Source: Chitinispirillaceae bacterium
GTDB lineage: Bacteria; Fibrobacterota; Chitinivibrionia; Chitinivibrionales; Chitinispirillaceae
Assembly (NCBI GenBank): GCA_016929595.1
Contig: JAFGIN010000128.1
Location: 1-63,190, forward strand
Length of the DNA stretch: 63,190 bases
Direction: 5' to 3'
Numbering within the stretch: the first letter of the stretch is position 1; every line of letters begins with the position of its first letter. Positions 1 through 63,190 of the stretch are shown here, piece after piece. A model generated the notes under the pieces. That model saw nothing but the letters and a program-made list of their open reading frames with translations. It did not search any database and had not been told where the DNA came from. Made by a program: the position numbers and the translations under genes.

Positions 1-84
1 AATGGTGAATGGTGAATGGTGAATGGTGAATGGTGAATGGTGAATGGTGAATGGTGAATGGTGAATGGTGAATGGTGAATGGTG
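1..84. repeat. Heptamer tandem repeat (AATGGTG)x12
   Basis: Twelve uninterrupted copies of AATGGTG fill the first 84 bases and the array touches the window edge, so its true length is unknown. The unit is 7 bp, so copy-number changes would shift any reading frame through it. It lies about 75 bp upstream of the SDR gene and may form part of its 5' leader. This is a simple-sequence array seen directly; a phase-variation role is only a possibility. Confidence 0.97.
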
Positions 85-158
85 AAAATAAGACGGTGAT
101 GTTTTTTTTCTTTCACACTTCTCACTTCAAACTTCAAACTTAAAAACAAGGAGTACTT

Positions 159-857
159 ATGCTTGATATAACTGGAAAATGGGCACTTGTGACGGGTGCC
201 AGTCGTGGAATCGGAACGCAGGTTGCCCAGGCACTTGCTGAAAAGGGGTGTAATCTGGTGCTTCACAGCAGGAGTGTCGGACACACGGAGATGCTTTCAA
301 AAAAGCTGGAATCTAAAGGGGTTGACGTTATACAGGTGCAGGCTGAACTGTCGGATAATTCACAAGTGGTAAGGCTTGCTGCTGAGGTTGAAAGCAAATC
401 AGGGGGAATTGATATATTATTTAACAATGCTGCGGTGATGGCACCTTATCGAACGGATTACTATCAGACAGTTGAGGGAGATTATCTGAAAAGCTTTACT
501 GTAAATACTATCGCGCCAATAACTCTCTGCAATATGATTATTCCTGCAATGATCAAAAGAGGGTTTGGAAGGGTTGTCAATGTGACGTCGGGAATCAAGG
601 AGGAACCGCAGCTGATGCCCTATGCGGCTTCAAAGGCAGCACTTGACAAATACGTGTGTGATATGGCCAGGCATATCAAAGGAACTGGAGTCTGTATGAA
701 CCTGCTTGATCCGGGATGGTTGCGTACCGATCTTGGTGGGCCCAATGCACCAAATCCAGTTGAGTCAGTCCTGCCCGGGGCTCTGGTACCAGTGCTTCTG
801 GATGATGATACCAGTGGAAAAGTCTTTTACGCTCAGGATTACAGGGAACGTGGTTAA
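159..857 (+). CDS. SDR-family NAD(P)-dependent oxidoreductase
   Basis: Short-chain dehydrogenase/reductase of 232 residues, a usual length for a classical SDR. The Rossmann cofactor motif TGASRGIG is at residues 12-19, the NNA motif is near residue 89, and the catalytic triad is S144, Y155 and K159 (YAASK). It should be a cytoplasmic NAD(P)-dependent oxidoreductase; the substrate cannot be read from sequence. An AAGGAG ribosome site sits 8 bases before the ATG. Its last codons overlap the likely GTG start of recD2, so the two are probably co-transcribed and translationally coupled. Confidence 0.9.
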   Translation: MLDITGKWALVTGASRGIGTQVAQALAEKGCNLVLHSRSVGHTEMLSKKLESKGVDVIQVQAELSDNSQVVRLAAEVESKSGGIDILFNNAAVMAPYRTDYYQTVEGDYLKSFTVNTIAPITLCNMIIPAMIKRGFGRVVNVTSGIKEEPQLMPYAASKAALDKYVCDMARHIKGTGVCMNLLDPGWLRTDLGGPNAPNPVESVLPGALVPVLLDDDTSGKVFYAQDYRERG

Positions 858-3015
858 ATTATCCGGAACGGTAGGACGGATTACTTTCCGCAATGATAGC
901 AATGGATTTACCGTGCTTCAGCTCAGCACCCAAGACTCTCTGCGACAGCAGATTGCTTGTGTCGGTGTCATGCCGTCAGTTTCCGAGGGAGAAAATATTG
1001 CCGTTGTGGGCGACTGGCAGAGCAGCAAAAAGTTTGGAAAGCAGTTCGCAGTAAACAGCTATGATGTTATTCAACCGGATACAATTGAGGGTATACGCAG
1101 ATTCTTACTTTCGGGTGTGATATCAAACGTCGGTCCGGTTCGTACTGATGCGATTGTTGAAAAGTTTGGTCTTGAAACGTTATCAATTCTTGATACAGCA
1201 CCCGATCGTCTTCTTGAGGTTAACGGGATAGGTGGTAAAACTCTTACGAAAATCAAGGAAAGCTGGTATGAGAAGCGTTATTTGAAAAACCTGATACTGT
1301 TTCTTGCCCGGTTTGATATTTCGACTGCACTGGCATTTAAGCTTTCAAAGATATACGGCTCTGACGCACAGAAGAAAATAACTGAAAATCCGTATGTTCT
1401 AATCAGCGATCTTCGTGGTGTTGGATTTGTAAAAGCAGATCTGATTGCCAGAAAAATGGGGTACGCACCGGATTCTGTGTATAGAATCAAGGCTGGAGTG
1501 TTATTTACTTTACAGGAATCCCTCAAAGATGGTCATTGTTGCTGTCCAAAGGAAGAACTGATAACCAAGGCCGTTCCACTGCTTGGTGTCGAAAAGGAAA
1601 AGGTTGTTTATTCTCTCGATGATATGATTGCAGTGGGAAGTGTTATTTCGGAAAATGGTCTTATCTACATACCACCATTTTATATGGCAGAGAAGTACAT
1701 CGCGAAAAATATCAGAAAGAGAATTGCTTATTTTAAAAATAATGAAGAGGGTAGGCATGAGTCAGTTGACATGTGGGTCTTACAGTATCAGAAACAGCAG
1801 AATTGGACGGGTGATCCACTTCAGATCAAAGCTGTTGTAACTGCGACGGCAAGTCCGCTCTTTTTATGTACCGGAGGGCCTGGAACCGGGAAGACTACCA
1901 TCCTGAAAGTAATCAGTTCCTATTTTATGCAGAAAAACGGCAGTGTCACACTTGCTGCACCTACTGGAAGGGCTGCTGAACGGATGAGCTTCTGTACCGG
2001 GCTTGAAGCGAAAACGATCCACCGTTTACTGGAGTATAAGCCAGGAGGTGACGATAACGCTTTTCAGAAAAATGAAAACAATCAGCTTCAGGCAGATGTT
2101 GTTATTATTGATGAAGTGTCGATGATTGATTTATTACTTATGAAAAATTTACTGGCAGCAATTCCGGTGTTTGCCCGTATAATTCTAATTGGTGATAATA
2201 AACAGTTGCCATCAGTGGGGCCCGGTAATGTGTTAGCAGATCTCATTAATTCACAAGCGATACCTCATGTTCATCTTCAGACTGTTTTTCGTCAGGCAGC
2301 TCAAAGCAGGATTGTAACTGCCGCGCACGAAATAATAAAAGGAACGATCCCTTATTTTCAGAATCGAAGCGAGGATAACTGTTTTTTTGTAACAAAGGCT
2401 GAGCCTCATGAAACAGTCGATTACATAGTAGACCTGGTTAGCAGGCGTTTACCCCAAAAGTATAATATTGATCCGGTTCTGGATATTCAGGTTCTTTCAC
2501 CTATGCATAAGGGTATTCTGGGAACAATAAATTTGAATCAGGCTCTACAGAGTGCGCTTAATTTCAGGAAAGAGAAGCTGATCTGGGATGCGGTACAATT
2601 CATTGTTGGTGACAAAGTGATGCAGGTAAAAAATAATTATGAGAATGGTGTTTTTAATGGAGACATCGGTATCGTAACGCAGATTGTCGGGGATGAGCAG
2701 GTGATTGTGAAATTTCAGGACTCAGAGGTGGCCTATTCTGCATCAAATCTTGATGAAATCCAGCCAGCTTACTGTATCAGTATACACAAAAGTCAGGGGT
2801 CAGAATTTAAGGCTGTGGTGATGCCGGTATCTGCACAACATTATATAATGTTACAGAGAAACCTTTTATACACAGCATTAACCAGGGCAAAAATTGTGTG
2901 TGTTATGGTAGGGACTTCAAATGCGCTATCAATAGCGGTGCGAAACGACACAGCACTAAGAAGGTATTCACAACTATCAGAAAGGCTTAATGGGAAGGAA
3001 ATAGAGTGGGTGTGA
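850..3015 (+). CDS. recD2: RecD2-type ATP-dependent DNA helicase
   Basis: Superfamily 1B 5'-3' DNA helicase of the RecD2/YrrC type. From a GTG start at 850 it has 721 residues, the usual length, and begins VVKLSGTVGRITF, the typical RecD2 N-terminal strand; the open frame extends back to 706 but only into the SDR gene. A helix-hairpin-helix-like stretch (VNGIGGKTL) comes before the motor. Walker A GGPGTGKTT is near residue 342, Walker B IIDEVSM near 421, and late motifs include a UvrD-like SIHKSQGSEF and LLYTALTRAK. The start overlaps the SDR stop by 8 bases. RecD2 proteins act in genome maintenance outside RecBCD; no recB or recC is nearby. Confidence 0.92.
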   Translation: MVKLSGTVGRITFRNDSNGFTVLQLSTQDSLRQQIACVGVMPSVSEGENIAVVGDWQSSKKFGKQFAVNSYDVIQPDTIEGIRRFLLSGVISNVGPVRTDAIVEKFGLETLSILDTAPDRLLEVNGIGGKTLTKIKESWYEKRYLKNLILFLARFDISTALAFKLSKIYGSDAQKKITENPYVLISDLRGVGFVKADLIARKMGYAPDSVYRIKAGVLFTLQESLKDGHCCCPKEELITKAVPLLGVEKEKVVYSLDDMIAVGSVISENGLIYIPPFYMAEKYIAKNIRKRIAYFKNNEEGRHESVDMWVLQYQKQQNWTGDPLQIKAVVTATASPLFLCTGGPGTGKTTILKVISSYFMQKNGSVTLAAPTGRAAERMSFCTGLEAKTIHRLLEYKPGGDDNAFQKNENNQLQADVVIIDEVSMIDLLLMKNLLAAIPVFARIILIGDNKQLPSVGPGNVLADLINSQAIPHVHLQTVFRQAAQSRIVTAAHEIIKGTIPYFQNRSEDNCFFVTKAEPHETVDYIVDLVSRRLPQKYNIDPVLDIQVLSPMHKGILGTINLNQALQSALNFRKEKLIWDAVQFIVGDKVMQVKNNYENGVFNGDIGIVTQIVGDEQVIVKFQDSEVAYSASNLDEIQPAYCISIHKSQGSEFKAVVMPVSAQHYIMLQRNLLYTALTRAKIVCVMVGTSNALSIAVRNDTALRRYSQLSERLNGKEIEWV

Positions 3016-3180
3016 GTCCGTAATAGCAGAGATGAATAGCGTTTTTGATAAATAAATGTACCATATTTGTCATTTCAGAGTTAAATTATAAAATATCGTA
3101 AAAATGAAAATCAGATTAATTGCGAGAGACTTGGAAAATCGTTTGAAAAAGAATATTTTTAGTTACATTCTATACGGTCC

Positions 3181-3209
3181 TTGTAGTGTGTAAAAAACAG
3201 TTATATATT
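3181..3209 (+). promoter_or_regulatory. Putative sigma70 promoter of tRNA-Arg
   Basis: TTGTAG and TATATT are separated by exactly 17 bases and end 15 bases before the tRNA-Arg gene. Both hexamers are one or two bases from consensus. The position fits a tRNA promoter; this is a motif match only. Confidence 0.5.
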
Positions 3210-3224
3210 TGTATCGAAATAGAC

Positions 3225-3298
3225 GCGCCAGTAGCTCAGTTGGATAGAGCGTCGGCCTCCGGAGCCGAAGGTCACAGGTTCGAATCCCGTCTGGCGTA
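3225..3298 (+). tRNA. tRNA-Arg (anticodon CCG)
   Basis: The 74 bases fold as a complete cloverleaf. Acceptor GCGCCAG pairs with CTGGCGT (one G-T), D stem GCTC/GAGC, anticodon stem TCGGC/GCCGA around loop CTCCGGA giving anticodon CCG, and T arm ACAGG-TTCGAAT-CCCGT. Discriminator is A3298. The 3' CCA is not encoded. It stands alone between recD2 and the STAS-PEGA gene. Confidence 0.95.
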
Positions 3299-3344
3299 TA
3301 TAAGTAATCAACTACCATGAAACCATAGCAAAGAGGAGGTTATT

Positions 3345-5327
3345 ATTAACTTCCGTATTAAAAACCGCGGTATTTTTGACATTGTCGAGCCAGTCCTTGA
3401 GAATGGAGAAGTGTTTGATTCTTCACTGCTCAGGGATACAATTAACCAGCAGATTGCATCGGGGAAGAGAAATTTCGCGATAGATCTGTCTGCATTGGAT
3501 TATGTGTATTCAGACACCATTAATGTGTTAATGGGGTTGAATAAACGTATTCTTGATGTCAGTGGACGTTTATCAATTCTAGCTCCTCAGCCGGAAGCTC
3601 TTCAAGTTTTAAAGCGCGCGGGAATAAATAATATTCTGCGTATTTTTGATACTGAAGCAGACCTGCTGAAGACATCCGAAGATATTATTCTTCAGACAAC
3701 CAGCTACAAGGTCTCTGATCTTCAGGCTCTTGCTAACGAGAGGCCGCAGTCTGAGTTCGATCAGTTGCGATCAGAAATCGGTTCTGTTTTTGGAAGCCAG
3801 GACAGCAGTGGGGTGGATCATGAGATGTCGCCTCCAAAAATGCCTCCTCAAGGGGTGCGTCCTCCAGTACAACCACCGATGCAGAAAAATGCTGATGTAT
3901 CTCAATCGGTCAGTGACGAGTTTGATCAGGCTTTTCGGCAGTTTGATGACTTTGAAGATGATGAGATGCAGGGTTTTTCACAGCAGCAGTCTCAGCAGCA
4001 ATATATTCCACCTGTGCAGCAGCCAAGAAATGCACCCTCATTCAGGCAGCCGCCCGCGCAGCAGCCGCAGTTTCAGGGTCGACAGTATGTACCGCCATCG
4101 CCGGCACCTCAGACATCCCGGTTCGATGCTGTGCCAAAAGCACCTCCCCGTTCGGGATACATACCACCAGAACCGCCAAAAGCAGCTCCTCCAGATTTCG
4201 GGGGATCCCACACAGAAACACAACGATATCAATCTGTTACAGGTACGTCTGCTCATTCCGGCCTGAAAATGGATCAGATGCCTCCTTCACAAATTCGTGT
4301 TGATGATGATACATTTGATGATTTTTCACCGCCTAAAAAAGGCAAAAAGATACATTTTAATGATGATGACTCGCTGGATAGTGATGATGACTTTGACAGC
4401 GAAACCAAAAAGAAGGCTCCTGTTGGTTTGATTGTATCTATTCTTGTTATTCTGATTGTTGGAGGATTAATAGCATTCTTTGCTTTGAATCAACTCAATT
4501 CGAAGCCTTCAAAGTCTGTGGCATCAAAAACACCAGCGACGGTCAACAAGCCTGCTTCTTCTGTTCCTCAGGTGCCTGTTGATTCTGCATCAAAGGCTTC
4601 CGACAGTACCGGTAGCGCAGGTGCTGCGGCTGCTTCCGAACCTCCAAAACCTGAAGTTAAGCAGCCGGAAAAGGTTGCTGTTGCAACACCGGCGAAGCCT
4701 CCCAGGCCGGTTGCAAAACCAAGGCCCAGGCCGCGAACATCAACACCACGTGTGTCAAAACCGAAACCAGCTGCAACTAACAAAGTGGTAATAACATCGG
4801 TGCCGTCAGGAGCAAGTCTTGAGATTAACGGTGACATTGTCGGTACGACACCCTATACCTGGACAAAACCAGTTTTTGGCCTTGTAAACGTTACTGCGCG
4901 AAAGTCGGGTTATCAGGAGAATACAATCTCTTTTGATTACACCGGAGGGAGTACGAGAGAGTCGGTAACTCTTGAGAAAGAGTATACGCCTCCGCCAGTA
5001 GCTTCTACTCCGAAAAGTTACGTGCCAGTTGAAACGCCACCACCACCTCCGCCTGTAGTTCCTGAACCGGAGCCGGTTTTGCCGCCGCCGCCAGTATCAC
5101 AACCTGTGGCTTCAAGTGGTGGTGATGCATCAATATTTATCGCCTCGATACCGCCAGTTGCTGATGTCTTCCTTAATGGGAAGCTTATTGGGAAGACAAA
5201 TGTATCAGAACTGAAGTTGCCTTCAGGAACGCACATGTTGAAGTTTGTCAAGGGTGCCAAGGAAACCACCAAAGAGATTACTGTACAAACTGGGAAAAAC
5301 CCATCTCAGATGGTTCGCTTACCTTAA
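3345..5327 (+). CDS. STAS domain - transmembrane - PEGA domain envelope protein
   Basis: About 660 residues. The N-terminal ~100 residues form a STAS domain (anti-sigma-antagonist fold). A long Pro/Gln-rich linker and an acidic stretch follow, then one membrane span near residues 362-382 (VGLIVSILVILIVGGLIAFF), an Ala/Pro/Lys-rich spacer, and two extracytoplasmic PEGA modules (from VVITSVPSGA and SIFIASIPPV). It could link a cytoplasmic STAS partner to the envelope. Start: the only in-frame ATG/GTG/TTG near the front is GTG3411, which would cut off the first STAS strand. The frame is open back to 3321, and an AGGAGG at 3334-3339 sits 5 bases before ATT3345, giving INFRIKNRGIFDIV, a normal STAS beginning. 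I therefore place the start at a rare ATT codon; GTG3411 is the alternative. Confidence 0.75.
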   Translation: MNFRIKNRGIFDIVEPVLENGEVFDSSLLRDTINQQIASGKRNFAIDLSALDYVYSDTINVLMGLNKRILDVSGRLSILAPQPEALQVLKRAGINNILRIFDTEADLLKTSEDIILQTTSYKVSDLQALANERPQSEFDQLRSEIGSVFGSQDSSGVDHEMSPPKMPPQGVRPPVQPPMQKNADVSQSVSDEFDQAFRQFDDFEDDEMQGFSQQQSQQQYIPPVQQPRNAPSFRQPPAQQPQFQGRQYVPPSPAPQTSRFDAVPKAPPRSGYIPPEPPKAAPPDFGGSHTETQRYQSVTGTSAHSGLKMDQMPPSQIRVDDDTFDDFSPPKKGKKIHFNDDDSLDSDDDFDSETKKKAPVGLIVSILVILIVGGLIAFFALNQLNSKPSKSVASKTPATVNKPASSVPQVPVDSASKASDSTGSAGAAAASEPPKPEVKQPEKVAVATPAKPPRPVAKPRPRPRTSTPRVSKPKPAATNKVVITSVPSGASLEINGDIVGTTPYTWTKPVFGLVNVTARKSGYQENTISFDYTGGSTRESVTLEKEYTPPPVASTPKSYVPVETPPPPPPVVPEPEPVLPPPPVSQPVASSGGDASIFIASIPPVADVFLNGKLIGKTNVSELKLPSGTHMLKFVKGAKETTKEITVQTGKNPSQMVRLP

Positions 5328-5339
5328 ATAGTTCTCATC

Positions 5340-6743
5340 GTGTTTATAAAAGAAAAATCATATAAACGAAAGCAATTCAACCGGAAGCGGAGTTTTCCGC
5401 TCATCCGGTCTGTAATTATGCTGCTGGTTGGAGTTTACGCGTACTCTCATTTTTTCGGTAAGCATGAGCCGGAAGATTCTACAGTTCAGAGTGCTGCGAT
5501 TGTACCGGTATTTGGCCCATTAAAAGAGGTTTTGCCATCACTTCAGGATACCATTCCGAAAAACAATACCCGGTTCAAAACCCATATCGTTAAGCCTGGT
5601 GATACATTTTTCGGCATTCTTTTGCAATACAATATTTCTGGCGATCTGTGCAACAAAATATATCAGTCGTTTTCCTCGTTAGGGTTTCCGAAACTGCATC
5701 CCGGTGATTCACTTGTAGTGAGCTCCTGTGATAAAGGTGTAAAGGACATACTGTTTTTAAGCAAAAAGGGTCACTGGTTCAAGGCTTGTCTGGATGATTC
5801 AACGATTACATCTGAGAAAAAAGCGGTAGAAATGACAACGTACATTGCTCTTGTAAATGGTACCCTTAAAACATCACTGTCTGAAGCAATGTACAGATAT
5901 GGTGTATCTGACATAATCACTGGAAAATTTGCGGATATTTTCGCATGGGATATTAACTTTTTTCTCGAACCCCGAAAAGGTGATCGCTTTCAGATTGTGT
6001 TTGAACAAAAGTATTCGGAGGGTCGTTTCCATGGATATGGAGAAATTCTGGCTGCCCGATACTATTCCGGGACGAAAGTTTTTACCGCTTATGGCCGCAA
6101 AACTGATTCAGGAGTTATGCAATACTTCGATGAAAACGGCAAATCATTACAAAAACAGTTTTTGAAAGCACCGCTTCGTTTTTCGAGAATATCAAGCGGC
6201 TTTACTCATAAACGCAAGCATCCGGTTCTTGGCATTGTCCGGCCGCACTTAGGGATAGATTACGCAGCTCCATCGGGGACACCGGTTCTGGCCGCTGCCG
6301 ATGGAAAGATTACATTTGCTGGACGTAAAGGTGATTATGGTAATATGGTAATTGTATCTCATGGTGGAGTTTATGAGACATACTATGGCCATCTGCGATC
6401 GATTGGAGCCAAGGTAAAGATCGGGACTCATGTAACACAGGGAACCATAATTGGTACCGTTGGTGCAACCGGACTTGCAACAGGACCACATCTGGATTAC
6501 CGCATGAAACATCATGGTGCCTTTGTTAATCCTTCATCAGTGCAGCTTCCATCTCAGGCAAAGGCAGAGTTTTCACCTGAAGATGCTTTTTATTCAACAG
6601 TTATGGATGAACGGTTTAGAAACAGTGAGGGATTACATATTGTAGAAATAAATGATACTGAATCCACTAAGGTGCAGGTTCTTACCGATAAGGTCATATT
6701 GAATCCAAACGGGGCTTTCGGTGACAACGAATCAGATTCTTGA
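5340..6743 (+). CDS. LysM and M23-family (LytM) peptidase, membrane-anchored
   Basis: 467 residues from a GTG start 12 bases after the STAS-PEGA stop; no strong ribosome site is seen. An N-terminal membrane segment lies near residues 23-38. A LysM peptidoglycan-binding module follows (HIVKPGDTFFGILLQYN, about residues 82-135), and an M23 domain lies at about 295-400. Zinc-site residues HxxxD are present in HLGIDYAAPSGTPV. The usual HxH at the end is HLD here (GPHLDYRM), so one canonical ligand histidine is an aspartate; the enzyme may be altered or act as a scaffold, as EnvC-like proteins do. Its stop overlaps the next gene by 23 bases. A role in cell-wall remodelling follows from the family. 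Confidence 0.85.
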   Translation: MFIKEKSYKRKQFNRKRSFPLIRSVIMLLVGVYAYSHFFGKHEPEDSTVQSAAIVPVFGPLKEVLPSLQDTIPKNNTRFKTHIVKPGDTFFGILLQYNISGDLCNKIYQSFSSLGFPKLHPGDSLVVSSCDKGVKDILFLSKKGHWFKACLDDSTITSEKKAVEMTTYIALVNGTLKTSLSEAMYRYGVSDIITGKFADIFAWDINFFLEPRKGDRFQIVFEQKYSEGRFHGYGEILAARYYSGTKVFTAYGRKTDSGVMQYFDENGKSLQKQFLKAPLRFSRISSGFTHKRKHPVLGIVRPHLGIDYAAPSGTPVLAAADGKITFAGRKGDYGNMVIVSHGGVYETYYGHLRSIGAKVKIGTHVTQGTIIGTVGATGLATGPHLDYRMKHHGAFVNPSSVQLPSQAKAEFSPEDAFYSTVMDERFRNSEGLHIVEINDTESTKVQVLTDKVILNPNGAFGDNESDS

Positions 6744-7134
6744 TCATATTCGCAAAGAGATCATAGTCTCAGGGTATGATGTCCGTTATAAAATCGGAGC
6801 GTATGATTTTGTCCTTAACGGATTGGAATTCTATCTTGCAGCTCTGGGTGAAAAACGTCATGTAAGTGGTCAGGAGTTCTCACTCGGCCTTCTGAATTTC
6901 GCACAGAAACAATTTGGGCTTCTCGCACCGAGTGTTCTTACATCCTGGGGGGTTACCAGAACCAATGATTTTGGACAACTGGTATATAATATGATCGGTA
7001 TTGGACTTATGTCCCGTCAGCCTGAAGATAATGTAGAGGACTTTTTTGATGTAATCGATTTTGAGGAGTTTTTTAAAAAACAGGAATTTTTCGAGGTCGA
7101 TACTATTTTTATAAAAAAAGTAAAAGGTGCTTGA
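6721..7134 (+). CDS. Minf_1886-family small protein
   Basis: 137 residues from a GTG start inside the 3' end of the M23 gene (23-base overlap), implying translational coupling. The body matches the conserved pattern of the Minf_1886 family: a Y-x-x-x-A-Y-x-F-V-L start, a central HVSGQEFSLGLL, QFG and the SWGVTRTNDFGQLVYNMI block. No enzyme motif, signal peptide or membrane segment is seen. Function is unknown in the family; it is often found as a single small cytoplasmic protein. The recognition is from memory of the family pattern. Confidence 0.7.
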   Translation: MTTNQILDHIRKEIIVSGYDVRYKIGAYDFVLNGLEFYLAALGEKRHVSGQEFSLGLLNFAQKQFGLLAPSVLTSWGVTRTNDFGQLVYNMIGIGLMSRQPEDNVEDFFDVIDFEEFFKKQEFFEVDTIFIKKVKGA

Positions 7135-7188
7135 TCTTTAAACGCTTTTATACTATTTTTATACAACTTTTGAAAACGATCTTTTAGT

Positions 7189-7261
7189 GCCGCTTTAGCT
7201 CAGTCGGTAGAGCAATGGACTGAAAATCCATGTGTCCGCAGTTCGATTCTGCGAGGCGGCA
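7189..7261 (+). tRNA. tRNA-Phe (anticodon GAA)
   Basis: The 73 bases form a full cloverleaf. Acceptor GCCGCTT pairs with AGGCGGC (one T-G), D stem GCTC/GAGC, anticodon stem ATGGA/TCCAT with loop CTGAAAA (anticodon GAA), T arm CGCAG-TTCGATT-CTGCG. Discriminator A7261; no encoded CCA. Located in the gap between the Minf_1886-like gene and the convergent GH5 gene. Confidence 0.95.
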
Positions 7262-7303
7262 TTTTAAAATATACCTCGCTTCAATCATTTTTAAACAGGT
7301 CAG

Positions 7304-8365
7304 TTACAGCGGTTTGAATCTGAGAAGGCGCTTCTCTGGTTTTTTCTTATCCAATGTAATCTCTTTTTCAACAATACCAGCATACTTACGGAGTTTATAT
7401 CGTATGAGCTTTCCTGATGCTGAAAGCTCCCGGGGCGTCCATTTACCGTAGTAACGGGCTCCTGGAAGAAGAATAGATGCAGTCTCATTTTTATCGCCGA
7501 CAGACCAGTTACACCAACTCAGGTTGTGTTTATCCATAAATGTAAACCAGTGCTCAGTTTCTATTGAATCAAGAAACCCATCGCCGGTAGACAGGCAGGT
7601 TCCAAACTCGGATACAAACAGCGCAATTCCCTTATCGATTGCCACTTGTGCTCTTTTTCTCAGGTCAGCTCCGTGAGTAGCGGCATAGAAATGAAGGGAA
7701 TATACCAGGTTGGTGCCTTGAACAGGGTTTTCAGCAACAGAGTCAACATCCTGGCTCCAGTGGGGCGATCCGATAATTATGAGGTTGTCGGGATCGATAG
7801 CTCTTATCGTTTTGACAAGTTCTTCTGCATAGGGTTTAACAACATCGTTCCAGGATACATCAACTGGTTCATTGAAAATTTCATAAATAACATTTGGATA
7901 CCTTCCATATCTTTGAGCCATTTTCTGAAAGAACTTTTTCGATTCTTTGATGTTATTGAATGCATAATGATCATGCCAGTCGATAATGACATAGATACCC
8001 CTTTTTATTGATGCATCAACAATTGTAGTAACACGTTTTGCTTCAGACCCGTTATAGATATAGCCGCTGATTGTCTCGTCGTGTTTCACACCCATTGCAG
8101 CCCGTACAATAGAAACGTTCCAGTCATCAACAAGCCAGTCCACTACTCTGGGGTTGTAAAATTTTTCCATCCACTGACTCCAGAAAAAACTCATTCCCCG
8201 AAGTTGTGTGGGATTACCATGTTGATCAAGGATCAAACTCTCTCTGACCTGCAGTTGTCCATGAAGAGAGACCGGTGTCGACGGCTCGGAAAAGAGGCCT
8301 GGGCATAGTAAAAGGAACGTCAATAACAGTGTTCTGTAGTTGAGGGCCATTGGAGGGTATCTCAT
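7304..8365 (-). CDS. Secreted glycoside hydrolase family 5 endoglucanase
   Basis: 353 residues with a signal peptide (YRTLLLTFLLLCPGLFSEP). The catalytic (beta/alpha)8 barrel carries the GH5 acid/base in VIYEIFNEP (E of NEP) and the nucleophile in LFVSEFGTC. HDHYAFNN and SLHFYAATHG add further GH5 active-site segments. Best fit is subfamily GH5_2, endo-beta-1,4-glucanases that cut cellulose and mixed glucans outside the cell. The C-terminal ~30 residues are very basic. An internal start at M6 (8350) would give an equally good signal peptide. Divergent from the exporter operon, with a 106-bp shared upstream region. No carbohydrate-binding module is attached. Confidence 0.88.
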   Translation of the reverse strand: MRYPPMALNYRTLLLTFLLLCPGLFSEPSTPVSLHGQLQVRESLILDQHGNPTQLRGMSFFWSQWMEKFYNPRVVDWLVDDWNVSIVRAAMGVKHDETISGYIYNGSEAKRVTTIVDASIKRGIYVIIDWHDHYAFNNIKESKKFFQKMAQRYGRYPNVIYEIFNEPVDVSWNDVVKPYAEELVKTIRAIDPDNLIIIGSPHWSQDVDSVAENPVQGTNLVYSLHFYAATHGADLRKRAQVAIDKGIALFVSEFGTCLSTGDGFLDSIETEHWFTFMDKHNLSWCNWSVGDKNETASILLPGARYYGKWTPRELSASGKLIRYKLRKYAGIVEKEITLDKKKPEKRLLRFKPL

Positions 8366-8471
8366 TTCTGTAAATATAACCCGTAATGAAAAAATCTTAT
8401 GCTTTGATCACATTTTTAGAGTATTTTACACGAGTAGTTCATCATAAACATCAATTCAGTGAAAATAAGTT

Positions 8472-9944
8472 GTGATTTTGCTAAAACGTTTAACTTTGTT
8501 GTTTGTACTTCTGATTTCGCAGCATCTTTCAGCTGATGAGTTAACAGAACAGAATGCACTCTTTACTGCATTGAAAAAAAAGAGCTCCTTCAAAATACTC
8601 TCTTTTGACCGAGGTATAGATTCGCTTGAGCTCCGCTCTCTTTTAACTGATCGCCTTCCTGTATTGACAGTCTCCATGGAACCAACGATAACGACCGGGC
8701 GTCCAGACAGGCAAATAGTCGATAGTATCGATTTTATTACATCTACTTTGTATACCGATACCATGAAAGTATATCCGGTTTCATCACTGCGTTCCAAAAT
8801 TGAGCTGAGACAACGATTACGCAGTGGTGGTGAGATTGTCGGAGCTATGGAAGGGGATGTCGTTAATGTAAATCACGCACGGTATCTCGATCACCAGAGC
8901 AGCTATTCATTAAGTTACATTCAGCCATTATTAAAAAATGCATTCAAATTTGGAGAACTGAATCACTCGATTTCCGTAGCGCTGCTTTATAGTGAACAAT
9001 TGTCTTTCGAAAGAAAACGTTCATTATTGAAAGAGCTATCGGCTCTCAGAACACTGTTCTGGGATGCGTATGAGAAAAAATCGTTGCTGACTATTTATCG
9101 CAATGAGCTGCGTCGTTCTGAAGATCTTTTCCAGGTCGAAAAAGCGCGACTGAGAATTGGTGAAAGTACGCTGCTTGATTCAATTAATGCCAGTCTGAAT
9201 GTATTGACATCACAGCAGAGTGTTCTTGATGCAAACATAGCGATGGAACTGTCGATCAGTCAGCTTGCTACAGAACTCACCCTGCGTCCCGATACACTCT
9301 GGGTGAATGACAGTTGTGATATAGTTGTAGGGGATCTTCCTGATGATTCAACACTACTGTTTTTGTTTGAGCAGTTTGATCCGAATCTTCAGGTTTTTCA
9401 AAAAATTACAGAGCGGCTCTGTCTGGAGCATGATAAGATTCGTCACAATATCTACCCGGATCTTCAGTTACGGGCAAGTGTACGACGGGATCAAAGCGGA
9501 GATAATTTTTTCAGTGACAATGCCGGGTATACTTCAAATGCCGTCGTAGGGTTACTGTTTTCCTATTCGATACCGGTTCGAAAGAATATTGATCTCCAGG
9601 CAAAATCCAGGTATGAATTTCAGAAAAACGAAATTTCGATGAAGCAGTACCGGATTGAGGCTGTAAATCAGATACGAAATCTGCGGATGTCCTGGAAAAA
9701 AGAATTGAGCAGGCTCGGGCTGATGAAGCAGATTGTGACTGTTGCAAGACAACAGCTCAGTATTGCGGAAAAAGAATATGAGCTCGGTACCATTGACCGG
9801 TTTGAACTTTCAGATGTGAAAGATAAGTTAACGAAATGTGAGGTTGATTATCTTAAATCGCGGATTGAGATGAAACGGCTGGAGGTTATCGTTGATGAGC
9901 TTACCGGAACATTGTTTCAAAAGTTTAATATTCTAATAGATTGA
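8472..9944 (+). CDS. TolC-family outer-membrane efflux protein
   Basis: 490 residues from a GTG start, with a signal peptide (LLKRLTLLFVLLISQHLSADE). Long amphipathic alpha-helical segments with two half-repeats and short strand-like parts fit the TolC/OEP fold; conserved features include SYSLSYIQPLLKN early and GELNHSISVALL. It opens an operon of TolC, HlyD-type adaptor, ABC ATPase and two permeases in the same direction with short gaps, so it should form the outer-membrane duct of that exporter. The similarity is structural in style rather than close to E. coli TolC. Confidence 0.8.
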   Translation: MILLKRLTLLFVLLISQHLSADELTEQNALFTALKKKSSFKILSFDRGIDSLELRSLLTDRLPVLTVSMEPTITTGRPDRQIVDSIDFITSTLYTDTMKVYPVSSLRSKIELRQRLRSGGEIVGAMEGDVVNVNHARYLDHQSSYSLSYIQPLLKNAFKFGELNHSISVALLYSEQLSFERKRSLLKELSALRTLFWDAYEKKSLLTIYRNELRRSEDLFQVEKARLRIGESTLLDSINASLNVLTSQQSVLDANIAMELSISQLATELTLRPDTLWVNDSCDIVVGDLPDDSTLLFLFEQFDPNLQVFQKITERLCLEHDKIRHNIYPDLQLRASVRRDQSGDNFFSDNAGYTSNAVVGLLFSYSIPVRKNIDLQAKSRYEFQKNEISMKQYRIEAVNQIRNLRMSWKKELSRLGLMKQIVTVARQQLSIAEKEYELGTIDRFELSDVKDKLTKCEVDYLKSRIEMKRLEVIVDELTGTLFQKFNILID

Positions 9945-9956
9945 TTCGGGGTATAA

Positions 9957-11048
9957 ATGAAGGATAGATTGTTCCTGGTATTTTTAATGAGTATGTTCTT
10001 TCTGGTGATAGGATGTGCTCAAAAAAAAGCTGATACGTCTCAGGTTGCGGAGATGTATACTGTTAAAAAAGTTGATTTAAAAGATATTGTCTCACAGACT
10101 GGAGAGGTCAACTCTGTAACTAAGGTTGATATAAAATCAGAAGCGAGCGGCAAAGTCGAGAAGGTGTATGTCAAAGAGGGACAGTCAATAAACAAGGGAG
10201 ATACAATCCTGTATATAGATCCATATCGTCTAAATACACATAAAAAAAAGCTTGATTTGTCAGTTCGTGAAGCTATGATTGAGTTTAAAAAGTCTAAAAG
10301 AGATTTCAGTGATGGAACTGAGCTTTATACAAGCGGTTCATTATCGGCACGGAAACTTTTTGATCTTGAGATGAAATGCCAGCTTGATTCGATTAATCTG
10401 CTGCGGCAGAAACTGGAGTTACTTGATGTCAAGGATCAGCTTAGCAAAACGGTTATAACATCACCCCTTTCAGGTGTTATCACGCAGCTTCTGGTCGAGG
10501 AGGGTGAAATCGCGGTTTCTGCAACAACCGGTTTTCAGAGCGGGACCAGTATCGCAACAGTTGCAGATATCAGTAATCTTGAAGTGATCGCAACAGTTGG
10601 TGAAGTTGATTACATTCATATTAAAAAAGGGGATCCGGTCGTCATCAGGCCTGAGGCTAATGAGAATGCAAGAACCAGAGGAACGGTGACATTTATTGCA
10701 CTAAGTGCGCGCAAAAATCAGAACAGTGAACTTTCCGGATTTGAGGTACGTGTCTCAATCGATTCGCTGATTCCTGGAATTGCACCCGGGATTAATGTCA
10801 ATGTCGTTTTTACAATTAAGGAAATTGCAGGTGTGACAGGGGTACCTTACAGCTATGTTGAAAAGGTGGATACGCTTTATTATGTCAATAAAATGGTCAA
10901 AAATGGTCAGGGAGTTGAGTCTGCCGTTCGAACTCTGGTACAGGCGGGAGAAACGGATTTTAAATTTTACGAAATCAAATCCGGTTTGAAAGTGGGCGAT
11001 GTTCTCGTTCCCGTCGAGCGCAAAGAATTTCCTTTAGGTAAGAAGTAA
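9957..11048 (+). CDS. HlyD/MacA-type periplasmic adaptor lipoprotein
   Basis: 363 residues. A lipobox VIGC near residues 17-20 marks a lipoprotein signal peptide. The barrel-sandwich halves (VDIKSEASGKVEKVYVKEGQ and VITSPLSGVITQLLVEEGE) flank a coiled-coil hairpin (about residues 95-155), followed by a beta-barrel domain. This is the membrane-fusion protein joining the inner-membrane ABC unit to the TolC-like duct. It starts 12 bases after tolC. A 73-base gap with a palindromic repeat separates it from the ATPase gene. Confidence 0.87.
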   Translation: MKDRLFLVFLMSMFFLVIGCAQKKADTSQVAEMYTVKKVDLKDIVSQTGEVNSVTKVDIKSEASGKVEKVYVKEGQSINKGDTILYIDPYRLNTHKKKLDLSVREAMIEFKKSKRDFSDGTELYTSGSLSARKLFDLEMKCQLDSINLLRQKLELLDVKDQLSKTVITSPLSGVITQLLVEEGEIAVSATTGFQSGTSIATVADISNLEVIATVGEVDYIHIKKGDPVVIRPEANENARTRGTVTFIALSARKNQNSELSGFEVRVSIDSLIPGIAPGINVNVVFTIKEIAGVTGVPYSYVEKVDTLYYVNKMVKNGQGVESAVRTLVQAGETDFKFYEIKSGLKVGDVLVPVERKEFPLGKK

Positions 11049-11061
11049 TCGCCTCCGGCCG

Positions 11062-11092
11062 CTCGGTGGCTTCGAGAGCCTCAGTCACCGAG
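11062..11092. repeat. Palindromic repeat element, copy A
   Basis: CTCGGTG (11062-11068) and CACCGAG (11086-11092) can pair around GCTTCGAGAGCCTCAGT, which itself contains nested symmetry (GGCTTCGAGAGCC). The core TTCGAGAGCCTCAG recurs in inverted and direct form at 34154-34223. It sits between two co-directional operon genes, so as RNA it would be an intra-operon hairpin. Confidence 0.75.
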
Positions 11093-11121
11093 GGGGGTGA
11101 GGCGGGAAAAAAATGTGAAAA

Positions 11122-11805
11122 ATGGGTAATAATCAACAAATCCCGGTTCTGCAGACAGTGAACCTTTGCAAAAATTACACGTTTGGTTCACAGATGATTC
11201 CCGTTCTGGATAATATAAATGTTTCGGTGTGTAAGGGAGAATTTCCTGCGATCATGGGTCAGAGCGGGGCAGGGAAATCTACACTGCTTAATATCCTGGG
11301 ATGTCTTGATATTCCAACATCGGGAGAGTATTATCTTAATCAGGTAAAGACTTCATCCATGAAAGAGTTGAAACTGGCTGAGGTGCGGGGAAGAGAAATC
11401 GGATTTATCTTTCAGAATTTTAATCTTCTGCCTAAATTAACGGTGTCTGGAAACGTTGAACTACCCCTGATTTATGCAAATGTATCGGCTTCAGAGCGAA
11501 AACGAAGGGTTGAAGAGGAGCTTAACCGTCTTGGACTCTGGAACCGGCGAAAACACAAGCCAAATGAGATATCAGGCGGGCAGAAACAGCGGGTTGCGAT
11601 AGCACGTGCTCTTGTCAAAAAACCATCAATTATTCTTGCGGATGAGCCAACAGGTAATCTCGATTCTCACACATCGATGGAGATCCTCGATATTTTAACA
11701 AAAATTAATGAGGAAGGTAACACTATTGTGATGATCACTCATGAGAAAGATGTCGCGGAACGCGCTGGAAAGATCATCCATCTCGTCGATGGAAGGGTTG
11801 TTTAA
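11122..11805 (+). CDS. MacB-type ABC transporter ATP-binding protein
   Basis: 227 residues, standard for LolD/MacB-type ATPases. Walker [10 protein letters not shown] is at residues 48-56, the Q-loop is IFQNFNLL, the signature is ISGGQKQR, Walker B is IILADEP followed by the TGNLD D-loop, and the switch histidine is in MITHE. It powers the two permeases encoded immediately downstream; the next gene starts at the base after its stop. The cargo is not evident: MacB relatives export peptides, lipids or antibiotics. Confidence 0.93.
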
Positions 11806-13032
11806 GTGTCCCTGTTCAGGCTGTCGCGTTTACTGTCGGTCAATACTCACCTGTGCCTGATCGAAATTTTTTCAAACAAAACAAGATCGCTGATCACTTC
11901 GTTCGGTATTTTTCTGGGAGCCGTTTCGCTTCTGGCAAATATTGCATTTATTCGTGCAATAGATACTGATGTGAAAGAGAAAATGACGGTGATTGGTGGG
12001 CTTAACATTTTAACAATCAGACAGAAACCTGCAGAGAACAGCGCAGAGAAAAGAAGGTTCGCTAAATCTTCCGGATTACGTCAGGCTGATGCGGAAGTGC
12101 TGCAGGAAACGTTTCCCTTTGTACGGGCGTATCTACGTCACAGCGAGCTTCACTGGGGTCCAATTTTTGCAAATGGAAAGTCCTCCGGAGCATCATTGAA
12201 TGCTGTTGATCCGGAGTATATGCGTGCGTATAAAATCGATGTTAATTACATATCTCCGTTTTCTAAAAGTAATCTTTCTGAGCCTGAACCGGTCTGCATA
12301 ATCGGAAAACGTATTGCGGGGCGGTTATTTGGTGATCATGAAAGTGTTGCAGGGAAAAGTGTTACGATTAACAGGATATCTTTCCGGATAATTGGAGAGA
12401 TTGAAACAGAAGATCAGTTTTCATGGCGTGGCTGGCAGGTTTTTCTGCCGTATGAATTTTACAAAAAGAAATTTATGTCATCAATGACCAATCCGGAACA
12501 GTTTGAGATTGAACTTACCAGCGCCAGCTTTGAACAGGAGGCGCGTGCAGCATTCAGATTAAAACTGCTCGAATTGCACCGGGGAGTTGAAGATTTTCTT
12601 GTAGAGTCAAATGCTGACAAGATTAAGGAGATGAAAGCAGCTTCTGCGGGGATGCAGGTAGTCTTGGTATGTATTGCAATCATTACTCTTTTTGTCGGCG
12701 GTGTAAGTATCATGAACATTATGTTTGCGGCAATCGGTGATCGTATCAGGGAGATTGGCGTAAGAAAAGCTCTTGGAGCAAATAATCTCGATGTACTGGT
12801 ACAGTTTATAATAGAGTCAATTTTTCTATGTCTTGTTGGCGGGGTGCCCGGCCTGGCCCTTGGAGCATCAGTGACGTTGTTTCCAAAAGGGGTATTCCCG
12901 TTTAATCCACAGCTTTTAACCGCAGATTATATAGCAGCTATTACGTTTATAATAGTTACCGGTATAGGAAGCGGACTGGCTCCGGCAATAAAAGCTGCAT
13001 CACAGCAGCCTGCTGATGCATTACGGTATTGA
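11806..13032 (+). CDS. MacB/FtsX-type ABC transporter permease 1
   Basis: 408 residues from a GTG that directly follows the ATPase stop. One membrane span at about residues 26-48, a large periplasmic MacB_PCD-like domain, then three spans at the C-terminus. The FtsX core includes FVGGVSIMNIMFAAIGDRIREIGVRKALGA, whose GVRKALGA coupling-helix motif is typical. Paired with permease 2, it could form a heterodimer rather than the usual MacB homodimer. Confidence 0.9.
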   Translation: MSLFRLSRLLSVNTHLCLIEIFSNKTRSLITSFGIFLGAVSLLANIAFIRAIDTDVKEKMTVIGGLNILTIRQKPAENSAEKRRFAKSSGLRQADAEVLQETFPFVRAYLRHSELHWGPIFANGKSSGASLNAVDPEYMRAYKIDVNYISPFSKSNLSEPEPVCIIGKRIAGRLFGDHESVAGKSVTINRISFRIIGEIETEDQFSWRGWQVFLPYEFYKKKFMSSMTNPEQFEIELTSASFEQEARAAFRLKLLELHRGVEDFLVESNADKIKEMKAASAGMQVVLVCIAIITLFVGGVSIMNIMFAAIGDRIREIGVRKALGANNLDVLVQFIIESIFLCLVGGVPGLALGASVTLFPKGVFPFNPQLLTADYIAAITFIIVTGIGSGLAPAIKAASQQPADALRY

Positions 13033-13049
13033 GAATCGTAGGTGGTATA

Positions 13050-14315
13050 ATGAATGCAATAAAAGATCTTATCCGTTCAGTTATCGTCGGATTGAGGATG
13101 GCGGTAATCGAGATGAGGACACATTTATTACGTTCCATACTGTCGATTACAGGTGTAATGCTGGGAGTCGCTTCACTGATGATTATGCTGACGCTGATCG
13201 GTGGTATTGATACATATCTTAATGTAAAGATGGTGAAATGGGTAGGCGCAGTGTGGTTCTGGAATAAGGCTGAGCCTACCGCAGAGGAAAAACTTTTCTG
13301 GAGCAGATCTAGGGGATTGCGGTTATCTGATGCCGACTATCTGAAAGAAAATTCAATATATGTAAAGAATATTCCGCTTGTTATTACCCGTCATATAGAT
13401 ATCCCGTTTAAGAATGAAACGGTGCTCTGTGTTGTAAGGGGAGTAAATTACCAGAGTATGCTCCTGGATACGGATAACATAGTTATAACAAAGGGAAGAT
13501 TTATAGAAAGTGATGATTTTTTAAAGGGCTCACGAAATTGTGTTATTTCAGAGGAAATCGCTCAGAACGTCGTTAAGAAATATTCGTTGAATTCAATCGA
13601 TGCTGTTATTGAAAAAGTTATTACGGTGAAAAACACACAATTGACAATTGTTGGTTATTATACTTTTAAAGATGAGGATCATCAGCCCTGGCACCTGAAA
13701 CGGGGGATTATGATTCCGTTAAAGACGATGACAGAAAGAATATCAGGAAGTGATCCGGATCCGGGTTCCATTCAGGTGCAGCTTAGTGATGCTGGTGATG
13801 TAAAAGGGGATGCCCAAAAGGTTGCGACAACACTAATCGAAAAACATCGGGGTGTCGAAGATTTTGAGTATCGTACTGCGGAGTGGCTTGATGAGATCAC
13901 CAGTATGCTTAACAATGTCAGTCTGCTGATGGGAATCATTTCGATAATGTCATTATCAGCAGGTGGTTTGAGTATCATGAATGTAATGCTTTCAAGTATA
14001 TCGGAGCGTATCAGGGAGATAGGTACTCGTAAGGCTCTCGGAGCAAATAATCATCAGGTCTTTGTACAGTTTATTACCGAAACGGTGACGCTCTCGATTA
14101 CCGGCGGAATTTTTGGTGTTACCTTTGGATCCGCACCGCTGCTATTCAAAGATGCAATTCGACGCTCAACTCAAGGGGTCATCGAGCCTACAATATTGCT
14201 TTCGCATCTTTTATTTGTGGTAACCTTGATTATTGCAATAGGTATACTGTTCGGATTGTACCCGGCAATAAAAGCATGCAGGATGAATCCGGTTGAAGCG
14301 TTGCGGTATGAGTGA
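13050..14315 (+). CDS. MacB/FtsX-type ABC transporter permease 2
   Basis: 421 residues. The open frame begins at 13029 but ATG13050 has an AGGTGGT ribosome site and gives a normal cytoplasmic N-terminus before the first span (LLRSILSITGVMLGVASLMIM). A periplasmic domain and three C-terminal spans follow, with the FtsX block LSIMNVMLSSISERIREIGTRKALGA. It is a paralogue of permease 1, clearly related in the FtsX core but divergent in the periplasmic part. Last gene of the exporter operon; about 280 bases without a recognisable gene or clear terminator follow. Confidence 0.9.
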   Translation: MNAIKDLIRSVIVGLRMAVIEMRTHLLRSILSITGVMLGVASLMIMLTLIGGIDTYLNVKMVKWVGAVWFWNKAEPTAEEKLFWSRSRGLRLSDADYLKENSIYVKNIPLVITRHIDIPFKNETVLCVVRGVNYQSMLLDTDNIVITKGRFIESDDFLKGSRNCVISEEIAQNVVKKYSLNSIDAVIEKVITVKNTQLTIVGYYTFKDEDHQPWHLKRGIMIPLKTMTERISGSDPDPGSIQVQLSDAGDVKGDAQKVATTLIEKHRGVEDFEYRTAEWLDEITSMLNNVSLLMGIISIMSLSAGGLSIMNVMLSSISERIREIGTRKALGANNHQVFVQFITETVTLSITGGIFGVTFGSAPLLFKDAIRRSTQGVIEPTILLSHLLFVVTLIIAIGILFGLYPAIKACRMNPVEALRYE

Positions 14316-14592
14316 GGGAGAGGTGGAAACCGGACTGCCGGAATGCGGGGCTGACGGATTAAGTTAAGGTGGAATTCTTATCAGGTCTATTAGCTCATTT
14401 AGAATTAATATCTATAGGTAGTATTTGCAATCAAATTGATTTGGAAATTGGCGAGGTGATGCACAGCAACGTTGAGTAAAAAGGAACTGGAGCCGGTGTT
14501 TGACAGATAGAACAAGAATGTAAGTTCTTTAATAAGGTCAATAATTCAAATGCCGGTGAAGCTGGTACGATCTGTTAATTTTGAATCAGCTA

Positions 14593-15711
14593 CTATTTCA
14601 TGAGACATTCATTTTTCCCCAGTACTTTGTGAACTCTATGCAGATGAATTGAGTCGGTTATGGTCTTCGCCTTTTCGAGATTCAGAATGGTAAAGACCGA
14701 TATTGTCGGATATACAGTTATTCCATTCATTTCCCAGCTGTTTTCCATAAGATTAAAAATAATACCAGCCGCCTGTTCTCCTGTCGCACGCGGTTCTGGA
14801 ATGACAGCAAAGGTTCCGAACTTCAGATCTGGGTTTACCAAAGATTCGATTCCAACAATAACAGGAATACGGCTATTTGCTGCGAAAGGCAACCATACTT
14901 CAGTAAAGAGATCGGGGTTCAGAATGATAGTATCATTAGGAAGCCAGAGTGCCTGGATTTTATTTTTTTTTACAAGCATGTGTAAGGCATCAGAAATTTC
15001 CTTCTTGTATTCTTCTGGTTTATTCCCAAGCAGTACACCTGACAGAACTATTTTTTCTTTTTTACAATAAGCCGTATGTTTAATAACCGATTCTTCAAAC
15101 GACTTACGATAAACGAGTCCTACATGTTTCATTGGTTTTTTGATAACAGCTCTGAATGAAACTAATGAAGTAATGATAGGTGTCTCAAATGTTATACCCA
15201 CAGCATTATCGAATACACTGATCGTATTTTTGGTATCCTGTGCAAGTATTGATATTACTGGTATCTGTATAATCTTTTTCCGCACTTCAGTTGTATATTT
15301 CCGATATAGCTTCAATGGCTGGTTTCCGGCAATGACTACCGCATTTGGAGTGACAGAATTGAAGTACATGTCTAGTTTCTGCATACACTTATCTGTTGTG
15401 TACTCAATTACCGTGAAAGCGCAATCATTACGCAGTTCCTGTTTTAAACCGAAAATTGCGGTTTCATAGAGCTCACCTTTCGCAGAAAAAATGAGGATTG
15501 CGGGAAGCTGTTTCACTTCTGCCGAACCAGCCAGCACAAAACCAGCTGCCAAAAATGACATTAAAGATGTATGGTGGTATTTTCTTCTCGCCCATCCCCC
15601 GGTAATTAGGAAATGTGCAATGAATTTGACAATCGGTTGCCGGCAAAAGCTGAAGAAGGGGTTCCAAAGAACCCCTTTCTGGAGATACACTTTTTTTGCA
15701 TCAAAATGCAA
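14593..15711 (-). CDS. ABC substrate-binding-like periplasmic protein (PF04392 type), paralogue 1
   Basis: Up to 372 residues. The body from about residue 70 (LPAILIFSAKGELYETAIFGLKQEL) follows the TrpX/PF04392 binding-protein pattern: two Rossmann-like lobes, with GLVYRKSFE in the hinge region and ALWLPNDTIILNP late. A hydrophobic stretch (residues 51-64) ending GSAEV looks like a signal peptide, but no good start lies just before it: the first ATG (15711) overlaps the receptor gene by 11 bases and adds an odd 50-residue leader. An ATG in another frame at about 15597 hints at a possible frameshift near the N-terminus. Close paralogue of the gene at 18731-19723. Ligand unknown. Confidence 0.7.
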   Translation of the reverse strand: MHFDAKKVYLQKGVLWNPFFSFCRQPIVKFIAHFLITGGWARRKYHHTSLMSFLAAGFVLAGSAEVKQLPAILIFSAKGELYETAIFGLKQELRNDCAFTVIEYTTDKCMQKLDMYFNSVTPNAVVIAGNQPLKLYRKYTTEVRKKIIQIPVISILAQDTKNTISVFDNAVGITFETPIITSLVSFRAVIKKPMKHVGLVYRKSFEESVIKHTAYCKKEKIVLSGVLLGNKPEEYKKEISDALHMLVKKNKIQALWLPNDTIILNPDLFTEVWLPFAANSRIPVIVGIESLVNPDLKFGTFAVIPEPRATGEQAAGIIFNLMENSWEMNGITVYPTISVFTILNLEKAKTITDSIHLHRVHKVLGKNECLMK

Positions 15712-17797
15712 GTTTAAAACCTCCGTAAATCACCCTTCCTTTATTGTATGGAATCGTACTACCTGGTGTGAGCCCCCAGCACGGAAGCCAGATTTCCTGA
15801 TCCAGCAAGTTGTCAACCTGTACGACCAGTGCAATCTCCTTTGCTGCAGGTAATTGGAAGAGCTTATTGAGATCGTATCTGCAGTGCAGATGTGTCATAT
15901 TAAAATGTTTCGTTGTTTTGTTCAGAGTGGATGCATATTTCTTGTCCAAACCTTCCTGGAAGGTATTAAATGCGCTGATTGTCAAACCAATATCTGAGCT
16001 GTAACTCAAACCGCCCTTAATGCTGAACTTTGGCAGAGGAGTTACGTTCTCATCCTGCGTATTTTCATCTCTGCTTTGCTGGTAAAGAAAGGATCCTTCA
16101 AACAGCCATTCTTTTGTTACATAATATTTACCTTCACATTCCAGGCCAAAGATGGTGATCTCTCCCAGGTTGTCCCAGGTAGGTTTAGCATAATGTGAAG
16201 TATCACGGTCCTGGAATATAAGGTTTTTCATCTGGGTATGAAAACCGTTGATCCCGAATTGCACATTTTTATCAGCATAATTGAGCCCTAAATCGAATGT
16301 GTGCACTTTTTCAGGATCAAGCCCGTAAGGCTGTCGGGCACCGTTGGGATCGGTGGCAGAAGAGCGCGGTACCATCTGCCCTTTCATTTCAGAAAAATCG
16401 AGATATAGTTCATTAATGCTTGGCGCACGATATGCAGTGCTGTAAAGTGCTTTGATATTAATATTCTCGAAGGGGTAAATGATAAGACCGGCACGTGGAT
16501 TAACATCTGCCTTAAAATCATCTACATTATCAAGACTATCCCTGACTCTTACTTTGTTGACCTGTATACCACCTATCGCTTTAAGCCACTCCCACCGGTA
16601 ATCAACCTGAGCGTACCCCGAGAAGTTGTTCTGCAGGTGTCCTTTATTAAATAATTCACTGGTTACAGTATTTTTTTCGGTGCCAGTTATGAAGCCCCAC
16701 ACACCACCGAGCAATATATTACAATTGTCGACCGGACTGAAAAAGTTTGTTAACTCAGTGACGATTTCATATGCATCCCGCGAAGTTGATGGCCAATTGA
16801 CGTTTTCCAACATTGAACGGGTGAATGTTGCGTTCAGGCTGGCATTGTACCAATCGGTGAACTCGTGACTATAACCTGCATCTATAAAATGTTTTTTCCA
16901 GGTCACCTCTCCTGTTGTATTGCCGGAGATGACACCAACATCCTTCAGGAACTGGTAATCGGGAACATAATATTGATGAACCCATTTATTGTAAGAATAC
17001 ATCACCCGAGCCCCCTTGAAATTTGCTTCCGCATATAATCCAGGGCCATAATCGGGTATGCTAACTGGTATTTCGTGAACTGTTGATGTTACTCCGGGTA
17101 TACCTCCTGGTGCTTGATAATCCAGTTTCCATCCTCCTTTATCTGCATACCTTCCGGCAAAAACGAGACCAAAATCACCTAGTTTGTACTGCAGATCAAC
17201 AGCACCACTGTTGTTCAAACCTTCACCCAGCATTCCTGAAACTGCTACCGTATTGTTATCCGCCTTTTTGGTTACGACATTAATAACTGCTGAAAATGCT
17301 TGCGATCCGTAAAGTACCGAACCTGGACCCCGTATTACTTCAATACGTTCAATGATACTTACAGGAAACGATTCGTATAATTCACTTTTAATGCCACCCT
17401 CGTGTACTTCACGTATCGGACGCCCATTTATCAACATTAATATATGGCTTGAAGACGGCATGATCTGGTCACCCCGTGCAGCGATGACCGAACGATCGGT
17501 CATATAAACGGTCGTTCCCAGAAAACTTGGTACACGTTTAAGAATGTCACCAAGTGTAGTGCCACCGAAACGTTTCAACTGGTCCTGAGTGATGACCGAT
17601 ATAACTCCCGGAGCATCAGAAATGGACTCCTCACTTTTTGATGCGATGGATACTTTTACATTGACAAGATCCTCAAAATCCATGTCAGTACCAGCTTCAT
17701 CAATGTCCTCCTGAGCAAAAACAGATAAACATCCGGAAAGCACCGAAATAATGCTCAACAAACTGCGCCAACCTTTTACTCTACTATGGAATTTCAT
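15701..17797 (-). CDS. TonB-dependent outer-membrane receptor
   Basis: 698 residues from ATG17797, which has a GAGAGGA ribosome site 7 bases upstream; the open frame reaches 17830. Signal peptide ends near VFAQ. The plug domain runs about residues 40-165 (ISVITQDQLKRFGG, GDILKRVPS, then IERIEVIRGPGSVLYGSQAFSAVINVVTK, the TonB plug hallmark). A 22-strand barrel follows, ending in GGFKLAF with the C-terminal Phe needed for outer-membrane insertion. The family imports large or scarce nutrients such as cobalamin, metals chelates or glycans, driven by TonB. It is enclosed by three periplasmic binding-type proteins on the same strand, suggesting one uptake or sensing unit. Confidence 0.93.
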   Translation of the reverse strand: MKFHSRVKGWRSLLSIISVLSGCLSVFAQEDIDEAGTDMDFEDLVNVKVSIASKSEESISDAPGVISVITQDQLKRFGGTTLGDILKRVPSFLGTTVYMTDRSVIAARGDQIMPSSSHILMLINGRPIREVHEGGIKSELYESFPVSIIERIEVIRGPGSVLYGSQAFSAVINVVTKKADNNTVAVSGMLGEGLNNSGAVDLQYKLGDFGLVFAGRYADKGGWKLDYQAPGGIPGVTSTVHEIPVSIPDYGPGLYAEANFKGARVMYSYNKWVHQYYVPDYQFLKDVGVISGNTTGEVTWKKHFIDAGYSHEFTDWYNASLNATFTRSMLENVNWPSTSRDAYEIVTELTNFFSPVDNCNILLGGVWGFITGTEKNTVTSELFNKGHLQNNFSGYAQVDYRWEWLKAIGGIQVNKVRVRDSLDNVDDFKADVNPRAGLIIYPFENINIKALYSTAYRAPSINELYLDFSEMKGQMVPRSSATDPNGARQPYGLDPEKVHTFDLGLNYADKNVQFGINGFHTQMKNLIFQDRDTSHYAKPTWDNLGEITIFGLECEGKYYVTKEWLFEGSFLYQQSRDENTQDENVTPLPKFSIKGGLSYSSDIGLTISAFNTFQEGLDKKYASTLNKTTKHFNMTHLHCRYDLNKLFQLPAAKEIALVVQVDNLLDQEIWLPCWGLTPGSTIPYNKGRVIYGGFKLAF

Positions 17798-17965
17798 CAG
17801 TAATCCTCTCTTTGAAATAGTAGTATTCATTTGTGGATTTAGTTAATTTCTTCACTATCTCACCTACTGTCTCTTTGACCATTAGTTAACACATTTCATT
17901 CGAAACAATATTTTTAATTATTACTGGGATCCCCATTAATAATGGCAGGTAGATTCCAATGCAGT

Positions 17966-18700
17966 TTAATTCCAGCCTTCAAATCCTAAAAAGATCATTA
18001 AATCCTTTGGCATTTTTTTCACCCGTTCAGAGATTTCTGTATTTACTGAATCTGCTGCATATACAGCAATACTGAAGGGATTTTTACATCTGGCCTCTTT
18101 GAAATCCAGTTTTGATTGTCTTTTGATAAAATTGTAATCGTTTGCGGACGTTATGATGCCCTGAACCATGTCAAGTGTAATAAGTGAGAGGAGATCTTCG
18201 AGTTTTTTCACCCCTGATATTTTCAGAGGCTCCGCACCTAACAGATGGACAGTCAGAGTTTTCATATCATTTCTTCCAAGAAAATCCATTATACCGATTG
18301 TCTTATTGCTTATCTGGCTCGGTTGTATTGGCTCTCCTAATGACAAAATATAATATGGCTCGGTTGTGGAACCTTTTGTCTGTGCATGTAGTGCTACCGT
18401 AAAACTCTTGATGTGGTCAACAACTTCCCGTTTAGTGATAATTCCCTGGGGACGTTCATTTTCTATTATGGTTTTAAAGTCTTTAAATGTGCTGAAAGCC
18501 CGGATCTGAATACCGGAAAAATATTCGCCCAATTGTGATTCTATATGGATTGCGAGATGTTCACCGGGTAGAAAGATATAGAGTTTCTGACCGTAAAGAT
18601 TCCGTGGTGCAAGTAATATTACCAATAGTACCAGTGCTGCTGGAACAAGACCTTGACGGATTAAAGCCAGTTTTTTTCTGTAATACATGAAATATTGCAT
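17966..18700 (-). CDS. Periplasmic binding protein-like (PhnD/type 2 fold) protein
   Basis: 244 residues with an N-terminal membrane/signal segment (LVPAALVLLVILLAPRNLYGQ) and a body resembling phosphonate/phosphate-type periplasmic binding proteins: KLYIFLPGEHLAIHIESQLG start, IGIMDFLGRNDMKTLTVHLLG in the middle and QGIITSANDYNFIKR later. Shorter than full PhnD proteins. It lies between the receptor gene and the second PF04392-like gene on the same strand, with about 170 and 30 bases between. Family assignment rests on overall pattern, not on a diagnostic motif. Confidence 0.6.
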   Translation of the reverse strand: MQYFMYYRKKLALIRQGLVPAALVLLVILLAPRNLYGQKLYIFLPGEHLAIHIESQLGEYFSGIQIRAFSTFKDFKTIIENERPQGIITKREVVDHIKSFTVALHAQTKGSTTEPYYILSLGEPIQPSQISNKTIGIMDFLGRNDMKTLTVHLLGAEPLKISGVKKLEDLLSLITLDMVQGIITSANDYNFIKRQSKLDFKEARCKNPFSIAVYAADSVNTEISERVKKMPKDLMIFLGFEGWN

Positions 18701-18730
18701 GTACGATCCTTATTGTACACTACCTGAGTA

Positions 18731-19723
18731 CTATTCAAAAATTTTAGTCACTGTTTTCATATTGTTTTTATTAACTATTTTCGCAGCTTTTCGATAGTTC
18801 AGTACGGTATAAACTGAAAGGGTAGGGTGCACCCTGGTATCCGGTAGCTCCCACTCGTTGTCTTTCAGATCGAAAATAAGGTTAGCAGCTTGTACACCGG
18901 TCCCATTTGGATCTGGTATAACAGCGAATGTGCCGAAATCGAGTTCAGGTTTTACGAGAACTTCAACACCAACAATTACTGGTACACCATTTTTTTTCAA
19001 AAGAGGCATCCAGACACCACCAAGTAATTCAGAAGATAAAATAACATTGTCATTTGGAATCCAGAACGCGTTTACCTGTTCTTTTTTAATCAGGTGTTTG
19101 AGTGCATCTGAGATCTCCTTTTTATGATTTTTTGTCTGATTACCAATCTTAATACTCTTAATAGTAATTTTTTCTCTTTCACATAGTTTAGTGTTTTGGA
19201 TGACCAGATCTTCGAAGGCATCCCGGTAGATCACTCCGACTTTATTGATTGTTGTAGTAGCGACCCCGCGAAATTTAACAATCGCAGTAACTAGTGGAGT
19301 CTGGCTGGATATGCCCAGTGCATTGTCTAAATGTCCGATTGCGCGTTCAGTGTCCAGTGCATAAATTGATAGTATCGGAATGCTGGTTGCATCAGGTTTG
19401 TGTTCATTTGTAAATTTTGAATAAAGTTTTAGTAACCGATTACCAACAACCACAACCACTTTCGGTGTTGTTGAAGCGAAATAGCGCTTAAGATCTCCAT
19501 CACCTTCATCATCTCTGGATTTTTCCAGAACGGTTACTGAAAATTCATCTTCTGTTTCTTCCTGAAGACCTGTTATTGCACTGGTGAACAATTCTCCGGG
19601 AGGGGTGAAGATCAGAAGTGATTCCTCTCCATCAGAGGCAAAAACACCGTTGAACTGAATCCACCAGAGTAGAAGAATGTGAAATAATGACGCCATTGAA
19701 ATCTTTGTTTTAAAATTGTGCAT
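18731..19723 (-). CDS. ABC substrate-binding-like periplasmic protein (PF04392 type), paralogue 2
   Basis: 330 residues from ATG19723, chosen because it gives a proper signal peptide (HNFKTKISMASLFHILLLWW ending VFASDG); the frame is open to 19798. The mature part parallels paralogue 1 throughout: SLLIFTPPGELFTSAITGLQEE, KVGVIYRDAFEDLVIQNT, KKEISDALKHLIKKEQVNAFWIPND, and FGTFAVIPDPNGTGVQAANLIF. The two likely arose by duplication around the receptor gene. No permease or ATPase is adjacent, so it could act as a ligand sensor or carry ligand to a transporter encoded elsewhere. Confidence 0.75.
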   Translation of the reverse strand: MHNFKTKISMASLFHILLLWWIQFNGVFASDGEESLLIFTPPGELFTSAITGLQEETEDEFSVTVLEKSRDDEGDGDLKRYFASTTPKVVVVVGNRLLKLYSKFTNEHKPDATSIPILSIYALDTERAIGHLDNALGISSQTPLVTAIVKFRGVATTTINKVGVIYRDAFEDLVIQNTKLCEREKITIKSIKIGNQTKNHKKEISDALKHLIKKEQVNAFWIPNDNVILSSELLGGVWMPLLKKNGVPVIVGVEVLVKPELDFGTFAVIPDPNGTGVQAANLIFDLKDNEWELPDTRVHPTLSVYTVLNYRKAAKIVNKNNMKTVTKIFE

Positions 19724-19798
19724 AATAATATTCACATATGGTTTGATACTTATCCCGGTACATAAAAGCTTTTCAAATTGTTTCACAATTTCCTGCAT

Positions 19799-20204
19799 TA
19801 AAATTCAATTAAATCCATTATACTGATATGTGGTACAAAAGATCAAGGTTTTTCTAGTGCTTCAGTTCCAGATATGTAAATGTTTTTGATTGCCTGATGA
19901 AATGATGTGCACTTATCCTTTTGTCATTGGCAGGTCTCTACTCCAGCAATAAACGTTGCTCCTCGGGTGCCAGAGCTCTAAAGTATTGTGAAAAAACACG
20001 TTGCGACAGAATGTCGGACCAGAAAATAATTGCATTATGTTTTATTTGGTGAAACTGTATTCAATACGCTCACAGGCAATTAAACTGTTATTCCGGTAAA
20101 AATATCCGTATTGGCAACATCATCGCACTTATCCAAAGACCGGGGGTGGAAGAATCACGTACGACGATCAGACATTTTGATTCCGTCTCTTATGCTGTGT
20201 AAGG
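19799..20204. other. Non-coding gap
   Basis: About 400 AT-rich bases lie between the minus-strand binding-protein gene and the 3' end of the DUF5107 gene. No open frame with family resemblance, tRNA or strong hairpin was seen. It probably holds the promoter of the binding-protein/receptor genes on the minus strand. Confidence 0.6.
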
Positions 20205-21860
20205 TTACTGTCTGAGCTCAACAAAACGGGTGCATTTACCCTTGTTGTCAACTGAAAGAAAAATACCTGTTTTTGCAAGTGTCTGCCTTTCTGATGCATT
20301 ACCAATGTAAGCCCCGTTGAAGGTGTAGAGCTTTCGTGGTGAAGAGACAATTGAACGTTTCCGGAGCTGCTTGTGCTGGTGAGTTCCAGGGGTTGTGGAG
20401 GTGACACACGTTCCTGCATTGGAAAATTTTACCGGTATGCAGGCTTTCATCAGCGACTGAGTTTCAGATTTTAGTTCGAATACCAGGCTGTCAATGTCAT
20501 CACATAGGCTATTTACCGATATGGTATCCTTAACAGCAAAAGCACCTGTGCTATCATGTGCTCTTGTTTCCTCGTAAATGTTTACCGCGTTGCTGTTTCC
20601 TTTAAACGTAAGGCTGACCGTCACTTGATCTGCCGGTCGGGTTACAAAATAGCGACATGATACGAGGACGTTTTTGTCACTTGTTCCATTGTAGTTTTCT
20701 TTATCGGTAGAAAGATCAACAAGAGCATGCTCGCTTGCGTGAGTAAATGATGTCATACCGGTGACCGGCGTATAGTGTTCACTAAACTGCAATGTCGAAT
20801 TTGCCGGAAATTGAGCCGGAGTAAAAAATTCTTTGGAAACACCTGCCCACAGCTCAATGAAAGGACGGTGGTAGTCGACATTTTGTGCGGGATCAAAATT
20901 CCTGCTTTGATTATAGCCGAATCCCCAAATTTTCAATCCTGGTGTTTTTACATTGTCAGAAATGCGGATTATTCCTTCACTATTAGCGTGGTTGAGTGCA
21001 CCCCAGAAATTTCCTTCGGCAGGCCAGGCATACGCTATCCCGTCATTGGCCCAGTTTTTATACCATCGCAGATTTTTAAACTGATAGATATTGCTGCTTA
21101 CTTCCTGTTCTGCATTCTGTATTTCACGCCAATCATCATAAATTTTGACATTGCTTACTGGACCAATAATTTCTGTCTGATTGTCACATTTTGTGTTACC
21201 GGGTACTGATCCCGGTGAAATGCCGACGTTTGTCCAGTATTCGTAGTTAGTTACCTTATTATTAGGATTAACAAGGGTAACCGATGTCTTGAGTGCGGTG
21301 GTTTTCGCCTCGAGTGTAACTTCGAAATGGCAGGTTATATTTGTCTGGCCATATTTCATTTTGTTTGCAGGTGTATTGAAATCGATACTATCGGTAAATG
21401 ACATTTTTACAGAAATTTTTTCAGCTGAATTGGATGTAACTGTGTAGCTCCATGGGCGGCACCAGGTTTTTCCATGCTCGGCTTCAGGGAACGTTGGGAA
21501 AATCCCGCCCCATACCATGAGCCAGTCATAATAAAAAACATCCCATTGCGGTCCGTACGGTCTGCCAACCGGGTTCTGGTACAATTGCTCATGGCCGGTT
21601 GGTTTGTAGATCATCGAAAGTATTCTGCCGCCATATTCGGGTACCAGGGTTACTTTAAGGTATTCGTTCTCAAGGATCAGCGATTTATAAGTGTGGGTAA
21701 CAAGTTCGGTTTTGAATGTATCCTTTTCCAATGAGTAATCGGGATTTACCACGTGTTTGAAGGTTTTCCATTGCACCTGGGATTCGGTAAGTGTAACTGC
21801 TGCGGGAATTTTTTGCGATATGAACATCATCGTAAGAAATAAAATGTAAGCTTTTTTCAT
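20205..21860 (-). CDS. Secreted DUF5107 domain protein with C-terminal sorting-like tail
   Basis: 551 residues. Signal peptide MKKAYILFLTMMFISQKIPAA, with AGAAGGGA as ribosome site before the ATG. The core (about residues 50-370) follows DUF5107/galactose-mutarotase-like proteins: LKVTLVPEYGGRILSMIYKPTGHEQLYQNP, a WGGIFPTFPEAEHG block, and NYEYWTNVGISPG. These bind or act on sugars. After a beta-sandwich region and a linker, the last ~45 residues (KLYTFNGAYIGNA to FVELRQ) look like the C-terminal domain of secreted FCB proteins sorted to the surface. Role is likely extracellular carbohydrate binding; an enzymatic activity is not established. Confidence 0.7.
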   Translation of the reverse strand: MKKAYILFLTMMFISQKIPAAVTLTESQVQWKTFKHVVNPDYSLEKDTFKTELVTHTYKSLILENEYLKVTLVPEYGGRILSMIYKPTGHEQLYQNPVGRPYGPQWDVFYYDWLMVWGGIFPTFPEAEHGKTWCRPWSYTVTSNSAEKISVKMSFTDSIDFNTPANKMKYGQTNITCHFEVTLEAKTTALKTSVTLVNPNNKVTNYEYWTNVGISPGSVPGNTKCDNQTEIIGPVSNVKIYDDWREIQNAEQEVSSNIYQFKNLRWYKNWANDGIAYAWPAEGNFWGALNHANSEGIIRISDNVKTPGLKIWGFGYNQSRNFDPAQNVDYHRPFIELWAGVSKEFFTPAQFPANSTLQFSEHYTPVTGMTSFTHASEHALVDLSTDKENYNGTSDKNVLVSCRYFVTRPADQVTVSLTFKGNSNAVNIYEETRAHDSTGAFAVKDTISVNSLCDDIDSLVFELKSETQSLMKACIPVKFSNAGTCVTSTTPGTHQHKQLRKRSIVSSPRKLYTFNGAYIGNASERQTLAKTGIFLSVDNKGKCTRFVELRQ

Positions 21861-22152
21861 GGATAATCCCTTCTGATGATTGGTGAGCAGATCGAGACTT
21901 TATTTGTGAAAGAAAAATACAATAATGAGTTGAATGGGACAATGCTTTTAAATTTGGGCGAAAACCTATTTTACAGTGCCCCCCTTACCTATATGTCAAG
22001 TAGGCTCGTTCATGCAGGCAGTCAGGGAGATTCTTCCTGAAAGGGTCAACCCTTGCCGAATTATGGTATAAGGCAGTGGTCATGTTTATCACCGGTGTTA
22101 CCGTTTTTGGCTCTTCCTCCTCTTTTTTCACCGCCGCGCGCAGTAGAAGCTG

Positions 22153-22177
22153 AAAACGGAAATTGCTATTCCGTTTT
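22153..22177. terminator. Hairpin with flanking A/T tracts (bidirectional terminator-like)
   Basis: AAAACGGAA (22153-22161) and TTCCGTTTT (22169-22177) are a perfect 9-bp inverted repeat with a 7-base loop. The stem ends in A and T tracts, the shape of an intrinsic terminator on either strand. It lies in the 380-base gap between the divergent DUF5107 and pilin-like genes, so it could instead act on a leader transcript. Nothing else was recognised in the gap. Confidence 0.55.
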
Positions 22178-22240
22178 TCCAAGCATCTTGCAGGTAGTAT
22201 ATGAATATATCCTTCATGCTATATAACAGGAGTATTCTGT

Positions 22241-23311
22241 GTGAATAAACATTATTCAATTCGAAAAATCCTCAATCAGAATAATGGGAACACACTTGTT
22301 ACGGTCATGATGATCGCGATATTTGCAGCAATGATACTTCAGTCTCTCGCATATTCAACCCGTTCCACATTGAAAGCCAGCGGGAGAAAACTATCAAAAG
22401 TAGCATCCTTGAATATCGCTGAAGCAGGTAAAGAACAAGTAATCGCAGATTTACGTGAAAGAACATTGAATCTGCAACATAACAAAAAGATTTTCTGCTA
22501 CAATAACGAACCGTTTGGTGGAGGAGCATTTACCGTAACGTGTTCGACTACCACTATGGATACTGCGGTGATTTTATCGATCGGTTATAAGGGTAATGAT
22601 ACATCGAAAATTGAAGTCGTTGCGTATATTAATCCTGACTCATGGCAGCGATGGGTCAAAGGTGCTGTAACTGCAAGAACCAGTGTTAATACTCTTGGCA
22701 AGATTGAAATTGATGGCAGAGATTATGATACGAGCAGTTTTTCAGGTACATGTCTGGGAACTGGTGGCGTTGTTGGTGTCGCAGCTGGTGGCTCGGTGAC
22801 TGTAGACAACTCCTCTTCGGGAGTCGGTGGTAACTATACATCGCCTCAAAAAGCAGTTTTAGAAGGTGAAACGGCTTGTCAAAATATTGATACCACTGGT
22901 TATCCCCAGACTCCTGAAGATTTACTTGGGATGACATCGGCACAACTTGAAGCTTACAAATGGACAACGCCTCCACCATCAGATTATGTCGGTATTGTGT
23001 ACTCTGAAACGCCCTATGATTTTGCCGGTGGAATAATGATACTTCATAATTCATCCGGCACAGCATCACTAGGTAACTATAACGGAAATTTTAAAGGGTT
23101 GATAATCGCAGATGAGGTTAAACATTTTAATGCTGGATCAACTGTATTGGGAGCTATTTTTATGCTGGGAAAAACCAGTGGTGGAAATTGTTTCGGAAAC
23201 GGAACAGCCAAAATCCACTACAGTTCCCAAATGCTTGAAAAAGTCACGAAATTCATACCGGTGACCGAAAGAAGAACCGTGAATGTTGCGTCGTGGCGTG
23301 AAGTGAACTGA
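22241..23311 (+). CDS. PilX-like pseudopilin / type IV pilus-associated protein
   Basis: 356 residues from GTG22241 with an AGGAG site 6 bases upstream. The N-terminus has the PilX/type II secretion pseudopilin shape: a short basic leader, then NGNTLVTVMMIAIFAAMILQ as the hydrophobic helix and a charged amphipathic continuation. The rest is Gly/Ser/Thr-rich beta structure including VYSETPYDFAGGIMILHN and GLIIADEVKHFNAGSTVLGAIF, as in minor pilins of FCB bacteria. The final 20 residues (KFIPVTERRTVNVASWREVN) are encoded by a 68-bp sequence found again at 27483-27550, so the 3' end may be a junction made by an insertion. Confidence 0.65.
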   Translation: MNKHYSIRKILNQNNGNTLVTVMMIAIFAAMILQSLAYSTRSTLKASGRKLSKVASLNIAEAGKEQVIADLRERTLNLQHNKKIFCYNNEPFGGGAFTVTCSTTTMDTAVILSIGYKGNDTSKIEVVAYINPDSWQRWVKGAVTARTSVNTLGKIEIDGRDYDTSSFSGTCLGTGGVVGVAAGGSVTVDNSSSGVGGNYTSPQKAVLEGETACQNIDTTGYPQTPEDLLGMTSAQLEAYKWTTPPPSDYVGIVYSETPYDFAGGIMILHNSSGTASLGNYNGNFKGLIIADEVKHFNAGSTVLGAIFMLGKTSGGNCFGNGTAKIHYSSQMLEKVTKFIPVTERRTVNVASWREVN

Positions 23312-23313
23312 AC
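23246..23313. repeat. 68-bp direct repeat, left copy
   Basis: Identical base for base, in the same orientation, to 27483-27550. The left copy covers the last 22 codons and stop of the pilin-like gene. The two copies bracket about 4.2 kb of pseudogene scraps, Y-like RNAs and rtcBA. It could be an attachment-site duplication, a recombination scar, or two members of a larger dispersed repeat family; only a genome-wide search would separate these. A GAACT/GAATT pentamer run follows at 23305-23325. Confidence 0.9.
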
Positions 23314-23333
23314 TGAATTGAATTGAAACATGC

Positions 23334-23459
23334 CATCTCGGTAGCGATCTCTTTATAACATCGCTCGTGATCATAAATAACCAGGGTACCGCTTTTCTTA
23401 GCTCGTACACCGAAAACACTTTCACGAATATAATCCCGTATCGACAATTCATGGCTCAT
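23334..23459 (-). pseudogene. N-terminal remnant of a PglZ-like gene
   Basis: Reading minus from ATG23459 gives about 42 residues beginning MSHELSIRDYIRESVFGVR and continuing to a VIYDHERCYKEI block. The pattern IRDYI-RE-VF-R-(9)-VIYD-R-YK-I resembles the start of PglZ-domain phosphatases of BREX/Pgl phage-defence systems. The resemblance stops abruptly where the repeat-derived sequence begins, and the full protein would need several hundred more residues, so this is a truncated scrap. The family call is from pattern memory. Confidence 0.5.
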
Positions 23460-23514
23460 CTAATGCTCCTAGTCATTCCCTTTTCTGGATGCCGGTTTCC
23501 ACCGGGCATGACGT

Positions 23515-23575
23515 ATACACAATATTCACTTTGCAGACATTCCGGCGCAGGCCGGAATCCAGAACTCAGCATCAA
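23515..23575. repeat. Short dispersed-repeat-like palindromes (CATTCCGGCGCAGGCCGGAAT type)
   Basis: ATTCCGGC and GCCGGAAT around a short spacer at about 23540-23560, preceded by a related CATTCCC...GGGCATGAC stretch. Translated, it gives the RHSGAGRNPE-type peptide often seen where such intergenic palindromes occur in bacterial genomes. No gene is implied. Confidence 0.5.
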
Positions 23576-23581
23576 AAGTTA

Positions 23582-23880
23582 TGCAACTTATGCAACTTAT
23601 TGAAACTGGTTGCATGTTTCTGATTGTTTTTATATCTGTACTATTTAAAACAAGTTACACTGTCCATCCTTCTCAAAATTTAAAACAATTAATGGAACTT
23701 TATGGAACCTTTTGGAACTTATTGGAACAAATTCCATATTATTAATGTGATTCATAACATCACTATTTTAAAGAGGTTACCCAGTTCATCCATCTCTTAG
23801 TTTCAAACATTTTTTGAAAACTTCTGGAATTTTTGGTACTTAGTTTCAACTTATTGCAACTTGTTGCAATAAGTTGAAAC
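23582..23880. repeat. 10-bp phased repeat tract ending in a 17-bp-arm palindrome
   Basis: TGGAAC occurs at 23693, 23703, 23713 and 23723, exactly 10 bp apart. Related TGCAAC/TGAAAC words lie at 23582, 23591 and 23601. From 23821 six consecutive 10-bp blocks carry TGGAAT, TGGTAC, TTCAAC, TGCAAC, TGCAAT and TGAAAC. The last blocks form a perfect inverted repeat: GTTTCAACTTATTGCAA (23843-23859), CTTG, and its complement (23864-23880). One-helical-turn spacing suggests protein-binding iterons or a recombination site; no such role is shown. Confidence 0.75.
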
Positions 23881-23935
23881 TATTTCAAAGAACTGGCACA
23901 TTAAAATTGATGAACTCCTAACGCCTTATATTTTC

Positions 23936-24337
23936 GTGGAAAAAGAGGAGAGCTCTGAACTAATCTATTCTGATATTGATATGTTTACCCCATTCAGTTT
24001 TAAGGTAAAAGAAAGAAATTTACCTAAAAACCGTGATTACACTCTTGTAGAAAAATCTATTAACTTGAATATACGGCATACTCTGATTCAAGAAAGATTG
24101 TATAAAATGTTATGTGAGAAATATGGATATGAAAACGTTTCACTTGAACATCGTATTGGTGGAAAAAAGATTGACATTGTATTGAGGGATAATAATTCAT
24201 TTGTTTTTTATGAATCAAAAGTAACAATTCTGCAAAAGCCTGTATTCGTGATGCAATTGGACAACTCCTGGAATATGCTTATTAGCCAGACAAAAGTATC
24301 GGACATGGTTTTCGGATGCACATCAAGCGGCCTTTAG
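23936..24337 (+). pseudogene. PD-(D/E)xK-type nuclease pseudogene, frameshift plus stop
   Basis: The first ~95 residues include ERLYKMLCEKYGYENVSLEH, IGGKKIDIVL and FVFYESK, which fit a PD-(D/E)xK core (D in KIDIVL, ExK in YESK). After that codon the frame loses resemblance, but the +1 frame from about 24222 continues it perfectly: NNSAKACIRDAIGQLLEYAY, then a TAG where family members have Trp, then PDKS. So one frameshift and one nonsense change have broken the gene. The true start may lie upstream of GTG23936, since the frame is open and reads KIDELLTPYIFV. Such proteins are common orphan nucleases of defence islands. Confidence 0.65.
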
Positions 24338-24401
24338 TAATGAAGGCGGGTAATCTGCTGATGGAAGCGAGTTTTCCAAAGAGTTCGAGTGCTGTTGTTG
24401 C

Positions 24402-24426
24402 GTGGGTTCGAATCCCACTCATCCTG
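24402..24426 (+). pseudogene. tRNA T-arm/acceptor 3' fragment
   Basis: GTGGG-TTCGAAT-CCCAC forms a perfect T arm, followed by TCATCCT and G as a possible acceptor strand and discriminator. No matching 5' acceptor strand (AGGATGA) or D arm was found upstream or downstream, so this is not a whole tRNA. It could be an att-site remnant of an element that used a tRNA gene, or the relic of another Y-like RNA. Confidence 0.5.
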
Positions 24427-24528
24427 CAGGTCTCATGCACCAGCATTACTTTTTTTAGCAAAGGAGAGTTATCCGGTGAACACTGGGTTAATAAAATCAA
24501 TGCTATAACGTTCTAATAATAGAAATCA

Positions 24529-24593
24529 GGGGCGAATGCTGATAGAACTACATTCTGAAAACATGTTTCTGTTTTATCAAACGTTGTCGCCCC
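24529..24593 (+). ncRNA. Small structured RNA sharing the Y-like stem motif (no tRNA-like module)
   Basis: GGGGCGA (24529-24535) pairs perfectly with TCGCCCC (24587-24593). Inside, GAACTACAT (24545-24553) faces ATGTTTC (24563-24569) across a 9-base loop: the same GAA-CTA-CAT / ATG-TTTC helix with a CTA bulge that closes the two permuted tRNA-like elements downstream. It therefore looks like a minimal family member that keeps the protein-binding-type stem and lacks the tRNA mimic. It may be an independent RNA or part of the rtcB leader. Confidence 0.6.
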
Positions 24594-24609
24594 TCAACAT
24601 AAATCCGGT

Positions 24610-24746
24610 AAATGCCTGTGGAACTACATCGCTATTAACGACGTGGTCGCGGGTTCGAGTCCCGTCAGTTCCACTACGACCATTAAGGTGTTCGTAGTGG
24701 GACTGTAGCTCAGTTGGCAGAGCACGATGTTTCACAAATACTTGTT
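24610..24746 (+). ncRNA. Y RNA-like (YrlA-type) permuted tRNA mimic 1
   Basis: Order of parts is that of a circularly permuted tRNA. Stem strand GTGGAA-CTA-CATCG (24618-24631); T arm GCGGG-TTCGAGT-CCCGT (24649-24665); CAGTTCC (24666-24672) plus ACTACGA, a 12-base loop, TCGTAGT, and GGGACTG (24699-24705), so the acceptor stem is closed into a 14-bp hairpin; then TA, D arm GCTC-AGTTGGCA-GAGC (24708-24723); then CGATG-TTTCAC (24725-24735), which pairs back to the first strand with CTA bulged. The anticodon arm is thus replaced by a stem made from the RNA ends. This is the plan of bacterial Y RNAs, which lie beside rtcBA in Salmonella. RNA ends are not defined by sequence. Confidence 0.8.
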
Positions 24747-24776
24747 ACTGGATTATTTTTAACGTAATGGTTTACC

Positions 24777-24896
24777 AAATGCCTGTGGAACTACATTGGA
24801 TTTATGGGTCGCAGGTTCGAATCCTGTCTTTCAGAGTAATCTGATTGTAGCTCAGTTTGGTAGAGCAATAAAAATGTTTCACAAAAACCTTGTTGT
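24777..24896 (+). ncRNA. Y RNA-like (YrlA-type) permuted tRNA mimic 2
   Basis: Second copy of the same plan, 167 bp after the first. It begins with the same AAATGCCTGTGGAACTACAT. Stem strand GTGGAA-CTA-CATT-GGA-TTTAT (24785-24805); variable GGGTC; T arm GCAGG-TTCGAAT-CCTGT (24811-24827); CTTTCAG, loop AGTAAT, CTGATTG (acceptor-like hairpin with two T-T mismatches); D arm GCTC-AGTTTGGTA-GAGC (24850-24866); ATAAA-AATG-TTTCAC (24868-24882) pairing back perfectly with two 3-base bulges on the 5' strand. It ends about 30 bases before the rtcB ATG, so it may be processed from the rtcB leader or influence its translation. Confidence 0.78.
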
Positions 24897-24925
24897 TAAA
24901 CCTTCTTTATAAGAAAGGTATAAAA

Positions 24926-26431
24926 ATGAATACAGAAAATAAAGACAAACCCACAATTATTTCCACTGGAGTTGCAACAGGAATTCTTCCGTGCAGAAAC
25001 AGTGAAAGTAAACCTATTACAGTAATCGGAACCCAGGCTATCCGTGATGGCATCGAGGCGCATTGTCTTGAACAGGCACTCAATGCGCGTTCATCACCGG
25101 GTGTAACGCAGCTGGTCGTAAACCCGGATGCTCATCAGGGGTATGGTGCTCCAATCGGATGTGTTCTCGTTTCTCCAACACATATCTATCCGGGACCTGT
25201 CGGGGTTGACATTAAATGCTCGATGAGTCTGCTGCAACTGGATCTTCCGGTTTCTGAGATCGCGGATAAGCGGATCAGGCGGGATCTGATAAATGCGATT
25301 ACCGAGCGGACACCGACCGGTGCAGGTCAGGGACAGCGTGATGTAAAGAAATCACACAAGATCTCGTATGAACACGCTGTTCAGGCTGTTACTGAAGGTG
25401 CATCGAAACAGGTATGTGAAGCGATGCAGATTCCGGTGGCGTGGGCGCAACGATGTGAAGATGCATTTCATCGTGGCCATGATGGAACGATTGAGTCATT
25501 GACTGTGCGATTTGACAAAATAAAACATCTGAAAGTGTTCAGCAACATAAAAGAAAAACTTTCACAGCTTGGTTCGTATGGGGGTGGAAACCATTTTGGA
25601 GAATGTGAAGTTGTTTCAATTGAGAATGAAGATAAGAATATGACAACGGCAGATATTTTCGGACTGAAAAATGATTCCGTGGCGTTTTTATCACACTGTG
25701 GTTCGAGGGGATTTGGAAATATTCTGGCGACCAATCAGTTTAAAGTGCTGTTTGATCATTTTCAAAAATGGAACATCCCGCTGCCTGCTCAGGACCGGCA
25801 TCTGGTGTATGCGCCACTTGGTTCAACTGAAGCAAATGACTACCTTGACGATATGGCGTTAGGAGCCAACTTTGCAACGGTTAATCATTTGTTGATAAAT
25901 GCTCTTGTTCTTGAAGCATTTCAGGAGGTTATTCCCGGAGTAACTGGAAATCTGGTATATTTTATCAGTCATAACATAGCGAGAAAAGAGATCTATGAAA
26001 ATCGTGAATGCTGGGTGCATCGAAAAGGTGCAACAAGGGCATTTCCAGCGGGGCATTATGCACTTAAAGGAACGCCTTTTGAAAAAACAGGTCATCCGAT
26101 ACTTCTTCCGGGAAATCCGGTAAGTGGTTCAGTCGTTATGACCGCCGAAAAGGGAGCGGAATTGAGCTGCTACAGTGTAAACCATGGTGCTGGAAGGCAA
26201 TTAGGGCGTAAAGCTGCTTTTCGGGAGCTTAATCAGGGATTAGTTGATAAAGAGTTCAGAGATGCTGATATTTTAACTAATTGCCGGACATATCCTAAAG
26301 ATGAAGCCCCATCAGCATATAAGGACTTTGACGAGGTAGTACGCAGTGTTGAACTGGCAGGTCTTGCACGTACAGTTGCACGACTGAAAGCACGTTTTGT
26401 TATTAAGGATTCATCAGGAGCTGATGATTAG
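24926..26431 (+). CDS. rtcB: RNA-splicing ligase RtcB
   Basis: 501 residues from ATG24926 (GAAAGG site 8 bases upstream); the open frame starts at TTG24890 inside the RNA element. RtcB joins 2',3'-cyclic-phosphate or 3'-phosphate RNA ends to 5'-OH ends using GTP and Mn2+. Metal ligands appear in [16 protein letters not shown] and SHCGSRG; the late HNIARKE and the GMP-accepting His in [13 protein letters not shown] are intact. Length and motifs indicate a functional enzyme. It follows three Y-like RNA elements and is 8 bases ahead of a broken rtcA. No rtcR-type regulator or Rsr/Ro60 gene is in the window. Confidence 0.95.
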
Positions 26432-26439
26432 GGGATTAC

Positions 26440-27103
26440 ATGATTACTATTGACGGATCACAGAGCGAGGGCGGCGGACAGATTTTACGCAGTGCTCTTA
26501 CATTGTCACTTATTACACAACAGCCTTTTAAAGTTATCAATATCCGGGCTGGACGTTCAAAACCAGGCCTTATGCGACAACACCTTATTGCCGTTGATGC
26601 AGCGGTACAGGTAGGGGCAGGAAAAGTTGACGGTGCCTGTATGGGCAGCAGTGAACTGATGTTCACACCTGGAAAGGTACAAAGCGGTACCTATAATTTT
26701 GCAGTTGGTACTGCCGGAAGTGTTACCCTGGTACTTCAGACTATTCTTCCGGCATTGCTTCTTGCAAACGGTGGAAGTAAACTTGTTCTTGAAAGAGGCA
26801 CCCACAATCCATTTGCTCCGCCATGGGATTTTCTTGCGGGGAGTTAAAGCAGAAACAGTTGCCAGAGGTGTAGCCGATAAAGTTCTGGAATACCTGGCCG
26901 CAGACGATGTGCCTGTTGGTGAGTATCTGGCAGATCAGTTGATGCTCCCGTTTGCACTTGCCAAATCCGGATCGTATCGGACATTGCCATTATCACAGCA
27001 TTCGAAAACAAATCTTGAGGTTATAAAATTGTTTCTTGACACAAAGATCAGGATGGAAGAATGTCAGGATGGGTGCGTGAGGTTGCTATTTGCTGATAGG
27101 TAA
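26440..27103 (+). pseudogene. rtcA: RNA 3'-phosphate cyclase RtcA, internal deletion and frameshift
   Basis: The first frame (26440-26847) matches RtcA from the start: [46 protein letters not shown] and [10 protein letters not shown]. The +1 frame from about 26835 picks up near the RtcA C-terminus: DDVPVGEYLADQLMLPFALA and SQHSKTNLEV, including the position of the catalytic His. Roughly 120 residues between these, including the insert domain, are missing and the junction is out of frame. About 220 codons remain of a usual 340. This is a deletion, not a simple frameshift, so cyclase activity should be lost. Confidence 0.88.
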
Positions 27104-27482
27104 CTTGATCTATTTTACTTATGAGTTTAAAATAGCGCTTGCATTGGAAAAATACAACTATCTCAATAAATTTTTGAGGTAGCGCAGCAAACATTTTTTA
27201 AAAAAAATCGTTGCTGTAGTTGCTGTGAAAAGCCAGCTTTAAACAGTCAGGACAACACCCTACCTGTGGTCAATAAAGCTATTTTTGAAAAACACCCTTT
27301 TTAAATGCAGTTTTGCTTAAAGAAATCATAATCCAGAGTAACCAAAAATGTTATAGGCATTTAGCTATCAAATATTATACAATCGAAATGTATCAAATGA
27401 AAACTAGTTGTTTCAGGTATCTGGTCTTAACAGGATAGTAGCTATGAATAACACTACAGAACAAGTAGCAGTACATTATGAA
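27104..27482. other. Non-coding gap after rtcA
   Basis: About 380 AT-rich bases between the rtcA pseudogene and the right 68-bp repeat. No gene-like frame, tRNA part or clear terminator was found. It may hold further decayed sequence from the bracketed segment. Confidence 0.6.
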
Positions 27483-27550
27483 ACGAAATTCATACCGGTG
27501 ACCGAAAGAAGAACCGTGAATGTTGCGTCGTGGCGTGAAGTGAACTGAAC
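27483..27550. repeat. 68-bp direct repeat, right copy
   Basis: Perfect copy of 23246-23313 in the same orientation. Here it is intergenic: it would read as the last residues of the pilin-like protein (FIPVTERRTVNVASWREVN) with no gene in front. Identity starts at ACGAAATTC and ends at GTGAACTGAAC; flanks differ on both sides. Confidence 0.9.
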
Positions 27551-27585
27551 CTGCTCGATGATTACTATCCCTGGTAATTTTTCCA

Positions 27586-28224
27586 TTAAACTTCATTCTT
27601 TTCATTTACGTAGTTGCGAATATGCTTTATTATTGACTGATACTTTTTTTCGTCGCCTTTACGGCAATAAAGTGTGGGACTTCGAAACTGTGGTAACTTC
27701 CCATCACTGTTCGAAGGAATGACAAGTGGGTATACCTCCTGGTAGCTGCTCCATGGAAGAAGAACAATTTCATCCTGTCCACAACTGTCCAGAGCCTCTA
27801 TATTAGATTGGTGCAGTCTGATATCTACAGTCGATGGTAAGTATCGTTTGATGGTAAGACTGTCGGCAATTGTGTGTACGATTGCCCGCTCAAGAGAAGA
27901 TTCCTCTATCATTCTGTTTGACCGGCCAACAAGCGTCCATCCGTTTCCAAGCGGAAACGCGGTCAATACAGCAACTCCCTCCGATTCTCTTGCTGGTCTG
28001 CCAACAAATGAAATGTCAATTTGTCCTGCCTGTATCGCAGCCATGACTTCCATGGTGTTATTGAACGGTATGACCTCATAATCGATATTGTCACCTGCAG
28101 GGGGCAGAAAATGACGATTCATAGTTGGACATGCTCCCAAACGAACGTGTTGTGAGGGCTTTTGTGCTGTTTGGGCCCACAAACACAAAGGCAGGAACAT
28201 CAGGATTGCGAAAATGTTGTTCAT
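27586..28224 (-). CDS. Periplasmic binding-protein-like (PBP superfamily) protein
   Basis: 212 residues with a clear signal peptide (NNIFAILMFLPLCLWAQ). The body resembles a shortened type 2 periplasmic binding protein of the phosphate/phosphonate style: VRLGACPTMNRHFLPPA, VMAAIQAGQIDISFVGRPA, GWTLVGRSNR and QDEIVLLPWSSYQEVYP. Full family members are longer. It lies downstream of, and on the same strand as, the RND efflux operon, about 100 bases away. Function and ligand are not evident. Confidence 0.55.
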   Translation of the reverse strand: MNNIFAILMFLPLCLWAQTAQKPSQHVRLGACPTMNRHFLPPAGDNIDYEVIPFNNTMEVMAAIQAGQIDISFVGRPARESEGVAVLTAFPLGNGWTLVGRSNRMIEESSLERAIVHTIADSLTIKRYLPSTVDIRLHQSNIEALDSCGQDEIVLLPWSSYQEVYPLVIPSNSDGKLPQFRSPTLYCRKGDEKKYQSIIKHIRNYVNEKNEV

Positions 28225-28324
28225 GAGATTGACTCCATTTGTTATCTAAGGATGAATGTAATATATCATTTATTTTTAACGCTATGGTGGCATTGTCCAT
28301 ACAACATCCTGATTGTTGTTATGA

Positions 28325-31300
28325 TCATTTTTTCTGCTGTTTCCCACTGAATAGTACATACAGACACGGCATTAGAAAGAGTGCCACCGCAATCTCCATA
28401 ACAAGTCCGCCCACCGCAGCAACAGCCATCGGACGCAACATGTCACCACCTTCTTCTATAGCAAGTGCCAGTGGAATAAGTCCGGCAAGGGTACTGACCG
28501 TGGTCATCACACGGGGACGCAGACGTATTTTTGCTGCTTTTATAACAGCATCCATCGGTGATAATTTATCGCTGGTCCTCAATTCGTTGGCAAAGGTGAG
28601 CAGCAGAACACCATCATTGACTGTTGCCGATATGACGATGAGGATACCAATGACCACCGTTGCGCCCAGCGGTTGCCCGGTCATGTACATAAGAATTGCT
28701 GAGCCGGCAAGACAGAACGGAATGCTCCCGAGAATAAGAGACGGAAGCTTTACACTGTTAAATTGAACGGCTAGAACGACAAATGAAAAGAAAAGTGCAA
28801 ATGCCATGACCCCAAGGATGTTGCGCACCATTTCAGTCATCATCTGCGCTACTCCGCCAAACGAGAGGCCATATCCGGGTGGAATATCGATCTTTTCGAG
28901 CGCGCGTTTGAGTTCCGCCGCAGCCTGCCCAACACTCACTCCTGCTGCATCACCGCGAACGATCACCTGCTTTTGCTGATTTTCGCGCACAATTTCCACC
29001 GGACCGACAGCTCGGGTCACCTGCGCGATATCACCGATTCGCAGATAGCTTCCTCCTGAACCTGCAAGGGGAAGGTTTCTCACTGCATCGATATTATCGA
29101 TATCACGCTCCGGAATCCGCAGTCGGATATTGTAGTACTCATTGCCATCACGAAAACGGGTCGCTACAGTACCGTTTACCAGTGATTGCATTGTAAGGGC
29201 AATATCCTCCACCGAAACGCCGGCGTCGGAAGCCTTTGCGCGATCGACAATCACCCGATATTCGGGACGCGACAAATCCATCGAGACGTAGATATTAGTG
29301 AAGTGGTCGAGCGCGTTCATTGCGGCTGAAGTGCGGCGGGCGATATCGAAAAGTTGCGGCAGTTCCTGCCCGGTAATCTTGAGTTCGATATCGGCGTCAC
29401 CGAGTTTGCGGATTCCCTTGAGTTTCATCTGCATCACCATGACGTTACCACCGGGAACCTGTATCTTGCCGGTAATGGGTCGCAATTCTTCGATAAACTG
29501 CGTTGTGGTAATATTTCTGCGTCGTCGCGGAACAAGCTGAATGTTGAGTTCACCCTCATTTGCTATTTCGTAAGTGTAAAGACCTTGCACCCTGCCACCT
29601 GCTAAAGTAAACATGCTTTCGATGCGCTTGTCATCACCAATACGTTTTTCCAGCTGTAAAAGGATCTTGTTGGTCTGTTCGAGTGAGGCACCGGTGGGAA
29701 GTTTTACTTTTACTATGATGCGACCATCATCGGGTTGCGGTAGAAACTCGCTGCCGAGTTGCCGTAAAAACAGTACTCCTGCAAAAAGAGATACAATGAA
29801 AAGCAAAAGTGCCACCCCACGGTAGCGCACTACCCGTTCGAGCAATACACCATAGTAAGTGGTAATACGATCGAAGAAGCGTTCGAACGCCGTCGTTTTC
29901 TGTTCTCCTTTTTTTCTGCCAAGAGCAATCGCCGCAACAGTGGGCGTGATCGTTATGGCAACCACGAGACTGATAACGACAATTCCGGCAATCACCAGAA
30001 TGAGTTCCTTGAACAGCAGGCTCACCAGTCCTGGCACAATGAGGAATGGAACGAAGAGCGCAAGAAACGAAAGTGTTCCCGCGACAATGGCAGGGCCGAC
30101 TTCCGCAGCTGCGTCAACCACGCATTCGTTTACAGAAAGGTCGGGGTGTTCCTTTCGTCGCCGGGTTATGGTTTCAATAACGACAATAGAGTTGTCTACA
30201 AGCACGCCGATGGCGATCACCAGACCGCCAAGTGAAAAAATATTGAGAGAGAAACCGGCGATTTTCATTAGTCCGAAATTGAATACCAGGGTAAGTGGCA
30301 TACTGAGCGCCACAACCAGTACCTGTCGCCACGATCCAAGAAAAAGAAAAACGATAAAGATGACAAGTGCCATGGCTTCAATAGCTGAATTGCGAACACC
30401 GTCAAGAGCAGATCGTACATAATCTGCCTGATTTTCCACCATGCCAAGTGTAATACCTGCAGGAAGTGCTTCGCGTAGTTCTGCAACCTGCCCGTTGACG
30501 GCTTCAGCGACAGCGACTGTATTGGCATCGGCCTGTTTCAGTACGCTCAGTTTGACGCATGGTTTTCCGCCAAGACGGGTAATCACCCGCACCTCCTCGT
30601 GCGAGTCCTCAACCGTGGCAATATCTCCCAAAAGCAGTTTTGCGTTGCCATCACGGATAATCTGCACGTTGCGGATGTCGTCAAGTGAGGAATATTCTCC
30701 GATCGTCCTGGCGATTATCTCACGATTCCCGGTGGTCACCCGCCCACCGAACAAATCAATATTTTCACTGCGCAGTCGCTGCATGATCTGCGGCAGGGTA
30801 AGCCCGTGTTTTTCCAGTGCTGCGGGATCAAGGTGTACCCGTACCTCCCGTTTCAGTCCACCCACGATCTCGGTTCCTGCAACTCCTGCTACTGAAAGGA
30901 GCCGGTCTTGTAGCCACTCGTCAACCCAGGTACGCAGTTTAACGAGATCCCACCGATCGCTCGCTATGGTGAGTTGCACCACCGGAAGTTGCGACGGATC
31001 TGACTTGATGACAACTGGCGGATCGATATTCTTTGGTAGTTCACGCGCCACACGTGCCATTGCTGCAAGTGCGTCCTGATAGGCGACATCGGCATTTATG
31101 CCATATTTGAAATTGACAAGAAGAGTGTACATCCCTTCAATAGCCGACGATTCGATATAGTCGAGACCGTCCACCGTGGCCATCTGCCGTTCAATCGGGT
31201 CAGCCACGTTCTTGTCGATCTCTTCGGGCGTTGCACCGCGCCACCAGATATGCACTTTTATCATCGGATAGGTTATTGATGGAAGAAAATCGACCGGCAG

Positions 31301-31393
31301 GCTGCGCATACCGTAAAAACCAAGTACGCAGAGTGCCACAGCGATCATTCCGGTGGCGAATTTCCTATAAACGGAAAGTCGTGTAATTTTCAT
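28325..31393 (-). CDS. RND-family efflux permease (AcrB/HAE1-like)
   Basis: 1022 residues, full length for a hydrophobe/amphiphile efflux RND pump. Twelve spans arranged 1+5 and 1+5, two large periplasmic loops, and family motifs RSLPVDFLPSITYPMIKVHIWWRGATPEEID near the N-terminus, VIAIGVLVDNSIVVIE in TM4 (proton-relay Asp) and PRVMTTVSTLAGLIPLAL late. It exports substrates across both membranes by proton-motive force with the adaptor and TolC-like proteins encoded upstream; its ATG overlaps the adaptor stop. Base composition is richer in GC than neighbours, suggesting separate ancestry. Confidence 0.93.
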   Translation of the reverse strand: MKITRLSVYRKFATGMIAVALCVLGFYGMRSLPVDFLPSITYPMIKVHIWWRGATPEEIDKNVADPIERQMATVDGLDYIESSAIEGMYTLLVNFKYGINADVAYQDALAAMARVARELPKNIDPPVVIKSDPSQLPVVQLTIASDRWDLVKLRTWVDEWLQDRLLSVAGVAGTEIVGGLKREVRVHLDPAALEKHGLTLPQIMQRLRSENIDLFGGRVTTGNREIIARTIGEYSSLDDIRNVQIIRDGNAKLLLGDIATVEDSHEEVRVITRLGGKPCVKLSVLKQADANTVAVAEAVNGQVAELREALPAGITLGMVENQADYVRSALDGVRNSAIEAMALVIFIVFLFLGSWRQVLVVALSMPLTLVFNFGLMKIAGFSLNIFSLGGLVIAIGVLVDNSIVVIETITRRRKEHPDLSVNECVVDAAAEVGPAIVAGTLSFLALFVPFLIVPGLVSLLFKELILVIAGIVVISLVVAITITPTVAAIALGRKKGEQKTTAFERFFDRITTYYGVLLERVVRYRGVALLLFIVSLFAGVLFLRQLGSEFLPQPDDGRIIVKVKLPTGASLEQTNKILLQLEKRIGDDKRIESMFTLAGGRVQGLYTYEIANEGELNIQLVPRRRRNITTTQFIEELRPITGKIQVPGGNVMVMQMKLKGIRKLGDADIELKITGQELPQLFDIARRTSAAMNALDHFTNIYVSMDLSRPEYRVIVDRAKASDAGVSVEDIALTMQSLVNGTVATRFRDGNEYYNIRLRIPERDIDNIDAVRNLPLAGSGGSYLRIGDIAQVTRAVGPVEIVRENQQKQVIVRGDAAGVSVGQAAAELKRALEKIDIPPGYGLSFGGVAQMMTEMVRNILGVMAFALFFSFVVLAVQFNSVKLPSLILGSIPFCLAGSAILMYMTGQPLGATVVIGILIVISATVNDGVLLLTFANELRTSDKLSPMDAVIKAAKIRLRPRVMTTVSTLAGLIPLALAIEEGGDMLRPMAVAAVGGLVMEIAVALFLMPCLYVLFSGKQQKK

Positions 31394-32508
31394 TACCGGG
31401 TTTCCTTTCCGGAGCCTTCGGGAGGAGAATTCTTTGTCCCCTGTTTCTCGTTTTTCGGGTCTGCCAGTCGCACTGCTGCGCCATCCTTGAGTTTTTCATT
31501 ACCGGCAACAATTACCCTGTCCCCTGCGGCAATACCTGATATGATCTGCACCTTTCCGGTACTCTCTATGCCAGTTTTTACTTTTCTCACTCTGGCTATG
31601 TTGCCTTCAGTGACAAATGCGATACTTCCGCCTGCCGGATTGATTACCACTGCGTTTTCCGGTACGATTATCGCACTATCAACAGATGAGGTGATCACCT
31701 CCACACGAACGAACATGCCCGGAAGGAGCGCAAGAGCGCCTTTGGGCTTTATCTCGATTGTACGGGTACGTGTTCGCTCGTTAAGATACGGATAGAGACG
31801 AATGACGTTGCCGTTTACGGTTTTGCCGGGATCGGCGTCGAAACGCAGCCGTGCTTCCATACCGGTGCGTAGTCGCGTGGATTCCCGTTCCGGAATTTCG
31901 ACTCGAACAACAAGACTTGACGGATCATACAATTCGAGAAGTGTTGTACGCGGAGCAACGAAATCACCCTCCCGAACCGGAATTCGTGAAATCACGCCAC
32001 TCCAGGGTGCAGTGATCGAGAAGTCTCCCGACGTCTCCCGGGCCCCGGCAAGTTGCGCCCGCACATTTTCATACTTCGCTTTTGCAGCGTCTAACTGTTC
32101 GCCAGCCAGCGCCTTTTTGTCAACAAGTTCACGGGTGCGTCTGAGATTGTCCTCCTCTTTACGGAGCTCCTCCTCGAGTGATACGACGAGAGCGTTGACT
32201 TTTGATTTTCTGCCTATAGAACAGAGCTTTTTACCGGTGCGCACAGTATCACCTTCGCGAACGCCAAGATAGACTACCGGCCCTTCTGCCGGAGAACCTA
32301 ACCTCGCTGTACGGTATGGTTCAACACTACCGGTAAGTTCCATAGAGTGGGAGATGGTGCCGATAACTGCCATTTTTGTTGTTACAAGCGGGATCTTTTT
32401 CGGTTGCGCCCGGGGCGGCGTTTTGACACTGCAGCCGGTGATAATGATAACCGCCATAAGTGGCAGCGAGAACGCAGCCATACCTGATCGCAATAGTTCG
32501 AACCTCAT
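31393..32508 (-). CDS. RND efflux periplasmic adaptor (HlyD/AcrA family), lipoprotein
   Basis: 371 residues. Lipobox IITGC near residues 22-26. Barrel-sandwich halves ARLGSPAEGPVVYLGVREGD and FSITAPWSGVISRIPVREGD surround a coiled-coil hairpin at about 105-155; beta-barrel and membrane-proximal domains follow. It links the RND pump to the TolC-like duct. Start overlaps the tolC-like gene by 4 bases and its stop overlaps the RND start, a tightly coupled operon. Confidence 0.92.
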   Translation of the reverse strand: MRFELLRSGMAAFSLPLMAVIIITGCSVKTPPRAQPKKIPLVTTKMAVIGTISHSMELTGSVEPYRTARLGSPAEGPVVYLGVREGDTVRTGKKLCSIGRKSKVNALVVSLEEELRKEEDNLRRTRELVDKKALAGEQLDAAKAKYENVRAQLAGARETSGDFSITAPWSGVISRIPVREGDFVAPRTTLLELYDPSSLVVRVEIPERESTRLRTGMEARLRFDADPGKTVNGNVIRLYPYLNERTRTRTIEIKPKGALALLPGMFVRVEVITSSVDSAIIVPENAVVINPAGGSIAFVTEGNIARVRKVKTGIESTGKVQIISGIAAGDRVIVAGNEKLKDGAAVRLADPKNEKQGTKNSPPEGSGKETR

Positions 32509-33965
32509 TGAATACTGTCCTTTCCAACGGCAAATTTGAGTTGTTCTCCTGCAATGCAGGCATCGGCAAGAGCCTGGTGATAGGCCGTTTCAGTTTCGAG
32601 AAGGGCACTCTGTGCATCGAGCACATCGGTAACCGTTCCTTTTCCGAGTGTGTATTTTTCCTGTTCAATGCGAAGACTTTCTTTCGCCTGGTTGATACTT
32701 TTTCGGGCTGTTTCGATACGTTCTCTGGCGGATGTCATATTGGCGTATGCTGTCTGTACTTCGAGGCTGATCTGCAGTGAGCGCGCCCGAAGAGTCTGTT
32801 GTGCCGCTGCGAGCCGGGCTTTTGCTTCAGCAACGGTTGCCCGTCGTCTTCCGGCGTCGAATAGTGTAATTTCCGCGCCTGCGCCAATGCGTCCAGCGTC
32901 AACTGTTGAACTGGTGGTATCTGCGCCTGTGCTACCTGGCGCCCAGCGTCCTCCCCACGATGCGGCAAGGTTAATAGTGGGGGCATATCCGGATTTCGCT
33001 GCTGCAACACGGCGCTCCAGTGCTGCGACATCGTCGTTCATTGCAAGAAAATCTGGCCTGGTCAATAGTGCTGTGGCAACCATTTGATCCGGAGATTGCT
33101 CCTGAAAAACGTATGATTCAAGATTTCCGGAGACCCGGGGCTGTAATGTGCCATCATCATTGCCGATCAGATTGAGCAAAAGCTGATAGCGGATACGCTG
33201 GTCGTTACCCTGGCGGATACCTCGCTGTTTCAGGTCGGCGAGCCGTACATCGATGCGCATCCTATCAACCGGTGCAGCCTTGCGCCCGGCAATCATGTCG
33301 TCAATTCGCTGCAGGTGATTTTCGAGCGTACGGGTGGAAAATTCGAGCGCTTCGATCAGTTTCTCCCCGGCAAGAAGTGAATAGAAAACACTCGAAATGT
33401 TGAATACCAGTTCATCGGTGGTGCGTGAGAGACGCTTTTCTGCCGACTGTCCGAGTAGCTCAGCAGCTCGCAGTTCGTTTATAAGCCGTCTTCCGCTAAA
33501 AAGTGGCATACGGAGAATAATGTCTCCCGAAAAGATATCATTCCCATACACCCCGGGTTCTCCATTGTACCGTGCCTGAATCAGACGCTGATCATTAAGG
33601 TATCGACTGTAATCAGCCACGCCAGACAGGGTGGGGAATAGCGATGAACGTATTTTCTTTGTAAAAGCTTCAGCTTCTTTTACAGAATAGCCTGCGGCTT
33701 TAAGATGAGGGTTATTCTCAAGTGCTGCAGTAATTGCCATGTCAAGTGTAAGTGCCGTATGGGAATCGGTGGGCGATCTGGTGTACCTGTTTTCATTCTG
33801 CTCTGCCGCTATTATAACAGGAAATATTTGTTTCGCAATTGGTTCGGAGGATGCGCTATCAAGTTGCGGTATCGTATCGGAAAACGATGTGGCAACAAGC
33901 ATCGTTATAATTGCAGGTATCATAGAACGATAAAGACCCATAGCTTTTTTCACCGCTGCATCCAT
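32505..33965 (-). CDS. TolC-family outer-membrane channel of RND operon
   Basis: 486 residues with a signal segment after an 8- to 15-residue leader (MIPAIITMLVATSFSDT). Two repeated OEP domains: ALTLDMAITAALENNPHLKAAGYSV begins the first, and late parts have ITLFDAGRRRATVAEAKARLAAAQ and QAKESLRIEQEKYTLGKGTVTDVLDAQSALLETETAYHQA, hallmarks of TolC helices. First gene of the pump operon; the promoter should lie in the palindrome-rich gap before 34339. Confidence 0.9.
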   Translation of the reverse strand: MDAAVKKAMGLYRSMIPAIITMLVATSFSDTIPQLDSASSEPIAKQIFPVIIAAEQNENRYTRSPTDSHTALTLDMAITAALENNPHLKAAGYSVKEAEAFTKKIRSSLFPTLSGVADYSRYLNDQRLIQARYNGEPGVYGNDIFSGDIILRMPLFSGRRLINELRAAELLGQSAEKRLSRTTDELVFNISSVFYSLLAGEKLIEALEFSTRTLENHLQRIDDMIAGRKAAPVDRMRIDVRLADLKQRGIRQGNDQRIRYQLLLNLIGNDDGTLQPRVSGNLESYVFQEQSPDQMVATALLTRPDFLAMNDDVAALERRVAAAKSGYAPTINLAASWGGRWAPGSTGADTTSSTVDAGRIGAGAEITLFDAGRRRATVAEAKARLAAAQQTLRARSLQISLEVQTAYANMTSARERIETARKSINQAKESLRIEQEKYTLGKGTVTDVLDAQSALLETETAYHQALADACIAGEQLKFAVGKDSIQ

Positions 33966-34153
33966 CCTTTCACTTTTATGAAAATCCTGCGCGCCGATCT
34001 GTTCAACTTATTCCTGCACAGTCCTTTAGAATATACATGTGAATTATTTGTTACCAAAATTGTATCTGACCCTAAATCGGACGATTCCTTCACGCGATCT
34101 GCTTCGCATCTTCGGCATCTTGGGGGTTGCTGTTGCCCGGAAATACTACTTGT

Positions 34154-34223
34154 TGGCTTCGGGAGCCTCAGTCAACGTTGCCTTCGAGAGTCTCAGGCAA
34201 CGGTGCCTGAGGCTCTCGAAGGC
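34154..34223. repeat. Palindromic repeat element, copies B and C
   Basis: GGCTTCGGGAGCCTCAGTCA (about 34154-34173) matches the copy at 11068-11087 with one change. Next, GCCTTCGAGAGTCTCAGGC (34180-34198) and GCCTGAGGCTCTCGAAGGC (34205-34223) form a 19-bp hairpin with one G-T. It lies in the 370-base gap between the RND operon start and the 3' end of the arsenic operon, so it could end transcription of the latter. The rest of the gap shows nothing else recognisable. Confidence 0.8.
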
Positions 34224-34338
34224 ACCGTTGAAACCCCAAGCGGTATAAGATAATCGTTGCTCTGCCGGATACTTTGCGCTTAAAGAACGATAGTGACAAT
34301 CTGCACTTTGTAATAACGATAGCAAGATGGTCTACTTC

Positions 34339-35025
34339 TCAAAAATTAACCCCGAAATTATGTCGTACTATCAGGTAAATCCCGATCCCGATCATCACTA
34401 CCGCCGTTACCCTTCGCACCCACAGCTCGATAACCGTGAGTTTCTTGAATGCAGCGCCGATAAGATGTGCGGCAAATGCAAGGAGCAGCGAAAACCCGAT
34501 CACCGGTACTGCTGTCCCGATTCCATATAAGGTTGGCATAAATACAGAGTTGTTTTTTACCGCCAGTGGAATGAGCGCACCAAAGAAAAGTCCTGCCGAT
34601 ACCGGACAAAATGCCAGTGCGAAGACAATACCGAGCAGCCCTGCTCCCCAAACACCCATCTTGTCAATTCTACCCTGCAGGCCGCTTCCCATACCGCCGC
34701 CAAAACTGATGTTGAAGATACCCAGCAGCAGCACCCCCACAACGACGAGTAGCGGCCCAATAGCAAGATTCATGTATTTCTGTAAAAACATGGAGATACC
34801 GGGAATCATTTGCATGCTCCGGGTGACAATGATCGCGACACCGATATATGCAAGTGTGCGACCAAGTGTGTAGAGCAGACCTGCAAGTAGTACCAGCCGC
34901 GTTTTTTCCACACGGCGGCCGACATAGGAGATTGCGGCGATGTTGGTTGCAAGTGGGCATGGGCTGATCGAAGTAAGTATCCCAAGCCAGATCGCTGCAC
35001 CTATATCAACAAAAAGTGAATCCAT
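34339..35025 (-). CDS. arsG: ArsG-like / CcdA-DsbD-type membrane transporter
   Basis: 228 residues, six predicted spans. The SPCPLATN and FCPVSAGLFFG cysteine-proline motifs sit in TM1 and TM4 as in CcdA/DsbD-type electron transporters; the closest named group I recognise is the ArsG family linked to aromatic arsenical efflux. Downstream of the ArsF-like gene on the same strand (5-base gap), which supports that name. A general thiol-electron carrier is the alternative. Confidence 0.72.
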   Translation of the reverse strand: MDSLFVDIGAAIWLGILTSISPCPLATNIAAISYVGRRVEKTRLVLLAGLLYTLGRTLAYIGVAIIVTRSMQMIPGISMFLQKYMNLAIGPLLVVVGVLLLGIFNISFGGGMGSGLQGRIDKMGVWGAGLLGIVFALAFCPVSAGLFFGALIPLAVKNNSVFMPTLYGIGTAVPVIGFSLLLAFAAHLIGAAFKKLTVIELWVRRVTAVVMIGIGIYLIVRHNFGVNF

Positions 35026-35029
35026 TCAT

Positions 35030-35560
35030 TTACCCTTTGAGAGAAGTTTTTACTTCTGTTTTAATATAATCTATAAACTTGTTCTGATCCCCGAGGAGCG
35101 TCCATACTTTATCAAGGTTTTTCCATGTGATTTCTTTACCATCTTTTACATCGGACACTATAACTGATTTTGTATAGAGCTTGTAATCTTTTGCAAAATG
35201 CTCATTACCTTTTTCTTCAACGTTGATGACCTTCATTTCTACCGTTCCATTTTTAAGTTCACTGGCGAACCCGGACTCAACTGCCTCTTTCGTAAATTTT
35301 TCGATCATATTACATGACTGGCAGCGAAAGGTCGTATGGAAATAATAAACAACCACCTTTTTGTTTTGGCTTTTTACATCTATGGTAGAAGATTGTGTTA
35401 CCACCGGAGCAGTTGAATCAATTTTGGTAACAGCAGATTCTTTCTTGACACCATTTCCAGCAGGCTCTTTGCTCTGGCAAGAATAAAGAGCTCCGGACAT
35501 TGCTATAAAAACCAGAAGATCAAGGTAATTTCTTTTAAAAAATAATTTTCGTAAAATCAT
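35030..35560 (-). CDS. arsF: ArsF-like thioredoxin-fold lipoprotein
   Basis: 176 residues. A signal segment ending SGALYSC suggests a lipoprotein. The mature domain begins VVVYYFHTTFRCQSCNMIEKF with a CQSC redox pair and follows the ArsF (nitrophenyl compound nitroreductase subunit) pattern through VINVEEKGNEHFAKDYKLYTKSVIVSD. ArsEFG has been linked to reduction and efflux of aromatic arsenicals; the redox role here is inferred from family and position beside the ArsG-like gene. Confidence 0.72.
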   Translation of the reverse strand: MILRKLFFKRNYLDLLVFIAMSGALYSCQSKEPAGNGVKKESAVTKIDSTAPVVTQSSTIDVKSQNKKVVVYYFHTTFRCQSCNMIEKFTKEAVESGFASELKNGTVEMKVINVEEKGNEHFAKDYKLYTKSVIVSDVKDGKEITWKNLDKVWTLLGDQNKFIDYIKTEVKTSLKG

Positions 35561-35582
35561 ATTAAGCCTCCTGTAAATTTAC

Positions 35583-35771
35583 TTAATTTGGTATCAATGC
35601 GGAACGACCCATCATTGCGATCTTTTCAATATTTTCTTTGGTTGTCGGACATTTACCTTTCTCCAGACCAGAATCGGTAATTCTTATATGTTCGAATTTG
35701 ACAATTCCATTATTCTGAAGAAGTTTTTTGGCGCAATCAACCGGACAGCCATAACCAGTTGTTTCTATCAA
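35583..35771 (-). CDS. Small DGC-domain-like protein (C-terminal half)
   Basis: 62 residues. GCPVDCAKKLLQNNGI and HIRITDSGLEKGKC match the second half of DGC-domain putative zinc-binding proteins, whose N-terminal Cys-containing half is absent. Its ATG overlaps the stop of the thioredoxin-like gene (4 bases, ATGA), so it is translatable by coupling. Either a decayed gene that kept a start or a short functional form. DGC proteins are common in arsenic and redox clusters. Confidence 0.55.
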   Translation of the reverse strand: MIETTGYGCPVDCAKKLLQNNGIVKFEHIRITDSGLEKGKCPTTKENIEKIAMMGRSALIPN

Positions 35772-36001
35772 GCAATCATTTTCCTGATTTCTTCAGGCTT
35801 TGGAATTTTACCATAAACCTTAACTTCACCATCGACAGCAAGTGCAGGAGTCATCATGATACCAAATTTCAAAATTTCGTTTATGTCTTCAACTTTAGTA
35901 ACATCAGCTTCAATAGACGATTCTTTGACTACCTGTTGAACTGCCTCGTAAAGTTTTTTGCACTTGGGGCAGCCTGTACCGAGAATCTGGATCTTCTTCA
36001 T
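35768..36001 (-). CDS. Small thioredoxin-like redox protein (TM0996/MTH895 type)
   Basis: 77 residues, complete for this small glutaredoxin/thioredoxin-fold family. ILGTGCPKCKKLYEAV holds the CPKC active site, and MMTPALAVDGEVKVYGKIP the cis-proline loop. Cytoplasmic. It sits between the permease and the DGC-like gene and may supply electrons for arsenic or thiol chemistry in the operon. Confidence 0.88.
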   Translation of the reverse strand: MKKIQILGTGCPKCKKLYEAVQQVVKESSIEADVTKVEDINEILKFGIMMTPALAVDGEVKVYGKIPKPEEIRKMIA

Positions 36002-36090
36002 ATTTTCTCCTATATAAGGTTAAATCATTAAAAAGTACTGTTTGTTAAACGAATCATATCCTTTTTGAGTATATAAACAATCGCTTCGTT

Positions 36091-37407
36091 TCAAAAAAAG
36101 TTTCCGTACAACATACCTGAAATAGTTGCCATAATAACTACAAGAACAACAAAGGTAACTGTCTTCTTCAATCCGAAAATTCCGTTGAGTACTAACATAC
36201 TCGGTAACGAAAGTGCAGGCCCTGCAAGCAATAGTGCCAGTGCAGGTCCTTTACCCATACCACTACCTATCAATCCCTGAAGAATGGGCACTTCTGTCAA
36301 TGTGGCAAAGTACATGAACGCACCAGCGATCGATGCAAAGACGTTCGCTCTGAGAGAGTTACCTCCGACTGCAGCCGAGACCCACTCCGAAGGAATGATA
36401 CCTTCATGGCCAACTCTACCCAATAGAAATCCTGCGATAAGAACTCCCAACAGTAGCAACGGCAGGATCTGTTTAGCGAAAGTCCATGATGATGAAAACC
36501 AGTCACCTGTTTCACCCTTATCAGTGCTCGTGATAATTGAGAGACCTATCGATCCGGCAGCAAAGGCTGATAACGGCAGGTACTCATGGGATATGAATTG
36601 TGGTCCGATCAGTGCAATGGCAGCAGGTGGAATTGCAGCGAAAACGACTTTCCACCATGCCATTTTAAACCAGCCGATAAGAATTACTCCAAAGATGATT
36701 GAGAAAATAGAGGTGATGATCCATTTTTGCGCATAGATTGCATGCCAGACTCCAGCCTCCTGAACAGGCTTACCCCAGTTGGCAAACACAAGAATGGTAA
36801 CCATCACAAAAAAATATGCAGCGGTCTGCCATAGTGGTCTGGTGGCTTCCGGTTCAGGCATAGCCATTTGAGTTGCGGCCTTTGCCGCTTCTTCTTTTCT
36901 GAAAATCAGATGCATGGTGATACCGATTATAATACTGAAAAAAACAGCACCCACACCCCGTGCAATACCCATCTCTATACCAAGGATACGGGCAGTTAGA
37001 ACAATTGCCAGAACATTGATTGCTGGTCCGGAGTATAGAAATGCTGAAGCTGGTCCTATACCTGCTCCCATTTTGTATATGCCGGCAAATAAGGGCAGTA
37101 CTGTACAGGAACATACAGCCAGAACAGTTCCGGATACCGAAGCAACCCCATAAGCAAGAATCTTATTCGCCTTTGCTCCCAGATACTTCATTACCGATGC
37201 CTGACTTACAAAGACTCCGATTGCGCCGGCAATAAAGAATGCTGGTATTAAACACAGTATCACATGCTCCCGTGCATACCATTTCACCAGTTGAAGTGCT
37301 TCGAATAGTGCATTATCAAAACGGGGAATTCCAACTGGTAGAAAAAACAACCCCAGGAAAACTGCAAGTATTATTAATAGTGGTTTTGATTCTTTTTTCC
37401 AATCCAT
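36091..37407 (-). CDS. ArsP/DUF318-type permease
   Basis: 438 residues with about ten membrane spans. The family motifs VLAVCSCTVLPLFAGIYKMGAGIGPASAFLYSGPAINVLA and, in the second half, ATLTEVPILQGLIGSGMGKGPALALLLAGPALSLPS mark the two permease repeats of the DUF318/YraQ/ArsP group. ArsP members export organic arsenicals; others may move other thiol-reactive compounds. The CSC triplet in the first repeat is a likely metal(loid) site. First structural gene after ArsR on the minus arm. Confidence 0.85.
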   Translation of the reverse strand: MDWKKESKPLLIILAVFLGLFFLPVGIPRFDNALFEALQLVKWYAREHVILCLIPAFFIAGAIGVFVSQASVMKYLGAKANKILAYGVASVSGTVLAVCSCTVLPLFAGIYKMGAGIGPASAFLYSGPAINVLAIVLTARILGIEMGIARGVGAVFFSIIIGITMHLIFRKEEAAKAATQMAMPEPEATRPLWQTAAYFFVMVTILVFANWGKPVQEAGVWHAIYAQKWIITSIFSIIFGVILIGWFKMAWWKVVFAAIPPAAIALIGPQFISHEYLPLSAFAAGSIGLSIITSTDKGETGDWFSSSWTFAKQILPLLLLGVLIAGFLLGRVGHEGIIPSEWVSAAVGGNSLRANVFASIAGAFMYFATLTEVPILQGLIGSGMGKGPALALLLAGPALSLPSMLVLNGIFGLKKTVTFVVLVVIMATISGMLYGNFF

Positions 37408-37422
37408 TTTAAATTCTCCGTA

Positions 37423-37439
37423 TTTGCCTTGTTGGCAAA
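37423..37439. promoter_or_regulatory. Operator-like inverted repeat before the permease gene
   Basis: TTTGCC (37423-37428) and GGCAAA (37434-37439) flank five bases, 15 bases upstream of the permease ATG. ATTACCAAA follows, echoing the site upstream of arsR. A plausible ArsR-family operator; unproven. Confidence 0.45.
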
Positions 37440-37472
37440 ATTACCAAATGTAGCTAAAAAAAATTATAATTG

Positions 37473-37793
37473 TTATCCGACTAAAGCCAACTGTTCTCTG
37501 GCATTCTCAATAAGTGTGGTTTCAAGACACGATAAAAATTTGAGAACACATGGCATTTTGAGAGTATAAAAAACCATTTGTCCCCGTTTCTCATCGGAAA
37601 CGATCCCTGCATTTTTTAGTAATGCAAGGTGTTTTGATACGGTGGAAGTATCTGCCCCAATCATATCAGTAAGTTCACAAACACAATGTTCCTGCTTCGA
37701 TAATTCTTCAATAATCAGAAGCCTTGTGGGATGAGCCATAGCCTTAATCACAGTAGCTTTTGCATCATACCTGGCCTGGGTTTGTTTATTCAT
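37473..37793 (-). CDS. ArsR-family winged-helix repressor 1
   Basis: 106 residues. HTH region HCVCELTDMIGADTSTVSKHLALLKNAGIVSDEKRGQMVFY. The CVC pair at the start of the DNA-binding helix region is the classic ArsR thiol site for As(III)/Sb(III). Directly precedes the permease on the minus strand and probably represses that arm through the inverted repeats on either side. Confidence 0.9.
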   Translation of the reverse strand: MNKQTQARYDAKATVIKAMAHPTRLLIIEELSKQEHCVCELTDMIGADTSTVSKHLALLKNAGIVSDEKRGQMVFYTLKMPCVLKFLSCLETTLIENAREQLALVG

Positions 37794-37829
37794 GTTATTA
37801 TTCCTTTTTACTTCTTTATGTGGCTCATT

Positions 37830-37849
37830 GGTAATATAACCAAATTACC
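37830..37849. promoter_or_regulatory. Operator-like inverted repeat upstream of arsR 1
   Basis: GGTAAT (37830-37835) and ATTACC (37844-37849) with an 8-base spacer, about 40 bases upstream of the minus-strand arsR start. Spacing suits a dimeric winged-helix repressor. Motif-level evidence only. Confidence 0.5.
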
Positions 37850-38005
37850 AGAAACTATCAAGATTATTGTTTTTTTTAATAAGTATGCTTCTGAAGCATA
37901 ACACGTTTGTTTCGGACTGGTTTTTATAATGTGGCCTGGTGTACGCAGTTTTCCACTTATGAAACCATGCTCATAAAGTTAGCGAAGCTGATTGAATTAA
38001 CATAT

Positions 38006-38025
38006 ATTTCGCTATGTGGCGAAAT
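38006..38025. promoter_or_regulatory. Operator-like inverted repeat for the plus-strand ars arm
   Basis: ATTTCGC (38006-38012) and GCGAAAT (38019-38025) are perfect arms with a 6-base spacer, in the gap between the divergent ars arms and 150 bases upstream of the second arsR. ArsR-family operators of other bacteria have similar TTCGC/GCGAA arms. Its sequence differs from the site next to arsR 1, so the two repressors probably recognise different sites. Confidence 0.5.
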
Positions 38026-38174
38026 AACTAAGAACACAAATGGTATTGTTACCGAAAGGTGTCCGGATGAAGAACGTGAATTATCTGGTTAATCTTATGT
38101 TTTGTAATACTGGTGTGTGTCCCGTTTGAGATTATTGTGGCTGTAGGTGCTATAATCCGGAGAGGAATGCCCGA

Positions 38175-38570
38175 GTGAATGAAAAAATACCTTTGAATAT
38201 CTATATATATACAGCGATCACTAAAGCCCTTTCGGATCCGAACCGGATCAGGGCCCTTTGTGCTCTTCGTAATGGTGAATTGTGTGTATGTCAGATAATA
38301 GAACTGCTCGGGCTTGCGCCGTCGACGATATCCAAGCACATGTCAATACTGAAGCAGGCTGGATTAGTTGATAGCAGAAAGGACAGTCGCTGGGTGTATT
38401 ACCGACTGCCTGAGAAAACAGATAATTTTACGGCAACCATGATCAAGCTGGCGACATCAGTTCTTGAAGAAGACAAACAGATTCTTGCTGACGATATACA
38501 AATGGCCCGGATAACTTCAACAGGCCTGGAGAGGGTATGTAAACAGCAAAGGAACTGCAACGAAAACTGA
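38175..38570 (+). CDS. arsR: ArsR-family winged-helix repressor 2
   Basis: 131 residues from GTG38175 (GGAGAGGA upstream). HTH core NGELCVCQIIELLGLAPSTISKHMSILKQAGLVDSRKDSRWVYYRL with the ELCVC thiol motif of As(III)-sensing ArsR. The C-terminus (after residue 95) has a Cys-containing extension (RVCKQQRNC). First gene of the plus arm carrying ArsC and ArsM. Only distantly similar to repressor 1 outside the HTH. Confidence 0.92.
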   Translation: MNEKIPLNIYIYTAITKALSDPNRIRALCALRNGELCVCQIIELLGLAPSTISKHMSILKQAGLVDSRKDSRWVYYRLPEKTDNFTATMIKLATSVLEEDKQILADDIQMARITSTGLERVCKQQRNCNEN

Positions 38571-38702
38571 TCAAAAGCCCGGAAAGCCGCATTTTATCTA
38601 TTTGTACATGTATTCATGTCGTAGCCGGATGGCGGAGGGATAGAGATAGTATCCGGAATGGTTATGAACACAAAGAATAAATTTGATGAAAGGAATCAGG
38701 CA

Positions 38703-39152
38703 ATGGTAGAAAAACTGAATATTCTCTTTCTCTGTACGGGAAACTCCTGCAGAAGTCAAATGGCTGAGGGGTGGGCACGGTGTATCAGAAGTGAATCTGT
38801 CAACGTGTGGTCAGCGGGTATTGAGATACACGGCATGAATCCAGACGCTGTCAGAGTGATGGAAGAAGCTGGCGTTGACATTTCCGGTCAACATTCCAAA
38901 CATCTCAATGAAGTCAGGCATATACCCTTTGATTGGGTGATTACTGTCTGTGACAACGCGAACGAAAGCTGCCCGATATTTCCCGGTCAGGTGAAGCGTT
39001 TTCATATCAGTTTTGATGATCCGCCCCGGCTTGCGAAAAGTGCAAAAACCGAAGATGAAGCTCTCTCACATTACAGGCGAGTACGCGATGAGATTAGAAC
39101 TTTTGTCGAATCTTTGCCTGACATATTGTTGAAGAATACAGCAACACACTAA
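38703..39152 (+). CDS. arsC: Arsenate reductase ArsC (thioredoxin/LMW-PTP type)
   Basis: 149 residues from ATG38703 (AAGGAA site 10 bases upstream; the frame is open from 38658). P-loop LFLCTGNSCRSQMAEG contains the catalytic C-x5-R(S). The resolving cysteines are in TVCDNANESCPIFPG, as in S. aureus-type thioredoxin-coupled ArsC. Reduces As(V) to As(III), feeding ArsM encoded next and arsenite export. Length is normal. Confidence 0.93.
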   Translation: MVEKLNILFLCTGNSCRSQMAEGWARCIRSESVNVWSAGIEIHGMNPDAVRVMEEAGVDISGQHSKHLNEVRHIPFDWVITVCDNANESCPIFPGQVKRFHISFDDPPRLAKSAKTEDEALSHYRRVRDEIRTFVESLPDILLKNTATH

Positions 39153-39171
39153 AAAGTAAAGGAGTCAAAAC

Positions 39172-39975
39172 ATGCAGAAAATGGATGAAAACAACGTACT
39201 TCAGGCGGTTAGAAAAAATTATGCAAAAGTAGCATTGGAATCGGCAGGAGCAGGAGGCTGTTGCGGTGGTTCTTCCTGCTGCAGTCCGGTCGGTTCAGAT
39301 GCAGCAAAAGAGATCAGTGCCAATTTAGGTTATTCTGCTGAAGAACTCTCATCAGTTCCTGATGGTGCGAACATGGGGTTAGGCTGTGGGAATCCGCAAC
39401 AGATTGCATCACTCAAAGCGGGTGAAACGGTTCTTGATCTCGGATGCGGCGGTGGTTTTGACTGTTTTCTTGCTGCAAAAAAGATCGGTAAAGAAGGTTA
39501 TGTCATTGGAGTTGATATGACCCCTGAAATGGTCAGTAAAGCACGAAAAAATGTAAATGAATCTGAATTTGAAAATATTGACATAAGGTTGGGGGAGATT
39601 GAAAACCTTCCTGTTGCAGATAGCTGTGTTGATGTCATCATATCTAACTGTGTTATCAATCTCTCTCCAAACAAACAACGGGTGTTTACTGAAGCTTACA
39701 GAGTGTTGAAAAGCGGTGGACGTCTTGCGGTTTCAGATGTTATTGCATCATCTCCAATTGCTGACAATATTAAAGCGGACCTATCTTTGCATGCAGCATG
39801 TATATCGGGTGCTTCAACTGCAGATGAAATTATTGCAATGCTACAGGGTGTCGGGTTTCAAAATATCGTTGTGAATCCAAAAGAAAACAGTAAAACCTTT
39901 ATCAAGGATTGGGCACCGGGAAGTGGTGCCGAGAACTTTGTTGTTTCGGCGGATATTCAGGCGTTGAAGATCTGA
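39172..39975 (+). CDS. arsM: Arsenite S-adenosylmethionine methyltransferase ArsM
   Basis: 267 residues; AAAGGAG site before the ATG. The N-terminal CCGGSSCC cluster, the SAM-binding motif [16 protein letters not shown] (about residues 87-102) and the later Cys in [10 protein letters not shown] and HAACISG match ArsM, which methylates As(III). Methylated products suit export by the ArsP-like permease on the other arm. Slightly shorter than the longest ArsM forms but complete. Confidence 0.93.
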
Positions 39976-40105
39976 GTATCGCAGTTTCTGTGTAATCACG
40001 ATCATTACAGCATGTGGATCTGAAATCTGAAATGCACGAAAACAAAAAAAAGTTGAACCGGACTATTATATGGGGTATATTTTAGTCCGATGCAGGAGGT
40101 AGCAG

Positions 40106-40384
40106 ATGAAACTGAGTGATTCAATCAAGCCTATCAGCCAGGTGAAGGCCAGGATGTCAGAGGTTGTTGAAGATATAACAAAAACACATAAAAAAGTCAT
40201 AATTACTCACAATGGCGAAGCGTGTGCTGTGTTGCAGGATATCGAAAGTTACGAGGAGATGCAGGAGAACCTGGCTATGCTCAAAATGCTTGCGATCAGT
40301 GGGAAAAGTATAGTTGAAGGTAAAGCAAAATCTTTAAATGAATCGTTCAAGCAGATTCGTCGCCGGGTACGGGATGCGGATTAA
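40106..40384 (+). CDS. Phd/YefM-type antitoxin
   Basis: 92 residues with a GGAGGTAG site. The first ~60 residues follow the Phd/YefM fold: IKPISQVKARMSEVVEDI, then VIITHNGEACAVLQDIESYEEMQE, which binds operator DNA as a dimer. The basic C-terminal tail (FKQIRRRVRDAD) should wrap the toxin. Located 4 bases ahead of the toxin gene. Such pairs usually autorepress. Confidence 0.92.
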   Translation: MKLSDSIKPISQVKARMSEVVEDITKTHKKVIITHNGEACAVLQDIESYEEMQENLAMLKMLAISGKSIVEGKAKSLNESFKQIRRRVRDAD

Positions 40385-40387
40385 TGT

Positions 40388-40711
40388 ATGGATTTCGATC
40401 TTCAGATACTTCCGGAAGCAGAGGATGATCTGGTAGATGTCTATCATTATGTTGCGAATCATGATTCAACTATGCAAGCTGAAAGGCTGCCCGATTCTCT
40501 TGAGTTAAGAGCCACCTCGCTGATCAGTTGTCCTGAACGGGGGCATAGCGTACCTGAACTTGAACGGATACACGCAACAGGTTTCAAAGAAATTCACTTC
40601 AAACCTTACCGAATAATATATCAGATCGTAAATACTTCAGTAATCATCCACGCTGTACTCGATGAAAGAAGAGACCTTCGGGAACTGCTTGAACGTCGAC
40701 TGCTACGTTAA
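40388..40711 (+). CDS. RelE/ParE-superfamily toxin
   Basis: 107 residues. ILPEAEDDLVDVYHYVANHD is the ParE/RelE N-terminal helix pair, and KEIHFKPYRIIYQIVNTSVIIHAVLDERRDL is the core beta sheet ending with the HAVLDERRD motif, closest to ParE-like members. RelE types cut ribosome-bound mRNA; ParE types inhibit gyrase. Sequence alone favours ParE-like, not proven. Paired with the Phd-type antitoxin. Confidence 0.9.
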   Translation: MDFDLQILPEAEDDLVDVYHYVANHDSTMQAERLPDSLELRATSLISCPERGHSVPELERIHATGFKEIHFKPYRIIYQIVNTSVIIHAVLDERRDLRELLERRLLR

Positions 40712-40748
40712 TCATTACTACTTAATTACTTAACTTTGAAAAGCTCTT

Positions 40749-43418
40749 ATGTCGCAACGTCTTGTTACCACAATACTTTTTGATGGCTCACTTACACTTG
40801 AGTGGGAAGAACACAGTGATTCTGGCGATGAGAAATCGATCGCTCTGGAGAATTTGATTTACAAGCAGTATCAGCAGAAAACCAGAGAGCAGCCGCTGCG
40901 ATGGATGCTCGTGCTGGGACTTGCTGAATCATCCGTTCATCTTTCACCATCTCTTTCATTCTGGCGGGAGTTCAGTGCACTATGGTTGCACCAGGTGCAG
41001 AGTGTTGCTGATGCTGAGAAAAAACCGCAAGAGATGGATCTTCTGGTGACGGGCAATGATGCTGTTGACTTTATTCAAAAGATACCAGTCATGACAGGTG
41101 CGGAGTTGATAGATACGGAATATCTGCTGGGCATACAGGTAATGCTGAAGCAGACCTTTGTAGTCTTGCTGCATGCATTCAAGGGTTCTTTGGATCAGTT
41201 ACTGTCAAGTATTGCGCCCGGGAGTTTTCATAAGGACCGGATACATTTTCATCTGGTTGAAAACAGAAAGGATCCGGACCGCCCCTTTGCATTTCTTGCA
41301 ACGTACTCCACACGAACTGATTCGACCGGGCGAACGCATCATCAACCGCTCAAGTTTGCTTTTAAAGAATATGCAGATAATAACAGTAAAATTGTTGAAC
41401 TCCTGGCTACGGTGACTAAGGTTTCTAAAAAGAACCAGTTTATAAAATCGATTCTTGACAGTGGAGAGCTATTCAAGCCGATCGGTCTGACAGTAAATGA
41501 GGCATTTACTTTTCTTGAAGGCGTACTTGATTTTGAAGCTGCTGGTATTCTCTGCCGCATCCCCCGATGGTGGAAAGGTGCGCCCCGGAAAGTTGGCGTT
41601 ACCCTTTCTCTTGGTAATAAAAAGACAGCAAAAATTGGTGTTGGTGCATTACTTGATTTCGATGCGGGATTACATCTCGATGGAGAGCCGATCGATGAAG
41701 AAACTGCACGGATGATACTGGAGCGTGCTCAGGGGCTGGTGGTTATCAAAGGACGGTGGATTCCTGTTGATCTTGGATCCATAAGCCAGACAATGCAGCA
41801 ACTGGAGCAGGCCAGAAAACTTGCTGAAAAGGAGTCGATTAGTTTTTCTGATGCAATGCGGCTTCTGATGGGTGCTCATCTCAAAGGACGGATGGGAGAA
41901 TTGACAGAGGTTGAGGTCGGCTGTGGAGAATGGCTCAGGGATGTTTTTCAAAAAATGGCAAACCCGACACTGGTCCGCCAAACCGAACCATCCCCACTAC
42001 TTAAAGCACATCTTCGTCACTATCAGCAGACCGGTTTGAACTGGCTGAGTTTTATGCAATCTCTCGGTTTCGGGACCCTGCTTGCCGATGATATGGGGCT
42101 GGGCAAGACGGTTCAGATGTTAGCTCATTTACAGAACCTTAAGAAAGAGGGGAGAACCAGTCTGATTGTCGTTCCGGCATCACTGCTGGAAAACTGGCGT
42201 CTGGAAATCGAGAAGTTTACACCCGATTTGAAAACGATCATACTTCATTCGCAAATACTTGATTCAGAAACTATTGCATCGATTGAATCGCAAATACATC
42301 GCTTCGATTGTGTTATCACTACCTACGGGATGCTGGGACGTTACCAATGGGTAAAGACGTTCAAGTGGTTTTTTGTTATCTGTGATGAAGCGCAGGCGAT
42401 GAAAAATCCGCAGACCCGACAGACAAAGGAGGTCAAAGCGTTACGGTGTTTTCACCGGTGCGCAATTACCGGAACGCCGGTTGAAAACAGGCTGACTGAT
42501 CTCTGGTCAATATTTGATTTTGTAAATCCAGGTCTCCTTGGTACTTTCAGTGAATTTAAGGCATTTGTTAAAACACTGGAAAATAATCCCCAGAGGTATG
42601 GAAAATTACGTAACGTTGTGCGCCCTTATATTCTGCGCCGGAGCAAAACAGATAAGACGATCATATCGGATCTGCCGGATAAGGTGGAGCTGAAAACGTG
42701 GTGCACACTTACCAGTAAACAGGTGCTGCTGTACACCAGTCTTGTCAAAAAACTGGAAGATGAAATAGAAAATGCAGAGGGTATAGAACGTAAAGGAATC
42801 ATTCTTGGGTACCTGTCAAAATTCAAGCAGATATGTAATCACAATGATCATTATGCCGGTAATGGGATGTATGCTCCTGAAGAGAGTGGAAAATTTCAGC
42901 GGTTAGCTCAGCTTTGTGAAACCATTTATGAAAAAAGGGAAAAGGTACTGATTTTTACACAGTTTGCGGAAATTATAAATCCGCTTGCGCAGTATATGCA
43001 GAGTTTATTTGGTGCTGAAGGGTTGACATTGAGTGGGTCGACAACGGTCAAAAAACGCAAAGAAGCAGTGGAACGGTTTCAGGAAAGTGAGTATATTCCC
43101 TTTTTTATTCTCTCATTGAAAGCCGGAGGAGTTGGATTAAATCTGACAGCTGCAAATCATGTTATCCATTTTGACCGCTGGTGGAACCCTGCGGTGGAAA
43201 ATCAGGCTACTGATCGTGCGTTTCGTATCGGTCAGAAAAAAAATGTCATGGTACACAAGTTTATATGTAAAGGTACTATTGAAGAGAAGATTGATGCGCT
43301 TATTGAAGACAAAAAGCAGCTTGCATCAGAGATAACTTCATCTTCTGCAGAGAGCTGGATTACAGAATTGAGTAACAGGGACTTAAAAGAGATGTTCAGC
43401 CTGGGAATTACAGGCTAA
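40749..43418 (+). CDS. SNF2-family DEAD/H helicase (bacterial Swi2/Snf2 type)
   Basis: 889 residues. N-terminal ~400 residues are the bacterial SNF2-associated region. The ATPase follows: motif I LLADDMGLGKTVQ near residue 449, DEAQ in motif II, then ITGTPVENRLTDLWSIFDF, and the second lobe with LSLKAGGVGLNLTAANHVIHFDRWWNPAVENQATDRAFRIGQ. It should translocate on dsDNA and remodel protein-DNA complexes. A SWIM zinc-finger gene follows 31 bases later, a pairing common in bacteria, so they likely work together. Confidence 0.93.
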   Translation: MSQRLVTTILFDGSLTLEWEEHSDSGDEKSIALENLIYKQYQQKTREQPLRWMLVLGLAESSVHLSPSLSFWREFSALWLHQVQSVADAEKKPQEMDLLVTGNDAVDFIQKIPVMTGAELIDTEYLLGIQVMLKQTFVVLLHAFKGSLDQLLSSIAPGSFHKDRIHFHLVENRKDPDRPFAFLATYSTRTDSTGRTHHQPLKFAFKEYADNNSKIVELLATVTKVSKKNQFIKSILDSGELFKPIGLTVNEAFTFLEGVLDFEAAGILCRIPRWWKGAPRKVGVTLSLGNKKTAKIGVGALLDFDAGLHLDGEPIDEETARMILERAQGLVVIKGRWIPVDLGSISQTMQQLEQARKLAEKESISFSDAMRLLMGAHLKGRMGELTEVEVGCGEWLRDVFQKMANPTLVRQTEPSPLLKAHLRHYQQTGLNWLSFMQSLGFGTLLADDMGLGKTVQMLAHLQNLKKEGRTSLIVVPASLLENWRLEIEKFTPDLKTIILHSQILDSETIASIESQIHRFDCVITTYGMLGRYQWVKTFKWFFVICDEAQAMKNPQTRQTKEVKALRCFHRCAITGTPVENRLTDLWSIFDFVNPGLLGTFSEFKAFVKTLENNPQRYGKLRNVVRPYILRRSKTDKTIISDLPDKVELKTWCTLTSKQVLLYTSLVKKLEDEIENAEGIERKGIILGYLSKFKQICNHNDHYAGNGMYAPEESGKFQRLAQLCETIYEKREKVLIFTQFAEIINPLAQYMQSLFGAEGLTLSGSTTVKKRKEAVERFQESEYIPFFILSLKAGGVGLNLTAANHVIHFDRWWNPAVENQATDRAFRIGQKKNVMVHKFICKGTIEEKIDALIEDKKQLASEITSSSAESWITELSNRDLKEMFSLGITG

Positions 43419-43448
43419 ATCTCGTAAACTATAGCAGGAGCTGAAAAT

Positions 43449-44504
43449 ATGGGACGGTATGATTACGATGGTTATGGGGGGTATCCGCCATACGTTTCAA
43501 AAGCGGAAAAAATTGCACTTGCAGAAAAAACTCGTGCCAAAATGGAAAAAAAAGGGGTACACCTTGAACCAGTTATTGTCGAAGGACGTACCATAACGAA
43601 AACATGGTGGGGGAAAGGATGGGTCCAGAACCTGGAACGATATGCTGATTACAGTAATCGTCTTCCTCGCGGACGGAGCTATTTGCGAAATGGTTCCATT
43701 CTTGACCTCAAAATTGAAAAGAACAAGGTAAGTGCACTTGTCAGCGGAAGCAGATCGACGCCCTATAAAATTGACATAACAATAGCATCCCTGAACCGAT
43801 CACTGGAAAGTGAACTTATGAAAGAGAGCCGCAATTCTCTGGATTCCATGCAGTCGTTACTTTCCGGTGAGTTTCCGGAGGAGCTCAAAGAGGATTTTTT
43901 TAAAAAAGACAGTGGTCTTTTCCCCTCACCAAAAGAGATAAAGCTTGATTGTTCCTGTCCTGACTGGGCATCAATGTGTAAACATGTTGCGGCAGCTCTT
44001 TATGGAGTTGCGGTGCGGCTGGATGAAAAGCCTGAACTGTTTTTTATTCTCAGGGGTATTGATATTAATTCGTTTGTTGCTGAAGTAGCTAAAGAAGAAA
44101 CTGAAAAACTTCTTAAAAAAGCGGATGCTGAGAGTAATCGTGTTCTGGGAGACGTGGACTCTGATGATGAGATGGGGGCGCTCTTCGGGATAGCATTTGA
44201 ATCGGCTGACTCAGATTCCGATAGTACAGATGTAGTCGTCGGTAAAAAGGTACACAAAGAAAATCATAATAAAGGTAAAATGGCAGCTACAATGGTTGTT
44301 AAAAAAGCCGCTAAAAAAGCTGTCAAAAAAGCTGTCAAAAAAGTCACAAGTAAACGTTCTGTAAAAAAGGTTGCTGGTGAGAAGGCTGGCTCAACAATTG
44401 ATAAAGTTAAAAAAAATGCAAAGAAGATTGATAAAACTGCAGATACGGTGGCATCCCGAAAAAAATCTGTACCAGCGAAAAAGGTTAAAAAAAAGAAAAC
44501 GTGA
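43449..44504 (+). CDS. SWIM zinc-finger protein with histone H1-like tail
   Basis: 351 residues with a GCAGGAG site. Aromatic/Gly-rich N-terminus with TWWGKGWVQNLERYADYSNRLPRGRSYLRNG, a conserved block of SNF2-linked SWIM proteins. The SWIM motif CSCPDWASMCKH (CxCxnCxH) is near residues 168-179. From residue ~275 the protein turns into Lys/Ala/Val repeats (KKAAKKAVKKAVKK), very like eukaryotic H1 tails and bacterial Hc1-like proteins, and probably binds DNA non-specifically. Second gene of the SNF2 pair. Confidence 0.88.
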   Translation: MGRYDYDGYGGYPPYVSKAEKIALAEKTRAKMEKKGVHLEPVIVEGRTITKTWWGKGWVQNLERYADYSNRLPRGRSYLRNGSILDLKIEKNKVSALVSGSRSTPYKIDITIASLNRSLESELMKESRNSLDSMQSLLSGEFPEELKEDFFKKDSGLFPSPKEIKLDCSCPDWASMCKHVAAALYGVAVRLDEKPELFFILRGIDINSFVAEVAKEETEKLLKKADAESNRVLGDVDSDDEMGALFGIAFESADSDSDSTDVVVGKKVHKENHNKGKMAATMVVKKAAKKAVKKAVKKVTSKRSVKKVAGEKAGSTIDKVKKNAKKIDKTADTVASRKKSVPAKKVKKKKT

Positions 44505-44754
44505 GCCTGGACGATTGTGTATTAAATGTATATAAGAAGATTTCCTGCGGATTACAGAAGGACCATCTGAATAAGTTGTTTTTTTTGGCTCTTCTCAGAA
44601 ATTTGGGGGTAGTTAAATGGCTACTCTCTGATTGCCTTACGTAAATCTGCTGAGTTTTTTCCTGATCCTGTAGGGATCAAATATTTATAGAAATAGTAAT
44701 AATAGAGACGAAATTGTTATTGTATACCTAAGGTAATTGCATGTGTCAAACTCG

Positions 44755-44828
44755 CCCCCTAAATCGCCCGCAGGGGGATTTTAATAAAATCAAGGCTTAA
44801 AAAGTCCCCCTGCGGGGGATTTAGGGGG
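44755..44828. repeat. 24-bp-arm inverted repeat (CCCCCTAAAT...ATTTAGGGGG)
   Basis: Arms 44755-44778 and 44805-44828 are complementary at 23 of 24 positions around a 26-base AT-rich loop. Each arm carries a nested CCCGCAGGGGG-type sequence. It sits between the convergent SWIM and response-regulator genes, where it could end transcription from both sides. The CCCCCTAAATC(G/C)CCC motif is of a type widely dispersed in bacterial genomes. The remaining ~400-base gap shows no gene. Confidence 0.85.
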
Positions 44829-44910
44829 TGTGAGAATCTTCCTTTACCGGAATCTACCCACAAATTCTTCTGACGAGGCTTTTTTGTGGGATATTCCCGA
44901 AAAGATGTAC

Positions 44911-45279
44911 TCATTCTTTCACGTTTTTCATGCAGGCCAGAAGTTCCTGTAAATCAAAAGGCTTTACAAGGTATGCTAACGGGTGCAGTTCCAGAGCCAT
45001 TTTTTTAATTTTTTCATCGCTGTAGCCGGTCATGAAAATGGTTCTGGTATTGATATGAGCAGCTATTTCCCGGGCTGCTGCAATACCGCTGTTATCTCCT
45101 GCCAATCGAATATCCATCAGGACGAAATCGGGTGGATCTTTAAATGCCAGGCTCACAGACTCTTCCATTGTGGCAGCGATTCCGGTGACATCATAACCTC
45201 TTGATTTCAACTTTCTCCTGTAAAGCATTGCCAATATTGCCTCATCCTCTACAATCAACACTTTTGGAGGATTGTTCAT
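44911..45279 (-). CDS. Stand-alone CheY-like response regulator
   Basis: 122 residues, a single receiver domain. Acidic pair in VLIVEDEAIL, phospho-acceptor Asp in FVLMDIRLAG (about residue 56), Thr in IFMTGYS and Lys in YLVKPFD. No output domain. It begins 3 bases after the kinase gene stop, so it is the likely direct partner of that kinase. Confidence 0.93.
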   Translation of the reverse strand: MNNPPKVLIVEDEAILAMLYRRKLKSRGYDVTGIAATMEESVSLAFKDPPDFVLMDIRLAGDNSGIAAAREIAAHINTRTIFMTGYSDEKIKKMALELHPLAYLVKPFDLQELLACMKNVKE

Positions 45280-45282
45280 CTG

Positions 45283-48200
45283 TCATACCCTTTCTGCATA
45301 AAGGTCTTCGCTAAATGATATATACCAGCTCAATCCATCTTCAGACAACACGTTTATAGTTGCGTGAAGTTGATGATGAGCGATTTGTGTTACGAGCTGG
45401 ACGCCGAGTGTTTCTGTCTGCATGATATCAAAGCCCTCCGGCAATCCAACACCGTTATCCTTTATGCTCAATTCCAGCTGCTTTTCTCCTGATCTTTTAA
45501 GTCCTATTGTAACAATTCCCTTTCTCTGATCCGGAAATGCGTATTTAAAACAATTTGACAGCAGCTCATTAATAATCAAACCACAGGGAATAGCGATATC
45601 GATCAGAATTTCTATTTTTTCTATGTCAAAATGCAGGCTCACCTGTTCAGGAGAAATGCTGCTTCCTGTTGCGAGAATCTGAGTAAGATCTTTGATGTAT
45701 TCCTGCATATTAATACGCGAAAGACTCCTCCCTTTGTAGAGCATCTCATGGGCTAACGACATAGTGCGGATTCGGGTTACACTGTCATGGATGATACGAT
45801 CAACCTCTTTATTTTCCATTGATGCAGCCTGAAGTTCCAGAAATGCTGAAATCACCATCATGTTGTTTTTGGTGCGATGAAAGATCTCCTGAAGCAATAT
45901 CTCTTTCTCATTTAGTGAAGCCTTCAGACTCTTCAGAGCTCTTTTTCGATCCGTAACATCTATGACTGTTGCAGTGATCTGAGGTTCACCTTTGAGATAG
46001 ACCCGGGTAAGTGCGATCTCGACATCAAACTGTGTACCGTCCCTGCGCTGATGAACCCATTCGAAGTACTGTGGATGCCCTGCAAGGGCTTCTTTCATAT
46101 AAAAAATTGCTTTATCACGCGATAGAGAACCATCAGGCTGTTGCTCAGGAGAAAGCTCCCAGGGATGGGTATTTGTCAGCTCTTCCGCTGAAATGCCATA
46201 CAGTTTTATCGCACTTTGGTTTGGGTGGCACATTTTGAAAGATTTTACGTGCACTATAGCAAATGGAGAGGTCTCATAAAACAGCCGATACTGTTTCTCG
46301 CTTTCCTGCAACGCTTCACGAATAGTATACTCTTCAGTAACATCACGAAATACCAGGACTACACCGGTGATCTCCCCCCGCATGCCACAAATCGGAGCAA
46401 CAGAATCTGCAATCTGGAACTCGCGATCTTCCCTGGAAATCAGTCTGGTATTAGCTGGCAGACTGGAGATGGTGCCGGTGTGAAGAACCCTGAAAATATG
46501 ATCTGAAACTGTTTTACCGGAATAAGAATTGACAATAAGAAATACTTCTGTCAGCGGCTTTCCTATTGCCTGTCCGTTTCGCCATCCGGTGAGCCGCTCT
46601 GCTGCAGGGTTTATTCGTGTTATCATCCCTGCTGTATCAGTAGCGATTACCGCGTCAGCAATAGAATTGAGTGTGGTACGCAGGTTTTCTTCGCTATCAA
46701 GCAAAGTTAGTTCAGCTTTTTTACGCTCAGTTGTATCAGTACTGACACCATAGGCAGTCATTGGATGGCCGGCCTCATCATATAAAGCTGCACCTTTAGA
46801 GCTGACCCACCGGACTTCGCCCGAGGGTGTAATTATCCGGAAATCCAGTTCAAATGTCCGATGGTCCCTGATTGCCTCATTCTGCGTGCGTTCCAATTTT
46901 TCCAGATCATCGGGGTGAACACGCTCTCTGAAAGCCGAATATGAATCCAGAAAAGTGTTTTCCGTAATGCCATGGATCAGCTCTAGTTCTTTTGTCCAGT
47001 TCGCCTTTCCGCTACGCAAGTCATATTCCCACATACCGATATGTGCACTTTCCTGTGCCAGTCTGAGGCGTTCTTCACTCTTTTTAAGCGCTTCCTCGGC
47101 AAGTTTTCGTTCGGTTATGTCGAAAATTGAACCTTGTATAATGGGCTTTCCATCAATGCCATTTACATTTCGGGCGAAATCGTGCACCCATCGTACGCTG
47201 TTATTGCGGGTAACAATGCGGTATTCATTATCAGCAAAGTGCTCCTGAGTATCATGTAAGCGTTTCTCTTCCTCATACACGATCTTCTGGTCTTCAGGGT
47301 GGATAAGATCATTCCATGCCATGCGGCCCTGGGTGAAAACATCACTGGTGTACCCGGTTATTTTCTCGACAGCTCCATAGAAAAGAGTAGGCTGGAACGT
47401 AGAGAGTGGAGCCTGATAAGCAATTCCTGAGAAATTGTCAAGAAACAGTCGTAATTTTTCTTCACTGGTTTTTACTCTCTGTTCTGCGTTTCTGCGTTCG
47501 GTCATATCGGTAAGCAGCGTTATCATGTGCCTGGGAATTCCAGTTTCATCAGTCAAAATTGATTTGTACTCATGGACCAAGATTGTATGACCATCTTTAT
47601 TGATATATCTGTTTTCAATTTCAAACGATGACATTTCTCCGGCCAATAAACGACGATCCATTATCAGATTTGCATCCCGATCATCAGGATGAATTAAAGA
47701 GGAAATGGTCATTTCACGAAGTTCTTCTTCAGTATAACCAAGTAGTTTATAATACGCAGGGTTACAATGCTCTATGTGTCCCTCGAGATCTGTTATCGAT
47801 ATTCCCAGTGCTGCATTAATAAACGTTTTTCTGAACCGTTCTTCACTTTCCCGCAGATTTTCTCTCATTTTCCGCTGTTCAGTGACATCCCAGAAAATTC
47901 CAAGAATACCGATAACCTTTCCAGTCTCATCAAGAGCGGGAGTTTTTATAGTGTGTATCCATCTTGTATGGCCGTTTTGAAGAGATTTCTCATCGGTTTC
48001 CTCTGTTTTTGCACTTGTCATTATGCGATGGTCGTCCTTTCGGTATTTTTCAGCCATTTCTGCAGGATATAAATCGAAATCTGTTTTTCCTGTGATCTCT
48101 TCCGGGATCCTGTTGAAATCAGATGCGAAATGTCCATTACAAGTGACATATTCAGAGCGTCTGTTTTTAAGCGATATCTTCTGTGGAAGGTTCTGCAGAA

Positions 48201-48522
48201 GAATCATGATGTTTTGTTCAGAAATCATTAGCTTGTTGTGTGCTTTTTCCAGTTCAATCAACTGGATCTTTTTGAGCATGGCAAAAAACCAGAAGAGCCA
48301 TATAAACGGTAAAAGAAAGTTTTCGTACGGATCTAATGCTACACTTATCGCAGACGATTCGAGCTGATTACTTATAAAAAAAAAGGCCAGGGACAGCAAA
48401 AGCAGTAGAAAACAGCTGTCCAGCCATAAAATCGATTTCCTTCTGAAGATCAAAATTGATATGCTGAATAAAATGCTTATGCAGGCCAGCGTGTCAAGCA
48501 ATACTATTACAGATATTTTCAT
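45283..48522 (-). CDS. Multi-PAS sensor histidine kinase (HisKA_2 type)
   Basis: 1079 residues. Two or three N-terminal spans (residues 1-85), then six PAS/PAC units starting near residues 100, 228, 352, 480, 607 and 737, several followed by PAC-type DITERK or DVTDRK ends. The dimerisation domain is HisKA_2: LLQEIFHRTKNNMMVISAFLELQA with the phospho-acceptor His. The ATPase domain has IINELLSNCFKYAFPD as N box and IKDNGVGLPEG. The N-terminal PAS series suggests redox, gas or ligand sensing. Its ATG overlaps the stop of the small membrane protein upstream. Confidence 0.93.
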   Translation of the reverse strand: MKISVIVLLDTLACISILFSISILIFRRKSILWLDSCFLLLLLSLAFFFISNQLESSAISVALDPYENFLLPFIWLFWFFAMLKKIQLIELEKAHNKLMISEQNIMILLQNLPQKISLKNRRSEYVTCNGHFASDFNRIPEEITGKTDFDLYPAEMAEKYRKDDHRIMTSAKTEETDEKSLQNGHTRWIHTIKTPALDETGKVIGILGIFWDVTEQRKMRENLRESEERFRKTFINAALGISITDLEGHIEHCNPAYYKLLGYTEEELREMTISSLIHPDDRDANLIMDRRLLAGEMSSFEIENRYINKDGHTILVHEYKSILTDETGIPRHMITLLTDMTERRNAEQRVKTSEEKLRLFLDNFSGIAYQAPLSTFQPTLFYGAVEKITGYTSDVFTQGRMAWNDLIHPEDQKIVYEEEKRLHDTQEHFADNEYRIVTRNNSVRWVHDFARNVNGIDGKPIIQGSIFDITERKLAEEALKKSEERLRLAQESAHIGMWEYDLRSGKANWTKELELIHGITENTFLDSYSAFRERVHPDDLEKLERTQNEAIRDHRTFELDFRIITPSGEVRWVSSKGAALYDEAGHPMTAYGVSTDTTERKKAELTLLDSEENLRTTLNSIADAVIATDTAGMITRINPAAERLTGWRNGQAIGKPLTEVFLIVNSYSGKTVSDHIFRVLHTGTISSLPANTRLISREDREFQIADSVAPICGMRGEITGVVLVFRDVTEEYTIREALQESEKQYRLFYETSPFAIVHVKSFKMCHPNQSAIKLYGISAEELTNTHPWELSPEQQPDGSLSRDKAIFYMKEALAGHPQYFEWVHQRRDGTQFDVEIALTRVYLKGEPQITATVIDVTDRKRALKSLKASLNEKEILLQEIFHRTKNNMMVISAFLELQAASMENKEVDRIIHDSVTRIRTMSLAHEMLYKGRSLSRINMQEYIKDLTQILATGSSISPEQVSLHFDIEKIEILIDIAIPCGLIINELLSNCFKYAFPDQRKGIVTIGLKRSGEKQLELSIKDNGVGLPEGFDIMQTETLGVQLVTQIAHHQLHATINVLSEDGLSWYISFSEDLYAERV

Positions 48523-48830
48523 TTTTTAATCTGCTCCGTACTCTTAAATGCCGTCTTGTAGCACCAGAGGGCCAAAAGAGAGGAGCTGATCAGATATCCC
48601 GTATGTTCAAGCAGATTGAGAGCATCACTCCAGATAAATTCCTCAAGAACTGTCAACCACCAGCTTACGACAAGGGTTAAATACGAATAGAATATCAGTT
48701 CAAAAAAGGGTAATTTTCTTAACTGTTGCATGTTAGCACAAAGAAAAAAAAGGGTTGCAGTGCCCAGCACCAGAGTAATAATCTCGGAGGTCTCCACCAT
48801 TCGCGATAATAAAAGCAAAAAACGCGCCAA
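48519..48830 (-). CDS. Small membrane protein upstream of the kinase
   Basis: Up to 103 residues, with three hydrophobic segments (IITLVLGTATLFFLCAN, LIFYSYLTLVVSWWLTVL and TGYLISSSLLALWCY). A start at the inner Met (MVETSEI, residue 11) is also possible. Its stop overlaps the kinase start, and together the spans may form one sensory input module with the kinase's own N-terminal spans. No family recognised. Confidence 0.7.
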   Translation of the reverse strand: MARFLLLLSRMVETSEIITLVLGTATLFFLCANMQQLRKLPFFELIFYSYLTLVVSWWLTVLEEFIWSDALNLLEHTGYLISSSLLALWCYKTAFKSTEQIKK

Positions 48831-48907
48831 TATCAGTCAGTTTAGCAGTAAAGTAACCTGGATTGAAAAATGTGCTTGTGGTACAAACTTAATTTTAATT
48901 AAACCAT

Positions 48908-48936
48908 TTGACATTGCCTTATGATTGTACTATAAT
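48908..48936 (+). promoter_or_regulatory. Consensus sigma70 promoter
   Basis: TTGACA (48908-48913) and TATAAT (48931-48936) with a 17-base spacer: a perfect match to consensus. It lies about 50 bases ahead of the GntR gene start. The following ATTGTATTGTAATAGTTATC and the TTGTA/TACAA words around it look like a repressor-binding region for the regulator itself. An exact-consensus promoter usually implies tight repression. Confidence 0.85.
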
Positions 48937-48984
48937 TGTATTGTAATAGTTATCTATGACAATACTACAATAGGAGCGACAAAT

Positions 48985-49389
48985 TTGGCATTTACCTTTT
49001 CTCTAAGTAACTCCAGCGGTGTCCCCTATTACCGCCAGATAGTTAACCAGGTCATTTTTGGTGTTGCTAATGGAATGCTCAAACCCGGGGAACGTCTGCC
49101 TACCGTACGGCAGCTGGCGGTAGATCTGCAGGTTAATCTCAACACTATTGCAAAAGCCTATAGCGAACTTGAAATCCGGGGAGTGGTCAACACTCAGCAG
49201 GGAACTGGTACATTTGTCTCTGAACGAAATCCCGAGTTACATCCCGAGGAAAAGCAGAAAGAGATTGAAAGGCTTTGCGGCAGATTCCTGGATGAAATAG
49301 CGGCTATGGGGCTGCATTCAAGAGAGGTTATTTCCACCTTAACTACTATTATTCAAGAGCGAACAAAGAAAGATACTGAAGGGAGATAG
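48985..49389 (+). CDS. GntR-family (YtrA-type) regulator
   Basis: 134 residues from TTG48985, chosen for its AGGAG site at 48972-48976; the open frame runs back to 48925, into the promoter. Winged helix PYYRQIVNQVIFGVANGMLKPGERLPTVRQLAVDLQVNLNTIAKAYSELEIRGVVNTQQGTGTFV is the GntR DNA-binding domain. The short C-terminus without a ligand domain marks the YtrA subfamily, which controls transporter operons. Likely autorepressor of the operon through 55361. Confidence 0.88.
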   Translation: MAFTFSLSNSSGVPYYRQIVNQVIFGVANGMLKPGERLPTVRQLAVDLQVNLNTIAKAYSELEIRGVVNTQQGTGTFVSERNPELHPEEKQKEIERLCGRFLDEIAAMGLHSREVISTLTTIIQERTKKDTEGR

Positions 49390-49394
49390 AATGT

Positions 49395-50348
49395 ATGGCA
49401 GCAAAAAGTAAAGAATACCAGGAATCAACAGAATTCAATCCTGTAATCAGGGCTATAAATAAATATCTTTTTGGTCTTACCAGATATAAAATCAATATAT
49501 TGTTATTGGTCGTTGCAACCGGTTTCGTTTTTTTATCTGTCGGATCAGATTCAACAAAATCGATCCTGTTTATAGGTGCGGCCGTTCTCCTGGGATTGAC
49601 TGCGCTTTCATTGCGTATTGCGCTGGAGTGGGAGCGGGTACCGATTCTACGCCTGGGCCGATATAAAAAAACCAGAGGACCAGGCCTTTTTTTCATTATA
49701 CCATTTGTCGATACCCCCTGCGGTTACATTGACTGCAGAGTAACTGTTACTGATTTCTCTGTCGAAAAAGTGCTTACAAAAGATGCTGTACCCATCTTTA
49801 TCGATGCAATAATGTTCTGGATGATCTGGGATGCAGCGAAAGCTTCTCTTGAGGTGGAAAACTACAAAGCTGCGGTTCCCCTCAGTGCAAAAACAGCTCT
49901 CAGAGATATTATTGGGAAAACAACTCTTGCAAGCCTTCTGACCGACCGGAATGAAATTGGTCAGGAACTTCAGAACATTCTGGATGCAAAAACCAACCCC
50001 TGGGGAATCACTTCTCTTTCTGTCGAGATAAAAGCGATAGTCGTCCCAGGTGAACTTGAGGATGCTATAAGCAGGGAAGCACAAGCTGAGAGAGAAAAGA
50101 ATGCCCGGGTCATTCTGGGCTCAGCGGAGATCGAGCTTGCTGAAAAATACTCCGAGGCTTCACAAAAGTATAAAGGAAACAATGAAGCGCTTACTCTGCG
50201 GTCACTCAACCTGTTACTTGATGCAGTAAAGAGCAAGGGGTCGGTAATTCTTGTTCCATCGGAAGTTCCTCACCTGATGAACAAAGCACTGGCTGCTGCA
50301 TTACCCAAAAAGGATACATTCGCAGAGAATATTGAAGAAGATATTTAA
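49395..50348 (+). CDS. SPFH/band-7 (stomatin/slipin-like) protein
   Basis: 317 residues. Two N-terminal spans (residues ~30-68) form a hairpin, then a band-7 domain with VPILRLGRYKKTRGPGLFFIIPFVDTPCGYIDCRV and the usual TKDAVPIFIDAIMFWMI. A helical region rich in Ala, Glu and Lys (SREAQAEREKNARVILGSAEIE) follows. Slipins scaffold membrane microdomains. It starts 5 bases after the GntR gene and 4 bases before the exporter gene, so it probably organises the exporter in the membrane. Confidence 0.9.
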   Translation: MAAKSKEYQESTEFNPVIRAINKYLFGLTRYKINILLLVVATGFVFLSVGSDSTKSILFIGAAVLLGLTALSLRIALEWERVPILRLGRYKKTRGPGLFFIIPFVDTPCGYIDCRVTVTDFSVEKVLTKDAVPIFIDAIMFWMIWDAAKASLEVENYKAAVPLSAKTALRDIIGKTTLASLLTDRNEIGQELQNILDAKTNPWGITSLSVEIKAIVVPGELEDAISREAQAEREKNARVILGSAEIELAEKYSEASQKYKGNNEALTLRSLNLLLDAVKSKGSVILVPSEVPHLMNKALAAALPKKDTFAENIEEDI

Positions 50349-50351
50349 GAA

Positions 50352-53300
50352 TTGCTGTTTCTCTGGAAGCAAGGAGCGGTTTTTATGAAATCAAGAGAGA
50401 AGTTTTTGGATGTGCTGTCGGGTGTTGTTGTCAATCACCCGGGAAAGATTCTGACAGGTTGTGCAATCCTGACGGTAGTCATGCTTGCGGCAACCAGCAG
50501 GCTGAGTATGAAAACCCAGTTTGCTGAAATGATGCCCAGGGATATTCCTCAGGTAAACGAGTATCTTGAAATCATTGAGGACTATTCTTCTGATGCTACA
50601 GTAATGATTACTATTGAGAACACCGGTAAAGATACTAAACTTATGCAGAAAGCTGCAGACGATCTTGCATCACGCCTGCAAAAAATATACAGGTTGAAAC
50701 CAGCTGATAACGCCAGGCTGAGCCTGAAGCACAAAATTGCACTCTTGAAAGGAAAACATCCGGATGGTATCAGCTATGATACTCTGAATCTGGTTAAGCG
50801 TGTTGATTATAAACTGGACAATGAATTCCTGTCTGAACATGGATTGATTATCCAGAAGCCCAAAGATCTGGATAATACGATTTCAATGTTCAGTTCCCTT
50901 TTATTACCAGATCTTATCGGGAACATAAATAATAATTTCGAAAAAGAATTTATTGAAGATGCCGACAATCTGACCACTCTTGACGGTGAGGCACAGGCAG
51001 TACAGGGGCTTGAGGGAATACGCAGATTACTGCAGAGTCTGGAACTCTATATAGACAAAGGTGACTCAGGTGCTGCGGTCGGGGCTGTTACCGATTTCAT
51101 TGCAGGTCCTCAGTATTATTTCTCTTCAGATAACACTGTGTTATTAATGATGCTGCAGCCTTCTGTCAGTTACAATGAATTCGAAGACTTAATGTATCTG
51201 GGATACCGCATCGATGACTCGCTCAATGTGGTAAGCAAACATTATCCGGATTGTAATTTCAGCCGCACTGGTCTGATGATGATGCAGATTGACGAAAACA
51301 ACGTTCTCGCCAGAGATTTCAGTTGGCCCAGTGTTATTGCGCTTGGTGTAATTCTGATACTTCTTATCGGGTCGTTCAGGGAATGGAAATCTCCGTTTTT
51401 CTCCGTAATCACCCTGGTCGTTGGAATAATCTGGACTGCAGGAATTCTGGCACTACTGTTCCGTTATCTCAATATGATGTCTGCGGGTTTCGGCATAGTG
51501 CTTATCGGACTGGGTATCGATTTTGGAATCCATTTTATCTCGGGTTTTCGCAATGGAAGGGATATGGGTAAATCTGTAAAAGATTCGATAATTTATATGT
51601 ATAAACGTGTCGGAGCTGGAGTGATCACCGGAGCATTGACTACTGCTATTGTGTTTTTATCTCTTCCTCTTACCGGATTCGGGGCGTATTCTCAGATGGG
51701 AATCGCCATGGGACTGGGAATTATCATAACCCTGATAACTCAAATGATAATGCTGCCAGCAATGATTGTATGGGATAATAAAGGCTACTCTATAGTTGAA
51801 AATTTCCTTATTAAATGCCAAATGGGGTTTATCGTTTCCACCTGGAAGCTATTGACAAAGCCGCTTGGAGCATTTTTCAGACATCCAATCTTCTCTATAC
51901 TGCACCGTCCATTCCAGTTTGGTTTTCTTGCAACATCGGGCAGATTTCTTGGGAAAGTACCAGTAGCAATCTCAGTGCTACTGGTAGCAACAGTACTGGT
52001 TATTCTCTCGTTTCGGGGTGCCAGGGAAATGAAATGGGAATACGATCTGATGGAGTTGCAGCCCAAAGGAACACGCAGTCAGATCACGCAGAAAACCATA
52101 CTTGATAAATTCGAACTATCTCCTGATTTTGCGCTGGTAAAAGCGCGTAGTCTGGATGAATGTCGTAAATTGACAGAAAAGTTAAAGAAAACAGGCAATC
52201 GTACCGGCCTTATAGGTTCTGTCGATGCTATCACCGAATTTCTTCCCGATGAATCAGTTCAGAGAAGCAATGTGGCTGCCATAGGAGCATTCAGAGAAAG
52301 AATTATCAATAAATCCCCGACAGTATCGCTTATTGCGGCTGATGTGCAGAAACTTAACCGGGAACTTGTTCGTCTGCATCAGAATATTGTTGAAATCGGC
52401 GAAATGTCCGTTATGTCTAAAGGAGAAAATAACAAAATCATTCGAAAATGCGACCAGATTGCCGGCAGAGATGATAATGATTCCTATATTCTGTCAATTG
52501 CCGGAAGACTCGATTCCGCAACAGTTAATCTTTCACGGTTAAATGACTACCAGAAAATTGCAGATGGTGTTCTTAAAACCAGGCTCATCAGTATGACAGG
52601 TACTGATCTGGTTACATTTGACAACCTTCCTGACGACATAAAAAAACGTTATGTCAATCAGCGAAACGGTGATCTGTTGATCAATGTATTCCCTAAAGGA
52701 TATATCTGGAATGAGAAAAGTCTAAAAAACTTCAATGAACAGACAATGAAAGTAAGCGAACGTATTACCGGAATGCCGGTAATTACACAATTACTCATGA
52801 AACTAATGGCCGAGAAGGGACGTGATGCAACCCTCATGGGTGCAATCGCCATTTTGTTGTTTCTTCTGATTGATTTCAGATCTTTCAAATATACCCTCCT
52901 TTCTGCAATACCACTTGCGATGGGAACAATCTGGATGCTGGGCCTGATGGCTGCATCGGGAATGAAACTCAGCATGATGAATTTCATGGCATTGCCATTA
53001 ATAATAGGAATCGGTATCGATGATGGAGTACACATATTACATCGGTACAGAATCGAAGGCAAGGGTTCCATTCCAGTTGTGATGAAATTTACGGGTCGTG
53101 CAATATTGCTCACTTCGCTTACCACAATGATAGGATTTGGTTCGATGGCTCTTGGTAACCATACAGGAATGGCGATGTTCGGAATGACACTTTTCTACGG
53201 GGTTGGAGCCTGTTTTATAAGCAGCGCATATGTTCTGCCGGCTATCATTACGTTATGGGAAAAATTCTTCAATAAAAAAAACGCCAAAGGTAATAATAAT

Positions 53301-54062
53301 TGTAAACTCGTAAAGAAGGAGGATACTATGGTAAAAATATCTGTATTGATACTGGCTATAACGGTATGCGGATTCGCCATCACGGTCGATGAGATATTAG
53401 ACAAAGCAGAAGCTAACCAGACACCGAAGACATCAAGAACAGAAATGACTCAGAAGGTTTACGAATCAGATGGACGTGAAAACATCTCAAAACTTATGAG
53501 CTATTCTGCTGATAAAGGTGAAAAAAGCCTTATGGAATATATCGAACCCGCACGAATCAAAGGTATGAAAATTTTGATGCTCAATGATGGTGATGATATC
53601 TGGTTTTATTCACCACGTACAGCCAGAGTTCGAAAAATTGCCAGCCACCAGAAAAACCAGTCTATCAACAATTCCGATTTTTCCTATGAAGATATGTCCA
53701 CAAAAGATATGCGTGAAGATTACGATATTAAACTGGACGGTGAAGAGAAGAAAAATGGAGCTGAGTGTTACAAACTGGTAGCCATGCCGAAAAAAGATGG
53801 TTCATCCTATTCAAAATTCATTAACTGGATTGACAAGAAAAAGTTTATTCCTGTTGAAGTGCACTACTTTGATGACGGAAATACTCTTTGGAAAAAGCTC
53901 ACGGTAGAGGGTGCAAAACTGATTGGAAATTACTGGAGTTTTGAAAAAATTGTCATGCAGAATCTCCTTAAAGGTACCAGAACTGTGATGGAAATGAATA
54001 AAACGGAAAATGATATTGAACTTGACAAAGAAATGTTTTCAGAAAGATATCTGAGCAGATAA
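50352..54062 (+). CDS. MMPL/RND lipid-type exporter in frame with a LolA-like protein
   Basis: 1236 residues as one frame. Residues ~12-980 are an RND/MMPL (HpnN/patched-like) transporter with spans near 35, 5 spans at ~320-470, one at ~530 and 5 at ~825-970; GIVLIGLGIDFGIHFISGF and LIIGIGIDDGVHILHRYR are the paired proton-relay motifs. From residue 993 a LolA-like outer-membrane lipoprotein-sorting domain follows (MVKISVLILAITVCGF, then a beta sheet ending KLTVEGAKLIGNYWSFEKIVMQN). These are normally separate genes. Here there is no stop, but an AAGGAGG site stands before ATG53328 with a fresh signal peptide, so the second protein may be made on its own. Start at the first Met is uncertain (MKSREK, residue 12, is likelier). 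Confidence 0.87.
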   Translation: MLFLWKQGAVFMKSREKFLDVLSGVVVNHPGKILTGCAILTVVMLAATSRLSMKTQFAEMMPRDIPQVNEYLEIIEDYSSDATVMITIENTGKDTKLMQKAADDLASRLQKIYRLKPADNARLSLKHKIALLKGKHPDGISYDTLNLVKRVDYKLDNEFLSEHGLIIQKPKDLDNTISMFSSLLLPDLIGNINNNFEKEFIEDADNLTTLDGEAQAVQGLEGIRRLLQSLELYIDKGDSGAAVGAVTDFIAGPQYYFSSDNTVLLMMLQPSVSYNEFEDLMYLGYRIDDSLNVVSKHYPDCNFSRTGLMMMQIDENNVLARDFSWPSVIALGVILILLIGSFREWKSPFFSVITLVVGIIWTAGILALLFRYLNMMSAGFGIVLIGLGIDFGIHFISGFRNGRDMGKSVKDSIIYMYKRVGAGVITGALTTAIVFLSLPLTGFGAYSQMGIAMGLGIIITLITQMIMLPAMIVWDNKGYSIVENFLIKCQMGFIVSTWKLLTKPLGAFFRHPIFSILHRPFQFGFLATSGRFLGKVPVAISVLLVATVLVILSFRGAREMKWEYDLMELQPKGTRSQITQKTILDKFELSPDFALVKARSLDECRKLTEKLKKTGNRTGLIGSVDAITEFLPDESVQRSNVAAIGAFRERIINKSPTVSLIAADVQKLNRELVRLHQNIVEIGEMSVMSKGENNKIIRKCDQIAGRDDNDSYILSIAGRLDSATVNLSRLNDYQKIADGVLKTRLISMTGTDLVTFDNLPDDIKKRYVNQRNGDLLINVFPKGYIWNEKSLKNFNEQTMKVSERITGMPVITQLLMKLMAEKGRDATLMGAIAILLFLLIDFRSFKYTLLSAIPLAMGTIWMLGLMAASGMKLSMMNFMALPLIIGIGIDDGVHILHRYRIEGKGSIPVVMKFTGRAILLTSLTTMIGFGSMALGNHTGMAMFGMTLFYGVGACFISSAYVLPAIITLWEKFFNKKNAKGNNNCKLVKKEDTMVKISVLILAITVCGFAITVDEILDKAEANQTPKTSRTEMTQKVYESDGRENISKLMSYSADKGEKSLMEYIEPARIKGMKILMLNDGDDIWFYSPRTARVRKIASHQKNQSINNSDFSYEDMSTKDMREDYDIKLDGEEKKNGAECYKLVAMPKKDGSSYSKFINWIDKKKFIPVEVHYFDDGNTLWKKLTVEGAKLIGNYWSFEKIVMQNLLKGTRTVMEMNKTENDIELDKEMFSERYLSR
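53328..54062 (+). CDS. LolA-like lipoprotein-sorting protein, internal start
   Basis: ATG53328 has AAGGAGG 6 bases upstream and begins a typical signal peptide, giving a 244-residue LolA-like periplasmic protein in the same frame as the exporter. The preceding residues KGNNNCKLVKKED are unrelated to either domain and look like the expected inter-gene region without a stop. Independent translation is the likeliest route to a working periplasmic protein; a fused form would place this domain after the last span and need the signal to act as an extra span. Confidence 0.65.
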   Translation: MVKISVLILAITVCGFAITVDEILDKAEANQTPKTSRTEMTQKVYESDGRENISKLMSYSADKGEKSLMEYIEPARIKGMKILMLNDGDDIWFYSPRTARVRKIASHQKNQSINNSDFSYEDMSTKDMREDYDIKLDGEEKKNGAECYKLVAMPKKDGSSYSKFINWIDKKKFIPVEVHYFDDGNTLWKKLTVEGAKLIGNYWSFEKIVMQNLLKGTRTVMEMNKTENDIELDKEMFSERYLSR

Positions 54063-54074
54063 AAGGAGTACCGG

Positions 54075-55361
54075 ATGAAATCGTTACCTTCAGTAATCGT
54101 ATGGATTGGGGCGCTTACAGTTTTTACCCTGGCTGGTAACAGGGGGAAGCTTCAATTTGGAGGATATCTGGAAAACCGGACCTCGATCAGTATTGCTCCG
54201 GATGAAATAGTTTCTGATATAGCTCAGGCACGTCTTGAAGGAACCTGGAATTATGGCAAAATTGGTGGAGTTGAAACGCATGTTCTCCTGACAGCACCGC
54301 TTCAACCGCTGGATCCCTTTGAAACCATGCGTAAGAGTTCCATTACCAGCATTTTACTTCAGGAGTTACTTTCTCCATTCATTGAAACACTGGGAGAATT
54401 TCAGTCATCAGCAGACACCGCAAATCATTCTATTCCTTTGTCACAGAAAAACATTGATCGTTTTGTCAAATACCTGCCATACTCGACTTTTTATCCTTCA
54501 GACAAGGTGATCCTTGATCGTGCACTTATCAAAGCATACTTCAGGCATTTCGACCTTTTCATAGGCCGTCAGATGATCGCCTGGGGAACCGGCTATGCTT
54601 TTAATCCCACCGATGTCTGGAACAGTAAAAATCCTCTGGATCCCGATGCTCCGAAAACAGGTGTCAATGCCTTGCGAATGGAGATTCCCATGGGTGACCT
54701 TTCACGAATTTCACTGGTTGTATCGCCAGGAAGGGATCTCAAAAACTCCAGTGGTGGAATCCGTTACAAAACGAATATAGCCAGATTCGATCTTTCTCTC
54801 AGCGGCATACGTCTCATGAATGCAGATCGTAAACTTCTTGGCCTGCCGCCCAGAATTATTATCGGAGCAGATCTGGCCGGACAGATTGGAGATGCAGGTG
54901 TATGGGCAGAGGCAGCTCTTAAAAACCCTCATTACAATGGCATCAAATACACCAATTTCGATTCCTGTTATCTTCAGGCAGATGTTGGACTCGATTACAC
55001 ATTCACCAATGGGGTGTATGTCATGGCCGAGTACTGTTATAACCAGCCTGGTCAAAAAAAATCTTCAGACTACAATGCAGCAGATCTCCTTTATATCTTT
55101 GCTGGAGAAATGTCCGGGTTTGCCAGACACTATCTCTTTGCCGGAATGCGTTATGAAGTAACAAGCCGGCTCTCATGTTCAGTATTTACATTAGGTAATA
55201 TGGCTGATCAGTCGGTTATGCTATTGCCCGCTGCGCAATACCGCCTCTCGGATGACATCTGTTTTGAACTTGGTGCACAGATCGGAATTGGCCACAGGAA
55301 AAAGAGCGAATACGGGGGAGTATACCCCAATTGTTTTCTTAAGGTTTCGGGATATTTTTGA
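54075..55361 (+). CDS. Outer-membrane beta-barrel protein of the MMPL-LolA operon
   Basis: 428 residues. Signal peptide MKSLPSVIVWIGALTVFTLAG with AAAGGAG site. Repeating amphipathic strands through the sequence, aromatic belts and a C-terminal CFLKVSGYF with terminal Phe indicate an outer-membrane barrel; similar in style to DUF1302-like proteins that accompany MMPL and LolA-like genes. It starts 12 bases after the LolA-like part. With the upstream genes it completes an inner membrane to outer membrane route, probably for a lipid or lipid-like compound. Confidence 0.75.
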   Translation: MKSLPSVIVWIGALTVFTLAGNRGKLQFGGYLENRTSISIAPDEIVSDIAQARLEGTWNYGKIGGVETHVLLTAPLQPLDPFETMRKSSITSILLQELLSPFIETLGEFQSSADTANHSIPLSQKNIDRFVKYLPYSTFYPSDKVILDRALIKAYFRHFDLFIGRQMIAWGTGYAFNPTDVWNSKNPLDPDAPKTGVNALRMEIPMGDLSRISLVVSPGRDLKNSSGGIRYKTNIARFDLSLSGIRLMNADRKLLGLPPRIIIGADLAGQIGDAGVWAEAALKNPHYNGIKYTNFDSCYLQADVGLDYTFTNGVYVMAEYCYNQPGQKKSSDYNAADLLYIFAGEMSGFARHYLFAGMRYEVTSRLSCSVFTLGNMADQSVMLLPAAQYRLSDDICFELGAQIGIGHRKKSEYGGVYPNCFLKVSGYF

Positions 55362-55400
55362 TTATCGGAAATATTCAGGTGTGTCTTTAGTGGTGTACAT

Positions 55401-55736
55401 TCAGAGGGATATTTCTTTACAGCGTCGGAACCATGTTGTCGCAGATCTGAAATCACCAGAAACGCAGCTGGACAGAAATGCACATCGTGCGGCCAGTTCA
55501 TTTCGTTTCAAGCCCCAGGAGCGTGATGCATAATCAAGGGCTGCACCGGTGTCCATCTTCACCAGTGCCTGCCGGGCCAGCGAACTCAGATGCTTAGAGC
55601 ATCTAACAATATTCCATAATATTGTTAAATCATTTTTACATCTCGGGCAGATTTCTTCTGTGATATTTTTTTTGCCGCATACATCACAGTTTATTGATTT
55701 CAAAGGTGCATCCAAAGGAATCATGTCATTGTCCAA
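55401..55736 (-). CDS. Zinc-ribbon protein of the Hsp70 operon
   Basis: 111 residues. CDVCGKKNITEEICPRCKNDL near residues 17-37 is a four-Cys zinc ribbon; the rest is helical with two further Cys-bearing helices (AARCAFLSSCVSGDF). Its start directly abuts the DnaK-like stop, making it the last gene of the operon. No known family recognised; it may be a substrate or client-selecting factor. Confidence 0.72.
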   Translation of the reverse strand: MDNDMIPLDAPLKSINCDVCGKKNITEEICPRCKNDLTILWNIVRCSKHLSSLARQALVKMDTGAALDYASRSWGLKRNELAARCAFLSSCVSGDFRSATTWFRRCKEISL

Positions 55737-57500
55737 TCAGTCCTCCAGGTAAAAAATGAGATCTTCAAGCGATGTGGTATACTGTTCAAGAAGTTCTGTT
55801 TGTCCAGACGCGATTGCTTCACGCGATTTTTCGAGTAAGTCTTTTAATTCTTCTGCGTCCTCCTCATTGACATTTGAACCAAATAATTTTTCAGCTCTCT
55901 TTCTGAGATTTTTTGCCCGCAATATAAGTTCATTATCATCCGGAGCACTTTCAGGTGAGTCCAGCTTTTCATCAGAGCTTTGATCCGGATTTTCAAAGAT
56001 TTCTTTCACTCCTGCAAGCTCAGAAAACAGTTCTTCGGACATTCTGGTATTTTTACTGCCTTGCGGTTTTCGGGTGTCCATAATTACCGTCTTGCTCAAA
56101 CCTGTGCTCTTTTCTGTCGCCGTTACTTTAAGCATACCGTTGAGGTCCAGTTCCAGGTTGAGAAGGATAGCATTTGGTGCGGGAATATCGCTGAGTCCTT
56201 TGATCGTGAATTCACCGATGAATGTATTCGATGATGCTGATTCAGATTCGCCCTGGTAAATGTTAACTTCAACATGTTCCTGACCGTCAACCATAGTGGC
56301 AAACGCTTCCGTTTTGCTTGCCGGTAAGGGAGTGTTCCGTTTGATTACCGGTACAAACTTATCAAAATTCGGCCTGCCATCTTCAAAGTCGACAGCACTG
56401 GTTCCAAAAGAGAAGGGTGTAATGTCAACAAGAATGGAGTGCGCACTTGCACCACCAATTACCGCACCATGTGCAGCAGCACCCATGGAAACAATCAAAT
56501 CCGGATTGATTTCATATTGCGGTGTTTTTCCAAGAGTTTGTTCGATAAGCAAATGGACAAGCGGCGTACGTGTCGAGCCACCGACAAGAATAATCCGATC
56601 GATGTCCCCTGGAACCTTACCGGCATCCCTGAGACAGGAATGGATACAATCAAGAGTCTTTTGAAGCAGAGGCATGATCATCGATTCATATTCATCACGG
56701 GAAATCTCAATATCAAGATGAATGGAATCGGTGATAAATTCCTCACGTACCCTTGCAAAGGGGTTATCGGAGAGTTCCCTTTTTGCAATTTCAGCAGCTT
56801 TCCATAAACGCTGGCGGATTTTTTTATTTCCTGAAAAACCGGCATGTTTTTCTTTGATATGCTTCAGCAGATGTTCGATAATACAATCGTCAAAATCATC
56901 TCCGCCAAGATGTGTATCTCCATGGCTTGACATTACTTCAACAACCCCGTTTTCAACTGACACAAGCGAAACATCAAAAGTCCCACCGCCCAGGTCATAC
57001 ACCAGAATTTTCTGATTAATGGAGTGGTCCGCTTCGTAAGCAACTGATGCAGCTGTGGGCTCATTGATGATTCTCACAACGTCAAGCCCTGCCAGTTTAC
57101 CGGCTTCAAGAGTCGCCTGACGCTGGTGATCCTGAAAAAATGCCGGAACGGTGATTACTGCCTTATTTACCGGTTGTCTGAGATATTCTTCAGCTTTATT
57201 TTTTAGTTGACGGAGAATTATGGCAGACACCTCTTCAGGTGACAGGGATTTATCTCCGAGTGTAACCTGCACATCGTTACCCATTTTTCTTTTTATAGAA
57301 ACTATGGTTGATTCAGGATATGATACCATTTGATTTCTGGCACTACGGCCTACGATCAGTTTACCAGACGGGTCGATTCCTACGCATGATGGCATCACCG
57401 GGTCACCATCAATGGGAACAAGTACGATTTTACCATCAATAAAAAAACTGATTTCTGAATTTGTTGTTCCTAAATCGATTCCTGCAATCAACTCAGCCAT
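55737..57500 (-). CDS. DnaK-like Hsp70 chaperone
   Basis: 587 residues, about 50 fewer than housekeeping DnaK. ATPase motifs: IAGIDLGTTNSEISF (phosphate 1), ILVYDLGGGTFDVSLV (phosphate 2), IILVGGSTRTPLV (adenosine). The substrate domain begins near DITPFSFGTSA and holds NTPLPASKTEAFAT; the helical lid is short and the end, LIFYLED, lacks the usual disordered tail. Part of an operon with its own GrpE and a J-like protein, so it is probably a specialised Hsp70 machine. Confidence 0.93.
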   Translation of the reverse strand: MAELIAGIDLGTTNSEISFFIDGKIVLVPIDGDPVMPSCVGIDPSGKLIVGRSARNQMVSYPESTIVSIKRKMGNDVQVTLGDKSLSPEEVSAIILRQLKNKAEEYLRQPVNKAVITVPAFFQDHQRQATLEAGKLAGLDVVRIINEPTAASVAYEADHSINQKILVYDLGGGTFDVSLVSVENGVVEVMSSHGDTHLGGDDFDDCIIEHLLKHIKEKHAGFSGNKKIRQRLWKAAEIAKRELSDNPFARVREEFITDSIHLDIEISRDEYESMIMPLLQKTLDCIHSCLRDAGKVPGDIDRIILVGGSTRTPLVHLLIEQTLGKTPQYEINPDLIVSMGAAAHGAVIGGASAHSILVDITPFSFGTSAVDFEDGRPNFDKFVPVIKRNTPLPASKTEAFATMVDGQEHVEVNIYQGESESASSNTFIGEFTIKGLSDIPAPNAILLNLELDLNGMLKVTATEKSTGLSKTVIMDTRKPQGSKNTRMSEELFSELAGVKEIFENPDQSSDEKLDSPESAPDDNELILRAKNLRKRAEKLFGSNVNEEDAEELKDLLEKSREAIASGQTELLEQYTTSLEDLIFYLED

Positions 57501-57530
57501 GGAAACATCCTTTTACATTGTATTGTGTAG

Positions 57531-58220
57531 TCATGATTTTTTTCTGTTAACTTTTACTTCACTGTACCGCAGAACCGTTCCATTAAGGAAATATCCGGAA
57601 GTGAACTCTTCTACCACCACGTTATCAGCGACAGTATCATTGAAATCAACTTCTATGGCAACCATATGCGATGGATCAAAAAGCTTTCCAGATGAAACTG
57701 ATTTTGTTACACCAGTCTGTTTCAGAACCTCATGGCAGTTTTCAAGAAGTAGCTCTACTGCACGGGATACCGACTGGCTGTATGATTCCCAGCGGGGATC
57801 GTTAAAGAACACTTTTTTTGCGGGAGTTTTTTTCAACTGCTTCTCAATGCGCTCTATTCTGTCCATAATACTGATAAGCCTGAGTGGTTCCTGTGCCTGA
57901 TTCAGAGATTGAATCGTAGCTAACCTTTTACTGATATCGGAAAGTACATCCTCAAAGGTCGAAAGTGATTCTACCGATTTTCTGGCCAGCTTCCGTGTCT
58001 CTGTCTGCAATGACCCCATTGCGGAGAATAATGTGTAAAGGTCCGGAGTTGCATCGGATTGTGTACTGTCTATCTCTTCAGGATTGTCTATCGAATCGAT
58101 CCAGCGGGAACAGGCCTGATGAATCACTGATTTCCAGTTTGTTTCGTTCGTATCAGGCTGCGTGGGCAATTCCATTGGAGCAGCATCAGGGTTTTTATCA
58201 GAAAATTCGTCAGATAGCAT
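57531..58220 (-). CDS. GrpE-like nucleotide exchange factor
   Basis: 229 residues. The C-terminal ~60 residues show the GrpE beta-wing pattern: SGKLFDPSHMVAIEV, then VVVEEFTSGYFLNGTVLRYSEVKV. The long helical dimer region comes before it. The N-terminal ~60 residues are acidic and low in structure, not part of GrpE. It should release ADP from the DnaK-like protein encoded 30 bases downstream. Confidence 0.87.
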   Translation of the reverse strand: MLSDEFSDKNPDAAPMELPTQPDTNETNWKSVIHQACSRWIDSIDNPEEIDSTQSDATPDLYTLFSAMGSLQTETRKLARKSVESLSTFEDVLSDISKRLATIQSLNQAQEPLRLISIMDRIERIEKQLKKTPAKKVFFNDPRWESYSQSVSRAVELLLENCHEVLKQTGVTKSVSSGKLFDPSHMVAIEVDFNDTVADNVVVEEFTSGYFLNGTVLRYSEVKVNRKKS

Positions 58221-58223
58221 CGG

Positions 58224-58553
58224 TTACCGTTTTCTTTTAATATATACAGAGTGGAAAGAACGAGAGAATGTTGTTTTTAACGTATCAAGGGCCGGTATAT
58301 TACGTGAAGACACATTCATTACTTCTGATGTAAGTGCTTCAAGGGGAGTATCGACGTACACATCAGTTGAAAACAGAATGTGGCGGATTCTATCTCTGCG
58401 TGTCTTGATCTGTTCGTAAGCCTTTGAAATGAGTTTAAATTTTTCAGGAGCAGTCTCAGGAGGATACTGTCGTACCTTTGCAAGCCATGCTTTTCGAATG
58501 ATCTCATCATCAGAATCATCAGAAACGCCAAGGATGGTATATGGATTTCTCAT
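58224..58553 (-). CDS. J-domain-like protein without HPD
   Basis: 109 residues from ATG58553, the start that begins a J domain (NPYTILGVSDDSDDEIIRKAWLAKVRQYPPETAPEKFKLISKAYEQIK); the open frame extends further to 58943 only inside the TPR gene. Helix II, where J proteins have HPD, reads YPP here, so it should not stimulate Hsp70 ATPase in the usual way. Spacing is 13 bases after the TPR gene and 3 before GrpE. The C-terminal 50 residues are not a known DnaJ region. Confidence 0.78.
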   Translation of the reverse strand: MRNPYTILGVSDDSDDEIIRKAWLAKVRQYPPETAPEKFKLISKAYEQIKTRRDRIRHILFSTDVYVDTPLEALTSEVMNVSSRNIPALDTLKTTFSRSFHSVYIKRKR

Positions 58554-58566
58554 AGTTCTCCGTATA

Positions 58567-61137
<2,571 letters not shown>

Positions 61138-61578
61138 TCATCGAATTAGTTCATTTTTGCAAGTTTTAAAAATAACTTGTTCAAAAGGAAGATGAGAGAA
61201 AAATCTTACTTTTCATGTTTTCTATCTGATTTTTCACAATGATCTTGTAAAAAACAACAGCTGATCATAAATACACACTAGAATGCCTGTACCGAATGCT
61301 GAAAACAGGATCGTTCGAACTATAATGAATTCTGCTGATGGTAAGTGATTATCAATAGAGTGGTTAGGTGTAAATGTTAAGGAAAAAATCAACATTCGCT
61401 AAAATAATGATTGTTAATCAGTTTTACTTATTTTATTTTGACTGCGACAATGCGCCCAGATGACCTGTTGTCTTATGATGTTTGTAAATATTTGTATTCT
61501 GAACAACAAAATTACTTCAATCGATTTTAATTAATTCTGGCACATATTTACTACAAAAAACCTCGTCCGGAATGAAAA
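61138..61578. other. Divergent promoter region with inverted repeat
   Basis: 440 AT-rich bases between the divergent chaperone operon and lipoprotein gene. CAAGTT (61160-61165) and AACTTG (61174-61179) form an 8-base-spaced inverted repeat 23 bases before the TPR gene start, a possible operator. It is not a CIRCE element (TTAGCACTC-N9-GAGTGCTAA). Nothing else recognised. Confidence 0.5.
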
Positions 61579-62493
61579 ATGAAACGATTCTATTCGCTTA
61601 TCTTGCTTTGCGTTACAGCTGTTGGATCATTTTTGTTGTGCACTAAAAATCCATTCTCTACCACACCCGATGATATGCGTGATGAACTTAAACCTCCTGG
61701 ATCGATATCAGGATTTGTGTATGATAAAAAAGGTAACCCTCTGAAAGATGTGCTTATCGATGTTGATTCGGGGAAGGGCACTCCCGATATTACCGAGGCA
61801 AACGGGTATTTTACTATCAGTGAAGTGATCGATTCGTGTGTTTTACGGTTCATTCATCGTGATTATGAGGATAACCCGGTAAAAGTTTATATCAAAACAG
61901 GTCTTGATACTATCCTTCGCGATACTATATGCCTTACCTGTTTCTGGTATACGATAAAGGGAGTAGTAAAATCCAGTAATGGAGTGCAAATCGGGTCCGG
62001 AGTAGCAATCTCAGGACATATTACCAGCACCCTGACCGGTATCGGAGAAACGTTCGTTCTTAAGCAGATACCTGAAAGCGATACTGTCACCCTGATCTGT
62101 TCCAAAGCTGGAGCCGGCGCTGCAATCATTCCAATAAATAACAGTAAAGACAATGATACCACTGATGCCGGAGAGATCCTTTTAAACGATAAAGAGAGTG
62201 CTACCGTATCGGGTATTGTGTATAGCAAGAATAACATCCCCCTGTCCGGAGTTACAGTTTCAGCAGTTGGCGGTGGTACGCATGCTATTACTGATGTCAA
62301 TGGTTATTACAAGCTTCAGGATATTCCAGTTGGTACTGATTGCATTATAATTAAAGCCGGACAAACTAATGTTGAGGGGATGATTGGAGGAATAAAAGCT
62401 TCAAACAGTGGAAATAGTACAGGGTGCAATATCGTTATGTCAGAAATGACGGAAATGACTTATGGAATGAAACTGCATACAAAAAATGTTTAA
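61579..62493 (+). CDS. Carboxypeptidase-regulatory-like lipoprotein
   Basis: 304 residues. Lipoprotein signal with VGSFLLC as lipobox (Cys near residue 21). Two to three CarboxypepD_reg-like beta modules: SGFVYDKKGNPLKDVLIDVDSG...TEANGYFTI, a more divergent middle unit, and SGIVYSKNNIPLSGVTVSAVGG...TDVNGYYKLQDI. No catalytic domain; these modules are binding or stalk units on surface proteins of FCB bacteria. About 130 bases precede the following secreted gene. Confidence 0.8.
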   Translation: MKRFYSLILLCVTAVGSFLLCTKNPFSTTPDDMRDELKPPGSISGFVYDKKGNPLKDVLIDVDSGKGTPDITEANGYFTISEVIDSCVLRFIHRDYEDNPVKVYIKTGLDTILRDTICLTCFWYTIKGVVKSSNGVQIGSGVAISGHITSTLTGIGETFVLKQIPESDTVTLICSKAGAGAAIIPINNSKDNDTTDAGEILLNDKESATVSGIVYSKNNIPLSGVTVSAVGGGTHAITDVNGYYKLQDIPVGTDCIIIKAGQTNVEGMIGGIKASNSGNSTGCNIVMSEMTEMTYGMKLHTKNV

Positions 62494-62623
62494 GTCAATG
62501 TTGTTGCAATGTTCTACGAATTAGAGAACGGCCTGTGATTGTTTGCCGGAGAAATGGGAGGTATTTTGATAGTGAAAATGAATACTTTCAAATTATTAAC
62601 TTTTAATCAATGTGAGGTGCTAT

Positions 62624-63190
62624 ATGCCCAAATTGACTCTTTTTGTTTTATTACTTGCGTGTGGAATTACCTACGCAAGTGATCCTGTTTCGATCAGGTT
62701 TAACCAGCCTTTACGTGGAGAGGTTACTCCATCGGTTGATGTAGATCAGTTTTATTTTACTGGTACTGCAGGTGACAAAATAACAATACGGCTTGATCCC
62801 GATGGTAATGATGTCAGTTTCTCTGATGATCCTGACTCACGTTTTCAGCTACTCGCTCCCGATAACAGTGTATTGATAGATCAGAATGTTACCGAATGCT
62901 TACTAAACGCAGTTGAAGATTTCGAACTGCCATCAAATGGCACTTACACCATTCGTGTTATGGAAACAGAAGGAAACCAGACTTTTCCTTATTCGATAGC
63001 GTTGTATTCAAATCTGGATACCCGGATAAATGCACCAGCAATACCATTTGGTGTTCCTGTTCGCGATACAATTTCAACTACCGTTGAACAGGAATTTCAT
63101 TTATTCACTGGTACTGCAGGTGATAAAATAACAATACGGCTTGATCCCGATGGTAATGATGTCAGTTTCTCTGATGATCCTGACTCACGT
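62624..63190 (+). CDS. Secreted repeat protein, 5' part (runs off window)
   Basis: Open from ATG62624 (GTGAGGTGC upstream) to the window end, 189 codons. Signal peptide PKLTLFVLLLACGITYA, then repeating beta-sandwich modules of about 116 residues resembling PPC-type (bacterial pre-peptidase C-terminal) domains: FTGTAGDKITIRLDPDGNDV, LLAPDNSVLID, then FELPSNGTYTIRVMETEG. The second module repeats the first at DNA level (84 bp, one change, 348 bp apart). Function depends on the missing part. Confidence 0.82.
   Translation, partial: MPKLTLFVLLLACGITYASDPVSIRFNQPLRGEVTPSVDVDQFYFTGTAGDKITIRLDPDGNDVSFSDDPDSRFQLLAPDNSVLIDQNVTECLLNAVEDFELPSNGTYTIRVMETEGNQTFPYSIALYSNLDTRINAPAIPFGVPVRDTISTTVEQEFHLFTGTAGDKITIRLDPDGNDVSFSDDPDSR

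Follow-up and report, generated by a model that had tools for sequence, protein, structure and literature searches.

Results

Three Y RNAs precede rtcB

The window, that is, the whole stretch of DNA analysed here (63,190 nucleotides from a Chitinispirillaceae bacterium), carries on its plus strand a stem-only mini Y RNA (24528..24595), two YrlA-type Y RNAs with a permuted tRNA-like part (copy 1, 24604..24753; copy 2, 24771..24901), an intact rtcB gene (24926..26431) and an rtcA pseudogene (26440..27103). An earlier note on this DNA had proposed two permuted tRNA mimics of the YrlA type in front of rtcB, and both are borne out by matches to the Rfam family YrlA (RF02553), which in cmscan extend over the full length including the Y basal stem (copy 1, 24605-24754, 68.6 bits, E = 2.2e-15; copy 2, 24772-24902, 62.4 bits, E = 1.4e-13). 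The note had located both elements, at 24610-24746 and 24777-24896, within the full extents given above. The Rfam covariance search that it suggested does return YrlA (E about 2e-15 and 1e-13), with both scores below the gathering cut-off of 69 bits, which is a curator's threshold and not a biological feature; because the scores lie just under this value, a default Rfam scan is silent at the array. No other place in the whole genome approaches the scores of the two copies.

Both copies are built in the permuted tRNA order of T arm, closed acceptor hairpin and D arm. In copy 1, the T arm (GCGGGTTCGAGTCCCGT, 24649..24665) is followed by the acceptor-stem hairpin (CAGTTCC ... GGGACTG, closed by a long loop hairpin, 24666..24705) and the D arm (GCTC ... 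GAGC, 24708..24723), and the corresponding parts of copy 2 lie at 24811..24827 (T arm, GCAGGTTCGAATCCTGT), 24828..24847 (acceptor-stem hairpin) and 24850..24866 (D arm), all on the plus strand. The helix pairings listed previously exist, except that the acceptor stem of copy 2 (CTTTCAG/CTGATTG) contains two U-U mismatches and forms 5 of its 7 pairs. In both copies the RNA ends form a basal stem, in which UUGUUA/UUGUUG pairs with UAAAUGC/CAAAUGC and which carries a rare swap from G-C to A-U. Folded alone, copy 1 adopts the Y structure as its minimum (z = -4.1 against shuffles); the minimum fold of copy 2 alone is not the Y structure (z = -1.5). The permuted signature gave 0 matches in 200 dinucleotide shuffles of the window, searched on both strands, and both YrlA elements are far beyond chance.

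The array was described previously as two Y-like RNAs, which leaves out the mini Y RNA as its third member. This RNA consists of the basal Y stem (GGGGCGAAUGC / GUUGUCGCCCC) and an upper stem (UGAUAGAACUACA) without a tRNA-like part, and it shares the basal stem and the ACUACA upper stem with the YrlA copies. It can be aligned with 23 minis of homologous arrays, and a covariance model built from those 23 with the window left out (R2) finds it with 55.0 bits (E = 1.4e-12). All of its modelled pairs are standard, its fold is much more stable than those of shuffles (z = -4.14), and in the alignment of all 24 minis, window included, 12 of 16 pairs show changes on both sides. Basal and upper Y stems without a tRNA-like part are thus a conserved design of homologous arrays, to which the window mini conforms.

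Covariation in homologous modules supports the Y structure

Many of 80 loci encoding relatives of the window RtcB carry permuted modules of T arm, acceptor hairpin and D arm directly upstream of rtcB. From a scan of these loci we took 34 YrlA-type modules of other genomes, none from the window, to build the covariance model R1. This model finds copy 2 with 105.8 bits (E = 6e-27) and copy 1 with 100.6 bits (E = 2e-25, on the order of 1e-25); it also finds the mini, at 47 bits in an unfiltered search. Every pair modelled by R1 is standard in copy 1, as are 28 of 31 in copy 2.

The covariation between the two window copies, on which the earlier note relied, is thin evidence; the decisive evidence comes from the 34 homologues, in which compensatory change on both sides is seen at 23 of 31 pairs. 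In this alignment, which was made by sequence alone, two-sided cells number 216 compared with 58 in shuffles, 97.4% of cells are paired compared with 38-49% when partners are slid, and the covariation score is 0.575 compared with 0.168 for shuffles and about 0.1 for slid partners. The D stem is neutral evidence on covariation because it is invariant in the alignment. The basal stem with its AAUGC / UUGUCG-type motifs has covariation support in the homologues.

rtcB is intact and rtcA is broken

The rtcB gene encodes an RNA 3'-P/5'-OH ligase (PF01139, E = 2.7e-102; relatives include RtcB proteins of solved structure) and retains the catalytic Cys and His motifs GVDIKCS, GNHF, SHCGSRG, SHNIAR and NHGAGR. 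Its start is most likely the ATG at 24926, 25 nt past YrlA copy 2, rather than the upstream TTG at 24890. Downstream, PF01137 matches an N-terminal and a C-terminal piece of rtcA in different frames, and about 125 internal codons are missing; in intact homologues the two pieces are separated by about 370 nt. Neither the decay of rtcA nor the absence of Rsr/Ro was part of the earlier note's RNA-repair unit. A second, decayed copy of rtcB with many stops lies elsewhere in the genome (G000:C157:9940-10490), and searches with R1 and R2 found no Y RNA beside it. The gene for PNPase is present and intact.

Tandem YrlA-type mimics adjoining rtcB correspond, as previously noted, to the Salmonella rsr-yrlBA-rtcBA operon, in which Y RNAs lie beside rtcBA (PMC7790460). 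As in that operon (PMC7790460, PMC9879122), the Y RNAs of the window lie directly upstream of rtcB-rtcA on the same strand; the window differs in having three RNAs, a broken rtcA and no rsr, and in that matches in a sigma-54 promoter search are no more frequent than chance. It is thus not a full rsr-yrl-rtcBA operon, as rtcA is not intact and no rsr (Ro) gene is adjacent.

The place of Ro is empty

In homologous loci, Ro/Rsr occupies the position that corresponds to 23312..24527, which here holds no Ro gene or recognisable relic. Searches of the bacterium's own genome, whose assembly is 95% complete with 3.6% contamination, with the Pfam models TROVE (PF05731) and Ro vWA (PF25045) and with an alignment of Ro proteins (A1) found no Ro. 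Nor did A1 detect Ro in 168 genomes of the phylum, in which the TROVE search gave one match, partial and sub-threshold. The A1 search works, as it recovered Ro from 26 of 40 other genomes, among them all those with a Y array except L025. A Ro gene elsewhere in this genome is possible given the completeness of the assembly, and the loss of Ro may be old, the whole sampled phylum being without it.

Just upstream of the array, at 24340-24430, a T arm with an acceptor-like end has the appearance of a tRNA-Ser-like relic and adjoins an ORF fragment (23936-24337) of a possible nuclease. A hidden third YrlA in this segment was rejected, since its folding is no better than that of shuffles and its T-arm match covers only 17 nt. 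Farther upstream, positions 23600-23900 are rich in short repeats, both direct and inverted, of the type TTGGAACTTATTGGAAC / TTGCAACTTGTTGCAATAAGTTG.

Y RNAs are linked to Ro in related rtcB loci

The order Ro - Y array - rtcB occurs in 37 of the 80 rtcB loci, in Verrucomicrobiota, Planctomycetota and other phyla. The Ro proteins of these loci form a distinct clade with TROVE and Ro vWA domains and are encoded upstream of the Y array. Ro without Y was found in none of the 80 loci, neither of the two in 40, and Y signals without a detected Ro in three: L025 and L077, where the contig ends within a few kb upstream, and L072, which holds a decayed Y relic. The tightly linked partner of the Y RNAs is Ro, not RtcB. 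The homologous arrays comprise 2-6 Y RNAs (median 4), these counts being lower bounds from a model plus motif search, and the last Y RNA lies 24 to 1193 nt from rtcB over 40 arrays (39 homologous arrays and the window). In about 16 of the 37 loci the Y RNA that directly follows Ro is a mini, and the window array likewise begins with one.

The window order of mini, YrlA, YrlA and rtcB matches these loci (L014-L090), as do its motifs and its related RtcB; unlike the window, they carry a Ro gene before an array of as many as 6 Y RNAs in several designs, often with rtcA farther downstream. Compared with Rfam YrlA (RF02553), the window shares the basal stem (AAUGC ... UUGUCG), the ACUACA upper stem, the permuted T arm - closed acceptor stem - D arm and the two tandem copies adjoining rtcB, and it differs in its scores just under the cut-off, a genome without a Ro gene and the presence of a stem-only mini.

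RtcB of the window pairs with that of a Fibrobacter MAG (support 100/100) in a phylogeny of 81 RtcB proteins; this MAG lacks a Y RNA at the rtcB locus and encodes no Ro. Along the tree the Y label switches some 19 times, and therefore the Ro-Y unit has often been lost or moved. Decayed Y RNA relics before rtcB, with no Ro gene detected, at L053:4831-4968 and L072:1753-1861 suggest that erosion of Y RNAs after loss of Ro does occur.

Candidate YrlA RNAs in relatives from the same phylum were rejected, as the weak matches inspected (L007-L010, L137, L142 and L143) proved to be tRNA fragments or tRNA genes in tandem. At about 1500-1650 in L133, L134 and L135, from three Fibrobacterota genomes (G134, G121 and G131, respectively), there is a permuted tRNA module that resembles YrlA; it has a different basal stem without the AAUGC/UUGUCG motif, in a phylum without Ro, and in L134 a GAF/AAA+ regulator-like ORF follows it closely.

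Homologous arrays contain further Y RNA designs

In some Y RNAs of the homologous arrays (such as L020:3813-3915 and L022:4605-4695), the tRNA-like part comprises just a T arm and an acceptor hairpin. In at least seven others the tRNA-like part has its opening in the D loop (L020:3672-3799, L033:4352-4494, L061:3688-3814, L063:4291-4432, L075:1463-1588, L078:4304-4429 and L087:3680-3805), with GGUA-GAGC, a hairpin at the position of the anticodon arm, a T arm, a closed acceptor hairpin and UAGCUCA, such that the permutation is at the D loop and not at the anticodon. A fold of six sequences, a small and partly related sample, supports this arrangement, with both sides changed in 14 of 33 pairs. 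For some of these designs no description was found in a limited literature search that lacked the main Y RNA papers, and the mini and the D-loop-opened design may be new.

Discussion

We consider it likely that the mini and the two YrlA copies are the Y array of a Ro - Y RNA - RtcB repair operon, in a Fibrobacterota lineage that lost Ro and broke rtcA. The sequence itself shows the three Y RNAs and their homology, the conserved order, the absence of Ro and the break in rtcA. We infer from them that the window once had a full Ro - Y RNA - repair unit, and that the Y RNAs are probably transcribed with rtcB or just ahead of it.

Y RNAs normally work with the Ro protein and are thought to depend on it. 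The lower stem of bacterial Y RNAs is the Rsr binding site (PMC4726728), and the tRNA-like part of YrlA is both a substrate of tRNA-modifying enzymes and the link between Rsr and PNPase in the degradation machine RYPER (PMC8394870). In Salmonella, tRNA fragments induce the operon, and YrlA has been proposed to act as a competitive inhibitor of the anticodon nuclease (PMC7790460). In the ancestral system, the basal stem (AAUGC ... UUGUCG) would have been held by Ro, and the tRNA-like part, treated as a tRNA by tRNA-processing enzymes and PNPase, would have gated or tethered the nuclease. RNA damage would thereby have been sorted between decay by Ro/Y/PNPase and re-ligation by RtcB. Here, without Ro, the Y RNAs may persist with PNPase alone, they may engage anticodon nucleases and modifying enzymes as tRNA decoys, or they may be a remnant at an early stage that has not yet decayed.

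The last of these is the strongest rival, which we regard as a serious prospect while judging it less than even: with Ro lost only recently and rtcA broken, the Y RNAs would have no function left, erosion having had too little time. The broken rtcA and the decayed second rtcB copy are consistent with this and suggest relaxed selection on the repair unit; the slot of Ro is empty, with gene fragments in its place, the relics in L053 and L072 illustrate such decay, and deletion of Ro lowers Y RNA levels in organisms studied (PMC4726728). However, pairing and invariant motifs are kept in all three RNAs, with compensatory changes in the basal stem, so that the Y RNAs still look constrained rather than eroded; rtcB is intact; and the lack of Ro across the sampled phylum suggests that the loss may be old. 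Ro-independent action with PNPase or as tRNA decoys is possible, and a young remnant appears nearly as likely.

The earlier note saw the Y RNAs as possible substrates, guides or leader regulators of RtcB, roles for which support is weak. We think it improbable that the array is a cis-acting 5' leader of the rtcB mRNA that controls RtcB, or that its RNAs are cut and re-ligated by RtcB. The 25 nt between YrlA copy 2 and the rtcB start, and a search that found no terminator-like site between the array and rtcB, are what such a leader would have, but the wide range of distances between the last Y RNA and rtcB argues against an obligate one, and the Y RNAs follow Ro rather than RtcB, given that half of the 80 closely related rtcB loci (40) lack both. 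As for re-ligation, YrlA fragments were not detected in Salmonella when tRNAs were cleaved (PMC7790460). Permuted tRNA genes or a permuted tmRNA can be dismissed with near certainty, as tmRNA_permuted and beta_tmRNA match the T-acceptor part of copy 1 weakly, in part and far under cut-off, there is no anticodon or CCA, ARAGORN finds nothing, and the full-length YrlA match with the Y basal stem, the covariation of that stem and the linkage to Ro already refute this identity.

Returning to the Y array of a former Ro - Y RNA - RtcB operon, we tentatively propose a further reading, doubtful as it is, in which the mini and the YrlA copies were kept by selection after the loss of Ro and have PNPase, RtcB or tRNA nucleases as direct partners, and in which the Ro-RtcB arrays of many phyla would be sets of diversified tRNA mimics (stem-only, T-arm-acceptor, YrlA and D-loop-open). 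With three well-formed Y RNAs beside rtcB and no Ro, a Ro-independent function of Y RNAs becomes testable in this lineage. Moreover, the linkage of Ro, Y RNAs and RtcB is widespread in Verrucomicrobiota and Planctomycetota, where the Y RNAs form families of distinct designs.
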